33,012 bases of DNA, from IMG/VR virus record IMGVR_UViG_3300025395_000005, positions 1 through 33,012 of that record. One strand, 5' to 3'. Positions 1 to 33,012 of the stretch are shown here, one piece after another. The notes beneath the pieces were generated by a model. That model ran no database searches, had not been told where the DNA came from, and saw only the letters and a program-made list of their open reading frames with translations. Made by a program: the position numbers and the translations under genes. The stretch comes from a virus. Every line of letters begins with the position of its first letter. Within the stretch, counting starts at the first letter, position 1.

Positions 1-127
1 AAAATCACGACACCAGATCCACCGGAACCTCCTGTATTCCCTCCGTTTCCTCCTCCACCTCCTCCAGTATTAGCTGTTCCTGATATTCCAACAGCAGGAA
101 AAGTGCTAGCACCTGCACCACCTCCAC
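1..127. repeat. Terminal direct repeat, left copy (circular contig overlap)
   Basis: Bases 1-127 are identical, base for base, to 32886-33012. The repeat lies inside the polyglycine gene, whose reading frame continues seamlessly across the join. An exact 127-base overlap is what a de Bruijn assembler with k=127 leaves on a circular molecule, so I read this as a closed circle of 32,885 bp and not a biological terminal repeat. A true terminal redundancy of that length cannot be excluded from the sequence alone. Confidence 0.95.
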
Positions 128-722
128 CTAAACCACCTGTTCCTCCAAAGGATAAACCTGCACCACCTCCACCTCCACCATAGTATGTTGCTGTTCCGGT
201 AATTGAATTTGATATGCCGACACCACCATTGCCAGCCACCCCACTTTTTCCTACGTAGTAAGAGCTTTGTCCTACTGCACCTGCACCACCTCCACCTCCA
301 CCGTGTCCACCCGCTCCTCCGTTATCAGATGCTCCACCATTATAGCCTTGTCCAGATGTACCTTTACCACCACCTCCACTCTGACCACCTCCTCCTCCTG
401 ATCCTCCATTTCCTGCTGTTTGACCCATAGAATTTCCATAACCACCTTTTCCGCCACCAATTGCGGTTAACGAAAATGCTGTGCTATTACTTCCGTTGGT
501 ATTAAATGCTCCACCTCCACCGATTGTAATAGAATAAGTTGTTCCAGGAGACAAAGTAACAGTTCCAGACAAAACACCACCCCCGCCACCTCCACCGGAA
601 TATAAATTTCCGACATATCCGCCTCCACCACCTCCAGCTACGATAAGGTAGGATGCCGAATATGTGGTGGCAGCGGATACGCTATCTCCAAACAATCCAT
701 TGCTTCCGATGATTAGAGGCAT
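1..722 (-). CDS. Polyglycine-rich adhesin-like tail protein (N-terminal part; continues at 32762-32885)
   Basis: The gene starts at ATG 722 and runs off the window start; joined across the circle it ends at TAA 32762-32764, giving 281 residues. It opens MPLIIGSNGLFG, followed by the hydrophobic strand SASYLIVAGGGGGG. A long body of Gly runs makes Gly over a third of the protein. It closes with GGSGVVILSVPT and a short non-glycine C-terminus. The 'YLIVAGGGG...GGSGVVI' frame is typical of phage glycine-rich domain proteins. Some relatives, such as the adhesins of T4-like phages, fold as polyglycine-II helix sandwiches with receptor-binding loops (family knowledge). A receptor-binding role is inference. 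The start overlaps the previous stop as TAATG. It is AT-richer than the head genes. Confidence 0.85.
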   Translation of the reverse strand, partial: MPLIIGSNGLFGDSVSAATTYSASYLIVAGGGGGGYVGNLYSGGGGGGGVLSGTVTLSPGTTYSITIGGGGAFNTNGSNSTAFSLTAIGGGKGGYGNSMGQTAGNGGSGGGGGQSGGGGKGTSGQGYNGGASDNGGAGGHGGGGGGAGAVGQSSYYVGKSGVAGNGGVGISNSITGTATYYGGGGGGAGLSFGGTGGLGGGGAGASTFPAVGISGTANTGGGGGGNGGNTGGSGGSGVVI

Positions 723-2275
723 TATGCGTAATCCATGTTGATCAGGATTGCACCCGAGACGACTGCCGTGGCGTCGTTATCCGCGATGCCCGTGGACACC
801 CGGAATGCCAAGCCTGTGCCAAATGCAACACCCTGAGGACCAAAGTTGCTCACCGTTCCAGCCAGGTTCGCCGCAGTGGAGTTCGCGGGAATCGGGATGA
901 CCTTGATTGGCGTGTCGGAGCTGGTTGGACCAGACGCCTTGTTGTAGAGTTTCAAATAAGCGGCAGTCGAACTGTTGTTGCTGACCTGGATCCCGTACAG
1001 CGTTGCTGCACTGGCTTTGACCGAGGTCGAATCCTGGTTGGAAGCCCCAGTCGGGTGGTAGAAGTAAGCGGTCGCACCGCCCGAGGTCGCAGTCGTGCTG
1101 GTTACGGCGCCAATCGTGTTGGATCCTGCGGCGAGGCCCGGGAGAGACGCAAGGCTGACCGGTTGGGTTGCCTGATAGAAAGTTCCGGTAACAGCAAGAG
1201 AACTGTTTGTGATGTTCGCCTGAATCTTGCCCGCAGACACTGCCCCCGCAATAGTGGCCAGATTGCCACCAGTTTCCACCGCTAGAAGACTGGTATTGAG
1301 ATTTGTCCCGGCGTTTGCAGTGATTGTTCCGCTGACTGGTTGGGTTGTCTGATAAAAAGTTCCTGTAACTGGGATAGAACTGTTCGTGATGTTTGCCTGA
1401 ACTTTGCCAGCCGTAACCGCACCGGCCAACGTAGCCAGATTGCCCGACTCCTGTGCCGCTCCCGTAGGCAAAGGCAACGAGCTGGCTGAAACCGGTTGAG
1501 TTGTTTGCCAAAAAGTACCCGTTACCGGAACTGTATTTCCTACATTCACCGATCCCGAAACCGTCAGTGTGCCTGATATTTTGGAATAAATGCCCGACAG
1601 CCATCCCAGCACCCCAGACCCTCCCGTAGGCTGGCTGATACCTGTGCCGCCTGCTCCCTGAGCTGTCGCGATTGTCGCTAGATTGCCTGTTTCTTGAGCT
1701 GCTCCCGATGGCAAAGGCACTGTAGCAGCAGGATCAAGCCCAACCGTCATCAACGGGACATCAGGAGCAGAGCTTACAATAACCGCAACATTAACAGACC
1801 CTGACCCAACCAGAGCACTCGTTAGCCTGGTTCGAAACTGCGGGAAGCCAGCAACATTGAACTGATAGCAATTATTACCACCATTCAGGTTGTAATTTGT
1901 GGCCGTTCCATAGTTGCTAATTAAACCCCCTTTAATTGCAATCCATGAAGTTCCGTCGTAAACTTCAAAAGCCGTATTCCCGCCCGTTACGGTACCGCTG
2001 ACGATATGCGATACTATCACTGTATCATAACCGGAAGTCGCAACAGTTACCGCAGAGTTTACGTTAGTAGAAGAGTTAATAGTCAGATTGACAGGAGCCT
2101 GATAGTCATCCTGAATATATAGCCCGTTACCCTGCCTGACTGGACTGCTCGATCCTGTAGGACCCTGATCGAGTTTACTGTATCCTACATCCTGCCCAAT
2201 CGCTGGAGCTGTGCCAGTCCCAATTAAATCGCTGGCAATGCTTTTACCTGATCCCGGAGTCACGGAAATAGTCAT
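722..2275 (-). CDS. Repeat-containing virion structural protein (tail fibre or decoration type)
   Basis: This 517-residue protein is rich in Ser, Thr, Gly, Ala and Val, with no membrane segment or catalytic motif. A repeated module occupies roughly residues 190-410: 'LPLPTGAAQE(S/T)GNLAT', 'AGAV(T/S)AGK(V/I)QANITNSS', then 'VTGTF(Y/W)QTTQPVS'. The third element occurs three times and the second twice. Such VTGTF...QPVS repeats are common in unnamed phage structural proteins that bind or decorate the particle (family knowledge). The start ATG 2275 has a GAGGA ribosome site 8 bases upstream. It follows two other small virion-type genes and overlaps the polyglycine gene by TAATG, so it probably belongs to the same surface or adsorption module. 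The exact role is unknown. Confidence 0.8.
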   Translation of the reverse strand: MTISVTPGSGKSIASDLIGTGTAPAIGQDVGYSKLDQGPTGSSSPVRQGNGLYIQDDYQAPVNLTINSSTNVNSAVTVATSGYDTVIVSHIVSGTVTGGNTAFEVYDGTSWIAIKGGLISNYGTATNYNLNGGNNCYQFNVAGFPQFRTRLTSALVGSGSVNVAVIVSSAPDVPLMTVGLDPAATVPLPSGAAQETGNLATIATAQGAGGTGISQPTGGSGVLGWLSGIYSKISGTLTVSGSVNVGNTVPVTGTFWQTTQPVSASSLPLPTGAAQESGNLATLAGAVTAGKVQANITNSSIPVTGTFYQTTQPVSGTITANAGTNLNTSLLAVETGGNLATIAGAVSAGKIQANITNSSLAVTGTFYQATQPVSLASLPGLAAGSNTIGAVTSTTATSGGATAYFYHPTGASNQDSTSVKASAATLYGIQVSNNSSTAAYLKLYNKASGPTSSDTPIKVIPIPANSTAANLAGTVSNFGPQGVAFGTGLAFRVSTGIADNDATAVVSGAILINMDYA

Positions 2276-2285
2276 TTATGATTCC

Positions 2286-2423
2286 TCACCTGGCATAGGT
2301 CAAAAACATAAAAAAGCCCGGCCCCATCGGCTGACCGATTAAACCAGAACCGCCGCCACCACCGCCGGAAACGTTTCGCGATTGGCAAACATAAACGACG
2401 GAAATATTTAACGCTATTTGCAT
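2286..2423 (-). CDS. Small glycine-rich virion-type protein, 45 aa
   Basis: The gene starts at ATG 2423, which overlaps the previous stop as TAATG, and encodes 45 residues. It begins MQIALNISVVYVCQ, has a run of six glycines (SGGGGGGSG) and ends GPGFFMFLTYAR. A longer reading in the same frame would begin at 2510, but it overlaps the upstream gene by 88 bases, and the TAATG junction marks 2423 as the real start. The protein lies in a string of structural genes, so a small particle-associated protein is likely. I do not recognise a named family. Confidence 0.6.
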   Translation of the reverse strand: MQIALNISVVYVCQSRNVSGGGGGGSGLIGQPMGPGFFMFLTYAR

Positions 2424-2692
2424 TAGTACCAATTCACGATATTTGTTGCCGTTGTTCCAGTAGCCAGCACGCGAGCAGCCCGGATCGGCAAAATCATGCC
2501 AGCTGGACAAGTGTAAGTGACATTTGCCTGACCGCTGGCAGGTGTTACAACAATATTACCTGCACCACCGATAAACAGGGCCCGGCTAACATAAGCTAGA
2601 TCCGCCGTGTCTGATGGGGTTACTGAGACCTGATTATCAGCAGGCCCCATCATACCCTCAGTTGTACCTGATTGCTGATCTATTGCTGGCAT
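2423..2692 (-). CDS. Small phage virion protein of the 'PSDTADL..SRALFIGGAGN' type, 89 aa
   Basis: The 89-residue protein shows a pattern I recognise from many tailed phages: 'VTPSDTADLAYVSRALFIGGAGNIVV' followed by 'CPAGMILPIRAARVLATGTTATNIV'. These proteins are unnamed but lie among structural genes, often near tail-fibre or capsid-decoration genes, and are probably all-beta. The start ATG 2692 overlaps the HNH stop as TAATG, and the stop overlaps the next start in the same way, so translation is coupled through this cluster. No enzymatic motif is visible. A structural role is inferred from context and from family recurrence. Confidence 0.7.
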   Translation of the reverse strand: MPAIDQQSGTTEGMMGPADNQVSVTPSDTADLAYVSRALFIGGAGNIVVTPASGQANVTYTCPAGMILPIRAARVLATGTTATNIVNWY

Positions 2693-3045
2693 TATCTTTT
2701 CCCCTTTTCAGCCTGAGTCTTTTTGCTGTGACAGCTATGGCATAGAGCCTGAAGATTCTCTTCAACATCCTTACCGCCTCTTTTTTTGGGTAGGATGTGA
2801 TCTACATCAATACTTGGCTTTTTCCCACATAACCGGCAGATCGGTTCTCTGTGGAGGATCAATAGTCTAAGCTTTCGCCACGTAGCCCCGTAGCCACGTT
2901 CGTGGCTCGAAGCCCTAAATTTTTTCTTTGCCCGGATCCTTTTCACTTTTTTGAGAAAAGGTTTATGTACTTGCAGTTTTTCAGGCATATCGAAATAATA
3001 CAGATCAGCTATCACGATAGGATTGAGGATTGATTGTTCTGTCAC
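2692..3045 (-). CDS. HNH endonuclease
   Basis: This is a compact phage HNH nuclease of up to 117 residues. After a basic N-terminal stretch (KKVKRIRAKKKF) comes 'RGYGATWRKLR', then the zinc-binding pair CRLC and CHSC around the catalytic 'DVDHILP...RGGKDVEENLQALC' core, with the His-Asn-His set DH, N and H. Such nucleases cooperate with the terminase in DNA packaging in several HK97-like phages (family knowledge). Here the gene is several genes away from terminase, so either a packaging or a free-standing nuclease role is possible. The longest start is a GTG at 3045 overlapping the upstream gene by 41 bases; ATG 2988 (MPEKLQ) is the alternative, and neither has a good ribosome site. Confidence 0.85.
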   Translation of the reverse strand: MTEQSILNPIVIADLYYFDMPEKLQVHKPFLKKVKRIRAKKKFRASSHERGYGATWRKLRLLILHREPICRLCGKKPSIDVDHILPKKRGGKDVEENLQALCHSCHSKKTQAEKGKR

Positions 3046-3301
3046 CAGGCTTGAATAAAGACTGCCCTGCCTGGGCCCGCCGGCAGAGAGCCATCATTTT
3101 TGATCGGCTGCCTGGCAAGGCTTGGCTGGTTCGTTTGCTCGCCGGTAGCTCCCGATAGAGCTCGGGGAGTAGGTGAGCACAGATCTGGGCCCAGTCCCGA
3201 GGTGAAAGCTCCAGATCGAGATCAGCCAGGCTGTCCAACCTTCGTTCCAACAGATCGAGGATAGTATCTGGGATTTTTATGATCAGACCTCCTGATCGCA
3301 T
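3005..3301 (-). CDS. Hypothetical protein, 98 aa
   Basis: I do not recognise this protein. It is helical and charged (TILDLLERRLDSLADLDLEL), with a basic C-terminal half (ASKRTSQALPGSRSK) and no cysteine pair or membrane segment. It sits between RusA and the HNH nuclease and overlaps both (19 and 41 bases), consistent with a packed operon. The start is unclear: ATG 3301 has no visible ribosome site, whereas a perfect AGGAGG lies inside the gene seven bases before an ATA codon that would begin IKIPDTILDLL. Confidence 0.6.
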   Translation of the reverse strand: MRSGGLIIKIPDTILDLLERRLDSLADLDLELSPRDWAQICAHLLPELYRELPASKRTSQALPGSRSKMMALCRRAQAGQSLFKPGDRTINPQSYRDS

Positions 3302-3708
3302 GGGATCAGATAGACCGTCATCTTAACATCTCGCTGCCCAGGGTGAGCTGGCAGGAGCATGGAGCAGCATCCTGGAATATGCCTGCAATTGTCTTCCCTG
3401 ATCAGCCCTTTATTTTTTACCCAGTCCTGGACAGGTTTCAGGAGGTTATCCATATCTCTTTGAGGATTCCAACCTATCGCCTCCCTGACAGCGATCAGCA
3501 GAAAATGGGGTCCTTTAACCTGGCTGGCTTTACCTATGGCTAAACTGAAACTCATGTTGGCCAGTTTGATCCATTGTCGGTATTCCCGGGATTTAAGGGA
3601 TCGCCCATTAACCGACCTGTAACAGCGATTTATGGAAGGAGGAAGAGGAAGCTCGAAATCTGTTATACCTATATGCGATTTTAAAAAAGAATATAAACCC
3701 TGTAACAT
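3283..3708 (-). CDS. rusA: RusA-family Holliday junction resolvase
   Basis: The gene encodes 141 residues from ATG 3708, chosen because AGGGGG lies four bases upstream; an in-frame ATG at 3723 has no such site. The N-terminal 'LPLPPSINRCYR' is the usual RusA opening. The acidic active-site block is present at residues 84-106: R-D-M-D-N-L-L-K-P-V-Q-D-W...I-R-E-D-N, matching the D-x-D-N-x-x-K-x-x-x-D...(D/E)D signature whose aspartates bind Mg2+ in E. coli RusA. The enzyme acts as a dimer that cuts four-way junctions. In phages it resolves recombination intermediates and branches before packaging, which fits the annealing-type recombination genes upstream. Confidence 0.92.
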   Translation of the reverse strand: MLQGLYSFLKSHIGITDFELPLPPSINRCYRSVNGRSLKSREYRQWIKLANMSFSLAIGKASQVKGPHFLLIAVREAIGWNPQRDMDNLLKPVQDWVKNKGLIREDNCRHIPGCCSMLLPAHPGQRDVKMTVYLIPCDQEV

Positions 3709-3875
3709 GATTCCCCCTGGCAAAAAAAGGGAAATCTCAGCTACTTACTTTTTATGCGAAATGTTTTCTTGTGTCATGCTATTTCCATCCATTTTGCGTA
3801 GCTGTTGCCAACTCGCAGAATCCTAAGCGACGCCTCCATATATCATATTTTTCGACTGACCCACCACGCGCGAGA

Positions 3876-4103
3876 TCAGATCAGCCAGCCCCGGTAGAGG
3901 CTGGCTGCATTTCTACCTTGATCCCTTTGCGCTGAGAGCCCCTCAGCGAGGGCGATTTCTGCCAGTTGGCAAGTGTGATAAGTTTTAAAACCCGTTTCTT
4001 TTTTCGCATAATAGGAACTACACGGAATTAGCTTCCATATGGTGGTTTCAATCCATTTCAAATCCTCTAAAACTCTGGTATCCATTTGTTGGAAACTAAA
4101 CAT
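3876..4103 (-). CDS. Hypothetical small protein, up to 75 aa
   Basis: I do not recognise this protein. The reading from 4103 gives MFSFQQMDTRVLEDLKWIE and ends with ASLYRGWLI; the in-frame ATG 4085 (MDTRVLEDL) is an equally good start because neither has a clear ribosome site. It contains the helical stretch CQLAEIALAEGLSAQ and three cysteines that do not form CxxC pairs. It overlaps the preceding gene by 19-37 bases. The 167 bases between it and rusA hold only very short open frames. Confidence 0.5.
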   Translation of the reverse strand: MFSFQQMDTRVLEDLKWIETTIWKLIPCSSYYAKKETGFKTYHTCQLAEIALAEGLSAQRDQGRNAASLYRGWLI

Positions 4104-4273
4104 TCAATCGTGTAACTGATTTGGTATCTCAACAGCATTCCTTCCGGTTTATACGGATCTGCTTTTGACCACAGTTCCAAAAGCAGGTCAACCGGCATCG
4201 ACCTAAGAACCTGGTAAATATAATTCATTGCTTCACCAGACACATTGTTGGGATTGTAATTAACGTTTGTCAT
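4067..4273 (-). CDS. Hypothetical small protein, 68 aa
   Basis: I do not recognise this protein. It starts at ATG 4273 with AGGA five bases upstream, and that ATG overlaps the stop of the preceding (damaged) frame as ATGA. It is predicted helical, with 'MNYIYQVLRSMPVDLLLELWSKADP' in the middle, and ends CLVSNKWIPEF. The coding strand is AT-rich compared with the head genes, like the rest of 3.7-4.6 kb. The good ribosome site and coupled start make it a real gene. Confidence 0.6.
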   Translation of the reverse strand: MTNVNYNPNNVSGEAMNYIYQVLRSMPVDLLLELWSKADPYKPEGMLLRYQISYTIECLVSNKWIPEF

Positions 4274-4437
4274 TTTATCCTGGTTTTTTGTTTTGTAAGT
4301 CTATCCAGCAAAGCACATAGAAAAGCTGCACCATAACATTTTGTGCATAGTAAAGCTTCAAATGGTACTGCGGGAAATACAACAGTTTAAAGCGATTAAA
4401 AAGCAAAAGTTTCTTTGCAAAACTCGCATTTGGTCAA
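4270..4437 (-). pseudogene. Broken zinc-ribbon-like small gene (CxxC...CxxC with two stops)
   Basis: One minus frame reads TKCEFCKETFAF, then hits TAA (just after Phe) and a second TAA three codons later. It then continues TVVFPAVPFEALLCTKCYGA...LLDRLTKQKTRIK to a TGA that overlaps the next start codon as ATGA. The two CxxC pairs (CEFC, CTKC) and the coupled stop suggest an original four-cysteine zinc-binding gene. No ATG, GTG or TTG follows the second stop until late in the frame. TAA is an ordinary stop elsewhere in this genome, so readthrough by recoding is unlikely. The call rests on frame appearance only. Confidence 0.35.
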
Positions 4438-4441
4438 TTTT

Positions 4442-4543
4442 TCAGGGTGTTACGGTATACGGATTCGGTATTTTGACTACACGCCCAACCCAATCTTTTG
4501 TTACAGTTTGCACGAAAACAACATCGCCTAATTTAAGATCCAC
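4442..4543 (-). CDS. Short protein, 33 aa, probably a truncated version of a small phage family
   Basis: A GTG start at 4543, with AGGGGG six bases upstream, opens MDLKLGDVVFVQTVTKDWVG and ends IPNPYTVTP at TGA 4442-4444. The beta-strand pattern 'LGDVVFVQTVTKDWVGRVV' looks like genuine coding sequence and resembles small phage and planctomycete proteins that normally continue for another 30 or more residues. Here the frame stops and a -1 shift would run into the CEFC frame that follows. It is either a short gene or the 5' half of a gene broken by a frameshift. Confidence 0.4.
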   Translation of the reverse strand: MDLKLGDVVFVQTVTKDWVGRVVKIPNPYTVTP

Positions 4544-4602
4544 CCCTCACCCCCTCACTTGCTAACGAGACGCTGGCCCCGGTTGCCATGGCAGGCCTGG
4601 TA

Positions 4603-5196
4603 TTACTGTAGGATCAACCATCTATCCACTTCCTCCCAACAGGCATCAAAAATTTCCCCGCCTTCAGTATCCCAACGATCACCATAAAAATGGACTATTT
4701 GAGGCTCCCGGCTAGTCTCAGCTACCACATAGGTATCATGCTGCACCTGTGGTACAGATCCTCCCTTAGCTGGTCCCGGTTGCCATGGTAGTTGCTGGTG
4801 GGTGTCGGACATATTTGTCTCCTTTACTTCAAGATTAACCATCGATCTACAAGTTTCGGGTCCACCCTGCCAAGAGATGCTATCGCTGAAAGCATCGTCC
4901 GGCACTGGATCAGGTTTGCCTTCGCCGCGATAAAAAAAACGGCAAACCTTTTTCTTTGGTGTCGCATCCTGCGGAGGCTGTGGCGGTGTCGTATAGCTTG
5001 AGCCGCCTTGCGGTGGTTTCTTGCCGCCGGAGCCACGACGAGTTTTTAAATTTGCGAACACTCCGGCAGTATCAACCAACTTTTTCGCCCGCTCCCAATT
5101 TTCGCACTTGCTGCAGTGCTTTGCATGACAAAAACAGGAAGGGACCAGCGTGTAAAGGGCGTCAGCCATTTCCGCGATTAGTTCAGTTGGTGTCAC
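4603..5196 (-). CDS. Hypothetical protein, 197 aa; possibly two genes fused or frameshifted
   Basis: I do not recognise a family. Residues 1-40 contain four cysteines and histidines in 'CFCHAKHCSKCENW', a probable metal-binding site. A Gly/Pro-rich linker (about 55-80) follows, then KKVCRFFYRGEGKP and a second, acidic half. An internal ATG at 4812 has a textbook AAAGGAG site and would start a 69-aa protein, MSDTHQQLPWQPGPAKGGS...VDRWLILQ. In another frame the DNA just before it reads ...VDPKLVDRWLILK-stop, nearly the same ending. So this open frame may be two tandem genes that share an end, merged by a frameshift. It overlaps the sigma-factor stop by 14 bases. Confidence 0.5.
   Translation of the reverse strand: MTPTELIAEMADALYTLVPSCFCHAKHCSKCENWERAKKLVDTAGVFANLKTRRGSGGKKPPQGGSSYTTPPQPPQDATPKKKVCRFFYRGEGKPDPVPDDAFSDSISWQGGPETCRSMVNLEVKETNMSDTHQQLPWQPGPAKGGSVPQVQHDTYVVAETSREPQIVHFYGDRWDTEGGEIFDACWEEVDRWLILQ
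4810..4825 (-). promoter_or_regulatory. Strong internal ribosome binding site for a 69-aa start at 4812
   Basis: On the minus strand AAAGGAG (4825-4819) stands six bases before ATG 4812-4810. It is one of the best ribosome sites in the block, yet it lies inside the longer open frame starting at 5196. This supports separate translation of 4603-4812. Confidence 0.55.
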
Positions 5197-5770
5197 GTGA
5201 TACCTTAACCTTTCCTTCGAGCCTGTTTTTCAACATACTTTTCCCCTGTTCATAAATCTGCCTTACCCTCTCCTTACTTATTCTGTATCGTTTTTTAATC
5301 TCATCCAGGGTGTAGCCTGTCGATCTTAAAAGCAGGATTTCCCTCATTCTTTTGTCTGGTAAAGATTCGATAGCTTTGACCATTAGAACGATTATTTCTT
5401 TTGTTTGAATTATCTCTATTGGATCATTTTCTATTGGTAAATCAAAATTGCCCTCGGACAAAGAAACGATTTCTTCTTTACGAACCGATTCTGAAAGTTT
5501 AACTATGTGTTTTTTTTTATATTGTTCCATCCAACCCCAGTTTAGATTCCGGTATACCCAGGTTGATAGTTTTGTTCCATGTGGCCCCTTTTCGACCCAG
5601 CTCCTAATCGCCTGAAGGTATTTCAACGACAGATCAGACATGATTTCATCAAGGCCCTGATAAAGGTTAAATCGCCTTTTCCTTTTCGCCGCCCAGGAGC
5701 CCAGCAAGTAAATCTTGCTCTCTTGCAGCTCTCTGATTTCCTGTTCCTGGCCCTTTTTCTTTTTTGTCAT
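5183..5770 (-). CDS. Phage sigma-70-family RNA polymerase sigma factor
   Basis: The 195-residue protein has an N-terminal charged tail (MTKKKKGQEQEIREL) and a region-2-like part at about 40-90 ('LSLKYLQAIRSWV...WVYRNLNWGW'). Region 4 is clear at about 132-186: 'AIESLPDKRMREILLLRS', then a helix-turn-helix 'GYTLDEIKKRYRISKERVRQI' with the terminal basic KNRL. ECF-like sigma factors of about this size bind core polymerase through region 2 and the -35 element through region 4. A phage factor at the end of the replication block would be expected to switch host polymerase to late promoters (inference). ATG 5770 has AGGATGA just upstream. The gene overlaps the previous one by 104 bases in another frame, which is unusual. 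Confidence 0.82.
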   Translation of the reverse strand: MTKKKKGQEQEIRELQESKIYLLGSWAAKRKRRFNLYQGLDEIMSDLSLKYLQAIRSWVEKGPHGTKLSTWVYRNLNWGWMEQYKKKHIVKLSESVRKEEIVSLSEGNFDLPIENDPIEIIQTKEIIVLMVKAIESLPDKRMREILLLRSTGYTLDEIKKRYRISKERVRQIYEQGKSMLKNRLEGKVKVSRDTN

Positions 5771-6089
5771 GATTCATCCTGCCACTGGTCCACCTTTTAA
5801 ACTCCTCAACTGTCACTGCCACCCGTTTTCCGAAAACATCCACCAGCCAGAGCCCCTGCCCTTCCAGCTCTCTCGCATAGTCCGGCACAGGCCCAACCGG
5901 TCTGGTATTCCACTCCTGCTCCTCCTGCTCCTCCTGGAGCCTCTGGAGCAGTTCGCTTCGATATTCGAAAATAAGATCAGATAATGATTGATCGATTATC
6001 CTTTTGGTCCGGATCTGATCGCCTTCGTGATAGACATCAATTCCAGAGGACCGGAGAGCAGACAACAAAAGGAATGGGGTAAATTTCAT
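5667..6089 (-). CDS. TubC-N-like small protein, 140 aa
   Basis: The start ATG 6089 is chosen for its GAGGA site; the frame is open further upstream, but there it runs through the noncoding iteron region. Residues 1-55 (KFTPFLLLSALRSSGIDVYH, EGDQIRTKR, then SDLIFEYRSELLQRLQ) match the pattern of TubC N-terminal docking-domain-like proteins found beside phage and plasmid primases: an 'LL..L...GI.v...GD.lr' strand-helix unit followed by 'L...R.ELL..L'. A Gln/Glu-rich linker and 'GLWLVDVFGKRVAVTVEEF' follow. Its role near replication genes is not known. The C-terminal 35 residues are read through DNA that also encodes the sigma-factor start. Confidence 0.6.
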   Translation of the reverse strand: MKFTPFLLLSALRSSGIDVYHEGDQIRTKRIIDQSLSDLIFEYRSELLQRLQEEQEEQEWNTRPVGPVPDYARELEGQGLWLVDVFGKRVAVTVEEFKRWTSGRMNHDKKEKGPGTGNQRAAREQDLLAGLLGGEKEKAI

Positions 6090-6104
6090 TTCTTGGATTC
6101 CTCG

Positions 6105-6286
6105 ACAGTGCAACTGTGGCAAGAGTTTTTCACCAGGGCTTGTTTGCACCCTTGCACGGTTGCACCGCCTTGAAAAGTAAGGGTTTAAGATTTTTTTCAA
6201 CATTGCACTATGACTCATTAAAATTCGTGGTGCATAGTGCAGCAGTGCATTAGGGGTATAGGTAATGGACCTTGGGACCTTGCACC
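6105..6286. repeat. TGCAC iteron cluster, candidate replication origin
   Basis: The noncoding gap between the primase-helicase gene and the next gene holds nine TGCA tetramers in about 175 bp. Most sit in TTGCAC or its complement GTGCAA: 6044-type spacing is not seen, but three direct TTGCAC copies lie at exact 8-bp steps (starts 6144, 6152, 6160), with others at 6203 and 6280 and the reverse form at 6108. A further group, GTGCA, TAGTGCA and CAGTGCA, lies at 6230-6249. Arms TGCACTATG (6204-6212) and CATAGTGCA (6233-6241) form a perfect inverted repeat. Iterons next to a primase-helicase gene are the usual layout of a theta-type phage origin. An operator array is the alternative. Confidence 0.5.
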
Positions 6287-6294
6287 ACCAATTT

Positions 6295-8400
6295 TTAAAT
6301 GGTAGAACCATTGAAAGAAATATATTTTCTGTCATTGATCCAAGTGATTTTAAAATTCTCACTTTTCGCCGAGATCGTTCGATAAATCAGTTTTTTGTCA
6401 AAGCCTGCCTCTTTTCCAAAATCAATGATCTTTGACTGAAGGACAGGCCCTGGATTCGATCCAAAAGTCTGATCCATCCATTGGGAACATTCCTGGATTC
6501 TTTTGGGAGATTCTTTTGGCTGATTTCCTCCTGGCTCCGCGATAGGAGGCTCTTTGTCGTAGTCGTTGCCATTGTCTCCCATGGTCACTCCCATGGCTTC
6601 AGGCTTCTTGCTGTTGCTCTTGATCACTTCCAACCGTCTACGGTTTTCCTGATCCGGATCTGGCTTATCGAGTTTCAGAACAGATCGAGCCTTCTCCAGC
6701 ACTCGCCGCCCGAGCATCCCGCCGCCTGAGTTTAAGTGAGTCAAACACAACAGGCAGACTTGGTTTCGCCGTGCGATCTCCTGAAGAGGCTTATAAAAAC
6801 TCATCATGTCCTCACTGGCATAGAGCTTCTTGCTTGTAGCATTCCCCACCGTGTCGATAATCACTATGGCAGGCTTTACAGCCTTGATAAGGGCCTCCAT
6901 CCTCTGAAAGTCTTCAGTGCTATCCAGACTGGTTCCCTCCCATGGATTGTCTTTTGTGGTGTTGATCAGGACAGACCCTTTAATATCGAAGTCCCTCCCA
7001 AGCTGGACCATCTCGTCATGATTGTTATCAGCCAGGACAAAAAGCCCTTGGCTGTTGCTCGGGAGGTTCATCTCTTGGCCGTCAGGCCATGGAAGCTGGT
7101 GAGCAATTCGCCGAAACAGATCAGCAACAAACCGGGTCTTGCCTGTGCCAGGCTCTGCTCCGAGCACATTAACCACACCGCGCTGAAGCCAGCCCTGCCA
7201 GATCCAAGTAATCTCAGATCCTGCTGTCTCCAGATCACAAAGAGTACAGATCGTGGAAGGATCAATCTCGGGGATCTCTAATTCAGGTCCCAGGTTGATT
7301 TTCTCGGATCCAGACCCAGACCTCTTCGAGCTGGTTTTCGGTCCAGCAGCTCCTGCTGCTCCTGAATCAATCTTCCGAGGTTCCTTTTCTCCTGCTGCCA
7401 GAGATTTATTCAAGGTCCGTTCAATTTCATCTTCAGGCAAACCGATATCCATGGCAGCAGCATAAAGAGCAGCATAAGCAGCCGATCGATCCAAAACTCC
7501 TGCCGCGATTAATTGACCCAGGGCAAAACAGGATTTATTCAGCTGGACATTCCTGCCGCCCTTTTCGGTATTCCGGAGGATCTCGATTTCCTTCTGAAGA
7601 GCTGCTCTGCCATAATATTGCTGGCTGAAATTCTTCTGCTTGCCCTGAGATTTGAGCTGCTGAATTCGCTCATGTTTCTCAACAAAATCTTCGAGCTGCT
7701 TCTGGCAGATATCCCATGACTGCTCACATAAAGTTCCAGAGGATTGCTCTGGCAGAAGCTGAGACAGCCTCCAGGTTGATCTGTTTTCACTTTTTCGATT
7801 TACAGTTCCATAAAGCCGACAGATCCTGCTCGCATTCGATGTGGATGGATCGATTTTAACCTGGTCTTCGAGATTAAAAATATCTCCAAGAATCTTCAAA
7901 AATGACTTTACCAACCCTTTAACTTTTTCGCTGTTGATCAGATTGATTGACAGGAGAATATGCCAACCATTTCCGCTATCTCCGAGCAGGTAATGAGTAA
8001 ACCCTTCCTGCTTTAAGAAATCCAAAACCTGCAAGGTCAGCTCCCATGCCTTGGATTGCTGTTCATCGGTGGAACAAGCTCCAGCAGGCCGGACAGGGTC
8101 AACATCGATAAGGATCCATCGCCTGCCGAGAACATCACTATCCCGAGCTGGGCTGGTGGAATTCAGCAGCGCGGGCTTCAGCGGGTTCAGACCAAAATAA
8201 ATCCCGCCTGATAATTTCTGCTCTCTGCTCTCGATATCCTCGCAATAGATGCAAAGGGATTCGAGATCATTCCCCATAAAATATTTTGTGACGCTGGCCC
8301 GCCCTGCCATGCCGAGAACACGGACCTCAACCACCTGTTCAGGCACAATTATTTTTTGAAGGAGCTGAGGAATAAGAAAACTTTTTTTTTTCGCAATCAT
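6295..8400 (-). CDS. AEP primase - RecA-like helicase (bifunctional replication protein)
   Basis: This 701-residue protein has two enzymatic halves. The N-terminal archaeo-eukaryotic-type primase/polymerase domain has 'WILIDVDPVRP' (catalytic D99/D101), 'GDSGNGWHILL' (S142 and H147 of the SxH-like motif) and 'VKIDPS' (D184), then 'RICRLYGT'. A helical linker (about 280-335, PriCT-like position) and a charged Ser/Gly-rich spacer follow. The C-terminal ATPase has Walker A GAEPGTGKT (414-422), Walker B 'AIVIID' (511-516) and the 'CLTHLN' sensor of RepA/DnaB-type hexameric helicases. It should unwind and prime the phage DNA in the host cytoplasm. Start ATG 8400 lies just after a terminator hairpin. 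The iteron-rich gap downstream supports a replication-initiation role. Confidence 0.9.
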   Translation of the reverse strand: MIAKKKSFLIPQLLQKIIVPEQVVEVRVLGMAGRASVTKYFMGNDLESLCIYCEDIESREQKLSGGIYFGLNPLKPALLNSTSPARDSDVLGRRWILIDVDPVRPAGACSTDEQQSKAWELTLQVLDFLKQEGFTHYLLGDSGNGWHILLSINLINSEKVKGLVKSFLKILGDIFNLEDQVKIDPSTSNASRICRLYGTVNRKSENRSTWRLSQLLPEQSSGTLCEQSWDICQKQLEDFVEKHERIQQLKSQGKQKNFSQQYYGRAALQKEIEILRNTEKGGRNVQLNKSCFALGQLIAAGVLDRSAAYAALYAAAMDIGLPEDEIERTLNKSLAAGEKEPRKIDSGAAGAAGPKTSSKRSGSGSEKINLGPELEIPEIDPSTICTLCDLETAGSEITWIWQGWLQRGVVNVLGAEPGTGKTRFVADLFRRIAHQLPWPDGQEMNLPSNSQGLFVLADNNHDEMVQLGRDFDIKGSVLINTTKDNPWEGTSLDSTEDFQRMEALIKAVKPAIVIIDTVGNATSKKLYASEDMMSFYKPLQEIARRNQVCLLCLTHLNSGGGMLGRRVLEKARSVLKLDKPDPDQENRRRLEVIKSNSKKPEAMGVTMGDNGNDYDKEPPIAEPGGNQPKESPKRIQECSQWMDQTFGSNPGPVLQSKIIDFGKEAGFDKKLIYRTISAKSENFKITWINDRKYISFNGSTI

Positions 8401-8423
8401 CGCTGTAAATCCTGTTGATATTT

Positions 8424-8458
8424 CAAAAAAAAAGAGAGCCTCCCCAATAGAGGCTCTC
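8424..8458 (-). terminator. Intrinsic terminator between SSB-like gene and primase
   Basis: The arms GAGAGCCTC (8434-8442) and GAGGCTCTC (8450-8458) pair perfectly over 9 bp around a 7-base loop, and on the minus strand they are followed by nine or more U (A tract 8425-8433). It lies between the SSB-like gene stop (8473) and the primase start (8400), so it would set the ratio of the two transcripts. The primase may rely on readthrough or a separate promoter. Confidence 0.8.
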
Positions 8459-8472
8459 GACCAGATCAGCCA

Positions 8473-8964
8473 TTAAAAAGGATTATCATCCTCCTCTGAA
8501 GCTGGTGGAGCAGGCTTTTTCGGCATAGGAGTTTTTAAATCTGTGTCATTTTTAACCAGGCTGATCAGATAAAAATTCTGATACTCTTTCCCGGTCTGCT
8601 TGCTGATGTTGTTTTTTCTCTTGGTGAGGATCTTTTTGCCGGCGAGAGATGGAAGAAACCCTTCGATCTGTTCGAGGAAATCGCCTCCCTGAAATCCGAG
8701 CTGCATGAAATCGGCAAAGGCATTGCTGATAGATATTTCATCTCTTAGCCAGACAGTATGCTGATATTCGCCTGCCTCCCCTTCCAGGTGAAAGACGATC
8801 GCCGGGATCGATCCAGAATTTTTTGTGTCAATCACTTTGGCCTGGACCTCGGCCATGGTAAAAATATAGCTGCCTTCAGGAAGGTCTGTAGCGGCCGCCT
8901 TATAGCTCCTCTCAGCTGGAGCCACTTTGCCATAACCTTTAACAAGTGAAGAGAAATCGATCAT
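8473..8964 (-). CDS. Putative single-stranded DNA-binding protein, 163 aa
   Basis: The protein starts MIDFSSLVKGYG and has 'DLPEGSYIFTMAEVQAKVID' and 'IPAIVFHLEGEAGEYQHTVWL', the beta-rich pattern of phage DUF669/OB-fold-like ssDNA-binding proteins. It ends in a disordered Pro-rich segment and the acidic tip EEDDNPF. That tip is the hallmark of SSB proteins, which use a terminal D-D-x-P-F to recruit replication and repair partners. The gene lies between a putative annealing-type recombination gene and the primase-helicase, the normal place for a phage SSB. ATG 8964 has AAGGA upstream. The fold assignment is inferred; the SSB-like tail is directly visible. Confidence 0.7.
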   Translation of the reverse strand: MIDFSSLVKGYGKVAPAERSYKAAATDLPEGSYIFTMAEVQAKVIDTKNSGSIPAIVFHLEGEAGEYQHTVWLRDEISISNAFADFMQLGFQGGDFLEQIEGFLPSLAGKKILTKRKNNISKQTGKEYQNFYLISLVKNDTDLKTPMPKKPAPPASEEDDNPF

Positions 8965-8982
8965 GATTTATTTCCTTTTTAG

Positions 8983-9741
8983 TTAATTTCTTGAGGGTTC
9001 GAGTTTCTTTTTAAGGTTTTTAATAATCGTTTCAGCCTGGTCGTATGAGAGCTCGGCCAACGTGCTGACCCCATAACGGGTCCGAAAATTGTCCTTTACC
9101 TGTTTGGCAGGAATCTTCAGCTCATTAATCAGGAAGCTGATATCGCCGATCTGATGGTTAAGGATCGGATTGTTTTCCTTTACCTCTGGCTTCTTGGCCT
9201 CGGTATAGACTGGAGCAGTGGTAGCAGTGACAGGAGGATCAGGCTCCTGGACAGCCCCAGAGATATCCTGAACCTCGGATTCATCCAAAAAACCTAGGCC
9301 ACAAATAGAAAGCGTTACTCTCCGCTTGGCCTTGGTTTCTGCTTTCATGATCGCATTGCATCGAGCCTGACCTACAAGCCCCTTCAGGCTGACAGCTCCG
9401 ACAGAACTATCTGTTCTGCCTGAAGGGAGAGTCGCCCTGGCGACAACCAGGTAATATTCCCCAGCCTCTTCAGCTCGACCAATCACACAGGAAACCTGAT
9501 ACAGCTTTCTGAGCTGATCAGTACAGTCCTTGGTAGCATATAAAACGGTTTTCCCGTCGAGGGTTAGGAATCTGAAGGGAAATGTTCTCGGGTTCAAGCC
9601 TAAGCTAGTGCAAATCTCAACCAGATAAACTGCTCTTTCGGCAGGAGTCAACTTGACCAGGTTCCCCTGGACAACAGATTCCATGATATTTCCAGCTGTC
9701 TCTGATAGACTGGTTTCAGATCGGATCGCTACTTCAGCCAT
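8983..9741 (-). CDS. Putative phage recombination (ssDNA-annealing) protein, 252 aa
   Basis: The core pattern is 'LTPAERAVYLVEICTSLGLN', 'RTFPFRFLTLDGKTVLYATK', 'DCTDQLRKLYQV', then 'GRTDSSVGAVSLKGL' and 'KAETKAKRRVTLSICGLGFL'. I recognise this as a widespread phage family normally found next to SSB and exonuclease genes and believed to be a single-strand annealing or recombinase-type protein. I cannot name the family securely (RecT-like and Rad52-like are both possible). A Pro/Thr-rich linker follows, then a C-terminal three-helix part 'KQVKDNFRTRYGVSTLAEL'. No nuclease gene is apparent beside it. The start at 9741 has GGAAGGG upstream and overlaps the previous gene by 8 bases. Confidence 0.6.
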   Translation of the reverse strand: MAEVAIRSETSLSETAGNIMESVVQGNLVKLTPAERAVYLVEICTSLGLNPRTFPFRFLTLDGKTVLYATKDCTDQLRKLYQVSCVIGRAEEAGEYYLVVARATLPSGRTDSSVGAVSLKGLVGQARCNAIMKAETKAKRRVTLSICGLGFLDESEVQDISGAVQEPDPPVTATTAPVYTEAKKPEVKENNPILNHQIGDISFLINELKIPAKQVKDNFRTRYGVSTLAELSYDQAETIIKNLKKKLEPSRN

Positions 9742-10333
9742 TATTCCCTTCCTCCTCTTCTCGTTGTTGTTCCCGGATCAATCGCTGATATTCCCTGCTG
9801 GAATGAATTTTCGCAATCAGTGGAGCCCCGTACAGGTTCGGGACCCAGGCAGGAATCTCTGGCTCTCCATCCGTTTCGAAGTGCCAGCAAAAAGGTTTCA
9901 CATAGGATGGATATCTCGGAAATTTTCCATCTCTATCCCTGCTCAATTGCAAGGCCTCCAGCCTGGGATAACCCATGTCGTTGTTGGTCGTTATCACATC
10001 GAGGCTGATCCCAAGAAGCCTTTGCAAATTCCAGTTTCCCGGATGGAATGTGTAGAGCACATCCTTGAAAACATTGATCAGCTTCGACCTGGTGTCAGTG
10101 CTGTAGTTGTACACCGCTTGAATAATGTGGGGAGCATCAGCCCCATATCTCAGATAGTCGATTAATTCGAACCCTACAAGGATCTGCCTTTTAAAATCTG
10201 AATGGTAATCTCTGAACCTGATTTCATGGGTTCCGATATCGACCAGAAGAACAAAATTCGCTCGATGCTTTCCTGGTGGAATCCTCGATCTTAATCCTGG
10301 AGGAACCATCTCCAAGTTAAAAATTTCTTGCAT
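9734..10333 (-). CDS. Conserved phage replication-region protein, possibly ssDNA-binding, 199 aa
   Basis: The N-terminus 'PPGKHRANFVLLVDIGTHEI' followed by 'SDFKRQILVGFELID' matches the pattern 'PpG.h.a....vvDLGTq......k..r.v.v.fEl' seen in a common family of early phage proteins next to recombination and primase genes. Their folds are thought to be OB-like (family knowledge, not certain). The middle has 'LINVFKDVLYTFHPGNWNLQ', and the C-terminus is 'GAPLIAKIHSSREYQRLIREQQREEEEG', an acidic tail. The ATG overlaps the previous stop as TAATG at 10331-10335. With the annealing protein and SSB it makes a three-gene recombination/replication set. Confidence 0.5.
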   Translation of the reverse strand: MQEIFNLEMVPPGLRSRIPPGKHRANFVLLVDIGTHEIRFRDYHSDFKRQILVGFELIDYLRYGADAPHIIQAVYNYSTDTRSKLINVFKDVLYTFHPGNWNLQRLLGISLDVITTNNDMGYPRLEALQLSRDRDGKFPRYPSYVKPFCWHFETDGEPEIPAWVPNLYGAPLIAKIHSSREYQRLIREQQREEEEGNNG

Positions 10334-10584
10334 TAAACTTTCTCCTTAATCCGCGTTTCACAGTGGTAAAATTCAAAAGCTGCTCGCAATGTCTGGAATC
10401 TTCTATGTAGCCTCCTTCCTCTCAAATCAAGTTCAACTCGATATCTGCATCCATTTCCTTTGCCTTGGTTTACCCCTGGCAGAGCATATACCCGGCATTT
10501 CCCATCCCTGCTTATCCAGCAGGTTTCTGCTGCCACCCATTCCCTGTCGACAAAATTGAATACCTTTGCTGCCATTGCTGCCAT
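10333..10584 (-). CDS. Hypothetical small basic protein, 83 aa
   Basis: I do not recognise it. ATG 10584 has AAGGA six bases upstream, and the stop overlaps the next ATG. It is basic and Cys-containing: 'FNFVDREWVAAETCWISRDGKC', 'GNGCRYRVELDLRGRRLHRRFQ', ending FYHCETRIKEKV. The alternating strand pattern in the middle and the Arg cluster suggest a compact nucleic-acid-binding fold, but that is a guess from composition. Its position at the head of the replication operon suggests an early accessory function. Confidence 0.6.
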   Translation of the reverse strand: MAAMAAKVFNFVDREWVAAETCWISRDGKCRVYALPGVNQGKGNGCRYRVELDLRGRRLHRRFQTLRAAFEFYHCETRIKEKV

Positions 10585-10680
10585 TGCTTTTCCTTACAAA
10601 ATGGGAGCTGCCAGGCTTCTGTAAACTGGCAACCCCCTCCACTGGCAACGAGCCAGCTTTCCCTCTTTATTCCTTAAATA

Positions 10681-10734
10681 TCCCTGGGGAAATCGCTTCC
10701 CCCAGGGAGCTGAGACCTCCAGACCACCTGGAGG
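10681..10734 (-). other. Two tandem hairpins between early genes
   Basis: CCTCCAG-ACCAC-CTGGAGG (10716-10734) and TCCCTGGGG-10-CCCCAGGGA (10681-10708) are two perfect inverted repeats in the 156-bp gap between the 63-aa membrane protein gene and the next gene. Neither has a strong U tract on the minus strand (the second is followed by UAUUUAA), so they may be weak terminators or RNA-processing and stability hairpins. Confidence 0.5.
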
Positions 10735-10740
10735 ACACAA

Positions 10741-10932
10741 TCAATTCTCTTTGTATTTCGCTGCATATTTTGCCGATAAATGACTCGGCAGATTGAACTG
10801 CTTTTTCTGTTCCAGGTCAACTATTTGATCACGTAAAAACTGGATCTCATCTTCCTGACCCATAGTTCCTAAAACGTAACCGAAAGTAAAAGAAATAATC
10901 ACGAATGCCAGTAAAACAGTAAACTCGATCAT
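10741..10932 (-). CDS. Small inner-membrane protein, 63 aa
   Basis: ATG 10932 is chosen because GAGGAG lies five bases upstream; a GTG-initiated longer form from 10956 is less likely. Residues 1-22 (MIEFTVLLAFVIISFTFGYVLG) form one hydrophobic helix. A coiled-coil-like segment 'DEIQFLRDQIVDLEQKKQF' follows, then a basic end. The topology is probably N-out or N-in with a cytoplasmic coil, which cannot be decided here. The location in the early operon argues against a holin; superinfection or membrane-attachment roles are possible but unsupported. Confidence 0.65.
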   Translation of the reverse strand: MIEFTVLLAFVIISFTFGYVLGTMGQEDEIQFLRDQIVDLEQKKQFNLPSHLSAKYAAKYKEN

Positions 10933-10974
10933 TGCTGCTCCTCGATTTTCTCGCACCAGTAACAGGATCCCGAT

Positions 10975-11175
10975 TTATTTTTCGTCTGCCTCTTTTGGCA
11001 GATCTTGCAGGTTTTCAGAGCTCCCGCCTGAAACGGAATCAACCTTTTTATCTTCCAATTTTCTGGCATTTTTTAACTCCTTTTCCTGTCGTTCTTCCAG
11101 CTCGCAGGAAGAACATTTGTTAAAACCGAAGCTGATAAAAGGAAACTCGCATGAATCACAGACCCTGAAACCCAT
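10975..11175 (-). CDS. Small zinc-ribbon-like protein, first gene of the early operon
   Basis: It has 66 residues. The N-terminal half holds two CxxC pairs, VCDSCEFPF and KCSSCELEE, spaced 11 residues apart, a typical mini zinc ribbon. The C-terminal half is highly charged and disordered (RQEKELKNARKLEDKK). ATG 11175 is preceded by GGAGGG at seven bases. It is the first gene after the early promoter at 11383-11410, separated by an approximately 200-base leader containing a hairpin. Function unknown; single zinc ribbons in early phage operons often act in protein or nucleic-acid binding. Confidence 0.65.
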   Translation of the reverse strand: MGFRVCDSCEFPFISFGFNKCSSCELEERQEKELKNARKLEDKKVDSVSGGSSENLQDLPKEADEK

Positions 11176-11242
11176 TTATGTACCCTCCAAAATATCGCAA
11201 CCGAAATCCAATCTGGGAAACTCGCTGGAACAATTTTCTCCT

Positions 11243-11274
11243 TAATAAAACCGGGAGGAAGCGAACGCCCTCCC
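11243..11274 (-). other. Leader hairpin, possible attenuator or antitermination site
   Basis: In the transcript leader of the early operon, GGGAGG pairs with CCTCCC around an inner GCG-TT-CGC. On the minus strand it is followed by GGTTTTATT and then AAGGAG. It resembles a weak intrinsic terminator about 100 bases after the predicted start of transcription. The 300 bases from 11176 to 11498 otherwise hold only the divergent promoters; longer minus frames crossing here begin upstream of the promoter. Confidence 0.35.
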
Positions 11275-11382
11275 AGTGCCTCATTGTTGTCGGTGGGTAA
11301 CCAATCCACCTGTTTGTAAACCCCCGGGAGGGAAGACGGGAAATGTCTCCTGAAGAGGTTGTTTTTGTTGCTGTCTGAATGT

Positions 11383-11410
11383 AATATAACCAGTGGGTAT
11401 CCACTGTCAA
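11383..11410 (-). promoter_or_regulatory. Leftward early promoter (sigma-70 type)
   Basis: Minus strand: perfect TTGACA (11410-11405), a 16-base spacer and TATATT (11388-11383), predicting transcription from about 11376 into the zinc-ribbon gene and the whole replication block. It is the best promoter-like sequence in the window. Confidence 0.75.
11391..11406. promoter_or_regulatory. Palindromic operator candidate inside the early promoter
   Basis: CAGTGGGTATCCACTG is a perfect 6-bp inverted repeat around GTAT. It fills the spacer between the -35 and -10 boxes and touches the -35 hexamer. A repressor bound here would block the early promoter, the position expected for a lysogeny switch. The ribbon-helix-helix protein encoded divergently just to the right is one candidate ligand (inference). 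Confidence 0.6.
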
Positions 11411-11445
11411 TAAAAATTTACCAAAAAATAAAAATAAACCCGGTT

Positions 11446-11473
11446 TTGCTATTTATTGATATGGTGTTATAAT
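11446..11473 (+). promoter_or_regulatory. Rightward promoter for the ribbon-helix-helix regulator
   Basis: A perfect TATAAT (11468-11473) lies 16 bases after TTGCTA (11446-11451), which matches four of the six -35 consensus bases. The first start codons of the plus-strand gene follow 25-40 bases later. It is divergent from the early promoter, leaving about 35 bp between their -35 elements. Confidence 0.65.
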
Positions 11474-11512
11474 TAAAGTAGCTTTTCATTTCTTTTTGTG
11501 GAGTTATGTGCT

Positions 11513-11716
11513 ATGTTGTTGGTTATGGGAAAGAAAAAGCAAAATTCTGATCGCCACCTTCACCCACAAATCGGGCTTCGTTTACCAGCTCGAATTTGTC
11601 AGGCTCTCGATTCTTATGTGGAATCCATTGACTCTCGAAGGACAACCGAGATCATCATTGCCATCAGGGAATACCTTGAGTCGAAAGGTTACTGGCCCCC
11701 GCCAGGTGAAAAGTAG
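11513..11716 (+). CDS. Ribbon-helix-helix DNA-binding regulator, 67 aa
   Basis: This is the only convincing plus-strand gene. After a basic start (MGKKKQNSDRH) comes 'IGLRLPARICQALDSYVESI', then 'RRTTEIIIAIREYLESKGYW' and PPPGEK. A beta strand 'IGLRLP' followed by two amphipathic helices is the CopG/Arc-type ribbon-helix-helix arrangement; these dimers read palindromic operators with the strand. It stands alone, transcribed away from the early operon, so a repressor or lysogeny-control role is plausible. ATG 11513 is used because GTGGAG lies nine bases upstream; GTG 11498 and ATG 11528 are alternatives. No cI-like repressor was seen elsewhere. Confidence 0.7.
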   Translation: MLLVMGKKKQNSDRHLHPQIGLRLPARICQALDSYVESIDSRRTTEIIIAIREYLESKGYWPPPGEK

Positions 11717-11740
11717 GGCAATTAGAGCCCCTTTTTTTTT
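11716..11740 (+). terminator. Terminator of the ribbon-helix-helix gene
   Basis: A short GGGC-7-GCCC stem is followed by C and nine T. It begins at the stop codon of the plus-strand gene. The T run also encodes the Lys-rich end of the convergent minus gene, so the two genes share it. Confidence 0.55.
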
Positions 11741-11982
11741 AATTCCTCAACCGCTTTCCTGTGGCTTTCTTTCCTGCTGTTTCCAGTGGGTTTATTCCCT
11801 TTTCTGCTCTCGCCGAAAAATTGTTCCAGATCGGATTCTCCGATTCTGATCCTTCCATCGCCGCCGATTCGCCTTCCCAACCTTCCTTTGGTGCAAAGCT
11901 GGTAAACATGTTGGGGAGTAACAGCTAACAGCCTGGCTACTTCCACGACCTCATAAAGCCGCTCGTTTTTAAATTTGATCAT
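11722..11982 (-). CDS. xis: Excisionase-like winged-helix DNA-binding protein, 86 aa
   Basis: The start is ATG 11982, preceded by GGAG at nine bases; the frame extends to 12075 but the extension overlaps an upstream terminator region. Residues 8-55 (LYEVVEVARLLAVTPQHVYQ, LCTKGRLGRRIGG, IRIGESDLEQFF) are the MerR-like helix-turn-helix plus wing typical of excisionase-family proteins. The C-terminus is very basic. Such proteins bind and bend attP DNA so that integrase excises instead of integrating, and may also repress. It lies next to the integrase and attP cluster. A plain transcription regulator is the main alternative. Confidence 0.72.
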   Translation of the reverse strand: MIKFKNERLYEVVEVARLLAVTPQHVYQLCTKGRLGRRIGGDGRIRIGESDLEQFFGESRKGNKPTGNSRKESHRKAVEELKKKGL

Positions 11983-11988
11983 TTGTTT

Positions 11989-12016
11989 ACTCCAGTTTCG
12001 ATTAGGTAACTGGAGT
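11989..12016 (-). promoter_or_regulatory. Inverted repeat at the excisionase-like gene leader
   Basis: ACTCCAGTT and AACTGGAGT are perfect 9-bp arms separated by 10 bases, immediately upstream of ATG 11982. The downstream arm contains the GGAG ribosome site. As DNA it could be an autoregulatory operator; as RNA the hairpin would hide the ribosome site. Confidence 0.5.
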
Positions 12017-12072
12017 TTAAAAAAGTGAAAGGGAAGAGATCGCCGGGAGGATGATTGGAAAATGGAGAGGGA

Positions 12073-12100
12073 CAAAAAAGCCGGAATCAGGTTCCGGCTT
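12073..12100 (-). terminator. Terminator of the integrase / 138-aa gene unit
   Basis: AAGCCGGAA-5-TTCCGGCTT (12078-12100) forms a 9-bp GC-rich stem, and on the minus strand it is followed directly by a run of U, then GUCCC. It starts nine bases past the stop codon at 12109. Confidence 0.8.
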
Positions 12101-12108
12101 CGTTCATT

Positions 12109-12525
12109 TCAGTTTGTTCGAATATCGCCAGGAAGATGATAAAGCCCTCGCCTGGTAGAGAGAATCAACCGCCTCCAGGCTGGAGATCCTTTCCATAGGT
12201 CACTGAGTCGAACGGTATCGGATTCAGCCACTCGAAGAAGATCATTCCCTGAAATCTCTCCGGCTCCCACCCCTTTTACCCTCCAGAGAGCTTTGATGAT
12301 TAATGCCTGTTTTGGTGTCAGGTAAAAATTCCCTATCCCTGGCCAAACTATCTGCCGGAAGTTTTCGCTGTGCCAAGGCGATTCTTTCCGCATTTCCTGA
12401 ACTGGTAAAGGAAGGTCAATAATTGACCCCTTTTTAGTCTTGATGGACAATTGAACAGGTTCTTCACCGAACATTTCAAAACAGGTTTTTTTGACGATTC
12501 CAACCAATTCTTCCCAGCTGCTCAT
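12109..12525 (-). CDS. Conserved protein with winged-helix-like C-terminal domain, 138 aa
   Basis: ATG 12525 has a near-perfect AGGAG seven bases upstream, so the open frame from 12690, which would overlap integrase, is rejected. The C-terminal part 'LTPKQALIIKALWRVKGVGA' then 'EISGNDLLRVAESDTVRLSD', 'LWKGSPAWRRLILSTRRGLYHL' has the helix-helix-wing spacing of small winged-helix domains. I recall similar 'LTPKQA..VK.LW....STRLRD.F...PAWG.LI' proteins in planctomycete genomes and phages. It is carried between integrase and the terminator, so it is probably expressed with integrase, perhaps in the prophage. A regulatory role is inference. Confidence 0.55.
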   Translation of the reverse strand: MSSWEELVGIVKKTCFEMFGEEPVQLSIKTKKGSIIDLPLPVQEMRKESPWHSENFRQIVWPGIGNFYLTPKQALIIKALWRVKGVGAGEISGNDLLRVAESDTVRLSDLWKGSPAWRRLILSTRRGLYHLPGDIRTN

Positions 12526-12613
12526 CAGCGCACTCCTTCCAAAATCCTTCAAAAACAAACCGGGATATAGTGTACATGTGTTTAGGTAACAGGTGCAGGC
12601 CAGTTTGCCAGTT

Positions 12614-13798
12614 TTACCCAAGCTGCTGTTGGGTTTCCCGAGCAAGGTCCGACAGCTCGGCATAAATGGCGGTTGTTGATTTATCAGCATGACCAGCTAC
12701 AGCCTGAGCTGCCTCTTGCCCGTCCTTCCCAAGCTGGTGGACAGCCAGCTTAATCTCAGTCAATCGTAAGTGTCGGATCTGGCGGGGAGACCATGGCTCG
12801 ATCGGATTGGAAGGGGTCCGCCTGTTGGCTTCTTTTATGGATCTGACCACAGCATGAAGGTAGCTGGACCTGTTGTAGCAGCCTCTCCCCACTCCCTTTC
12901 GGATCAAAGGGAATACCCAGTCAGATTCCTTTTTCCCTTCGAGCAACGGAGCCAAGATAGCCTGAGCCCGAGGTCCGATCCAGTAATGGGATTCAATCGG
13001 TTTATCAATGTGTTGAGTCTTGTATTCCTGCGGAGAATATTTCCAGACCGGCCCGGATCGATCTAGATCATTGATTCTCATGCAACAGATCTCATCCATC
13101 CGGCAGCCCAGCAGGGAATGGACCAGGATCAGCTCCCGGAGGCAGCCTGCCGGCAGCCAGGGCAAAGTCCTCTCGATCTGCTCCCGGCTGACTGGTGGAA
13201 TTTTTTTCCCTTCAGGAGCTGACGTCCTGGTCCTTGCCAGGCCTCGGACCTCTCGTTGGGATTGCAGAGCTGCGAGAGGGATTCCCAGATGGGTATGGCC
13301 CCAGCTCCAGATCCTCCTGACTCTGTTTACCTGTTCATTCACGTTTCCCCTGGTCCACCTTTTCAGTTGCTTCCCTGATCGATAGGTCTGTTGAAGGAAC
13401 AGCTCCCGGATCCCTCGGAGCTCGGCAGCTCCGATCAATCCTGCCAGCCGATCAGAATAGGGAGAGTCGATCAGGATCGAGATAATCTTTCTAAAACAGT
13501 ATACCTCGCTGGTAGGTATTCCTTTTTTGACATAGTAAGTTTCCGCGTGTCGAAGGAAGGCCGCCAGTAGCTCCGCTACTGTCACCTGCCCTGGCTGTTC
13601 TGGGCTGACCGTTCGATCATTCCCCAACCACTCGGCTATCTTCTGCTTATATTTATCGATGGTCTCCGGATCTTCCCGGTCCCCCAGGTAGTGATCGACC
13701 CCATTGATTCTTACCCTGCCACGGAACCTCCCATCTGGGCCCTTGTGCCAGGTAAGTTTCGGAACCCAGCCAGATCCCGGCTTCCTTCGGGGGCTCAT
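12614..13798 (-). CDS. int: Tyrosine site-specific recombinase (phage integrase)
   Basis: It has 394 residues. The N-terminus 'GRFRGRVRINGVDHYLGDRE' is an arm-binding-type domain, followed by a SAM-like core-binding domain (about 80-190) and the catalytic domain. Catalytic residues are visible: 'LLGCRMDEICCMR' (Arg I), a 'YKTQH' box with the conserved Lys, 'RQIRHLRLTEI' (box II HxxR-type), 'GHADKST' and the final Tyr in 'TAIYAELS'. It catalyses recombination between attP and the host attB. ATG 13798 has GGAG nine bases upstream. An attP core from a tRNA-Pro gene lies just upstream, which is typical. The overall sequence style, including 'VWKYSPQEYKTQH', looks planctomycete (from memory). Confidence 0.95.
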   Translation of the reverse strand: MSPRRKPGSGWVPKLTWHKGPDGRFRGRVRINGVDHYLGDREDPETIDKYKQKIAEWLGNDRTVSPEQPGQVTVAELLAAFLRHAETYYVKKGIPTSEVYCFRKIISILIDSPYSDRLAGLIGAAELRGIRELFLQQTYRSGKQLKRWTRGNVNEQVNRVRRIWSWGHTHLGIPLAALQSQREVRGLARTRTSAPEGKKIPPVSREQIERTLPWLPAGCLRELILVHSLLGCRMDEICCMRINDLDRSGPVWKYSPQEYKTQHIDKPIESHYWIGPRAQAILAPLLEGKKESDWVFPLIRKGVGRGCYNRSSYLHAVVRSIKEANRRTPSNPIEPWSPRQIRHLRLTEIKLAVHQLGKDGQEAAQAVAGHADKSTTAIYAELSDLARETQQQLG

Positions 13799-13843
13799 GT
13801 GAATTCTCCAAACAAATACTTTGAATACTGTAGGTTAGTGAGG

Positions 13844-13865
13844 ATCATATTGCGCACTTGCGCAA
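13844..13865 (-). promoter_or_regulatory. Integrase promoter -10 with adjoining palindromic operator candidate
   Basis: Minus strand: TATGAT (13849-13844) about 45 bases before the integrase start. Directly upstream is the perfect inverted repeat TTGCGCA-CT-TGCGCAA (13850-13865), in the place of the promoter spacer. No good -35 is visible, so this promoter may need an activator or may be weak. Confidence 0.45.
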
Positions 13866-13919
13866 AATGGTCTTTTGTTTCCCAAAAGGGTAACTTACCC
13901 TTTTATAGGGGTCCCGGAC

Positions 13920-13953
13920 AAAAAAAAGAAACCAGAGAGGATATCTCTGGTTT
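13920..13953 (-). terminator. Bidirectional terminator upstream of integrase
   Basis: The arms AAACCAGAGA (13929-13938) and TCTCTGGTTT (13944-13953) form a 10-bp stem with a 5-base loop. On the minus strand it is followed by C and eight U. It would stop late or attP-crossing transcripts before integrase. Confidence 0.75.
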
Positions 13954-13971
13954 TGCAGTGGTTTCAGCTGA

Positions 13972-14015
13972 TCGGAGCGAGAGGATTTGAACCTACGAAC
14001 TCTTGGTCCCGAACC
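13972..14015 (-). other. attP core: 3' part of a tRNA-Pro(CGG) gene
   Basis: Read on the minus strand, the 44 bases begin with the anticodon loop TTCGGGA (anticodon CGG, position 37 G), then the 3' anticodon stem CCAAG, a 5-base variable loop, the T arm with GGTTCAAATCC and the acceptor strand ending CGCTCCGA. The 5' side of the anticodon stem is not preserved beyond GG, so the tRNA identity starts there, and no complete tRNA is present. One T-stem pair (50-64) is T-C, a mismatch. Integration here would rebuild the 3' end of the host tRNA gene. Confidence 0.8.
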
Positions 14016-14224
14016 GTATCTGCAAATTCGTCAGGCAGTCTATAACCCTATATATATCAATACCTTACGTTATTTGATTATAAACGACATGTTAAAGTAT
14101 TTTAAACCTAAGTCCAATGAAATCGAAGTAAATCGACCTTAAAAGGGTAAAAGGGTAATTTTAAAAAAAGATTTTCTTAAAAGACTATTGACGTTGGCAA
14201 CCGTCAGAGATTCCTTGACAGTTG

Positions 14225-14266
14225 AAAAAATGAACTTGTAAGAAATCCTTACAAGTTCATTTTTTT
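14225..14266 (-). terminator. Strong bidirectional terminator at the end of the late operon
   Basis: AAAAAATGAACTTGTAAG (14225-14242) and its exact complement form an 18-bp stem around AAATC, with U runs on both strands. It begins at the stop codon of the last late gene (14268), so it ends the very long leftward late transcript. Confidence 0.88.
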
Positions 14267-14267
14267 G

Positions 14268-14570
14268 TTATCGACTACATTTCCCGTTGGACCAGATCGA
14301 CTGAGCCTGGATCACTGGACCCGTAACAATCACAAGAGCTGTGGCTGGCCAGGGTGCCGGCAGCACCTGGACAGGCTGGATAGGCTGCTGAACAGGATAG
14401 GAAGCTGGCTGATAAATCCCGCTGGCAGGGATCGAGCAGGAGCCATCGGAGCAGGCTGGAGCAGCACAGCTCCCACCAGGACAACTCGAAGCCCGAGCAG
14501 ACCGCCAGCCAGCGTCAACCTGGCTGGACAACAGGAACAGGGACAGGATCGACAAAATTCTGATTAGCAT
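14268..14570 (-). CDS. Secreted Cys-rich small protein, 100 aa
   Basis: ATG 14570 has AAAGGA upstream. Residues 1-20 (MLIRILSILSLFLLSSQVDA) form a clear Sec signal peptide with probable cleavage after VDA. The mature part holds CPGGSC, CSDGSC and further cysteines, then a Pro/Gln-rich stretch (QQPIQPVQVLPAPW), a second hydrophobic segment 'ALVIVTGPVI' and NGKCSR. Cys motifs of the CPGGxC type recur in planctomycete exported proteins (recollection). As the last late gene, after the peptidase, it could be a lysis or envelope factor or a moron. Not a typical lipoprotein: no lipobox is seen. Confidence 0.65.
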   Translation of the reverse strand: MLIRILSILSLFLLSSQVDAGWRSARASSCPGGSCAAPACSDGSCSIPASGIYQPASYPVQQPIQPVQVLPAPWPATALVIVTGPVIQAQSIWSNGKCSR

Positions 14571-14907
14571 TTGAATCCTTTCTTTTTGTTTTTTCTCGGA
14601 CCATTTCCGAAACCTGATGATTGACGATCCCGAGAGCCCATTCCACCAGGATAGGCCAACGGACCTTGGAAGGGATTGAAGCAATCGAGAGTTCTTCGAT
14701 TGCAGCCTCGAGGCTTTCCGCTACGATCGTTTTGAGTGGAGCTGGATCCTCGGGAGCTCCACCAGCTCGGGGAGTTGGCACAGCTCCTGGAATCGCCACC
14801 GAGACTCCATGCCGAGAAATTTCCAAGGCTCCGTCGAGACAATTATAGTCCCAGGTTCTCTGCCCCCGGACATATTCCAGGAGCACCTGCAAGTACATTC
14901 TTTCCAT
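14515..14907 (-). CDS. Hypothetical protein, 130 aa
   Basis: I do not recognise it. The sequence has an N-terminal helix (MERMYLQVLLEYVRGQR), a Pro/Gly/Ala-rich middle (AIPGAVPTPRAGGAPEDPAP), a helical part 'SLEAAIEELSIASIPSKVRW' and a basic region before a Pro/Val tail (DPVPVPVVQPG). The start overlaps the previous stop as TGATG, and the 3' end overlaps the secreted-protein gene by 56 bases. It lies in the late cassette beside the peptidase and membrane proteins. Confidence 0.55.
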   Translation of the reverse strand: MERMYLQVLLEYVRGQRTWDYNCLDGALEISRHGVSVAIPGAVPTPRAGGAPEDPAPLKTIVAESLEAAIEELSIASIPSKVRWPILVEWALGIVNHQVSEMVREKTKRKDSNANQNFVDPVPVPVVQPG

Positions 14908-15257
14908 CAGTTCTCCTCGGGGAAAAAGCTGACAGTGATTGCTCCAGTCCTGACAGGAGCAGCAACAGCAGTAAGTACCGCCGCGAGGATCTCCGGGAGG
15001 AGCTGATCAAGGATCATGTTAGCAGTCTGTAGGGTGAACACCGCGAAAGGACTGCCAGCCAGGAGGGTCTCGAGTTCCTGGAAAAGGGAGTCGATAATCT
15101 TCTGGGGAGCCAGACCAGCCGGAATCCATTTTTTGATCAAACTGGGAAGAATTCCATTCGACAGGCTTTTCAGCTCGGCGACAACCTGGGCTCCCAGATA
15201 GGGAGACAGTTTCTGAAAACAGGCATTAATTAAACTGATAATCTGATTTGCGTCCAT
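14907..15257 (-). CDS. Hypothetical late protein with hydrophobic helices, 116 aa
   Basis: ATG 15257 follows a purine-rich AAAGGAAAAG; the frame extends to 15371 but that would run far into the peptidase gene. It reads MDANQIISLINACFQKLSPYLG, then a helical middle, and a hydrophobic C-terminal part 'MILDQLLPEILAAVLTAVAAPV' that could be an amphipathic or membrane helix. I do not recognise a family. The position right after the papain-like peptidase suggests a lysis-related or peptidase-associated function, but nothing in the sequence proves it. Confidence 0.55.
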   Translation of the reverse strand: MDANQIISLINACFQKLSPYLGAQVVAELKSLSNGILPSLIKKWIPAGLAPQKIIDSLFQELETLLAGSPFAVFTLQTANMILDQLLPEILAAVLTAVAAPVRTGAITVSFFPEEN

Positions 15258-15270
15258 TTTTCTTTTCCTT

Positions 15271-16110
15271 TTAAACAAGACTTGGAACCACCACACCAGG
15301 AGCAACAGCGGAATCAGGGATCGCCCTCGATCCCAACAAAATTGACATGCCTTTATAGCCGTAGTCATCACCCCAGCTATTCAGGAATCTGACTCCCCAC
15401 TGACCATCTTTTTCAACTGGATCGAGGAACAGAACACTGTGCCCCCACCAGGAAAGATCAGCAACGACAGGAATCCGACAGAATAACAGAGTCATGACTT
15501 GATCAAATGTCAGTTTCTGTTTATACTGTGGGATATCGAGATCCCACCAGCCAAAAGTAGTTTTATGTTTGGCCGCATTCTCCCAGGTTAAGGGATTATC
15601 GTTGGCCCGATTCATTGACTGCATGGGCCAAAACTGGCTCGAAGGTACTCCTCTGGTAGAGATGAATTCCAGCGATTCAGCTCCCCAGCCTCCCTCATCG
15701 CGGAAATTCTTTTCCATGCAAGCAACAGCGTAGGCACTCAATGGAACATAAGGTTCACCATTGACTGCCCTGACCATCATGACAGCAGCCGTAGAACTGT
15801 GGGCCCAGCAATAGCCTTTCCCGTTTTGGTCGAGGCTGGGAATTATCTGGCCATTGTTGCCACACATCCTGATATCGGACAGCCTGGAGCGATTGGCTTC
15901 CATGGCTCGGATGCGATCTTTCCATTCTGATCTTGGAATCAGTTTCAGTTCGGGAAGAGCTTTCATCGAGGAAGAATATCCAACCGGATGAGTCGAGAAA
16001 TCCCGAGGCTTGCACCCTTTCGATTTAAGCTCGCCATCGATCACAGTATCTATATGTTCTGCAAAATTATCATCAGTGATGAAAATTTCGCCAGGGTAAA
16101 AATTATTCAT
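15271..16110 (-). CDS. Papain-like (C1A) cysteine peptidase, lysin candidate
   Basis: It has 279 residues from ATG 16110 (GGAGG just upstream). The papain catalytic set is complete: oxyanion Gln95 and nucleophile Cys101 in 'DQNGKGYCWAHSS', His224 in 'WWGHSVLFLD', and Asn244 in 'FLNSWGDDYGYKG', with the expected spacing of about 120 and 20 residues. There is no signal peptide; residues 1-90 may act as a short propeptide-like part. C1A enzymes cut peptide bonds in proteins, not peptidoglycan glycan strands. It stands directly after two tiny membrane proteins in the late cassette, where an endolysin is expected, and no muralytic enzyme is recognisable in the genome. A role in lysis or in processing envelope or virion proteins is inferred. 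Confidence 0.85.
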   Translation of the reverse strand: MNNFYPGEIFITDDNFAEHIDTVIDGELKSKGCKPRDFSTHPVGYSSSMKALPELKLIPRSEWKDRIRAMEANRSRLSDIRMCGNNGQIIPSLDQNGKGYCWAHSSTAAVMMVRAVNGEPYVPLSAYAVACMEKNFRDEGGWGAESLEFISTRGVPSSQFWPMQSMNRANDNPLTWENAAKHKTTFGWWDLDIPQYKQKLTFDQVMTLLFCRIPVVADLSWWGHSVLFLDPVEKDGQWGVRFLNSWGDDYGYKGMSILLGSRAIPDSAVAPGVVVPSLV

Positions 16111-16213
16111 TCCACCTCCCATTTATTATTTCTGCGAAAACAGCAATTAACCAAAAACAAATTAAGGAAAAGGCTGTTACATACCAGTCTGGTGTATGCA
16201 GTGTTTCAATCAT
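16103..16213 (-). CDS. Small membrane protein, 36 aa
   Basis: ATG 16213 lies within the end of the 30-aa gene, and its stop overlaps the peptidase start region. It reads MIETLHTPDWYVTAFSLICF and continues WLIAVFAEIINGRWNE: a single hydrophobic helix of about 19 residues with short polar ends. Tight overlap with both neighbours indicates co-translation. A holin or antiholin-like role is suggested only by position and topology. Confidence 0.55.
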   Translation of the reverse strand: MIETLHTPDWYVTAFSLICFWLIAVFAEIINGRWNE

Positions 16214-16298
16214 CTTTAGCCGGAAAAAAGTAGTCCAAAACAAAAGCAGCAGCAACCGCCAGGATAATCATCAAAACAAGGCAGCAATCGTCTGGCAT
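16206..16298 (-). CDS. Small membrane protein, 30 aa
   Basis: ATG 16298 lies one base past the previous stop. The peptide MPDDCCLVLMIILAVAAAFV then LDYFFPAKDD is a single transmembrane helix with an acidic N-terminus and an acidic, Lys-containing end. It is followed by the overlapping 36-aa membrane gene. A pair of tiny membrane genes directly before an enzyme gene is a common lysis-cassette layout; the function is inferred. Confidence 0.55.
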   Translation of the reverse strand: MPDDCCLVLMIILAVAAAFVLDYFFPAKDD

Positions 16299-16299
16299 A

Positions 16300-16995
16300 T
16301 CATGCCCCGTATTTCTGGAGCAGTTTCAAGGCTTCCTCTGCTGTCGCTGGTAAAGGCCCGGAAAAGCCCGTTTTTCCGTCGCTGATAATGATCCAGGGCA
16401 ATTGAGATCTAGGCAATTTCAGGGCATCCTGGAAGGCCTTGGAATCATTGCTGGCATCGATCCCAGCGTCCCATATTCTCCAATCTGGAAGGCCAGAGGG
16501 TCCCTTAGCCGCCTTGGTATTCAGGTAAGTCCTGATATCAGCAGAGAACAGGATATCCTGCTGAGCTGTGGGAAGCTGTGACAGATTTTTAGTGTCGTAA
16601 AGGATCAGAGCTCTGAAGCCCTCCCCTGCTATGGGAGCAGGAGTTGGAGCAGGTCCGGGAGGGACAGGGCCCGGAGGAGTCGGCCCACAACCAACTACCA
16701 GAGTCGTGATCGCTGGATCTGTTGGGATATTGTTTTTGCTGGAATAGCACATGATCCGATAGGATCCAGGCTGCTTACAGATTGCAATAGCTGTCCTGGT
16801 GTCTCTCAAGTGCTGATCTGGAATCAGCTTGATTCCCTGATCGAGAGGGAACCATTTTACAGCAGCATTAATTGACTTAGCCTGAATAACGATTGGTTCT
16901 CCCGGGTCTCCCGAAATCTGCTTGGGGAGATCAATATCAAGAACTGGCGATCCCGCTCCCAGTGCAGCCAATATCAGTTTAAACAGATTTTCCAT
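16300..16995 (-). CDS. Two-domain protein with Pro-rich hinge and possible thioredoxin-like C-terminus, 231 aa
   Basis: The N-terminal part (about 25-100: 'GEPIVIQAKSINAAVKWFPL', 'PGSYRIMCYSSK') looks like an immunoglobulin-type beta sandwich. A proline hinge follows (PTPPGPVPPGPAPTPAP). The C-terminal part ('RALILYDTKNLSQL', 'DWRIWDAGID', 'LPWIIISDGKTGFSGPLP', 'EEALKLLQKYG') has the beta-alpha-beta pattern and cis-Pro-like 'LPWIIISD' of thioredoxin-like folds, but no CxxC redox motif. The start overlaps the holin-like gene stop as TAATG. Role unknown; it may be an envelope-interacting late protein. Confidence 0.55.
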   Translation of the reverse strand: MENLFKLILAALGAGSPVLDIDLPKQISGDPGEPIVIQAKSINAAVKWFPLDQGIKLIPDQHLRDTRTAIAICKQPGSYRIMCYSSKNNIPTDPAITTLVVGCGPTPPGPVPPGPAPTPAPIAGEGFRALILYDTKNLSQLPTAQQDILFSADIRTYLNTKAAKGPSGLPDWRIWDAGIDASNDSKAFQDALKLPRSQLPWIIISDGKTGFSGPLPATAEEALKLLQKYGA

Positions 16996-17318
16996 TATGT
17001 CTCCTGCTGAGTTCTTTTTAAGTTCTTTGAAGATTTTCCCGAACTGACAAGCCCGAGCTCCTGGAGCTGATTTGCCGCGAAACCTTTTCCGCAGCCTAAT
17101 TTATTCAATCGTTCCAGCTCGGAAGACAGGTGGATCTGGTATTCCGTGATTTGATTGATCGCCGATTCCAGTTTCGAAAGAAAAAGGAAATGCCTTTCCT
17201 GAAGAGGAAGGATAACCTTTGTTCCAAACCAGACCCCACCTGACCAGAGACCCCAGCCGATAGCGACCAGTAAGGCAACAGGTATTCCCAGATCTTTCAC
17301 CACTTGTAGCCATTCCAT
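16995..17318 (-). CDS. Holin-like membrane protein, 107 aa
   Basis: The N-terminus 'MEWLQVVKDLGIPVALLVAI', then GWGLWSGGVWFGTKVILPL, holds one long or two short membrane helices. It is followed by a coiled-coil region 'FLFLSKLESAINQITEY' and 'LSSELERLNK' and a basic end. One N-terminal membrane segment plus a charged coiled tail resembles BhlA/UviB-type holin proteins and is common in late phage cassettes. It precedes the two-domain protein, tiny membrane proteins and peptidase in one operon, supporting a lysis-timing role. An alternative is a membrane-anchored spanin-like partner. Confidence 0.6.
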   Translation of the reverse strand: MEWLQVVKDLGIPVALLVAIGWGLWSGGVWFGTKVILPLQERHFLFLSKLESAINQITEYQIHLSSELERLNKLGCGKGFAANQLQELGLVSSGKSSKNLKRTQQET

Positions 17319-17358
17319 AGATCGCCTCCAGTTTCCCTTTGATTTTACTTTCGCAGGG

Positions 17359-18909
17359 TCACGATATTTTCAGAAACGTTACTTCTTTGTGGAGGTACTC
17401 TGAAACAGGGATCAGCTCGAAAAGGTTTAAAGGGTATCGTTCGAGGGACAGAGCTCGATATCCTCCCAGGTGACAATCGGCCAGATCGGAACGTTGGTCA
17501 CGATCGTAAACCAGCAAGAGATATTTCCATTTTCCGCACGACCGCGCCCAATCCAGCCAGTCCAGAACAAGATTGCTTGGCCAATGATGAAGAACATCTT
17601 TCAGGATTGCCAGGTCTCCTGCCGGCAGGAGGTTTCTATCCAGATTCAGATCGGCAGCAAAATAGATCCTGTGAGTATCTGTAGCCTCTATTCCCAATTT
17701 TTTGACAATGCTGGTACAGCAATCCACCCCAACATAATCTTCGATCTCGATCTCTTTTCCTACCGATCCATCCCCACAGCCGAGATCAACGATTCTTTTT
17801 ATTTCAGGTTTCCAATGAAGCAGGAAATTGACCAGGCTGACAAAAGGTCTGGCCTCTGCCGGCAGGCTTCCAGCTCCCGATCCCTTCCCCCAAAGCTGTT
17901 TTTGGTAAATCAGCTCAAAAGTTTCTTCTGGCGACTTTTCTTCATTACTCAACACTTGCGATAAATGCCAAAAAACTTCTTCTTCCTTTGGCAAACAATA
18001 TTGGGGATTGGTGTACATTTGCTGCCGATCGGGGATATCCTCGATCCTAAACAGTTTCCCCTGGCATCGATGGACAATCCTGGGAACCTGATCGCTGGTT
18101 GAAAGGACAAAAGCCGTTGCTGTCCAGGCAGCTGGCCCAAGGCAATGCCAGCTGATCTCTCCTGCCAGAACTGAGAGAATAACTCTCCAGCAGTCCTGAT
18201 CACCGAACATGTGAACAAAATAAAAATCGGAATGCTGACACATCCAGTGAGCCAGGAGGATCAGTTTCCAGGCCTTGGAACGATCGATCACCAGCTGGCC
18301 ACCCTGAACAGCAGGAACCCCGTTTTCACCCTCTTCCCAAACTTTTGACCATTGCAGGGTATTGTAGTTTCCCGGAAGATCACTCCAGAAACAGAAATCA
18401 CCTTTTTGAAGTTCCTGAAACAATGGCTCGACCTTATCGACCACATAAGCATCGGCATCAAGAAAAATGACTCGCCGATATCCGCAGTAAGCCAAGGCGT
18501 AGAGCTTGGCCTCCCAGCCCCTGATGATCCGGGCTCCCGTCCTTTTTCCATGGGCTTCGATATTGATCAGCTCGATCGGTCCGAGGCTTGCCACCTGTTC
18601 CGGCAGAACCTTTTCACAAGATTCTCGATACCAGACCTGGACAGGGAGCTGGCAACCCTGCTGCCTCAGCATCCTGATTCCTACCACAATTCCAGGCCAG
18701 TAGACTCCGCCGCCTACATAGACGATTCCATCCCCTACTGATACAGGAGGCTCGAAGGATTCCCCTCGAAGGTAATTCAGGGCTTGATAATGAAGGTTTC
18801 TGGTATCGGCATGGTGAGCCCAATCGCCTGGCCGATTCGGATCCTCGGGAGCTGGAATAGGATCCTGGAGCAATGGTTTCAGAGGTTGAACGAATTTTAA
18901 TCGAGACAT
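17359..18909 (-). CDS. Glycosyltransferase - methyltransferase fusion, 516 aa
   Basis: ATG 18909 has AAAGGTG upstream; the frame extends to 18981 inside the previous gene. The N-terminal domain has 'IVYVGGGVYWPGIVVGI', 'RGWEAKLYALAY' and 'RRVIFLDADAYVV' (DxD at 151-153), then 'GGQLVIDRSKAW' and 'MFGDQDCW': the GT-A layout of MNN1/GT71- and GT8-like transferases using a nucleotide sugar and divalent metal. The C-terminal domain (about 370-500) has the SAM-binding 'RIVDLGCGDGSVG' (motif I at 374-384), 'YVGVDCC' and 'DLAILKDVLHHW', a class I methyltransferase. One chain could add a sugar and methylate it. Substrate is unknown; the gene just upstream encodes a Ser-Gly repeat tail protein, and virion or host-surface glycans are possible targets. 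Confidence 0.85.
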   Translation of the reverse strand: MSRLKFVQPLKPLLQDPIPAPEDPNRPGDWAHHADTRNLHYQALNYLRGESFEPPVSVGDGIVYVGGGVYWPGIVVGIRMLRQQGCQLPVQVWYRESCEKVLPEQVASLGPIELINIEAHGKRTGARIIRGWEAKLYALAYCGYRRVIFLDADAYVVDKVEPLFQELQKGDFCFWSDLPGNYNTLQWSKVWEEGENGVPAVQGGQLVIDRSKAWKLILLAHWMCQHSDFYFVHMFGDQDCWRVILSVLAGEISWHCLGPAAWTATAFVLSTSDQVPRIVHRCQGKLFRIEDIPDRQQMYTNPQYCLPKEEEVFWHLSQVLSNEEKSPEETFELIYQKQLWGKGSGAGSLPAEARPFVSLVNFLLHWKPEIKRIVDLGCGDGSVGKEIEIEDYVGVDCCTSIVKKLGIEATDTHRIYFAADLNLDRNLLPAGDLAILKDVLHHWPSNLVLDWLDWARSCGKWKYLLLVYDRDQRSDLADCHLGGYRALSLERYPLNLFELIPVSEYLHKEVTFLKIS

Positions 18910-18917
18910 ATTCACCT

Positions 18918-19778
18918 TTAGCTGATTATGATCGATCCGGACCCGGATCCCGAGGAACCACCGGAACCACTGGAACAGCAACCGATATTTTGACTGGTTG
19001 TAGATCCCAGAATACCACCAGGAATGAAAATTGTTTGTTTTGTAACTTGAATTCCTGATCCTAAGATCTGAACATCAGTTACCACATTAATGGCAATAAT
19101 TCCGGATCCGATGGAACCTGTAGACCCTGTAGACCCGGGAACACTGCCGGAAGATCCCGATCTCAGGCTTCCAGATAGTGAAACCGATCCCGATCCAGAT
19201 CCAGATAGCAGGATCGATCCAGACCCTGATCCGGAACCGATCGACCCAGATCCCGATCTCAGGCTCCCGGAAATACTGCCAGAGCCAATACTGCCCGAGC
19301 CTGATCCAATCGATCCGGACCCGGAGCCGATACTGCCAGACCTTGGTATCGATCCCGAGCCAGAGCCTGATCCCGAACCAGATCCGGAATATCCACTGGA
19401 AACAAAACTGGCTCCAGCCTGGACCCAGAAAAAGGGAAAGTAATTGTCGGAATAAATCCCGCTGGCTCCCTGATTGAATCCCGACAGTTTCCCAAGGTAA
19501 TTTTGCCCGACAGCCAAAGGATAGCCGTTGATCTCGCTGATTATGCAGGAAACCCCTGTTGACCAGGTTAAGGTCTGATTATTCCAAATATAGGTGATGC
19601 CAGGATAAGTGTTGTTCGTTGAAGTGGCTCCCACCTGGACCACGGCCATCGAAGGAGCTGTCGGACCATCAGGACCCGGAATCTTTTGTCTGGCGTTCCA
19701 TAAATGGCCGCCTTCGAAAGCCTTCAGCATGCTCGAAAGCCTGCTGGCTGCGTCATAATCAATAGCGAAACCCGGCAT
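18918..19778 (-). CDS. Tail protein with long Ser-Gly repeat region, 286 aa
   Basis: Residues 1-125 are ordinary sequence (MPGFAIDYDAASRLSSML; 'GATSTNNTYPGITYIWNNQT'), including the strand-rich 'NYLGKLSGFNQGASGIY'. From about 130 to 230 the protein is almost only Ser and Gly with spaced Ile, Leu, Arg and Pro (units such as GSGSIGSGS and GSLRSGS). A short structured segment and an SGSGS-rich end with CC follow. Repeats of this kind are known in planctomycete proteins and phages (recollection). Its place between the tail-tip gene and the glycosyltransferase suggests a fibre or tail-tip protein. The many serines could be O-glycosylation sites (inference). Confidence 0.7.
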   Translation of the reverse strand: MPGFAIDYDAASRLSSMLKAFEGGHLWNARQKIPGPDGPTAPSMAVVQVGATSTNNTYPGITYIWNNQTLTWSTGVSCIISEINGYPLAVGQNYLGKLSGFNQGASGIYSDNYFPFFWVQAGASFVSSGYSGSGSGSGSGSGSIPRSGSIGSGSGSIGSGSGSIGSGSISGSLRSGSGSIGSGSGSGSILLSGSGSGSVSLSGSLRSGSSGSVPGSTGSTGSIGSGIIAINVVTDVQILGSGIQVTKQTIFIPGGILGSTTSQNIGCCSSGSGGSSGSGSGSIIIS

Positions 19779-19786
19779 GCCAACTC

Positions 19787-20710
19787 CTACATCGGGGAAG
19801 GAAAAACAATTCGGGGATAAATATGAAAAGTGTTATAAACCGGATTTCCACCGGGAGCCAGTTGAACTCCGTTTCCATCGAGCAACACTGGCTGAGAAAC
19901 GGATTGCCCAGTGATCGGATCGCAGATCGGAGCCAAGACAGGAACCCGAGGAGGAAAAGTATAGAGCTGCCTTCTGCCCTGGTCGATCAGATCGAGCTGC
20001 CACGTTGGACGATATTCAAAATTGATTCCCCACCTCCAATAAGAAATACCGTTTTCATAGACCAGATTGGCAGTAATTGAAGACAGTTTTAACTGTCCTA
20101 CTGCAAAGGTATAGGGTCCGATGATCATGTTATTGGCATTAACATAATCGACAGCAGACAGCCAAAATCCTGAAGGAGCTGTGAGAGAATTCAACCCGAT
20201 CGCAATGGTACAGCCTGATTTATTAATCTCGACAGGAGGGAGATAAGGGTCTCCAGCACTGTTCAGGATTGACTTTGTGTAGGTCCCTGTAGTGAGATCC
20301 CAGGCCTTGAATGTCGCCCAAGGTCTGGTGACAGTGGAGACCTGATAATCATTAGGCCGGAACAGAGGATTATCTACTCTCAGGCTTGGATCCAGTCCCT
20401 GCTGTTGTTGATCAATCTGGGGATTTCCAAAAACAGAAATTGCATCTGCATAGTAGGTATATTCGCCAGTGATATGAAAGAGAGTCGGATCGTCGCCATC
20501 CCTCTGGCTCGACAGCTTGACCAGGATCAGGTAATTGTCTTCAGGGTGTCTGCTCCAGACTTTTGGAAGCAATGGGTGAGAGGCTCCATAAATCGCCCCA
20601 TAGGTAGGGAGATCTACCTTTACTTTCCAGGTTCTGCGAGATTGTTTTTGATATCTCTGATCCTGGCTGGCAAACGTGTCTAAATCTTCAACTATGTAAA
20701 GATATCCCAT
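19787..20710 (-). CDS. Tail-tip / minor tail protein, 307 aa
   Basis: The protein starts MGYLYIVEDLDTFASQDQRY and is rich in beta strands, with aromatic and Pro-containing stretches ('DYQVSTVTRPWATFKAWDL', 'YWRWGINFEYRPTWQLDLID'). It has no enzymatic motif. The C-terminal half, 'GQSVSQPVLLDGNGVQLAPG' then YNTFHIYP, resembles baseplate or hub proteins that read 'p.LLdg.G..l' (weak, from memory). It follows the tape measure directly, the position of distal tail and hub genes in siphoviruses. Start 20710, after a 9-base gap. Confidence 0.65.
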   Translation of the reverse strand: MGYLYIVEDLDTFASQDQRYQKQSRRTWKVKVDLPTYGAIYGASHPLLPKVWSRHPEDNYLILVKLSSQRDGDDPTLFHITGEYTYYADAISVFGNPQIDQQQQGLDPSLRVDNPLFRPNDYQVSTVTRPWATFKAWDLTTGTYTKSILNSAGDPYLPPVEINKSGCTIAIGLNSLTAPSGFWLSAVDYVNANNMIIGPYTFAVGQLKLSSITANLVYENGISYWRWGINFEYRPTWQLDLIDQGRRQLYTFPPRVPVLAPICDPITGQSVSQPVLLDGNGVQLAPGGNPVYNTFHIYPRIVFPSPM

Positions 20711-20718
20711 TAAAACCC

Positions 20719-22536
20719 CTATTTCGGCATTGCCAGAACAGCAGGAGGAGCTGGAATCCTCTGCAATGCTTCTAGCATTGCTTTTTGGATTTCAACCTGT
20801 TTTTGAGCCAGAATACTGTTCCGGACAGTGGCTTCCTGAATTCGCTCCTGAACTGATTTCCCTTCCTGTCCGAACTGATTCCGGATAATTGACTCGATCC
20901 CGGCAGCAGAACCCCGAACAGCAGCCTGGGCCCCGTAGGAGTCGGGATTCTCATCGCTTGTAATGAATTCAGCCAGGGCTTTTCCTGCCTTGCGGGCGAT
21001 CGCCATCTGGAAGGATTGCAGCTCTTTTTCAGATAGTGCAAGACCTGATTCGGCAGCCTGCCCCATCAGCTCGCCGAGCTGCTCGAACGATTTCTTCAGA
21101 GCTTCAATCGGAGTAGCTGTAGATTCCAGGGTGTCTCGGGTCCATTCTTTAATATTCCGAGCAGAAAGCTCCAAGGCTGCCTCGATTCCCTTGGCAGTTT
21201 TTTCCAGCTCGATCCCGGCAGCAGCAGCCGCTGCCTGAGCAGCAGCAGCAGCCTTTTCACTGGCCGCCAACTGGTCAGCCTTCGCTGCATTATTTCGCAG
21301 GTTATCGAAAAAGCCCTCGATTTTCTGATTGGCTTCCTGAAGCCTTTGGTCCAGTGGCCTGAGCTTCATTTTGGTAACAGCGTCGATACCCTCGAAGACT
21401 TTCTGGGTCTCACCTGTGCTGAATCCAGTGGCTCCCAGCTGCGCTGCTGCGGAAGTCTTTTCCAGAAAGGCTTCCAGCTGAATTATCCCTGCCCTGATTG
21501 CTGACTCGAAGGCAGCCGCTCCTTTGGCAAAGGATTCAGAAAACTGATAACTGAAATCTCTGGCAGCCTTGAAGCTGGCCTCGATCCCTCCAGATTTTTC
21601 GAGAGGATCGACCATCAGGGAAAAGTTTTTACCGATCTCCAGGACAATATCCCGGATCCCGGAAAGGAACCCCTTGAATCCTGCCAGGGCTTCAGTGATT
21701 TTTAGGTTGTCGATCAGGCTTTTCCCGATCTCCATGAAAATATCGTTGGCAGTGGCTTTCAGTTCGAGCAGCTTGCCGGCATAGGAATTTTTGAACCGGG
21801 TAGCAGCAGCCTGAGCTTCAGGGGTCTGGGAGGCTGCCGCGATCGCTTTCACCGCCGTACCAGCCAGGACAGTTCCTTCCTGGAGGGATTTCATCGCTTC
21901 TCTGGCTGTATAAGATCTGCCTGTCACCCTGGTGAGTTCAGCAGCCAAGGCTTCGAACACTTTCAGGCCTCCAGACTGGAGGCTCTCCAGTGTTCCCTCG
22001 CTGGCCAGCACTCCCCTGGAAAGAGAACTGAAGGCTGCGTTCAGCCTTTCAGCTCCACCAGCTCCACCTCCCAGCACTGCGACAGCAGCTGAAGTATCAT
22101 GCAGAAGATTTTTAACCGCACTGGCTGACAGGCCAGAGCTGACCAGATCGGAAAAGGCTTTCGACATTGTTTCCAACGGGATTCCAGATTTTATCGCCTC
22201 TTCCCTCAGATCTGCGATAGATGCAGATCCTTTCTTAAAATTGCCTTCTAAATAAGTTGCATGGATCTGGAGTTGCTCCAGCTCGGAGCCGAGATCGATG
22301 ATTCCAGGAGTCCAGGATCGGATCCGGGAGACCAGCCCGGAAAAAATGTCAAAGGTAGCCTTAACATCAGCCATTCCTTTGAGTTTCGAAGTGAAGGCTT
22401 CCCACACCCCACCAGAGCTTTTTGCAGCAGCTCCAGTCGATTCCAGTCCCTTCTTCGCCCTGGCCAGCCCTGATTCAGCTGCCTGGCCGCCCCAGCCCAG
22501 AGCGATCGCCATCTTACCGATCGAGTAGTTTGCCAT
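20719..22536 (-). CDS. Tail tape measure protein, 605 aa
   Basis: The N-terminal conserved region (MANYSIGKMAIALGWGGQAA; 'ELEQLQIHATYLEGNFKKGS'; 'LREEAIKSGIPLETMSKAFS') matches lambda-type tape-measure proteins, with 'AAFSSLSRGVLASEGTLESL' and 'LTRVTGRSYTAREAMKSLQE' further on. The rest is long Ala/Lys/Glu helix, with a run of alanines around 430. At about 0.15 nm per residue it predicts a short tail of about 90 nm (rule of thumb from known siphoviruses). It follows the G/GT chaperone frames, as in lambda and HK97. Start 22536 overlaps the GT frame by 23 bases. Confidence 0.9.
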   Translation of the reverse strand: MANYSIGKMAIALGWGGQAAESGLARAKKGLESTGAAAKSSGGVWEAFTSKLKGMADVKATFDIFSGLVSRIRSWTPGIIDLGSELEQLQIHATYLEGNFKKGSASIADLREEAIKSGIPLETMSKAFSDLVSSGLSASAVKNLLHDTSAAVAVLGGGAGGAERLNAAFSSLSRGVLASEGTLESLQSGGLKVFEALAAELTRVTGRSYTAREAMKSLQEGTVLAGTAVKAIAAASQTPEAQAAATRFKNSYAGKLLELKATANDIFMEIGKSLIDNLKITEALAGFKGFLSGIRDIVLEIGKNFSLMVDPLEKSGGIEASFKAARDFSYQFSESFAKGAAAFESAIRAGIIQLEAFLEKTSAAAQLGATGFSTGETQKVFEGIDAVTKMKLRPLDQRLQEANQKIEGFFDNLRNNAAKADQLAASEKAAAAAQAAAAAAGIELEKTAKGIEAALELSARNIKEWTRDTLESTATPIEALKKSFEQLGELMGQAAESGLALSEKELQSFQMAIARKAGKALAEFITSDENPDSYGAQAAVRGSAAGIESIIRNQFGQEGKSVQERIQEATVRNSILAQKQVEIQKAMLEALQRIPAPPAVLAMPK

Positions 22537-23184
22537 TTTGAACCTTACCTCCCAAACATTTCATAAACTCGATCTGCTGCTCTATCGGTAATTCCTGTTC
22601 CTGCTGTCCCCATTTCGGAATCAGGTCAGCCAGTTTGATTTCCTTTGACCATGGAGACAATGAAGCCCAGGCAGTAACACTGGAAAGATAGTCATCCCGA
22701 TATGGGCCCCATGGCTCGATCGACAGCAGGGCAATCCATTCAGTTAATTCTGCTGAGCTTAACTCTTCTTCGAGCTCGGAAACAGTTCTACCTAAATGCC
22801 CAGCCAGAGCGAAAAGGATTCTTCGCAATGGCCGGGATTTCAGTTTTTTTCCGTTGCGATAACATCTTCCTTGAACATCTTGTTCAGGGACATTGCGGCA
22901 GACCAGAGAAGGTCCGCGACAGGCCCTGGAATGGAAGCGACAGCCTCCAGCTCATCATCCTGGTAAAGCCTGTTACCCTCGGCATCGGACAGCGTAACAA
23001 CCAAAAGCCGAGCTCGAAGGTTATCCCAAAACCGTCCCTTGGCTTCGAGGCTCTCACCCTCATATCGATCCCTTTCTCTGGAATTCATCTGCCGGATATA
23101 GACAGATTCTTCCCATTCTGGGATCGATACCAGGGTGACTTTTGGCTGAGACTTTTGCCCAATTGTCTTTTTATCCAGTGGCAT
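22514..23184 (-). CDS. Tail assembly chaperone GT fusion, made by -1 ribosomal frameshifting
   Basis: The second frame (down to 22514) has no ATG; its only early start codon is TTG 22828. Read in the -1 frame through the slippery site at 22843-22849 the protein continues ...EKKLKSRPLRRILFALAGHL, then GRTVSELEEELSSAELTEWI and IEPWGPYRDDYL, typical of phage gpT-like C-terminal tail-assembly parts. The fusion would be about 220 residues. In lambda and most long-tailed phages the gpG:gpGT ratio is set by exactly this kind of slip, and both act as chaperones of the tape measure, not as virion parts. The location between tail tube and tape measure is canonical. Confidence 0.85.
22840..23184 (-). 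CDS. Tail assembly chaperone (gpG-like), 114 aa
   Basis: The 114 residues include 'VTLVSIPEWEESVYIRQMNS' and 'RERDRYEGESLEAKGRFWDN', then 'LVVTLSDAEGNRLYQDDELE', a pattern typical of tail assembly chaperones upstream of the tape measure. The frame ends ...VIATEKN-stop within the A AAA AAC heptamer, so most ribosomes make this short product and a fraction shifts to the GT form. Start ATG 23184 is nine bases after the tail tube gene. It acts in the cytoplasm by coating the tape measure during tail assembly. Confidence 0.85.
   Translation of the reverse strand: MPLDKKTIGQKSQPKVTLVSIPEWEESVYIRQMNSRERDRYEGESLEAKGRFWDNLRARLLVVTLSDAEGNRLYQDDELEAVASIPGPVADLLWSAAMSLNKMFKEDVIATEKN
22843..22849 (-). 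promoter_or_regulatory. Programmed -1 frameshift site A AAA AAC
   Basis: Minus strand, in the gpG frame: GAA AAA AAC TGA. The heptamer A AAA AAC has the X XXY YYZ form, sits directly before the stop, and the -1 frame then stays open for 110 codons with a recognisable tail-chaperone sequence. Slippage on this heptamer is well known in vivo (established for the family). Confidence 0.85.
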
Positions 23185-23193
23185 GGTTTAACC

Positions 23194-23613
23194 TTAATAA
23201 GAACTCTGAGCCAGGGTGAAAGTGTAAGTAAGAGCATCATCACCCGCTATCAGTTCTGGCGTACTGGTTTCCGAGATATACCCTGTCCAGCTAAGGAAAT
23301 TGTCGACGATAGACCCCGGCAGAGTAACTGCTATAGTAACAGCTGTCCTACTTGTTTGATAGCCTTTGATGGTTTGAAATTGATTGCTCGCGCTGGCTAC
23401 ATCATCGAGGTAACAGGTAAACTGAACTGTACCAGGATCCAGCCTTGCTGGAGCCTTTACCAGAGTAGCATCAGCCAGCCCGCTGACATCAGCCATAGAC
23501 ATCGATTCGGTATTCCCGCCGATCGATTTCAGTGTTGTGATGGTCACAGGGGAGCTGCCAGATTTCTGAACAATCGTTGCAGTAGTCCCAACCGCCAGTA
23601 AAATTTTTCCCAT
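23194..23613 (-). CDS. Major tail tube protein, 139 aa
   Basis: MGKILLAVGTTATIVQKSG, then 'VTITTLKSIGGNTESMSMAD' and 'DATLVKAPARLDPGTVQFTC', and the strand-rich 'GSIVDNFLSWTGYISETSTP', is the usual pattern of siphovirus tail tube (gpV-like) proteins. The 'G.T.ES.dvT...' and 'DPG.v.f' elements are recognisable. The protein forms stacked hexameric rings around the tape measure. At 139 residues it is near the short end for the family and has no extra C-terminal Ig domain. It lies between the tail completion gene and the G/GT chaperones, the standard order. Confidence 0.88.
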   Translation of the reverse strand: MGKILLAVGTTATIVQKSGSSPVTITTLKSIGGNTESMSMADVSGLADATLVKAPARLDPGTVQFTCYLDDVASASNQFQTIKGYQTSRTAVTIAVTLPGSIVDNFLSWTGYISETSTPELIAGDDALTYTFTLAQSSY

Positions 23614-23616
23614 TTA

Positions 23617-24033
23617 TTAGGTCTCCTTATAGTTTCCGATTATGTCGATTGTTGTAGATCTTGCTTGGTCATCCGTTGCATCTGCGAAACTCTCAGCCTG
23701 ATCCCCTTGATCTTCAAACCGCAAAGAAAACACTGTAAAACCGCTGAGAGTCTTTTGAGTAGCATTCGCCAGGATGATCTGCCTGATCCATTGGCTGATC
23801 GTTTGGCAGCTCGCCCTGGTTAAAGCAACTACTGTAACCGTGATACGTTCCGTCGAGTAAGCCAGTGTCCCATCAAGGAAATAATTGCCCTGTAAATCCA
23901 CCCCCTGATAAACCGCGTAAGGCATGACTCCACCCTGGGGATAGGTTTCGGGAGTAATGCCTCCAGGGAGATTAGTCGAGTAGTTTGTATCCGCTACCAA
24001 AAGGTCACGAACAATTTTTGCCAACAGGCTCAC
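23617..24033 (-). CDS. Tail terminator/completion protein (DUF3168-like), 138 aa
   Basis: The protein begins MSLLAKIVRDLLVADTNYST and has 'GVMPYAVYQGVDLQGNYFLD', 'RITVTVVALTRASCQTISQW' and 'TVFSLRFEDQGDQAESFADA', the alternating strand and helix pattern of DUF3168 / lambda gpU-like proteins that cap the tail tube and join it to the head. It overlaps the gp10-like gene by ATGA (24030-24033) and precedes the tail tube gene by three bases, the conserved position. Confidence 0.85.
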   Translation of the reverse strand: MSLLAKIVRDLLVADTNYSTNLPGGITPETYPQGGVMPYAVYQGVDLQGNYFLDGTLAYSTERITVTVVALTRASCQTISQWIRQIILANATQKTLSGFTVFSLRFEDQGDQAESFADATDDQARSTTIDIIGNYKET

Positions 24034-24566
24034 CTGATCCCCTCCTGATTCAAAGCCGATTCGATCGATTCTTTGGTTAAGGTCAGTGCCAGGGATTTAT
24101 TCTCATCCCGAGCAGGTCTGAGAAATGGCTTGCCAGGAACAAATTTTCTGACTCCAGAGCCCCACAGGTTAGCCAAGAAACCGTTTTCAACCAGGTGAGC
24201 GTATCTGGTAGGAGTCGTTCGATAGATCAATCCATTCCGGGGATTGATGGTATCAATTGATATTTTGGTCCTCGGACCAACGAAAACAGTGATATTTCCA
24301 TTTTTTCGATTGGCGAAAATTTTGGACCCCAGCGATTTTTTCAGGGCTCCAGAAGAACCGAGCTGAGGGATTCGTTTTCCCTTTACCTTGATAAATTTTT
24401 TGAGCTGTGGAGCCTTTGCCCTGGCTGATTTTAAAACCTGGGTAGACCATAGCCTGGCAGCTCGCTTCAGGGCTGCCTTGATCTTTTTGGGAGCCAGTCC
24501 GAGCTGTTCGGCAGCTTCTGTCAGAAAAGTGATTTCCAGACCAGTTTTTTGTAAAACCTTGCTCAT
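24030..24566 (-). CDS. HK97 gp10-like head-tail (neck) protein, 178 aa
   Basis: It begins with a helical region 'TEAAEQLGLAPKKIKAALKR' and then 'ARAKAPQLKKFIKVKGKRIP', with 'GALKKSLGSKIF', 'NITVFVGPRTK', 'YAHLVENG' and a C-terminal 'PGKPFLRPARDENKS'. The last two motifs, 'Ya..ve.Gt...p..pFlrPA.', are the fingerprint of the HK97-gp10 / tail-completion family. These proteins sit at the neck or tail end. It is coupled at both ends by ATGA overlaps (24566/24563 and 24033/24030). Basic throughout, like the family. Confidence 0.88.
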   Translation of the reverse strand: MSKVLQKTGLEITFLTEAAEQLGLAPKKIKAALKRAARLWSTQVLKSARAKAPQLKKFIKVKGKRIPQLGSSGALKKSLGSKIFANRKNGNITVFVGPRTKISIDTINPRNGLIYRTTPTRYAHLVENGFLANLWGSGVRKFVPGKPFLRPARDENKSLALTLTKESIESALNQEGIR

Positions 24567-24910
24567 ATTGTCTCTCCTGGCTTTTGCCTGTCAACACAGT
24601 CGAGGACCAACCAGGTCCTCCTCCCATCGGGATCCCTCAATCCTTTGATTGCCAGAGTTCGATTTCTCCAGAGAATCTGTTGATCAGTCAAAACAGCAGG
24701 ATTAAACCGGATCGTCACTGTGGTATAGGTCAGGCTCTGGGTCTGGGAGTCGATCGCCGATTCAGCTCCACCAGCTCCCTCAATCTTCGCCCAGCAGGTC
24801 TGGTAGGTTGTCCAGTTTCTACTAGGTTGGCCAAACGAGTCAGAAGACGACGTACTGGATTGCAGCTGGATTCTGTGCCTCATGTCACCTGTAGCCACCC
24901 GGTAAGGCAT
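24563..24910 (-). CDS. Head-tail adaptor / head closure protein, 115 aa
   Basis: The sequence 'GDMRHRIQLQSSTSSSDSFG' followed by 'NWTTYQTCWAKIEGAGGAES' and 'TIRFNPAVLTDQQILWRNRT' is the classic phage head-tail joining pattern ('G.lr.ri.iq......d..G.....w....vwA.v....g.E'). It closes the head once DNA is packaged and forms the tail docking surface. The ATG 24910 overlaps the previous stop as TAATG, so this start is preferred to the TTG two codons upstream. It ends ATGA-coupled to the gp10-like gene. Confidence 0.9.
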   Translation of the reverse strand: MPYRVATGDMRHRIQLQSSTSSSDSFGQPSRNWTTYQTCWAKIEGAGGAESAIDSQTQSLTYTTVTIRFNPAVLTDQQILWRNRTLAIKGLRDPDGRRTWLVLDCVDRQKPGETI

Positions 24911-25518
24911 TAGCAATAATCTCCCGCGCTGTAGATCTTGCAGATTGATTCGATAGCCAGAGCAATCTCATCCCCTACTGATCCCACCGCTTCGCGGTTG
25001 TTGTACCAATGAGAGACCAAGAGCTTAATCGCATTCTTGAGCAGTGGAGGAACGAGGCTGGCATCAGCAGAATATCCAGCCACGAAACTGATCTGGACAG
25101 CATTGGTTTTTCCCAGCTGTGTCCAAGGCCAATACACCATTGGAGGCAGTACCAGCCTGGGAGGATTATGATAAAGGTCCAGCTCGTAGTCTGTTCCTGC
25201 TGTTAATGTCGTCAAAACTCCTTGAAGATTGTAATACTGCACCAGTGGAGTCGCTGTTAAAAACTCAACCCCGGCAGATTGATCCAGAACTGGCAGCCTG
25301 GGTAGGTGAACAGACCAGCCAGGAAAAGTATCGAGGAGTAACTTGTAGCCCGTGTAAATCATGGTTCTACGGGTCACTCGCTCGATATAGTCCCTGGCCG
25401 CTGTGATCAGAGTTGAGATCAGGGAATCATCATCGGTAATGTCAATACGCAAGTGGGTTTTCATTTCCGCGAGGGAAACTGGCTCGACAGCCGGAGGAAC
25501 CACTACCGCTAATGTCAC
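24910..25518 (-). CDS. Head-tail connector protein (HK97 gp6-like), 202 aa
   Basis: 'EPVSLAEMKTHLRIDITDDD', followed by 'SLISTLITAARDYIERVTRR', is the gp6-like connector signature (vsLae.K.hLrid...dD..i..li.aAr.yie..t.r). The middle inserts a beta region 'TFPGWSVHLPRLPVLDQSAG', and the C-terminal part has 'LLKNAIKLLVSHWYNNREAV' and 'GDEIALAIESICKIYS', also typical. The protein forms a ring below the portal. It starts four bases inside the 60-aa gene (25515-25518, ATGA) and ends TAATG-coupled to the head closure gene. Confidence 0.92.
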   Translation of the reverse strand: MTLAVVVPPAVEPVSLAEMKTHLRIDITDDDSLISTLITAARDYIERVTRRTMIYTGYKLLLDTFPGWSVHLPRLPVLDQSAGVEFLTATPLVQYYNLQGVLTTLTAGTDYELDLYHNPPRLVLPPMVYWPWTQLGKTNAVQISFVAGYSADASLVPPLLKNAIKLLVSHWYNNREAVGSVGDEIALAIESICKIYSAGDYC

Positions 25519-25697
25519 CTTTTATTCCTCTGATTCTGTAACTTCTTTTCCGGATTCTCTGGAGTCGGATCCCTGTATTCCTCTCCCACTCCAGCTTTAA
25601 TCAGCCGGGTTCCTTCCTCGACAGAGACGTCAAGAATTTCGCCGGCTGAAAAATAATGGACAGGAGAGGATAGAGATTCGAGAAGCAAAATTTTCAT
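25515..25697 (-). CDS. Small head-region protein, 60 aa
   Basis: MKILLLESLSSPVHYFSAGE, then ILDVSVEEGTRLIKAGVGEE, has the 'v.fl.s......G...dv....A..LI.aG.ae.' pattern of short proteins found right after the major capsid gene in many siphoviruses. Their function is generally unassigned. The C-terminus is hydrophilic (NPEKKLQNQRNKR). The gene lies between capsid and connector, 17 bases downstream of capsid, and overlaps the connector gene by four bases. Confidence 0.7.
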   Translation of the reverse strand: MKILLLESLSSPVHYFSAGEILDVSVEEGTRLIKAGVGEEYRDPTPENPEKKLQNQRNKR

Positions 25698-25714
25698 CTC
25701 TATCCTCCTATCGA

Positions 25715-27187
25715 TTAATGAAGCAGATACTTCAGGGCCCGAGGCTGAATGACTCGGCTGTCAGCTCGCATCAAGCCGACAAAAGCCACCTGCCCGAGTT
25801 CAGCGTATCGTTCATCCAGTCGAACAATCTGGAGATCCATCGCATCACGGATGAACAGGCCCTTCTGAAAATCGCCGAACAGGATCGACTTGGCCCCCGA
25901 TGCGATCGAAGAAGGCATTGATTGATTAATGAATACCGGATAGCCCAAAAGCCGATTGGGTTCGCCGACCATATAGGATTCGGTAAAGATCGGTCTGCCG
26001 AGGCTGTCCTTCAGCTGTCGGATAGCCTGAAGGATGGAATCGTGCATCATGAAGACAGCCTGGTCACGATAGGCACGATCCAGGCTGTGGGTCAGCCCAA
26101 TGATATCATTGACCGCCAAGGCTGTTGGGCTGGCAGCAGTGACGGAATTGGTAGCAGAGGTAAGGCAGCCTTCAGGCTGGCCGGACCCTGTACCAAGGGT
26201 AAAATCGGTCTGCTGGATCCTACCCAATCTTTCACCCAGCAGCCCGCCAAGCATTCCTGGAATATCGATTGCGGAATCCTGCATCAGCTCAATCGAGGCA
26301 TTCACCAGCTTACTGGTGTATTTGAAAGCCTGAAGAGTCTTCTGGCTGAAAGCAACATCCTGAGAAGAGAAAGCCACATTCTCAGAAACTCGCTCGCCAG
26401 AATTGCTGGTGTCATCGACAACAGGAATCTGAACAGGGTTTCCTGTATCGGTCCTGATCACCCTGGCCACTTCTCGAAGGTTGGCATAATAGAGAAGGTT
26501 CTTTTCCAGCTCGGGAAGGAACCCGGTAGGAACCAGGTAGCCACCTGCCGAACCGTTAGCCAAAAGCACACCTTCAGACTGGGTTCGGGTCTCGAAGCCC
26601 TTCGCATCCTTTCGGAATTCAGCCTTGAAAGAATTCACTGTCCGATCGTCCCACAACCTGAAATTCAGGACCCTGTTATCGAGATTGAATCCTTGCCTCT
26701 CGGCTGCTGCGAGATGTTTATCCTGGAGGTTTCCCGTAGGAGCCAGGGTCCACCCACGCAAGCAGAGGTCCCGGTCCTGATTCGCCTGGCGGTCATTCAG
26801 ATCCCGGACATAACCGGGAGCATAACCTGGAGTCATCGGAACAGATCGCCGGGAGGCTGGCTTTACCTTAGCTTCGAGAGCATGGAGCCGAGCTTCCATA
26901 GATTTCAATTTCGCATGAGAATTCTCAGCTGGCATCGGTTCAGGCTGAGGAGTCCCCTCGGGAGGAGAGTCCTGATTCTTATCATCTTCTGGATCCTGAG
27001 CGACCTGCTCTTCCAGGAGGCTGACACGATCATCGAGATCAGCCACTGTCTGAGTCAGATTGTCGATCATGGATTGTTCATCGGGATTCAGGTCCCTTTT
27101 TTCGAGCAGGGGAGACAGCTTGTTCATGAGTTTCTTTCGCTCATTCAGAAGACTGTGAACCTGATCGAGTTTGCTTTTCTGCTGCAT
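25715..27187 (-). CDS. Major capsid protein, HK97 family, with N-terminal scaffold region
   Basis: It has 490 residues. Residues 1-125 form a coiled-coil delta-domain ('QVHSLLNERKKLMNKLSPLL', 'QTVADLDDRVSLLEEQVAQD') that should act as internal scaffold and be cut off by the neighbouring protease. The capsid domain follows, with 'GGYLVPTGFLPELEKNLLYY', 'LREVARVIRTDTGNPVQIPV', 'ASIELMQDSAIDIPGMLGGL' and 'TDFTLGTGSGQPEGCLTSAT', all familiar HK97-fold landmarks. The last part, 'LLGYPVFINQSMPS' and 'LFGDFQKGLFIRDA', ends in the P-domain and a short C-terminus. AAGGAG lies nine bases before ATG 27187. Expected as 415 or more copies per head. Confidence 0.95.
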   Translation of the reverse strand: MQQKSKLDQVHSLLNERKKLMNKLSPLLEKRDLNPDEQSMIDNLTQTVADLDDRVSLLEEQVAQDPEDDKNQDSPPEGTPQPEPMPAENSHAKLKSMEARLHALEAKVKPASRRSVPMTPGYAPGYVRDLNDRQANQDRDLCLRGWTLAPTGNLQDKHLAAAERQGFNLDNRVLNFRLWDDRTVNSFKAEFRKDAKGFETRTQSEGVLLANGSAGGYLVPTGFLPELEKNLLYYANLREVARVIRTDTGNPVQIPVVDDTSNSGERVSENVAFSSQDVAFSQKTLQAFKYTSKLVNASIELMQDSAIDIPGMLGGLLGERLGRIQQTDFTLGTGSGQPEGCLTSATNSVTAASPTALAVNDIIGLTHSLDRAYRDQAVFMMHDSILQAIRQLKDSLGRPIFTESYMVGEPNRLLGYPVFINQSMPSSIASGAKSILFGDFQKGLFIRDAMDLQIVRLDERYAELGQVAFVGLMRADSRVIQPRALKYLLH

Positions 27188-27205
27188 CTGATGATCTCCT
27201 TATGA

Positions 27206-27784
27206 TTATTTTTCAGATTTTAACTTTTTGGAAACACGATATCGATTTTGAAGAAACCACAATTTTCGCTTCCGACTTTCCCAGTCTCTAATCGAATTCA
27301 GGCTTCGAAGAGCGACAGAAGTATCTGGATAGGCTGGAATCGTCACGACAGAGACTTCGATCAAGTCCAGATCGGTCAGGGTCCTGATTCTTTGGCCGTC
27401 GACCACCTCCCAGGTTTCTCCCCCTGGCCGCACCAGGAAGCCAAAACTCATCTGGGAGATATCGCCCCTGGTCAGCAGGGTCTGAAGGTCTCGGGAGTAG
27501 CTGGTATCTGGTGGATCGATCTCGACCTGGAGCCCCTGATTATCGGTGGACAGCTTCAAAGTTCCGATCGAGGATCTGCCCAGAATTTTGCTGGAGTCGT
27601 GATCAACAAAAGCCCGGATATCTGTCTTTGAATTCAGGGCATAATCGAAAGCACCAGGAGCGATCTTTTCCCGGAATCCTCCGAGATCTTCACTTAAAGG
27701 ACCAAAAACAGCAGCATATCCAAGGATTTTTTTTCCGTCCGTCTGGGTGACGGTTCCAGCGTCCCGACGTTCGATTAGCTTCAT
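27206..27784 (-). CDS. Prohead maturation protease (HK97 type), 192 aa
   Basis: The true start is ATG 27784 (MKLIERRDAG), overlapping the portal stop as ATGA; the longer frame to 27895 is inside portal. Motifs: 'ILGYAAVFGPLSEDLGGFRE' and 'IAPGAFDYAL' at the N-terminus, 'RAFVDHDSSKILGR' with catalytic His62, and 'GDISQMSFGF' with catalytic Ser113. This is the herpesvirus-like serine protease fold used to trim scaffold and capsid N-termini inside the prohead. It lies between portal and capsid, as in HK97. Confidence 0.93.
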   Translation of the reverse strand: MKLIERRDAGTVTQTDGKKILGYAAVFGPLSEDLGGFREKIAPGAFDYALNSKTDIRAFVDHDSSKILGRSSIGTLKLSTDNQGLQVEIDPPDTSYSRDLQTLLTRGDISQMSFGFLVRPGGETWEVVDGQRIRTLTDLDLIEVSVVTIPAYPDTSVALRSLNSIRDWESRKRKLWFLQNRYRVSKKLKSEK

Positions 27785-29289
27785 TTCGCCCCTCCCGGCT
27801 GAATCGGCACCCATTTGATTTTCCAGCGATGTTTCCCGCCAGGCTTGACTGGAGGAATCAATTCTCGCTCTCGCTCGATCCCGCAGATCCTGCAACGATT
27901 GGTCGATCCGTGCTCACAACAGGGGATCTGGTATTCACTCATTTGTTCCGCTAATCGCTTGACCGATTCAGAAATTGCGGGAGAATTTCTTTCCAATTCG
28001 CTGTCGTCCTGAGTCAGGTCATCAGCAGGAGCTGGCACAGCGACAACAGCAGGATCATTCGTTGGAGCCGATGGACCATCTGGAGCGTTTAGAGGCTGCA
28101 TATTGAGGGGCTGGAGGTAATAATCGCCACCTGGAACAGGATCGAGATTTTCTTTCGCCCGGATCTCGTTGACCGAAAGCCAACCCCAGTTTCTGCCGAC
28201 AGCGTAAGAGCTGTACCTGGTAGCCTGGTCAGCTCGGAGCATTCCCTCAACAAGGAATTCACAGTAGTATTGGTCCCGTTCACCTGGGAGCAGCAGCTTA
28301 TGGAATACAGTCTGCTCGAACCTGATCAACCATGGTCGAATTGTTTCGGAAAGGAAAAACAGGTTTTCCTGTTCAAGCCCTTGCCCGCCTGCTCCAGAGA
28401 CCCGGAGCTTCGATAATGGGACATTGAAGATCCTGGCTGCTTCCTCGATTTGAAAGGATCGAGTTTGCAAGAATTGGGCATCATCTGGAGGGACCCCGAG
28501 GGATTGCCACTGGAGCCCCTGTTCCAAAATAGCGGTCCTGTGGGAATTATAAGTCCCTGATTGCAGGGCATCCCATTCCCGCCTCAGTCTTTGTTTGGCA
28601 TCATCCGAGAGAGCACCTGGCACAGTCAGAACCCCGGAAGGTCTGGCTCCATGACCGAAAAGCCTGGCTCCGAATGTTTCAGCAGCCTGGCCGAGCCCAA
28701 GGCCCTGGCGATGGACCCTGATAGGGGAATAGCCCTGAATCCCGTCATAGGAAAGCCCAGGCAGATGAAAGATATCTGCTGCATCAAATGTTTGAGTTTG
28801 TCCATCCAGTGGAATAAATTTGTAATAGAGGCTTCCATCAGCCCGCCTGTGAGTTGTCACCCGATCGGGAGGCAGCAGCCAGAGAGATTCAGGAACCCCG
28901 AATTCATTCCTTTGAATTTCCGCATAGGCATTGCCCCACGTGAGGCAATGGGCAATAAAGGCTTCCCTCCAGATCAGGCTTGTTGTTTCCGGATTAGGCA
29001 GATCGTGGAGGAGCGAGTAAAGGGGGTGATCGTATGCCCGGACCCGCCGACCTTCAGGGGTTTTTCGATAAAGGATACAAGGCAAGCTGGCAATCGTTTC
29101 AGAAATCACTCGGACAGCAGACCAGACGGCAGCAATCGAAAGAGCTGTAGACTCAGAAACTCCAACCCCTGAAGCTGTCAAATGACTGCCGAAAAGATGG
29201 ACCAGCGCAGGGTCTCTAAGGCTCCAGGCAGATTGTCTCTGCTCGGGCTGCCTCGAAAACAGCGATGCAATACGATTCAACATTCCCAT
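27781..29289 (-). CDS. Portal protein, HK97 family, with Cys-rich C-terminal tail
   Basis: It has 502 residues. The landmark 'TALSIAAVWSAVRVISETIA' and 'SLPCILYRKTPEG' at 45-80 is the classic HK97-type portal start. Later come 'GNAYAEIQRNEFGVPESLWL', 'IFHLPGLSYDGIQGYSPIRV', 'IFNVPLSKLRVSG' and 'GWLSVNEIRAKENLDPVPGG'. Twelve copies form the packaging channel. Unusually, the last 60 residues contain 'CCEHGSTNRCRICG', a possible zinc-binding knuckle, followed by a basic tail, not a usual portal element. ATG 29289 is 56 bases after terminase. Confidence 0.93.
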   Translation of the reverse strand: MGMLNRIASLFSRQPEQRQSAWSLRDPALVHLFGSHLTASGVGVSESTALSIAAVWSAVRVISETIASLPCILYRKTPEGRRVRAYDHPLYSLLHDLPNPETTSLIWREAFIAHCLTWGNAYAEIQRNEFGVPESLWLLPPDRVTTHRRADGSLYYKFIPLDGQTQTFDAADIFHLPGLSYDGIQGYSPIRVHRQGLGLGQAAETFGARLFGHGARPSGVLTVPGALSDDAKQRLRREWDALQSGTYNSHRTAILEQGLQWQSLGVPPDDAQFLQTRSFQIEEAARIFNVPLSKLRVSGAGGQGLEQENLFFLSETIRPWLIRFEQTVFHKLLLPGERDQYYCEFLVEGMLRADQATRYSSYAVGRNWGWLSVNEIRAKENLDPVPGGDYYLQPLNMQPLNAPDGPSAPTNDPAVVAVPAPADDLTQDDSELERNSPAISESVKRLAEQMSEYQIPCCEHGSTNRCRICGIERERELIPPVKPGGKHRWKIKWVPIQPGGAK

Positions 29290-29344
29290 CCAGGAATTTC
29301 CTCCTGTATGGAAATCACTTTAATAAATCGCTGTCACGATAGGA

Positions 29345-30892
29345 TTAGAGGATAAACAAACCTGATTTTTCGTAAATGGAGCCCTGATCTGTCACTGATT
29401 GAACTCTTGCCCTGGCGGTAGCCATGATCGCAGCAACAGCTGGATCGATCTTTTCAAGGCTGCGTTCTTTCGAGGGTTTAATATTTCCAGCCGCATCGGT
29501 CTGGATCGAAACATTGCCAACAGCCCAACGGAAAACCGGGCTGCCGTCGTGCTTAAATCGTTCGGATAGAACCAGGGCTTCGAAGTCCTTGCAGGCTGGC
29601 GACATGCTGGCGAACCCCTGCCCAAAAGCCACTACCGGCAGTCCCTGAGCCTGAATCACCTGGGCAATATGGCTTGCGTTCCAGCGATCGATTGCAATCT
29701 CTTTGATCTGGTAGATCTTCGACAGCTCGAACAGCTTCGAAACCACGGCATCATAATCAACAACATCCCCAGCAGTAATCTCGATATTTCCCTGATGGGC
29801 CCAGGTGTCGATTCTTACCCTGTTCCTTCTTTCTCGCTCTTTCATGGCTCCCCTGGGAGCCCAGCTCCAGGTCTTGCAAAAAATAAACTGTTCGACAGGC
29901 CAGCTCAGGGAAAGACTGGTTAGATCGGTAGTGGAAGACAGATCGAGAGCTCCCCAGCAAGGCTGGCCAGCAAGATCTGGCCAAGGATCAGCCAGGCACG
30001 CGTCCCACTTTTCGAGATTGATCCAGCGGCTGACTCCTTCGGTCCACTGGCAAAGATGAAGCCTCCTGAAGGCCATTTCCTTTCCAGGGCTCGCCTTGGC
30101 TTCCAAAACCTGCTGCCGGAAATAATCAGCCTGGACAGAGACCCCATAGCCGGGATTGGCTTTTTTCCAAGTCTCCTCCTGGGTCCAATCATCGTCATCG
30201 CCGGCAGCATAAATCACCGGCAAAAAGGCTGGATCTACGATAGTTCCTTCCTTGACACCCTTGGCGTATTTATGGAGCTCGTAGCAGAGACTCTCGCGGT
30301 CATACCCGGCCGTCGTGATCGCAAAGGTTAAGGGTTGCCGGCGAGCTCCAGTGGACGTCTGGAGGGTATCCCAGAGTTCCCGATTAGGCTGACAATGAAC
30401 CTCATCGAAAATTATTCCGGAAAGGTTCATCCCGTGCTTGGTATAGGCATCGGCAGAAATAGCCTTGTAAACGCCCCCAGTCTTTGTCTCGATCCATTTT
30501 CGGTAGACGGTGCACCGCTGAGAAAGGATAGGTGAATTCTCAATCATGATTTTGGCCATGTCAAAAACGATGGAAGCCTGTTCCCTGTCGGCTGCTGCCG
30601 ATACTACCTCAGCTCCTGGCTCCTGATCTGCGAAAAGGAGGTAGAGAGCGATTCCGGCAGCCAGAGTCGACTTGCCCATCTTTCGAGGAATCTCGATATA
30701 ACAGGTCCGATATTGCCGAGTTCCGTCAGCCCGAAGAGTACCGAAAAGAGGCTGGATAATATCCTTCCATTGCCAGTCGGACAGCTTGAAGGATTCGCCG
30801 GCGAGCTCTCCCTTCACATGACCCAAAAGCTGCTCGAAGAACAGCTTGCAGCCCTCAGCTGGTCCATCTGGCTTTTTCTTAACTCGACCCAT
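29345..30892 (-). CDS. terL: Terminase large subunit (HK97-type)
   Basis: It has 515 residues. ATPase motifs: Walker A RKMGKST (70-76) after 'YRTCYIEIPRKMGKSTLAAG', Walker B 'GIIFDEVH' (159-166), and the coupling 'AITTAGYDRESLCYELH'. The nuclease domain shows 'WGALDLSSTTDLTSLS' (first Asp), 'KEIAIDRWNAS' (second Asp) and 'LEKIDPAVAAIMATARA' (third Asp), the RNase H-like metal site. It pumps DNA into the prohead through the portal and cuts the concatemer. It starts three bases past the small-subunit stop. This Terminase_1-like family includes both cos and pac phages, so the packaging mode cannot be decided here. Confidence 0.96.
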   Translation of the reverse strand: MGRVKKKPDGPAEGCKLFFEQLLGHVKGELAGESFKLSDWQWKDIIQPLFGTLRADGTRQYRTCYIEIPRKMGKSTLAAGIALYLLFADQEPGAEVVSAAADREQASIVFDMAKIMIENSPILSQRCTVYRKWIETKTGGVYKAISADAYTKHGMNLSGIIFDEVHCQPNRELWDTLQTSTGARRQPLTFAITTAGYDRESLCYELHKYAKGVKEGTIVDPAFLPVIYAAGDDDDWTQEETWKKANPGYGVSVQADYFRQQVLEAKASPGKEMAFRRLHLCQWTEGVSRWINLEKWDACLADPWPDLAGQPCWGALDLSSTTDLTSLSLSWPVEQFIFCKTWSWAPRGAMKERERRNRVRIDTWAHQGNIEITAGDVVDYDAVVSKLFELSKIYQIKEIAIDRWNASHIAQVIQAQGLPVVAFGQGFASMSPACKDFEALVLSERFKHDGSPVFRWAVGNVSIQTDAAGNIKPSKERSLEKIDPAVAAIMATARARVQSVTDQGSIYEKSGLFIL

Positions 30893-30895
30893 ATT

Positions 30896-31306
30896 TTAGC
30901 TGCCCAGCAGTTTCAAGATGTTGTCATCGATTGGATCTGCTTCCTGTGGTTCAGGCTGGAGCCGAGCTCCTTGTTTGCTCCTCGGAGTCAGGAGCAGTTT
31001 AGTCAGGGACATATTCACCGCCGATTCAACTGACCTGAGCTCCTTGACCAGAGGATCCAGATTCATGGTGGTAGCCGAGGGAATCGAAAAACTTTCCAGC
31101 TTGCGAACCTGTTCAGCCAGGTTGTGCATCCTGGCGATTTGCCGGCAACAGACGATCACGACCATGACCCCAGCCTTATTGTCATGGCCGATCTCGATCA
31201 GGAGTTCCCGGATTTCCTGGTAAATTTTTCTTTCTTCCCCAACCAGGACGGCTGGAGAAATCGCTGGCAGGCCACGTTCCGCCCTGGGCTTTTTTCTTTT
31301 CGGCAT
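30896..31306 (-). CDS. terS: Terminase small subunit (P27-like)
   Basis: It has 136 residues. 'PAVLVGEERKIYQEIRELLI' and 'VMVVIVCCRQIARMHNLAEQ' followed by 'MNLDPLVKELRSVESAVNMS', 'LTKLLLTPRSKQGAR' give the helix pattern of phage P27-family small terminases; the 'L.....L.l.P..r..' end is especially typical. Small subunits recognise the packaging start in phage DNA and load the large subunit. AAGG lies seven bases before ATG 31306. The Lys/Arg-rich N-terminus (MPKRKKPRAERG) could bind DNA. Confidence 0.8.
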   Translation of the reverse strand: MPKRKKPRAERGLPAISPAVLVGEERKIYQEIRELLIEIGHDNKAGVMVVIVCCRQIARMHNLAEQVRKLESFSIPSATTMNLDPLVKELRSVESAVNMSLTKLLLTPRSKQGARLQPEPQEADPIDDNILKLLGS

Positions 31307-31556
31307 GGTACTACCTTAAAAAATGATTAGGACCTAAAAACTGAGCAAAAAAGTGTTGCTGATTCGACTAGTACGGTCTTTCGGTCAGGTATTGCAACTG
31401 TTTTACCCCCTACCCTTACCCAATCTGCTTTAGTCCCAGCAGGGAGAAAAAGTTTATTGCATCCGTCCAGATGCTTGTATTATCCGACAGGTTAAGACTA
31501 ACCCCGCTAGCCTGTTTAATTGCCGCTACATTGGCCTGATTTCCAACCGCTGGCGT
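31307..31556 (-). pseudogene. Possible broken gene between the oxygenase and terminase genes
   Basis: No gene with a normal start lies between 31307 and 31515. Two minus frames look like protein: one (31416-31556) reads VGNQANVAAIKQASGVSLNL...INFFSLLGLKQIG-stop, the other overlaps it and reads NKLFLPAGTKADWVRVGGKT...ESATLFCSVFRS-stop. Neither has ATG, GTG or TTG at its beginning; joined by a -1 shift they would make one continuous 70-80 aa sequence. This may be the remains of a gene cut by insertion of the neighbouring cassette. Evidence is frame appearance only. Confidence 0.3.
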
Positions 31557-32121
31557 TCACCCACCAGCCGTACATGAAAAGAACCCTTGGCACATTCCCA
31601 TGGCAGACATCCACGCGATGCCTGTAATGGGTGACCAGGTAGCAGTGAAGATCACCAGCGTTTACCTCGTAAGGCTTGCCGTCGATCCAGATCGTGCCGC
31701 CACTTTCTGGCTTGGAGACGAGGACGTTGCACCTCAGCCCGGCGACCGTTGGGTGGTCCTTGTGGGCGGGATCCAGGTGCTCGTAGACATCTCCACTGTC
31801 GTAGGTCACGCTCACTACCAGTCCATCCACCCCGCCGAATTCAATCCTGGACAATCCCTTGAGAGAAGGAATGGTATCGAGGATTTTGTCCTGGATCCTG
31901 TAGGCGAGGTCTGGGTACTTGACCGTCGAAAGCCCTTCTTCGTTGAAACGGGAAGTTACCCGTTTGTCAGTGCGGGCAACTCCTCCACGTTCGTGGTCCC
32001 TGATGATCCCAAGAACAAACCCATCACGCCGTTGGGCAGCATTAACGCTCCAGTCAAACAAGCCTTGCCGCTCGTCCTCCGAGAGAAATCCTGGAACCAG
32101 TAATACTTTTCCGTCCCACAT
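31516..32121 (-). CDS. 2-oxoglutarate/Fe(II)-dependent oxygenase, 201 aa
   Basis: ATG 32121 overlaps the sulfotransferase stop as TAATG. The jelly-roll metal triad is clear: H115 and D117 in 'YDSGDVYEHLDPAHKD', and the distal His168 with following Arg179 in 'YRHRVDVCHGNVPRVLFMYG'. The pattern 'CNVLVSKPESGGTIWIDG...GDL' matches prolyl-4-hydroxylase-like enzymes ('L..p..GGe.......p..Gdl..f'). Such enzymes hydroxylate proteins, lipids or DNA using O2 and 2-oxoglutarate. Similar phage genes exist, with substrates mostly unknown. The gene is GC-richer than its upstream partner, the sulfotransferase. Modification of a virion or host-surface molecule is a guess from context. Confidence 0.85.
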   Translation of the reverse strand: MWDGKVLLVPGFLSEDERQGLFDWSVNAAQRRDGFVLGIIRDHERGGVARTDKRVTSRFNEEGLSTVKYPDLAYRIQDKILDTIPSLKGLSRIEFGGVDGLVVSVTYDSGDVYEHLDPAHKDHPTVAGLRCNVLVSKPESGGTIWIDGKPYEVNAGDLHCYLVTHYRHRVDVCHGNVPRVLFMYGWWVNASGWKSGQCSGN

Positions 32122-32762
32122 TATTTCTGGTATCCAAACAGCTCGAACTCTTCGGGGCAGTACTCGAACACTTTTTGCCGGTAATCCCACCTGTCGTACC
32201 TGGGCAGGTCGATCCTCGAAACGCCAATGTTTGGGAGATCCACATTTTCTTTTATAAATGGCAATTGTTTTAAATCAAAAACAGGGAATTCCTGATGAAT
32301 CAAATAATCAACACGACCAAAATCATTTACGACATCCTGATAAATTTCCGATTGTTTTACTGGTCGAAAAAAATTCCTTTCAAGATCGTCAAAATAAACC
32401 CATTCGTTCCTTGCACCATATGCAGTTTTAATTTTTGAACCAACTATTAAGTAATCCAGCCATTCATCGAAACTTTCCCACAACAGCCCATGTCCATCAT
32501 TGTGATTTTTCCATGCCGACAATCGCAAAAACATGGACAACATTCTGCGAAAAGGATGTCGTACCGTCATGCAGATAGTGTAAGTTTTCAATTGATTTGT
32601 ATATTCTTGACCCCAATACTGTGCTATGACATTTAAGTCAAAACCATGTTTTCCTATTGCTTCAAATGCTTCGTAATTATCTGTAAACCATTTTGAAATC
32701 GAACGTGAAGCTGTTGACTCCGGAAAAATGAAAACAGTTTTATATTTATCACTGATATACAT
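32121..32762 (-). CDS. Sulfotransferase-family protein, 213 aa
   Basis: ATG 32762 overlaps the polyglycine gene stop as TAATG, so the longer frame to 32795 is not used. Sulfotransferase (family 2-like) landmarks: a P-loop-like 'FIFPESTASRSISKWF' near the N-terminus, the 3'-phosphate-binding strand and helix 'VRHPFRRMLSMF' (R68, S76), 'VYFDDLERNFF' and the C-terminal 'YCPEEFELFGYQ'. The usual Lys of the 5'-phosphosulfate loop (hPKtGgT) is replaced by Glu, and the last Thr by Arg, so catalysis needs testing. PAPS-dependent sulfation of a carbohydrate or tyrosine is the family reaction. The coding sequence is markedly AT-rich compared with the head genes, suggesting recent acquisition. Confidence 0.78.
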   Translation of the reverse strand: MYISDKYKTVFIFPESTASRSISKWFTDNYEAFEAIGKHGFDLNVIAQYWGQEYTNQLKTYTICMTVRHPFRRMLSMFLRLSAWKNHNDGHGLLWESFDEWLDYLIVGSKIKTAYGARNEWVYFDDLERNFFRPVKQSEIYQDVVNDFGRVDYLIHQEFPVFDLKQLPFIKENVDLPNIGVSRIDLPRYDRWDYRQKVFEYCPEEFELFGYQK

Positions 32763-33012
32763 TATGCTGTGTAAGATCCTGAGCCAACATCCCAAGCCAA
32801 AATCGTGTTAAATCCGTTGGTTTTTGGGTATCCGGTCAACATGGTGCCTGTGTATGTGCCGGTATATTTTGCAGTTGGGACTGACAAAATCACGACACCA
32901 GATCCACCGGAACCTCCTGTATTCCCTCCGTTTCCTCCTCCACCTCCTCCAGTATTAGCTGTTCCTGATATTCCAACAGCAGGAAAAGTGCTAGCACCTG
33001 CACCACCTCCAC
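32762..33012 (-). CDS. Polyglycine-rich adhesin-like tail protein (C-terminal part; same gene as 1-722)
   Basis: This is the 3' end of the gene that starts at 722; positions 32886-33012 repeat 1-127. It encodes the last glycine-rich turns (GGNTGGSGGSGVVILSVPT) and the non-glycine tail 'KYTGTYTGTMLTGYPKTNGF...LAWDVGSGSYTA'. The stop TAA overlaps the sulfotransferase ATG. The terminal 35 residues are the most unusual part and could carry a binding or anchoring function (inference). Confidence 0.85.
   Translation of the reverse strand, partial: GGGAGASTFPAVGISGTANTGGGGGGNGGNTGGSGGSGVVILSVPTAKYTGTYTGTMLTGYPKTNGFNTILAWDVGSGSYTA
32886..33012. repeat. Terminal direct repeat, right copy
   Basis: Exact copy of 1-127; joining the copies gives a closed molecule of 32,885 bp with an uninterrupted polyglycine gene. 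Confidence 0.95.

Follow-up and report, generated by a model that had tools for sequence, protein, structure and literature searches.

What is half of a tRNA gene doing upstream of an integrase gene in an uncultivated phage, and what does it tell about where this phage integrates? The question arises from IMG/VR record IMGVR_UViG_3300025395_000005, whose 33,012 bases were analysed in full and are called the window here. Because 127 bp are identical at both ends, the phage genome is circular or was circularly assembled, with a length of about 32,885 bp, and one contig (L005) spans the joint of its ends. The window encodes a portal, a capsid and a terminase, together with a tyrosine integrase and an excisionase-like protein. 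With high confidence, we read it as the genome of a temperate, tailed phage with its attP beside the integrase gene, the attP core being 13972-14015, and with integration into a tRNA-Pro(CGG) gene through a crossover in the anticodon loop. Contigs L004 and L005 also drew our attention to an internal repeat in a 517-aa ORF (722-2275), where 1154-1267 and 1331-1444 (114 bp, 177 bp apart) are about 80% identical.

The core is read on the minus strand:

13972..14015, minus strand: probable attP core, tRNA-Pro(CGG) positions 30-73 (reverse-complement reading and genome matches)
14013-14007, minus strand: anticodon loop TTCGGGA
14011-14009, minus strand: anticodon CGG
13995..13999, minus strand: departures from known tRNA-Pro(CGG), T46 at 13999 and T50 at 13995 (genome-record comparison)
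13991-13985, minus strand: T-loop
13979-13973, minus strand: acceptor 3' strand

From 14015 to 13972 the minus strand reads GGTTCGGGACCAAGAGTTCGTAGGTTCAAATCCTCTCGCTCCGA, with tRNA position 30 at 14015 and the discriminator A73 at 13972. The tRNA 5' half is absent upstream of the core, where CAGATAC stands instead, and ARAGORN called zero tRNA genes in the whole window. Rfam likewise gave nothing at gathering score in the whole window, and only sub-threshold chance matches in the attP region. A pattern search of genomes of 84,980 species, tolerant of variation at positions 46, 50 and 69, yielded 45 records. In 40 of these, 41 of the 44 core bases equal the 3' half of a tRNA-Pro(CGG) gene, and in five more 42 do. 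A tRNA-Pro-like 5' half precedes the 3' half in all 45 records, and 2 or 3 of the 44 positions are unlike the window. Such agreement in 45 records indicates that the likeness of the core to tRNA-Pro(CGG) is not due to chance. Blastn of the core against the collected viral loci gave an E value of 6.7e-12. The first-pass annotation had described a 44-bp minus-strand part of tRNA-Pro(CGG), from the anticodon loop to the discriminator base and without the 5' half, a description that the sequence, ARAGORN and the genome matches all confirm.

Two genes next to the core are relevant for integration:

12614..13798, minus strand: tyrosine integrase, 394 aa (PF00589, E 3.3e-6; phrog_1, E 5.7e-16; alignment)
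11722..12075, minus strand: likely excisionase or small HTH protein (phrog_66, E 2.7e-6; TIGR01764, E 1.5e-4, below the model's cut-off; start codon uncertain)

The integrase length is an upper bound, counted from the first ATG of the frame. Its residues R233, K260, R342, H370 and Y379 are invariant across 15 aligned sequences, and the first H of HxxR is variable in its clade. The tRNA fragment and the integrase gene lie on the same strand, the fragment upstream, with 173 bp between them. The integrase found no match among annotated phages, and it shares no more than 36-38% identity with the nearest integrases. On the far side of attP, the window holds a bidirectional, terminator-like hairpin (14225-14265), a perfect 18-bp inverted repeat with a 5-bp loop and with A and T runs on its flanks. 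Further on, 15271-16122 encodes a protein with a papain-like protease domain (PF00112).

Integrated relatives of the integrase are found in planctomycetes. Homologues at E <= 1e-15 were present in 136 of 248 genomes from the class of a Gemmataceae MAG (G008). None were found in the phyla of a Syntrophomonadaceae MAG (0/119 genomes) and of a Chitinispirillales MAG (0/120); neither search had its own positive control, though the query was the one that had matched in the planctomycete set. Among the 30 best loci, 24 carry a whole tRNA gene upstream of the integrase gene and on the same strand, as called by ARAGORN. The target isotypes are widely varied among the integrase loci, and tRNA-Pro(CGG) occupies this position in three of them: L079, which holds the best-scoring homologue, L088 and L096. 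The 59-kb element of L079 (genome G418) resembles the window in its homologous integrase (36%), its target tRNA-Pro(CGG) and the strand order of tRNA and integrase. Locus L088 also encodes an int-alpA RNA near its integrase gene (RF02996; 966-1034, minus strand; 37.8 bits, above the gathering score), an RNA that did not reach the gathering score in the window.

If these elements had been inserted at the tRNA, a second copy of its 3' part should lie at their far end. We searched the DNA beyond the integrase gene of 15 elements for such copies, and nine of them had 10 displaced tRNA 3' copies of 42-45 nt, 10.6-59 kb away. No attR copy was found within the stretch searched in the other six, where some contigs end early. 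All 10 displaced copies match the whole tRNA through to the gene end, from a point 0 or 2 bases ahead of the anticodon loop; the window core starts 2 bases ahead of it. An identity boundary at this place is characteristic of strand exchange within the anticodon loop. The L079-type Planctomycetia elements share with the window this boundary, as well as an integrase-side palindrome at a similar distance. In genomes G419 and G560 the two tRNA 3' copies differ by one base, so the donated 3' half need not equal that of the host. In another genome (G383, loci L112-L114), tRNA 3' copies lie at two distances from tRNA-Pro(CGG), 13.3 kb and 43.6 kb, which suggests tandem integrative elements at one tRNA-Pro site.

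The displaced copies also bear on two other explanations. Strand exchange could take place at the T-loop or at the T-stem/acceptor junction, subsites that are used by other integrases (PMC4383910), and an unbroken block, AGGTTCAAATCCTCTCGC, is common to the window and the host tRNAs. However, a crossover there would not need homology from the anticodon loop, which is where the core homology begins and where all 10 attR copies of the relatives start. We rejected it on this identity boundary, and consider it very unlikely. Alternatively, the phage might have acquired a tRNA gene for use in translation, of which the fragment would be a truncated form with no relation to integration; tRNA-Pro genes are present in some phages. 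Yet there is no 5' half within the window, and the fragment end coincides exactly with the ends of the attR copies. The negative ARAGORN result and the attR copies of the relatives effectively refute this explanation, which is by far the least probable of those considered.

Three structures were found around the core:

13884..13904, no strand assigned: putative integrase-side arm-type site pair, palindrome AAAAGGGTAAgTTACCCTTTT (repeat analysis; centre some 77 bp beyond the end of the core)
14141..14158, plus strand: putative distal arm-type site pair, two AAAAGGGTAA in tandem (14141-14150 and 14149-14158)
13921..13953, minus strand: intrinsic-terminator-like hairpin, AAACCAGAGA/TCTCTGGTTT followed by a U-run (from sequence; putative function)

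The distal tandem pair lies about 135-143 bp from the core start. The decamer AAAAGGGTAA has four copies genome-wide, all of them in attP, in a 280-bp stretch around the core. With it, just five decamers of the phage genome reach four or more copies within 300 bp, and the remaining four are repeats of the CCACCT type, close to the left end of the genome. In 10 attPs, the window included, sites common to the two arms had a mean length of 9.5 bp within an element versus 6.8 bp between elements. An integrase-side palindrome whose arms measure 7 bp or more was found in 20 of 28 sequences, compared with 2.4% of shuffled ones, and a GGTA..TACC palindrome core in 13 sequences, compared with 0.7% of shuffles. 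In the window, 77 bp separate the core from the centre of this palindrome; in most relatives the centre is 83-88 bp beyond the tRNA. These repeat and palindrome statistics were designed after seeing the sequences and are descriptive, not a test. With a layout as in the relatives, the AAAAGGGTAA repeats look like arm-type sites, to which the integrase may bind. The hairpin stands just past the tRNA 3' end and before the integrase gene, and would be expected to end the transcription of the tRNA in a lysogen. Integration into tRNA-Pro(CGG), which had been predicted together with an exact handle on the host, is thus strongly supported at the level of the gene by three independent kinds of evidence, namely the integrase relatives, their displaced 3' halves and the arm-like repeats, and for the window phage itself it is predicted from sequence and by analogy with these homologous elements. 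The host handle fared worse, as described below.

The core carries two unusual bases. It has G46T and G50T, and a T at position 46 or 50 occurs in none of the 45 matched records. T50 stands opposite C64 (13981), a U50.C64 mismatch in the T-stem. At position 69 the core has a T, and most matched tRNA genes have a C. T46 and T50 are also found in contig L002, which comes from the same phage (99.8% over 12.2 kb) but bears another IMG/VR metagenome identifier, which makes an error of a single assembly unlikely. When known 5' halves, for example from planctomycetes, were joined to the window core, ARAGORN called the hybrids as tRNA-Pro(cgg), and the drawn structure of the hybrid tRNA has one T-stem mismatch. 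As T50 breaks a T-stem pair, the repair of the tRNA may be imperfect, and T46 and T50 raise the question whether lysogeny impairs tRNA-Pro(CGG). As tRNA-Pro(UGG) is usually able to read CCG codons as well, a cell might tolerate a weakened tRNA-Pro(CGG).

Two bases that are unlike every matched tRNA, and no lysogen seen in the 84,980-species set, would also fit an attP that has decayed, or a tRNA remnant captured passively, out of use in a phage that integrates elsewhere or never. Against such decay, an unaltered run of 16 core bases surrounds the anticodon loop, the catalytic residues of the integrase are kept, the arm sites are intact on both sides, and the integrase gene and attP have the same layout as in the integrated relatives. 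Decay therefore has only a slim chance of being the explanation, and we keep to a functional attP core in the tRNA-Pro(CGG) 3' half.

Between the tRNA and the integrase gene, the Planctomycetia relatives differ from the window. They carry there a conserved three-stem element, GCCGA-stem-loop-ACC-stem-loop-GTG-CGGC, seen in L079-L108, L070, L071 and L073 (for example at 1376-1428 of L107 and 1133-1185 of L105, both on the plus strand). A covariance model of the element (R1), built from 20 loci, also matched integrase loci outside its building set (L086, L069, L089, L071 and L080). All 14 base pairs show changes on both sides, and the covariation score was 0.447, whereas shuffles gave 0.165 and slid versions no more than 0.123. 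These figures lean towards the element, as the alignment was fitted to the structure and three of the stems were proposed from the same sequences. The model had matches in 24 of 59 genomes searched. Twenty matches were taken with their flanks, and an integrase homologue was immediately downstream in 15 and a tRNA immediately upstream in 15. No Rfam family was found for the element at E 0.5 in 16 planctomycete loci. It is apparently undescribed so far, is a candidate for a role as RNA or as DNA, and, lacking an Rfam family, may deserve a separate study. In the window, model R1 had no match up to E 1, and the terminator-like hairpin stands in this place. One could speculate, though we find it rather doubtful, that planctomycete tRNA-targeting integrases share a standard module (tRNA 3' half, the undescribed three-stem element, palindromic site, integrase gene), of which the window would be a variant, with a terminator replacing the element and with T46 and U50.C64 weakening the tRNA-Pro(CGG) of the lysogen.

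Can the core name the host? The first-pass annotation had proposed it as a sequence handle, and by its own check a candidate host should carry these 44 bp unchanged at the 3' end of a tRNA-Pro(CGG) gene. The exact 44-mer was found in none of the genomes of the 84,980-species set, and its only other viral contig is L002, from the same phage. With up to three mismatches allowed, 5 of 392 genomes of the planctomycete phylum matched, all at exactly three, and a GCTCCGA acceptor end was found in 0 of 294 planctomycete genomes. With these results, the host genus could not be named, and the host species is absent from the genome sets searched. Neither a lysogen nor an empty attB of the window phage was found in the 84,980-species set or in the 392 and 294 planctomycete genomes. 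The nearest tRNA-Pro genes are 2-3 mismatches from the core and are spread over many phyla, with near-identical 3' halves in Atribacterota, Acidobacteriota, Planctomycetota, Bacillota, Fibrobacterota and others. A tRNA 3' half common to so many phyla is no host label, and the proposed handle is weak and unsupported. Homology of the integrase instead suggests a planctomycete as the probable host. The terminase points weakly in the same direction, reaching 49% identity in Planctomycetia prophages versus 46.5% in annotated phages. As a host clue it was rejected, because its relatives are spread over many phage hosts.

A looser pattern search of viral contigs retrieved further tRNA-Pro 3' halves. 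Contigs L014/L017 (IMGVR 3300013132_000126 and 3300021091_000454) and L015 have the 3' half only, directly upstream of a tyrosine integrase gene and on the same strand. The tRNA-Pro(CGG) 3' halves lie at 2911-2954 of L014, 3671-3716 of L015 and 2046-2089 of L016, the copy of L016 including part of the D-arm, with the nearest integrase gene on the opposite strand. L014/L017 are like the window in having this 3' half upstream of a related integrase (L014, 23% over 345 aa), but their core differs at 5 of 44 positions and their remaining DNA is unrelated. The L015 integrase has no BLASTP similarity to that of the window, which suggests that tRNA-Pro(CGG) became the target of different integrases by convergence. 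Judging from these contigs, several phages have come to use one and the same tRNA-Pro target. The window also encodes a proline-rich protein (16300-16995), a homologue of which adjoins the L014 integrase (35% over 93 aa). This suggests a phage module that the two may have in common.

In the mechanism that we propose, the tyrosine integrase would exchange strands inside TTCGGGA, at cut positions placed there from the identity boundaries, and so recombine attP with a tRNA-Pro(CGG) gene of the chromosome. The integrase would be held by its arm-binding domain, presumably at the AAAAGGGTAA copies that flank the core. The host would give the tRNA 5' half and the phage positions 30-73, which would restore a full-length tRNA-Pro gene at the integrase end (attL), and the host's own 3' half would be displaced to the other end (attR). 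The terminator just past the core may separate the integrase gene from tRNA transcription.

These results fix the probable integration gene of an uncultivated phage and tie its integrase to planctomycetes, whose mobile elements appear little mapped; our literature search on planctomycete integrative elements gave no matching paper. With the uniform integration layout of the relatives as a guide, the limits of mobile elements in planctomycete genomes could be mapped.

Integration into tDNA with a crossover in the anticodon loop (subsite A, with a 3' tDNA fragment) is common in the Islander database (PMC4383910). Like such elements, the window has an attP with the 3' part of a tRNA, from the anticodon loop to the gene end, and an adjacent integrase gene, and its relatives have the Islander-type layout, in which one end holds the complete tRNA and the opposite end the fragment. 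Unlike such elements, the window carries two substitutions in the donated 3' half, and no lysogen of its phage was seen in the genomes searched. The arrangement is already well known, and the window phage is a further case of it.

Follow-up and report, generated by a model that had tools for sequence, protein, structure and literature searches.

A gene on the late strand of the window, the 33,012-nt stretch of viral DNA analysed here, encodes a papain-like cysteine peptidase. Tailed-phage lysis enzymes are regarded as cell-wall hydrolases. The question raised by this locus is whether a proteinase could act in the endolysin's stead. A sequence-only reading had proposed this and had linked it to a planctomycete host. 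A literature search for papain-type lysins of phages, or for lysis of planctomycetes by phages, found nothing in the library searched. A recent survey of lytic proteins from prokaryotic viruses (PMC12596118) mentions neither papain, cysteine peptidases nor planctomycetes in its main text.

The peptidase and its genome

The two ends of the window share a direct repeat of 127 bp, which fits a closed, complete genome of 32.9 kb. It encodes an HK97-type head (S78 protease, capsid, portal and TerL), tail genes, an integrase, RusA and an HNH nuclease. Features are listed in Table 1. Homologues of the small protein directly downstream of the peptidase were present in the closest relatives, L015 and L018, and a homologue of the exported Cys/Pro-rich protein was present in L018. 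The sigma-70 region 4 match in the window scan was also obtained in the relative G015.

Table 1. Coordinates of features in the window
Feature	Position	Strand	Remarks
Probable source of the sigma-70 region 4 match	5183-5770		3.6e-7
Integrase	12614-13798		
Exported Cys/Pro-rich small protein	14268-14570	minus	Signal peptide, then SCPGGSCAAPACSDGSCSIP...
Small protein	14907-15257	minus	MDANQIISLINACFQKL...; longer reading from 15371; downstream of peptidase
Papain-like (C1A) cysteine peptidase	15271-16110	minus	Longer reading starts at 16122; by Pfam, alignment and AF2 fold
Tiny membrane ORF overlapping the peptidase start	16103-16213	minus	MIETLHTPDWYVTAFSLICFWLIAVFAEIINGRWNE; TTG-started form to 16255, 50 aa
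Tiny membrane ORF, 30 aa	16206-16298	minus	MPDDCCLVLMIILAVAAAFVLDYFFPAKDD
Partner	16300-16995	minus	N-terminal signal/TM-like segment, Ig-like domain (residues 18-104), Pro-rich linker, C-terminal domain of about 105 aa
Holin-like small membrane protein	16995-17318	minus	One N-terminal TM segment, long polar tail; topology only
540-aa fusion, Mannosyl_trans3-like glycosyltransferase plus methyltransferase domain	17359-18981		E = 2e-16 (Mannosyl_trans3); between tail and lysis-like genes
S78 prohead protease	27206-27895		
Sulfotransferase-like protein beside a 224-aa protein	31516-32190 and 32121-32795		Sulfotransfer_2, 1.2e-4; the 224-aa protein reads as a 2OG-Fe(II) dioxygenase by eye only

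The peptidase ORF extends from 15271 to 16122 and encodes 283 aa. The start at 16110, giving 279 aa, was the better one because GGAGG lies 4 nt upstream of it and the homologues start there. Residues are given in the 283-aa numbering, in which C105 corresponds to C101 in the 279-aa numbering used earlier. Peptidase_C1 (PF00112) was the only Pfam match to the protein (E = 1.5e-6, 28.9 bits against a curated cut-off of 20.7). Neither a muralytic catalytic domain nor an S78-type prohead-protease domain, which belongs to a different family, was found in it. A profile built from 26 family sequences matched PDB papains with a best E of 9e-11, the His/Asn part included. Q99, C105, H228 and N248 were invariant in all 26 aligned members and were also kept in four further divergent ones. 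The C1A hallmarks QNGKGYCW and NSWG were retained. The AlphaFold2 model had a mean pLDDT of 88 and a pTM of 0.89. Its best structural matches were all C1A enzymes (xylellain, pro-papain and procathepsins), with xylellain first (Z 21.5, rmsd 2.5 over 215 residues). The intact Gln/Cys/His/Asn site described in the sequence-only reading was thereby borne out, and the predicted structure agreed with it. Judged by profile, tetrad and predicted fold, the peptidase is a member of C1A, the papain family. By its domain content it falls outside the muralytic endolysins, although it may act like one.

In the predicted model the N-terminal 75 aa or so are followed by the papain domain. Many zymogens aligned to the model from about residue 17, and the N-terminal part therefore sits at the position of a zymogen pro-region. 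Besides the catalytic Cys only C135 was near-invariant across the family (25/26), so that the papain disulfides are not conserved. Taken with the lack of a signal peptide, this would fit folding in the cytoplasm. The phage peptidase thus has the tetrad, the fold and a pro-region-like N-terminus in common with papain, cathepsins and the bacterial xylellain. It differs from them in being phage-encoded, in its missing signal peptide and disulfide cysteines, and in being tied to an exported partner.

The partner, the neighbouring genes and the family

A homologue of the partner was located directly upstream of the peptidase in 26/26 records, on the same strand and 0-1.7 kb away. When the consensus sequence of the partner C-terminal domain was used as query in a reciprocal search, nine loci were recovered, four of them new, and the peptidase was adjacent in all nine. 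These two genes were the only ones common to the collected phages; other clusters occurred in at most 6 of the 22 genomes compared. The partner is an obligate companion of the peptidase and the two are inherited together. It was not mentioned in the earlier reading.

An N-terminal hydrophobic, exported-like segment was present in 25 of the 26 partners and was masked in the remaining one. In the AF2 model of the partner, the Ig-like domain gave a structural match with Z of about 10, and this domain filled the match list of the structure search. The predicted element order of the C-terminal domain was beta-alpha-alpha-alpha-beta-alpha-beta-beta-alpha, a thioredoxin-like secondary structure. This domain had no PDB profile match, and CxxC was found in 0/26 copies.

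In 12 of 18 records one of the two genes preceding the partner (-1 or -2) encodes a small TM protein, where the same genomes give an expectation of 24% (nominal P = 1.5e-4; the records are not all independent). None of the TM genes near the pair clearly matched a known holin family, and they are termed holin-like from predicted topology alone. The product of 16995-17318 matched neither Pfam nor PHROG, nor any holin family. The late cassette proposed from the sequence was thus upheld as to its strand and as to the tiny membrane ORFs, which are real (30 aa and 50 aa), and the holin-like gene keeps that name by topology. Two small TM proteins followed the peptidase directly in L092/L093. Downstream of the peptidase many relatives encoded an exported protein in which PQAP/PQSTL or Cys-rich stretches occur. 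Thioredoxin domains were detected in three such downstream proteins, in G002 (2e-8) and, both under the cut-off, in G014 (1.4e-3) and G220 (0.013). In G220 the gene directly after the peptidase (L087:2036-3169) encodes a secreted trypsin-like domain (1.5e-10) fused to a WCGPC thioredoxin-like domain.

The peptidase family was found in about 30 IMG/VR and MAG records. Relatives with 41-64% identity were present in 24 IMG/VR records (window copies excluded) and two MAG contigs; several records are fragments, and L012/L013 and L016/L019 look like duplicates. Carriers of the pair include otherwise unrelated phages. No relative was found among 50,697 public phage records by tblastn with the window copy and the divergent L092 as queries, whereas a TerL query gave 1,242 matches there. 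The family, which is absent from these public records, and its obligate pairing are new here.

One of the two MAG contigs belonged to a Planctomycetaceae MAG. A survey of 392 genomes from one phylum, centred on this MAG, returned the MAG itself, the divergent member G220 and one marginal match, which was a different papain-like protein. The G220 copy lies within a 3.0-Mb contig of a Planctomycetota chromosome, among portal- and capsid-like ORFs (read by eye), and is a prophage. Its gene order is TM protein, partner, peptidase, and secreted trypsin plus thioredoxin. Alphaproteobacteria, the MAG label of L016, was set aside as a host; the same 193-kb virus, which carries the peptidase pair, is IMG/VR contig L019, and the label or the binning is doubtful. 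The host of the window phage is probably a planctomycete. The link proposed earlier was supported by the Planctomycetota prophage and the Planctomycetaceae contig.

Cell-wall enzymes and the portal-scaffold interval

No muralytic domain was detected in the window by Pfam on the genes judged plausible, a set that mostly excludes very short and opposite-strand ORFs. The peptidase is the window genome's sole candidate for a hydrolase of the wall or envelope. Amidase_2, Phage_lysozyme, SLT, NLPC_P60, CHAP, M15_4 and M23 were over the cut-off in none of 20 records (the window and 19 relatives). Terminal repeats close four of the genomes (the window, G007, G017 and G023), so the absence of these families from the three relatives is meaningful. 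Wider Pfam scans of two relatives, which omitted the largest proteins, gave no muralytic family among those listed (25 of 28 families for G015). The search for rarer muralytic families covered the window and, in part, two relatives, and divergent enzymes escape Pfam. Within this scope, the sequence-only reading was right that the window encodes no recognisable muralytic enzyme.

CHAP-like matches in G005 and G024 were sub-threshold, came from 71-aa proteins without the catalytic half, and were set aside. M23-like matches below the cut-off were obtained in the 193-kb G016 (766- and 1017-aa ORFs). G015 (L049-L051), the closest large relative, had matches to XhlA (3e-4) and to the metalloprotease-type model ATLF (7e-4). 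A caution on the absence of the muralytic families is that Amidase_2 was also missing from L127-L135, phages without the pair in the part examined.

The position of the pair was compared across 35 loci of a capsid family taken from relatives. The same kind of comparison, started from the MCP of the window itself, returned six loci, mostly fragments, and was uninformative. The pair was present at 6/35 loci and, where inspected, sits between portal-like and scaffold-like genes (e.g. L103). In L120 and L121, without the pair, the same interval holds canonical papains with a Sec signal (PF00112, 1.6e-32 and 5.9e-40). In L109, L117 and L119, also without the pair, it holds proteins related to one another, in which one Cys and one His are invariant and which have no database match; from these two residues alone we infer extracytoplasmic peptidases. 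The occupants of the two groups belong to families other than that of the phage peptidase, and no thioredoxin-like partner was found with them. No obvious protease was present at this interval in the capsid-family relatives L106, L107, L110, L111 and L113. Several phages thus fill this place with different proteases, some of them bearing signal peptides, which is the best evidence available here that the place serves extracytoplasmic proteolysis. Phages of the same capsid family also encode related 405-474-aa proteins (L114:1-1425 and L122:15979-17196) with the motif AEVVESYMG...GEGLSRFLAEV, which resembles a degenerate zinc-peptidase site.

Role of the peptidase

The reading preferred here, with a probability of about 0.58, is that the peptidase and its exported partner form the core of a late, self-contained module for attack on the host envelope (lysis), with a proteinase in place of an endolysin. 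It is based on the invariant tetrad, the constant pairing, the lack of muralytic families, the upstream TM genes, the exchange of proteases at one locus and the G220 gene order. From sequence data we infer the timing, the export route, the substrate and lysis itself. The peptidase would be synthesised as a latent cytoplasmic proenzyme, as suggested by the lack of a signal peptide and of a conserved disulfide pair and by an N-terminus placed like a pro-region. The small holin-like membrane protein would release it, or it would be handed to the partner, whose N-terminal segment and Pro-rich linker would either anchor the partner in the inner membrane or serve its secretion across that membrane. 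Once released, the peptidase would cut proteins that hold the envelope together. In many phages a secreted Pro/Cys-rich or thioredoxin-domain protein would help, and may open disulfides.

Compared with holin-endolysin(-spanin) cassettes, the module is alike in its small TM gene, its soluble hydrolase without a signal, its exported partner and its exported Pro-rich protein on the late strand. It differs in that no muralytic domain and no recognised holin or spanin family was found, and its part in lysis is putative.

Papain-superfamily folds occur in known endolysins (CHAP, NlpC/P60). The peptidase could accordingly be an endolysin after all, with a papain fold that has come to cleave the peptides of peptidoglycan or its links to protein, and no other wall enzyme was found in the scans. 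This appears unlikely, since the enzyme keeps the C1A hallmarks and matches papains and not CHAP or NlpC, has no detected wall-binding domain, and shares its locus with the canonical secreted papains of two relatives. Like CHAP and NlpC/P60 endolysins, PeiW and PeiP are viral thiol peptidases that open the host wall, in their case pseudomurein (PMC4592898), and planctomycetes have lysozyme-sensitive peptidoglycan (PMC4432640), which also speaks for an endolysin. All of these enzymes cleave peptides or isopeptides of the wall and are members of other families, whereas the phage peptidase matches C1A proteinases. A quite unlikely alternative is a protease carried by the virion or used at entry, which would open a protein layer from outside at infection. 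Several relatives do have the pair among structural genes, in the portal-scaffold interval or beside tail genes. The distance and order of the pair with respect to tail genes vary, however, and the export segments of the partner, together with the Sec signals of the L120 and L121 papains at the same locus, indicate an enzyme that acts from within the cell producing it.

The strict pairing would also suit an enzyme that has a substrate or an inhibitor dedicated to it, and the window phage has an integrase and one relative is a prophage, as might be expected of a moron concerned with superinfection exclusion, host take-over or partner processing and unrelated to lysis. Such a role is considered distinctly unlikely: the pair lies on the late-gene strand, is common to otherwise unrelated phages and was never found alone in the searches, which is unusual for a moron, and these phages would then be left without any recognisable lysis enzyme. 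Phage proteases near capsid genes are commonly capsid or tail maturation enzymes, and the pair does lie beside capsid genes in some relatives. Maturation is nevertheless highly improbable, as the window already encodes an S78 prohead protease and a dedicated exported partner would be unexpected for capsid maturation.

The expectation of a protein-rich planctomycete envelope was supported in part. Classical work (PMC3035269, citing Liesack 1986) reported an SDS-resistant, Pro/Cys-rich, disulfide-stabilised protein envelope, and peptidoglycan sacculi sensitive to lysozyme were shown later (PMC4432640). A protease with thioredoxin-like helpers fits the former finding and is puzzling under the latter. 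Given the lysozyme-sensitive peptidoglycan, proteolysis alone may not suffice, and a peptidoglycan-peptide substrate or an entry role stays conceivable. A wider proposal is put forward only tentatively, and is rather doubtful: that planctomycete phages dispense with peptidoglycan hydrolases and use a new, 'protease plus thiol-disulfide' mode of lysis, in which a papain-type proteinase, delivered by its thioredoxin-fold partner, and a secreted Pro/Cys-rich or CxxC thioredoxin protein jointly dissolve a disulfide-stabilised protein envelope.

If the lysis-module reading is true, a mobile protease module common to otherwise unrelated phages would be a new way for such phages to exit their hosts. 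It would bear on the old dispute about protein versus peptidoglycan as the basis of the planctomycete envelope, and it may provide a tool to open planctomycete cells.
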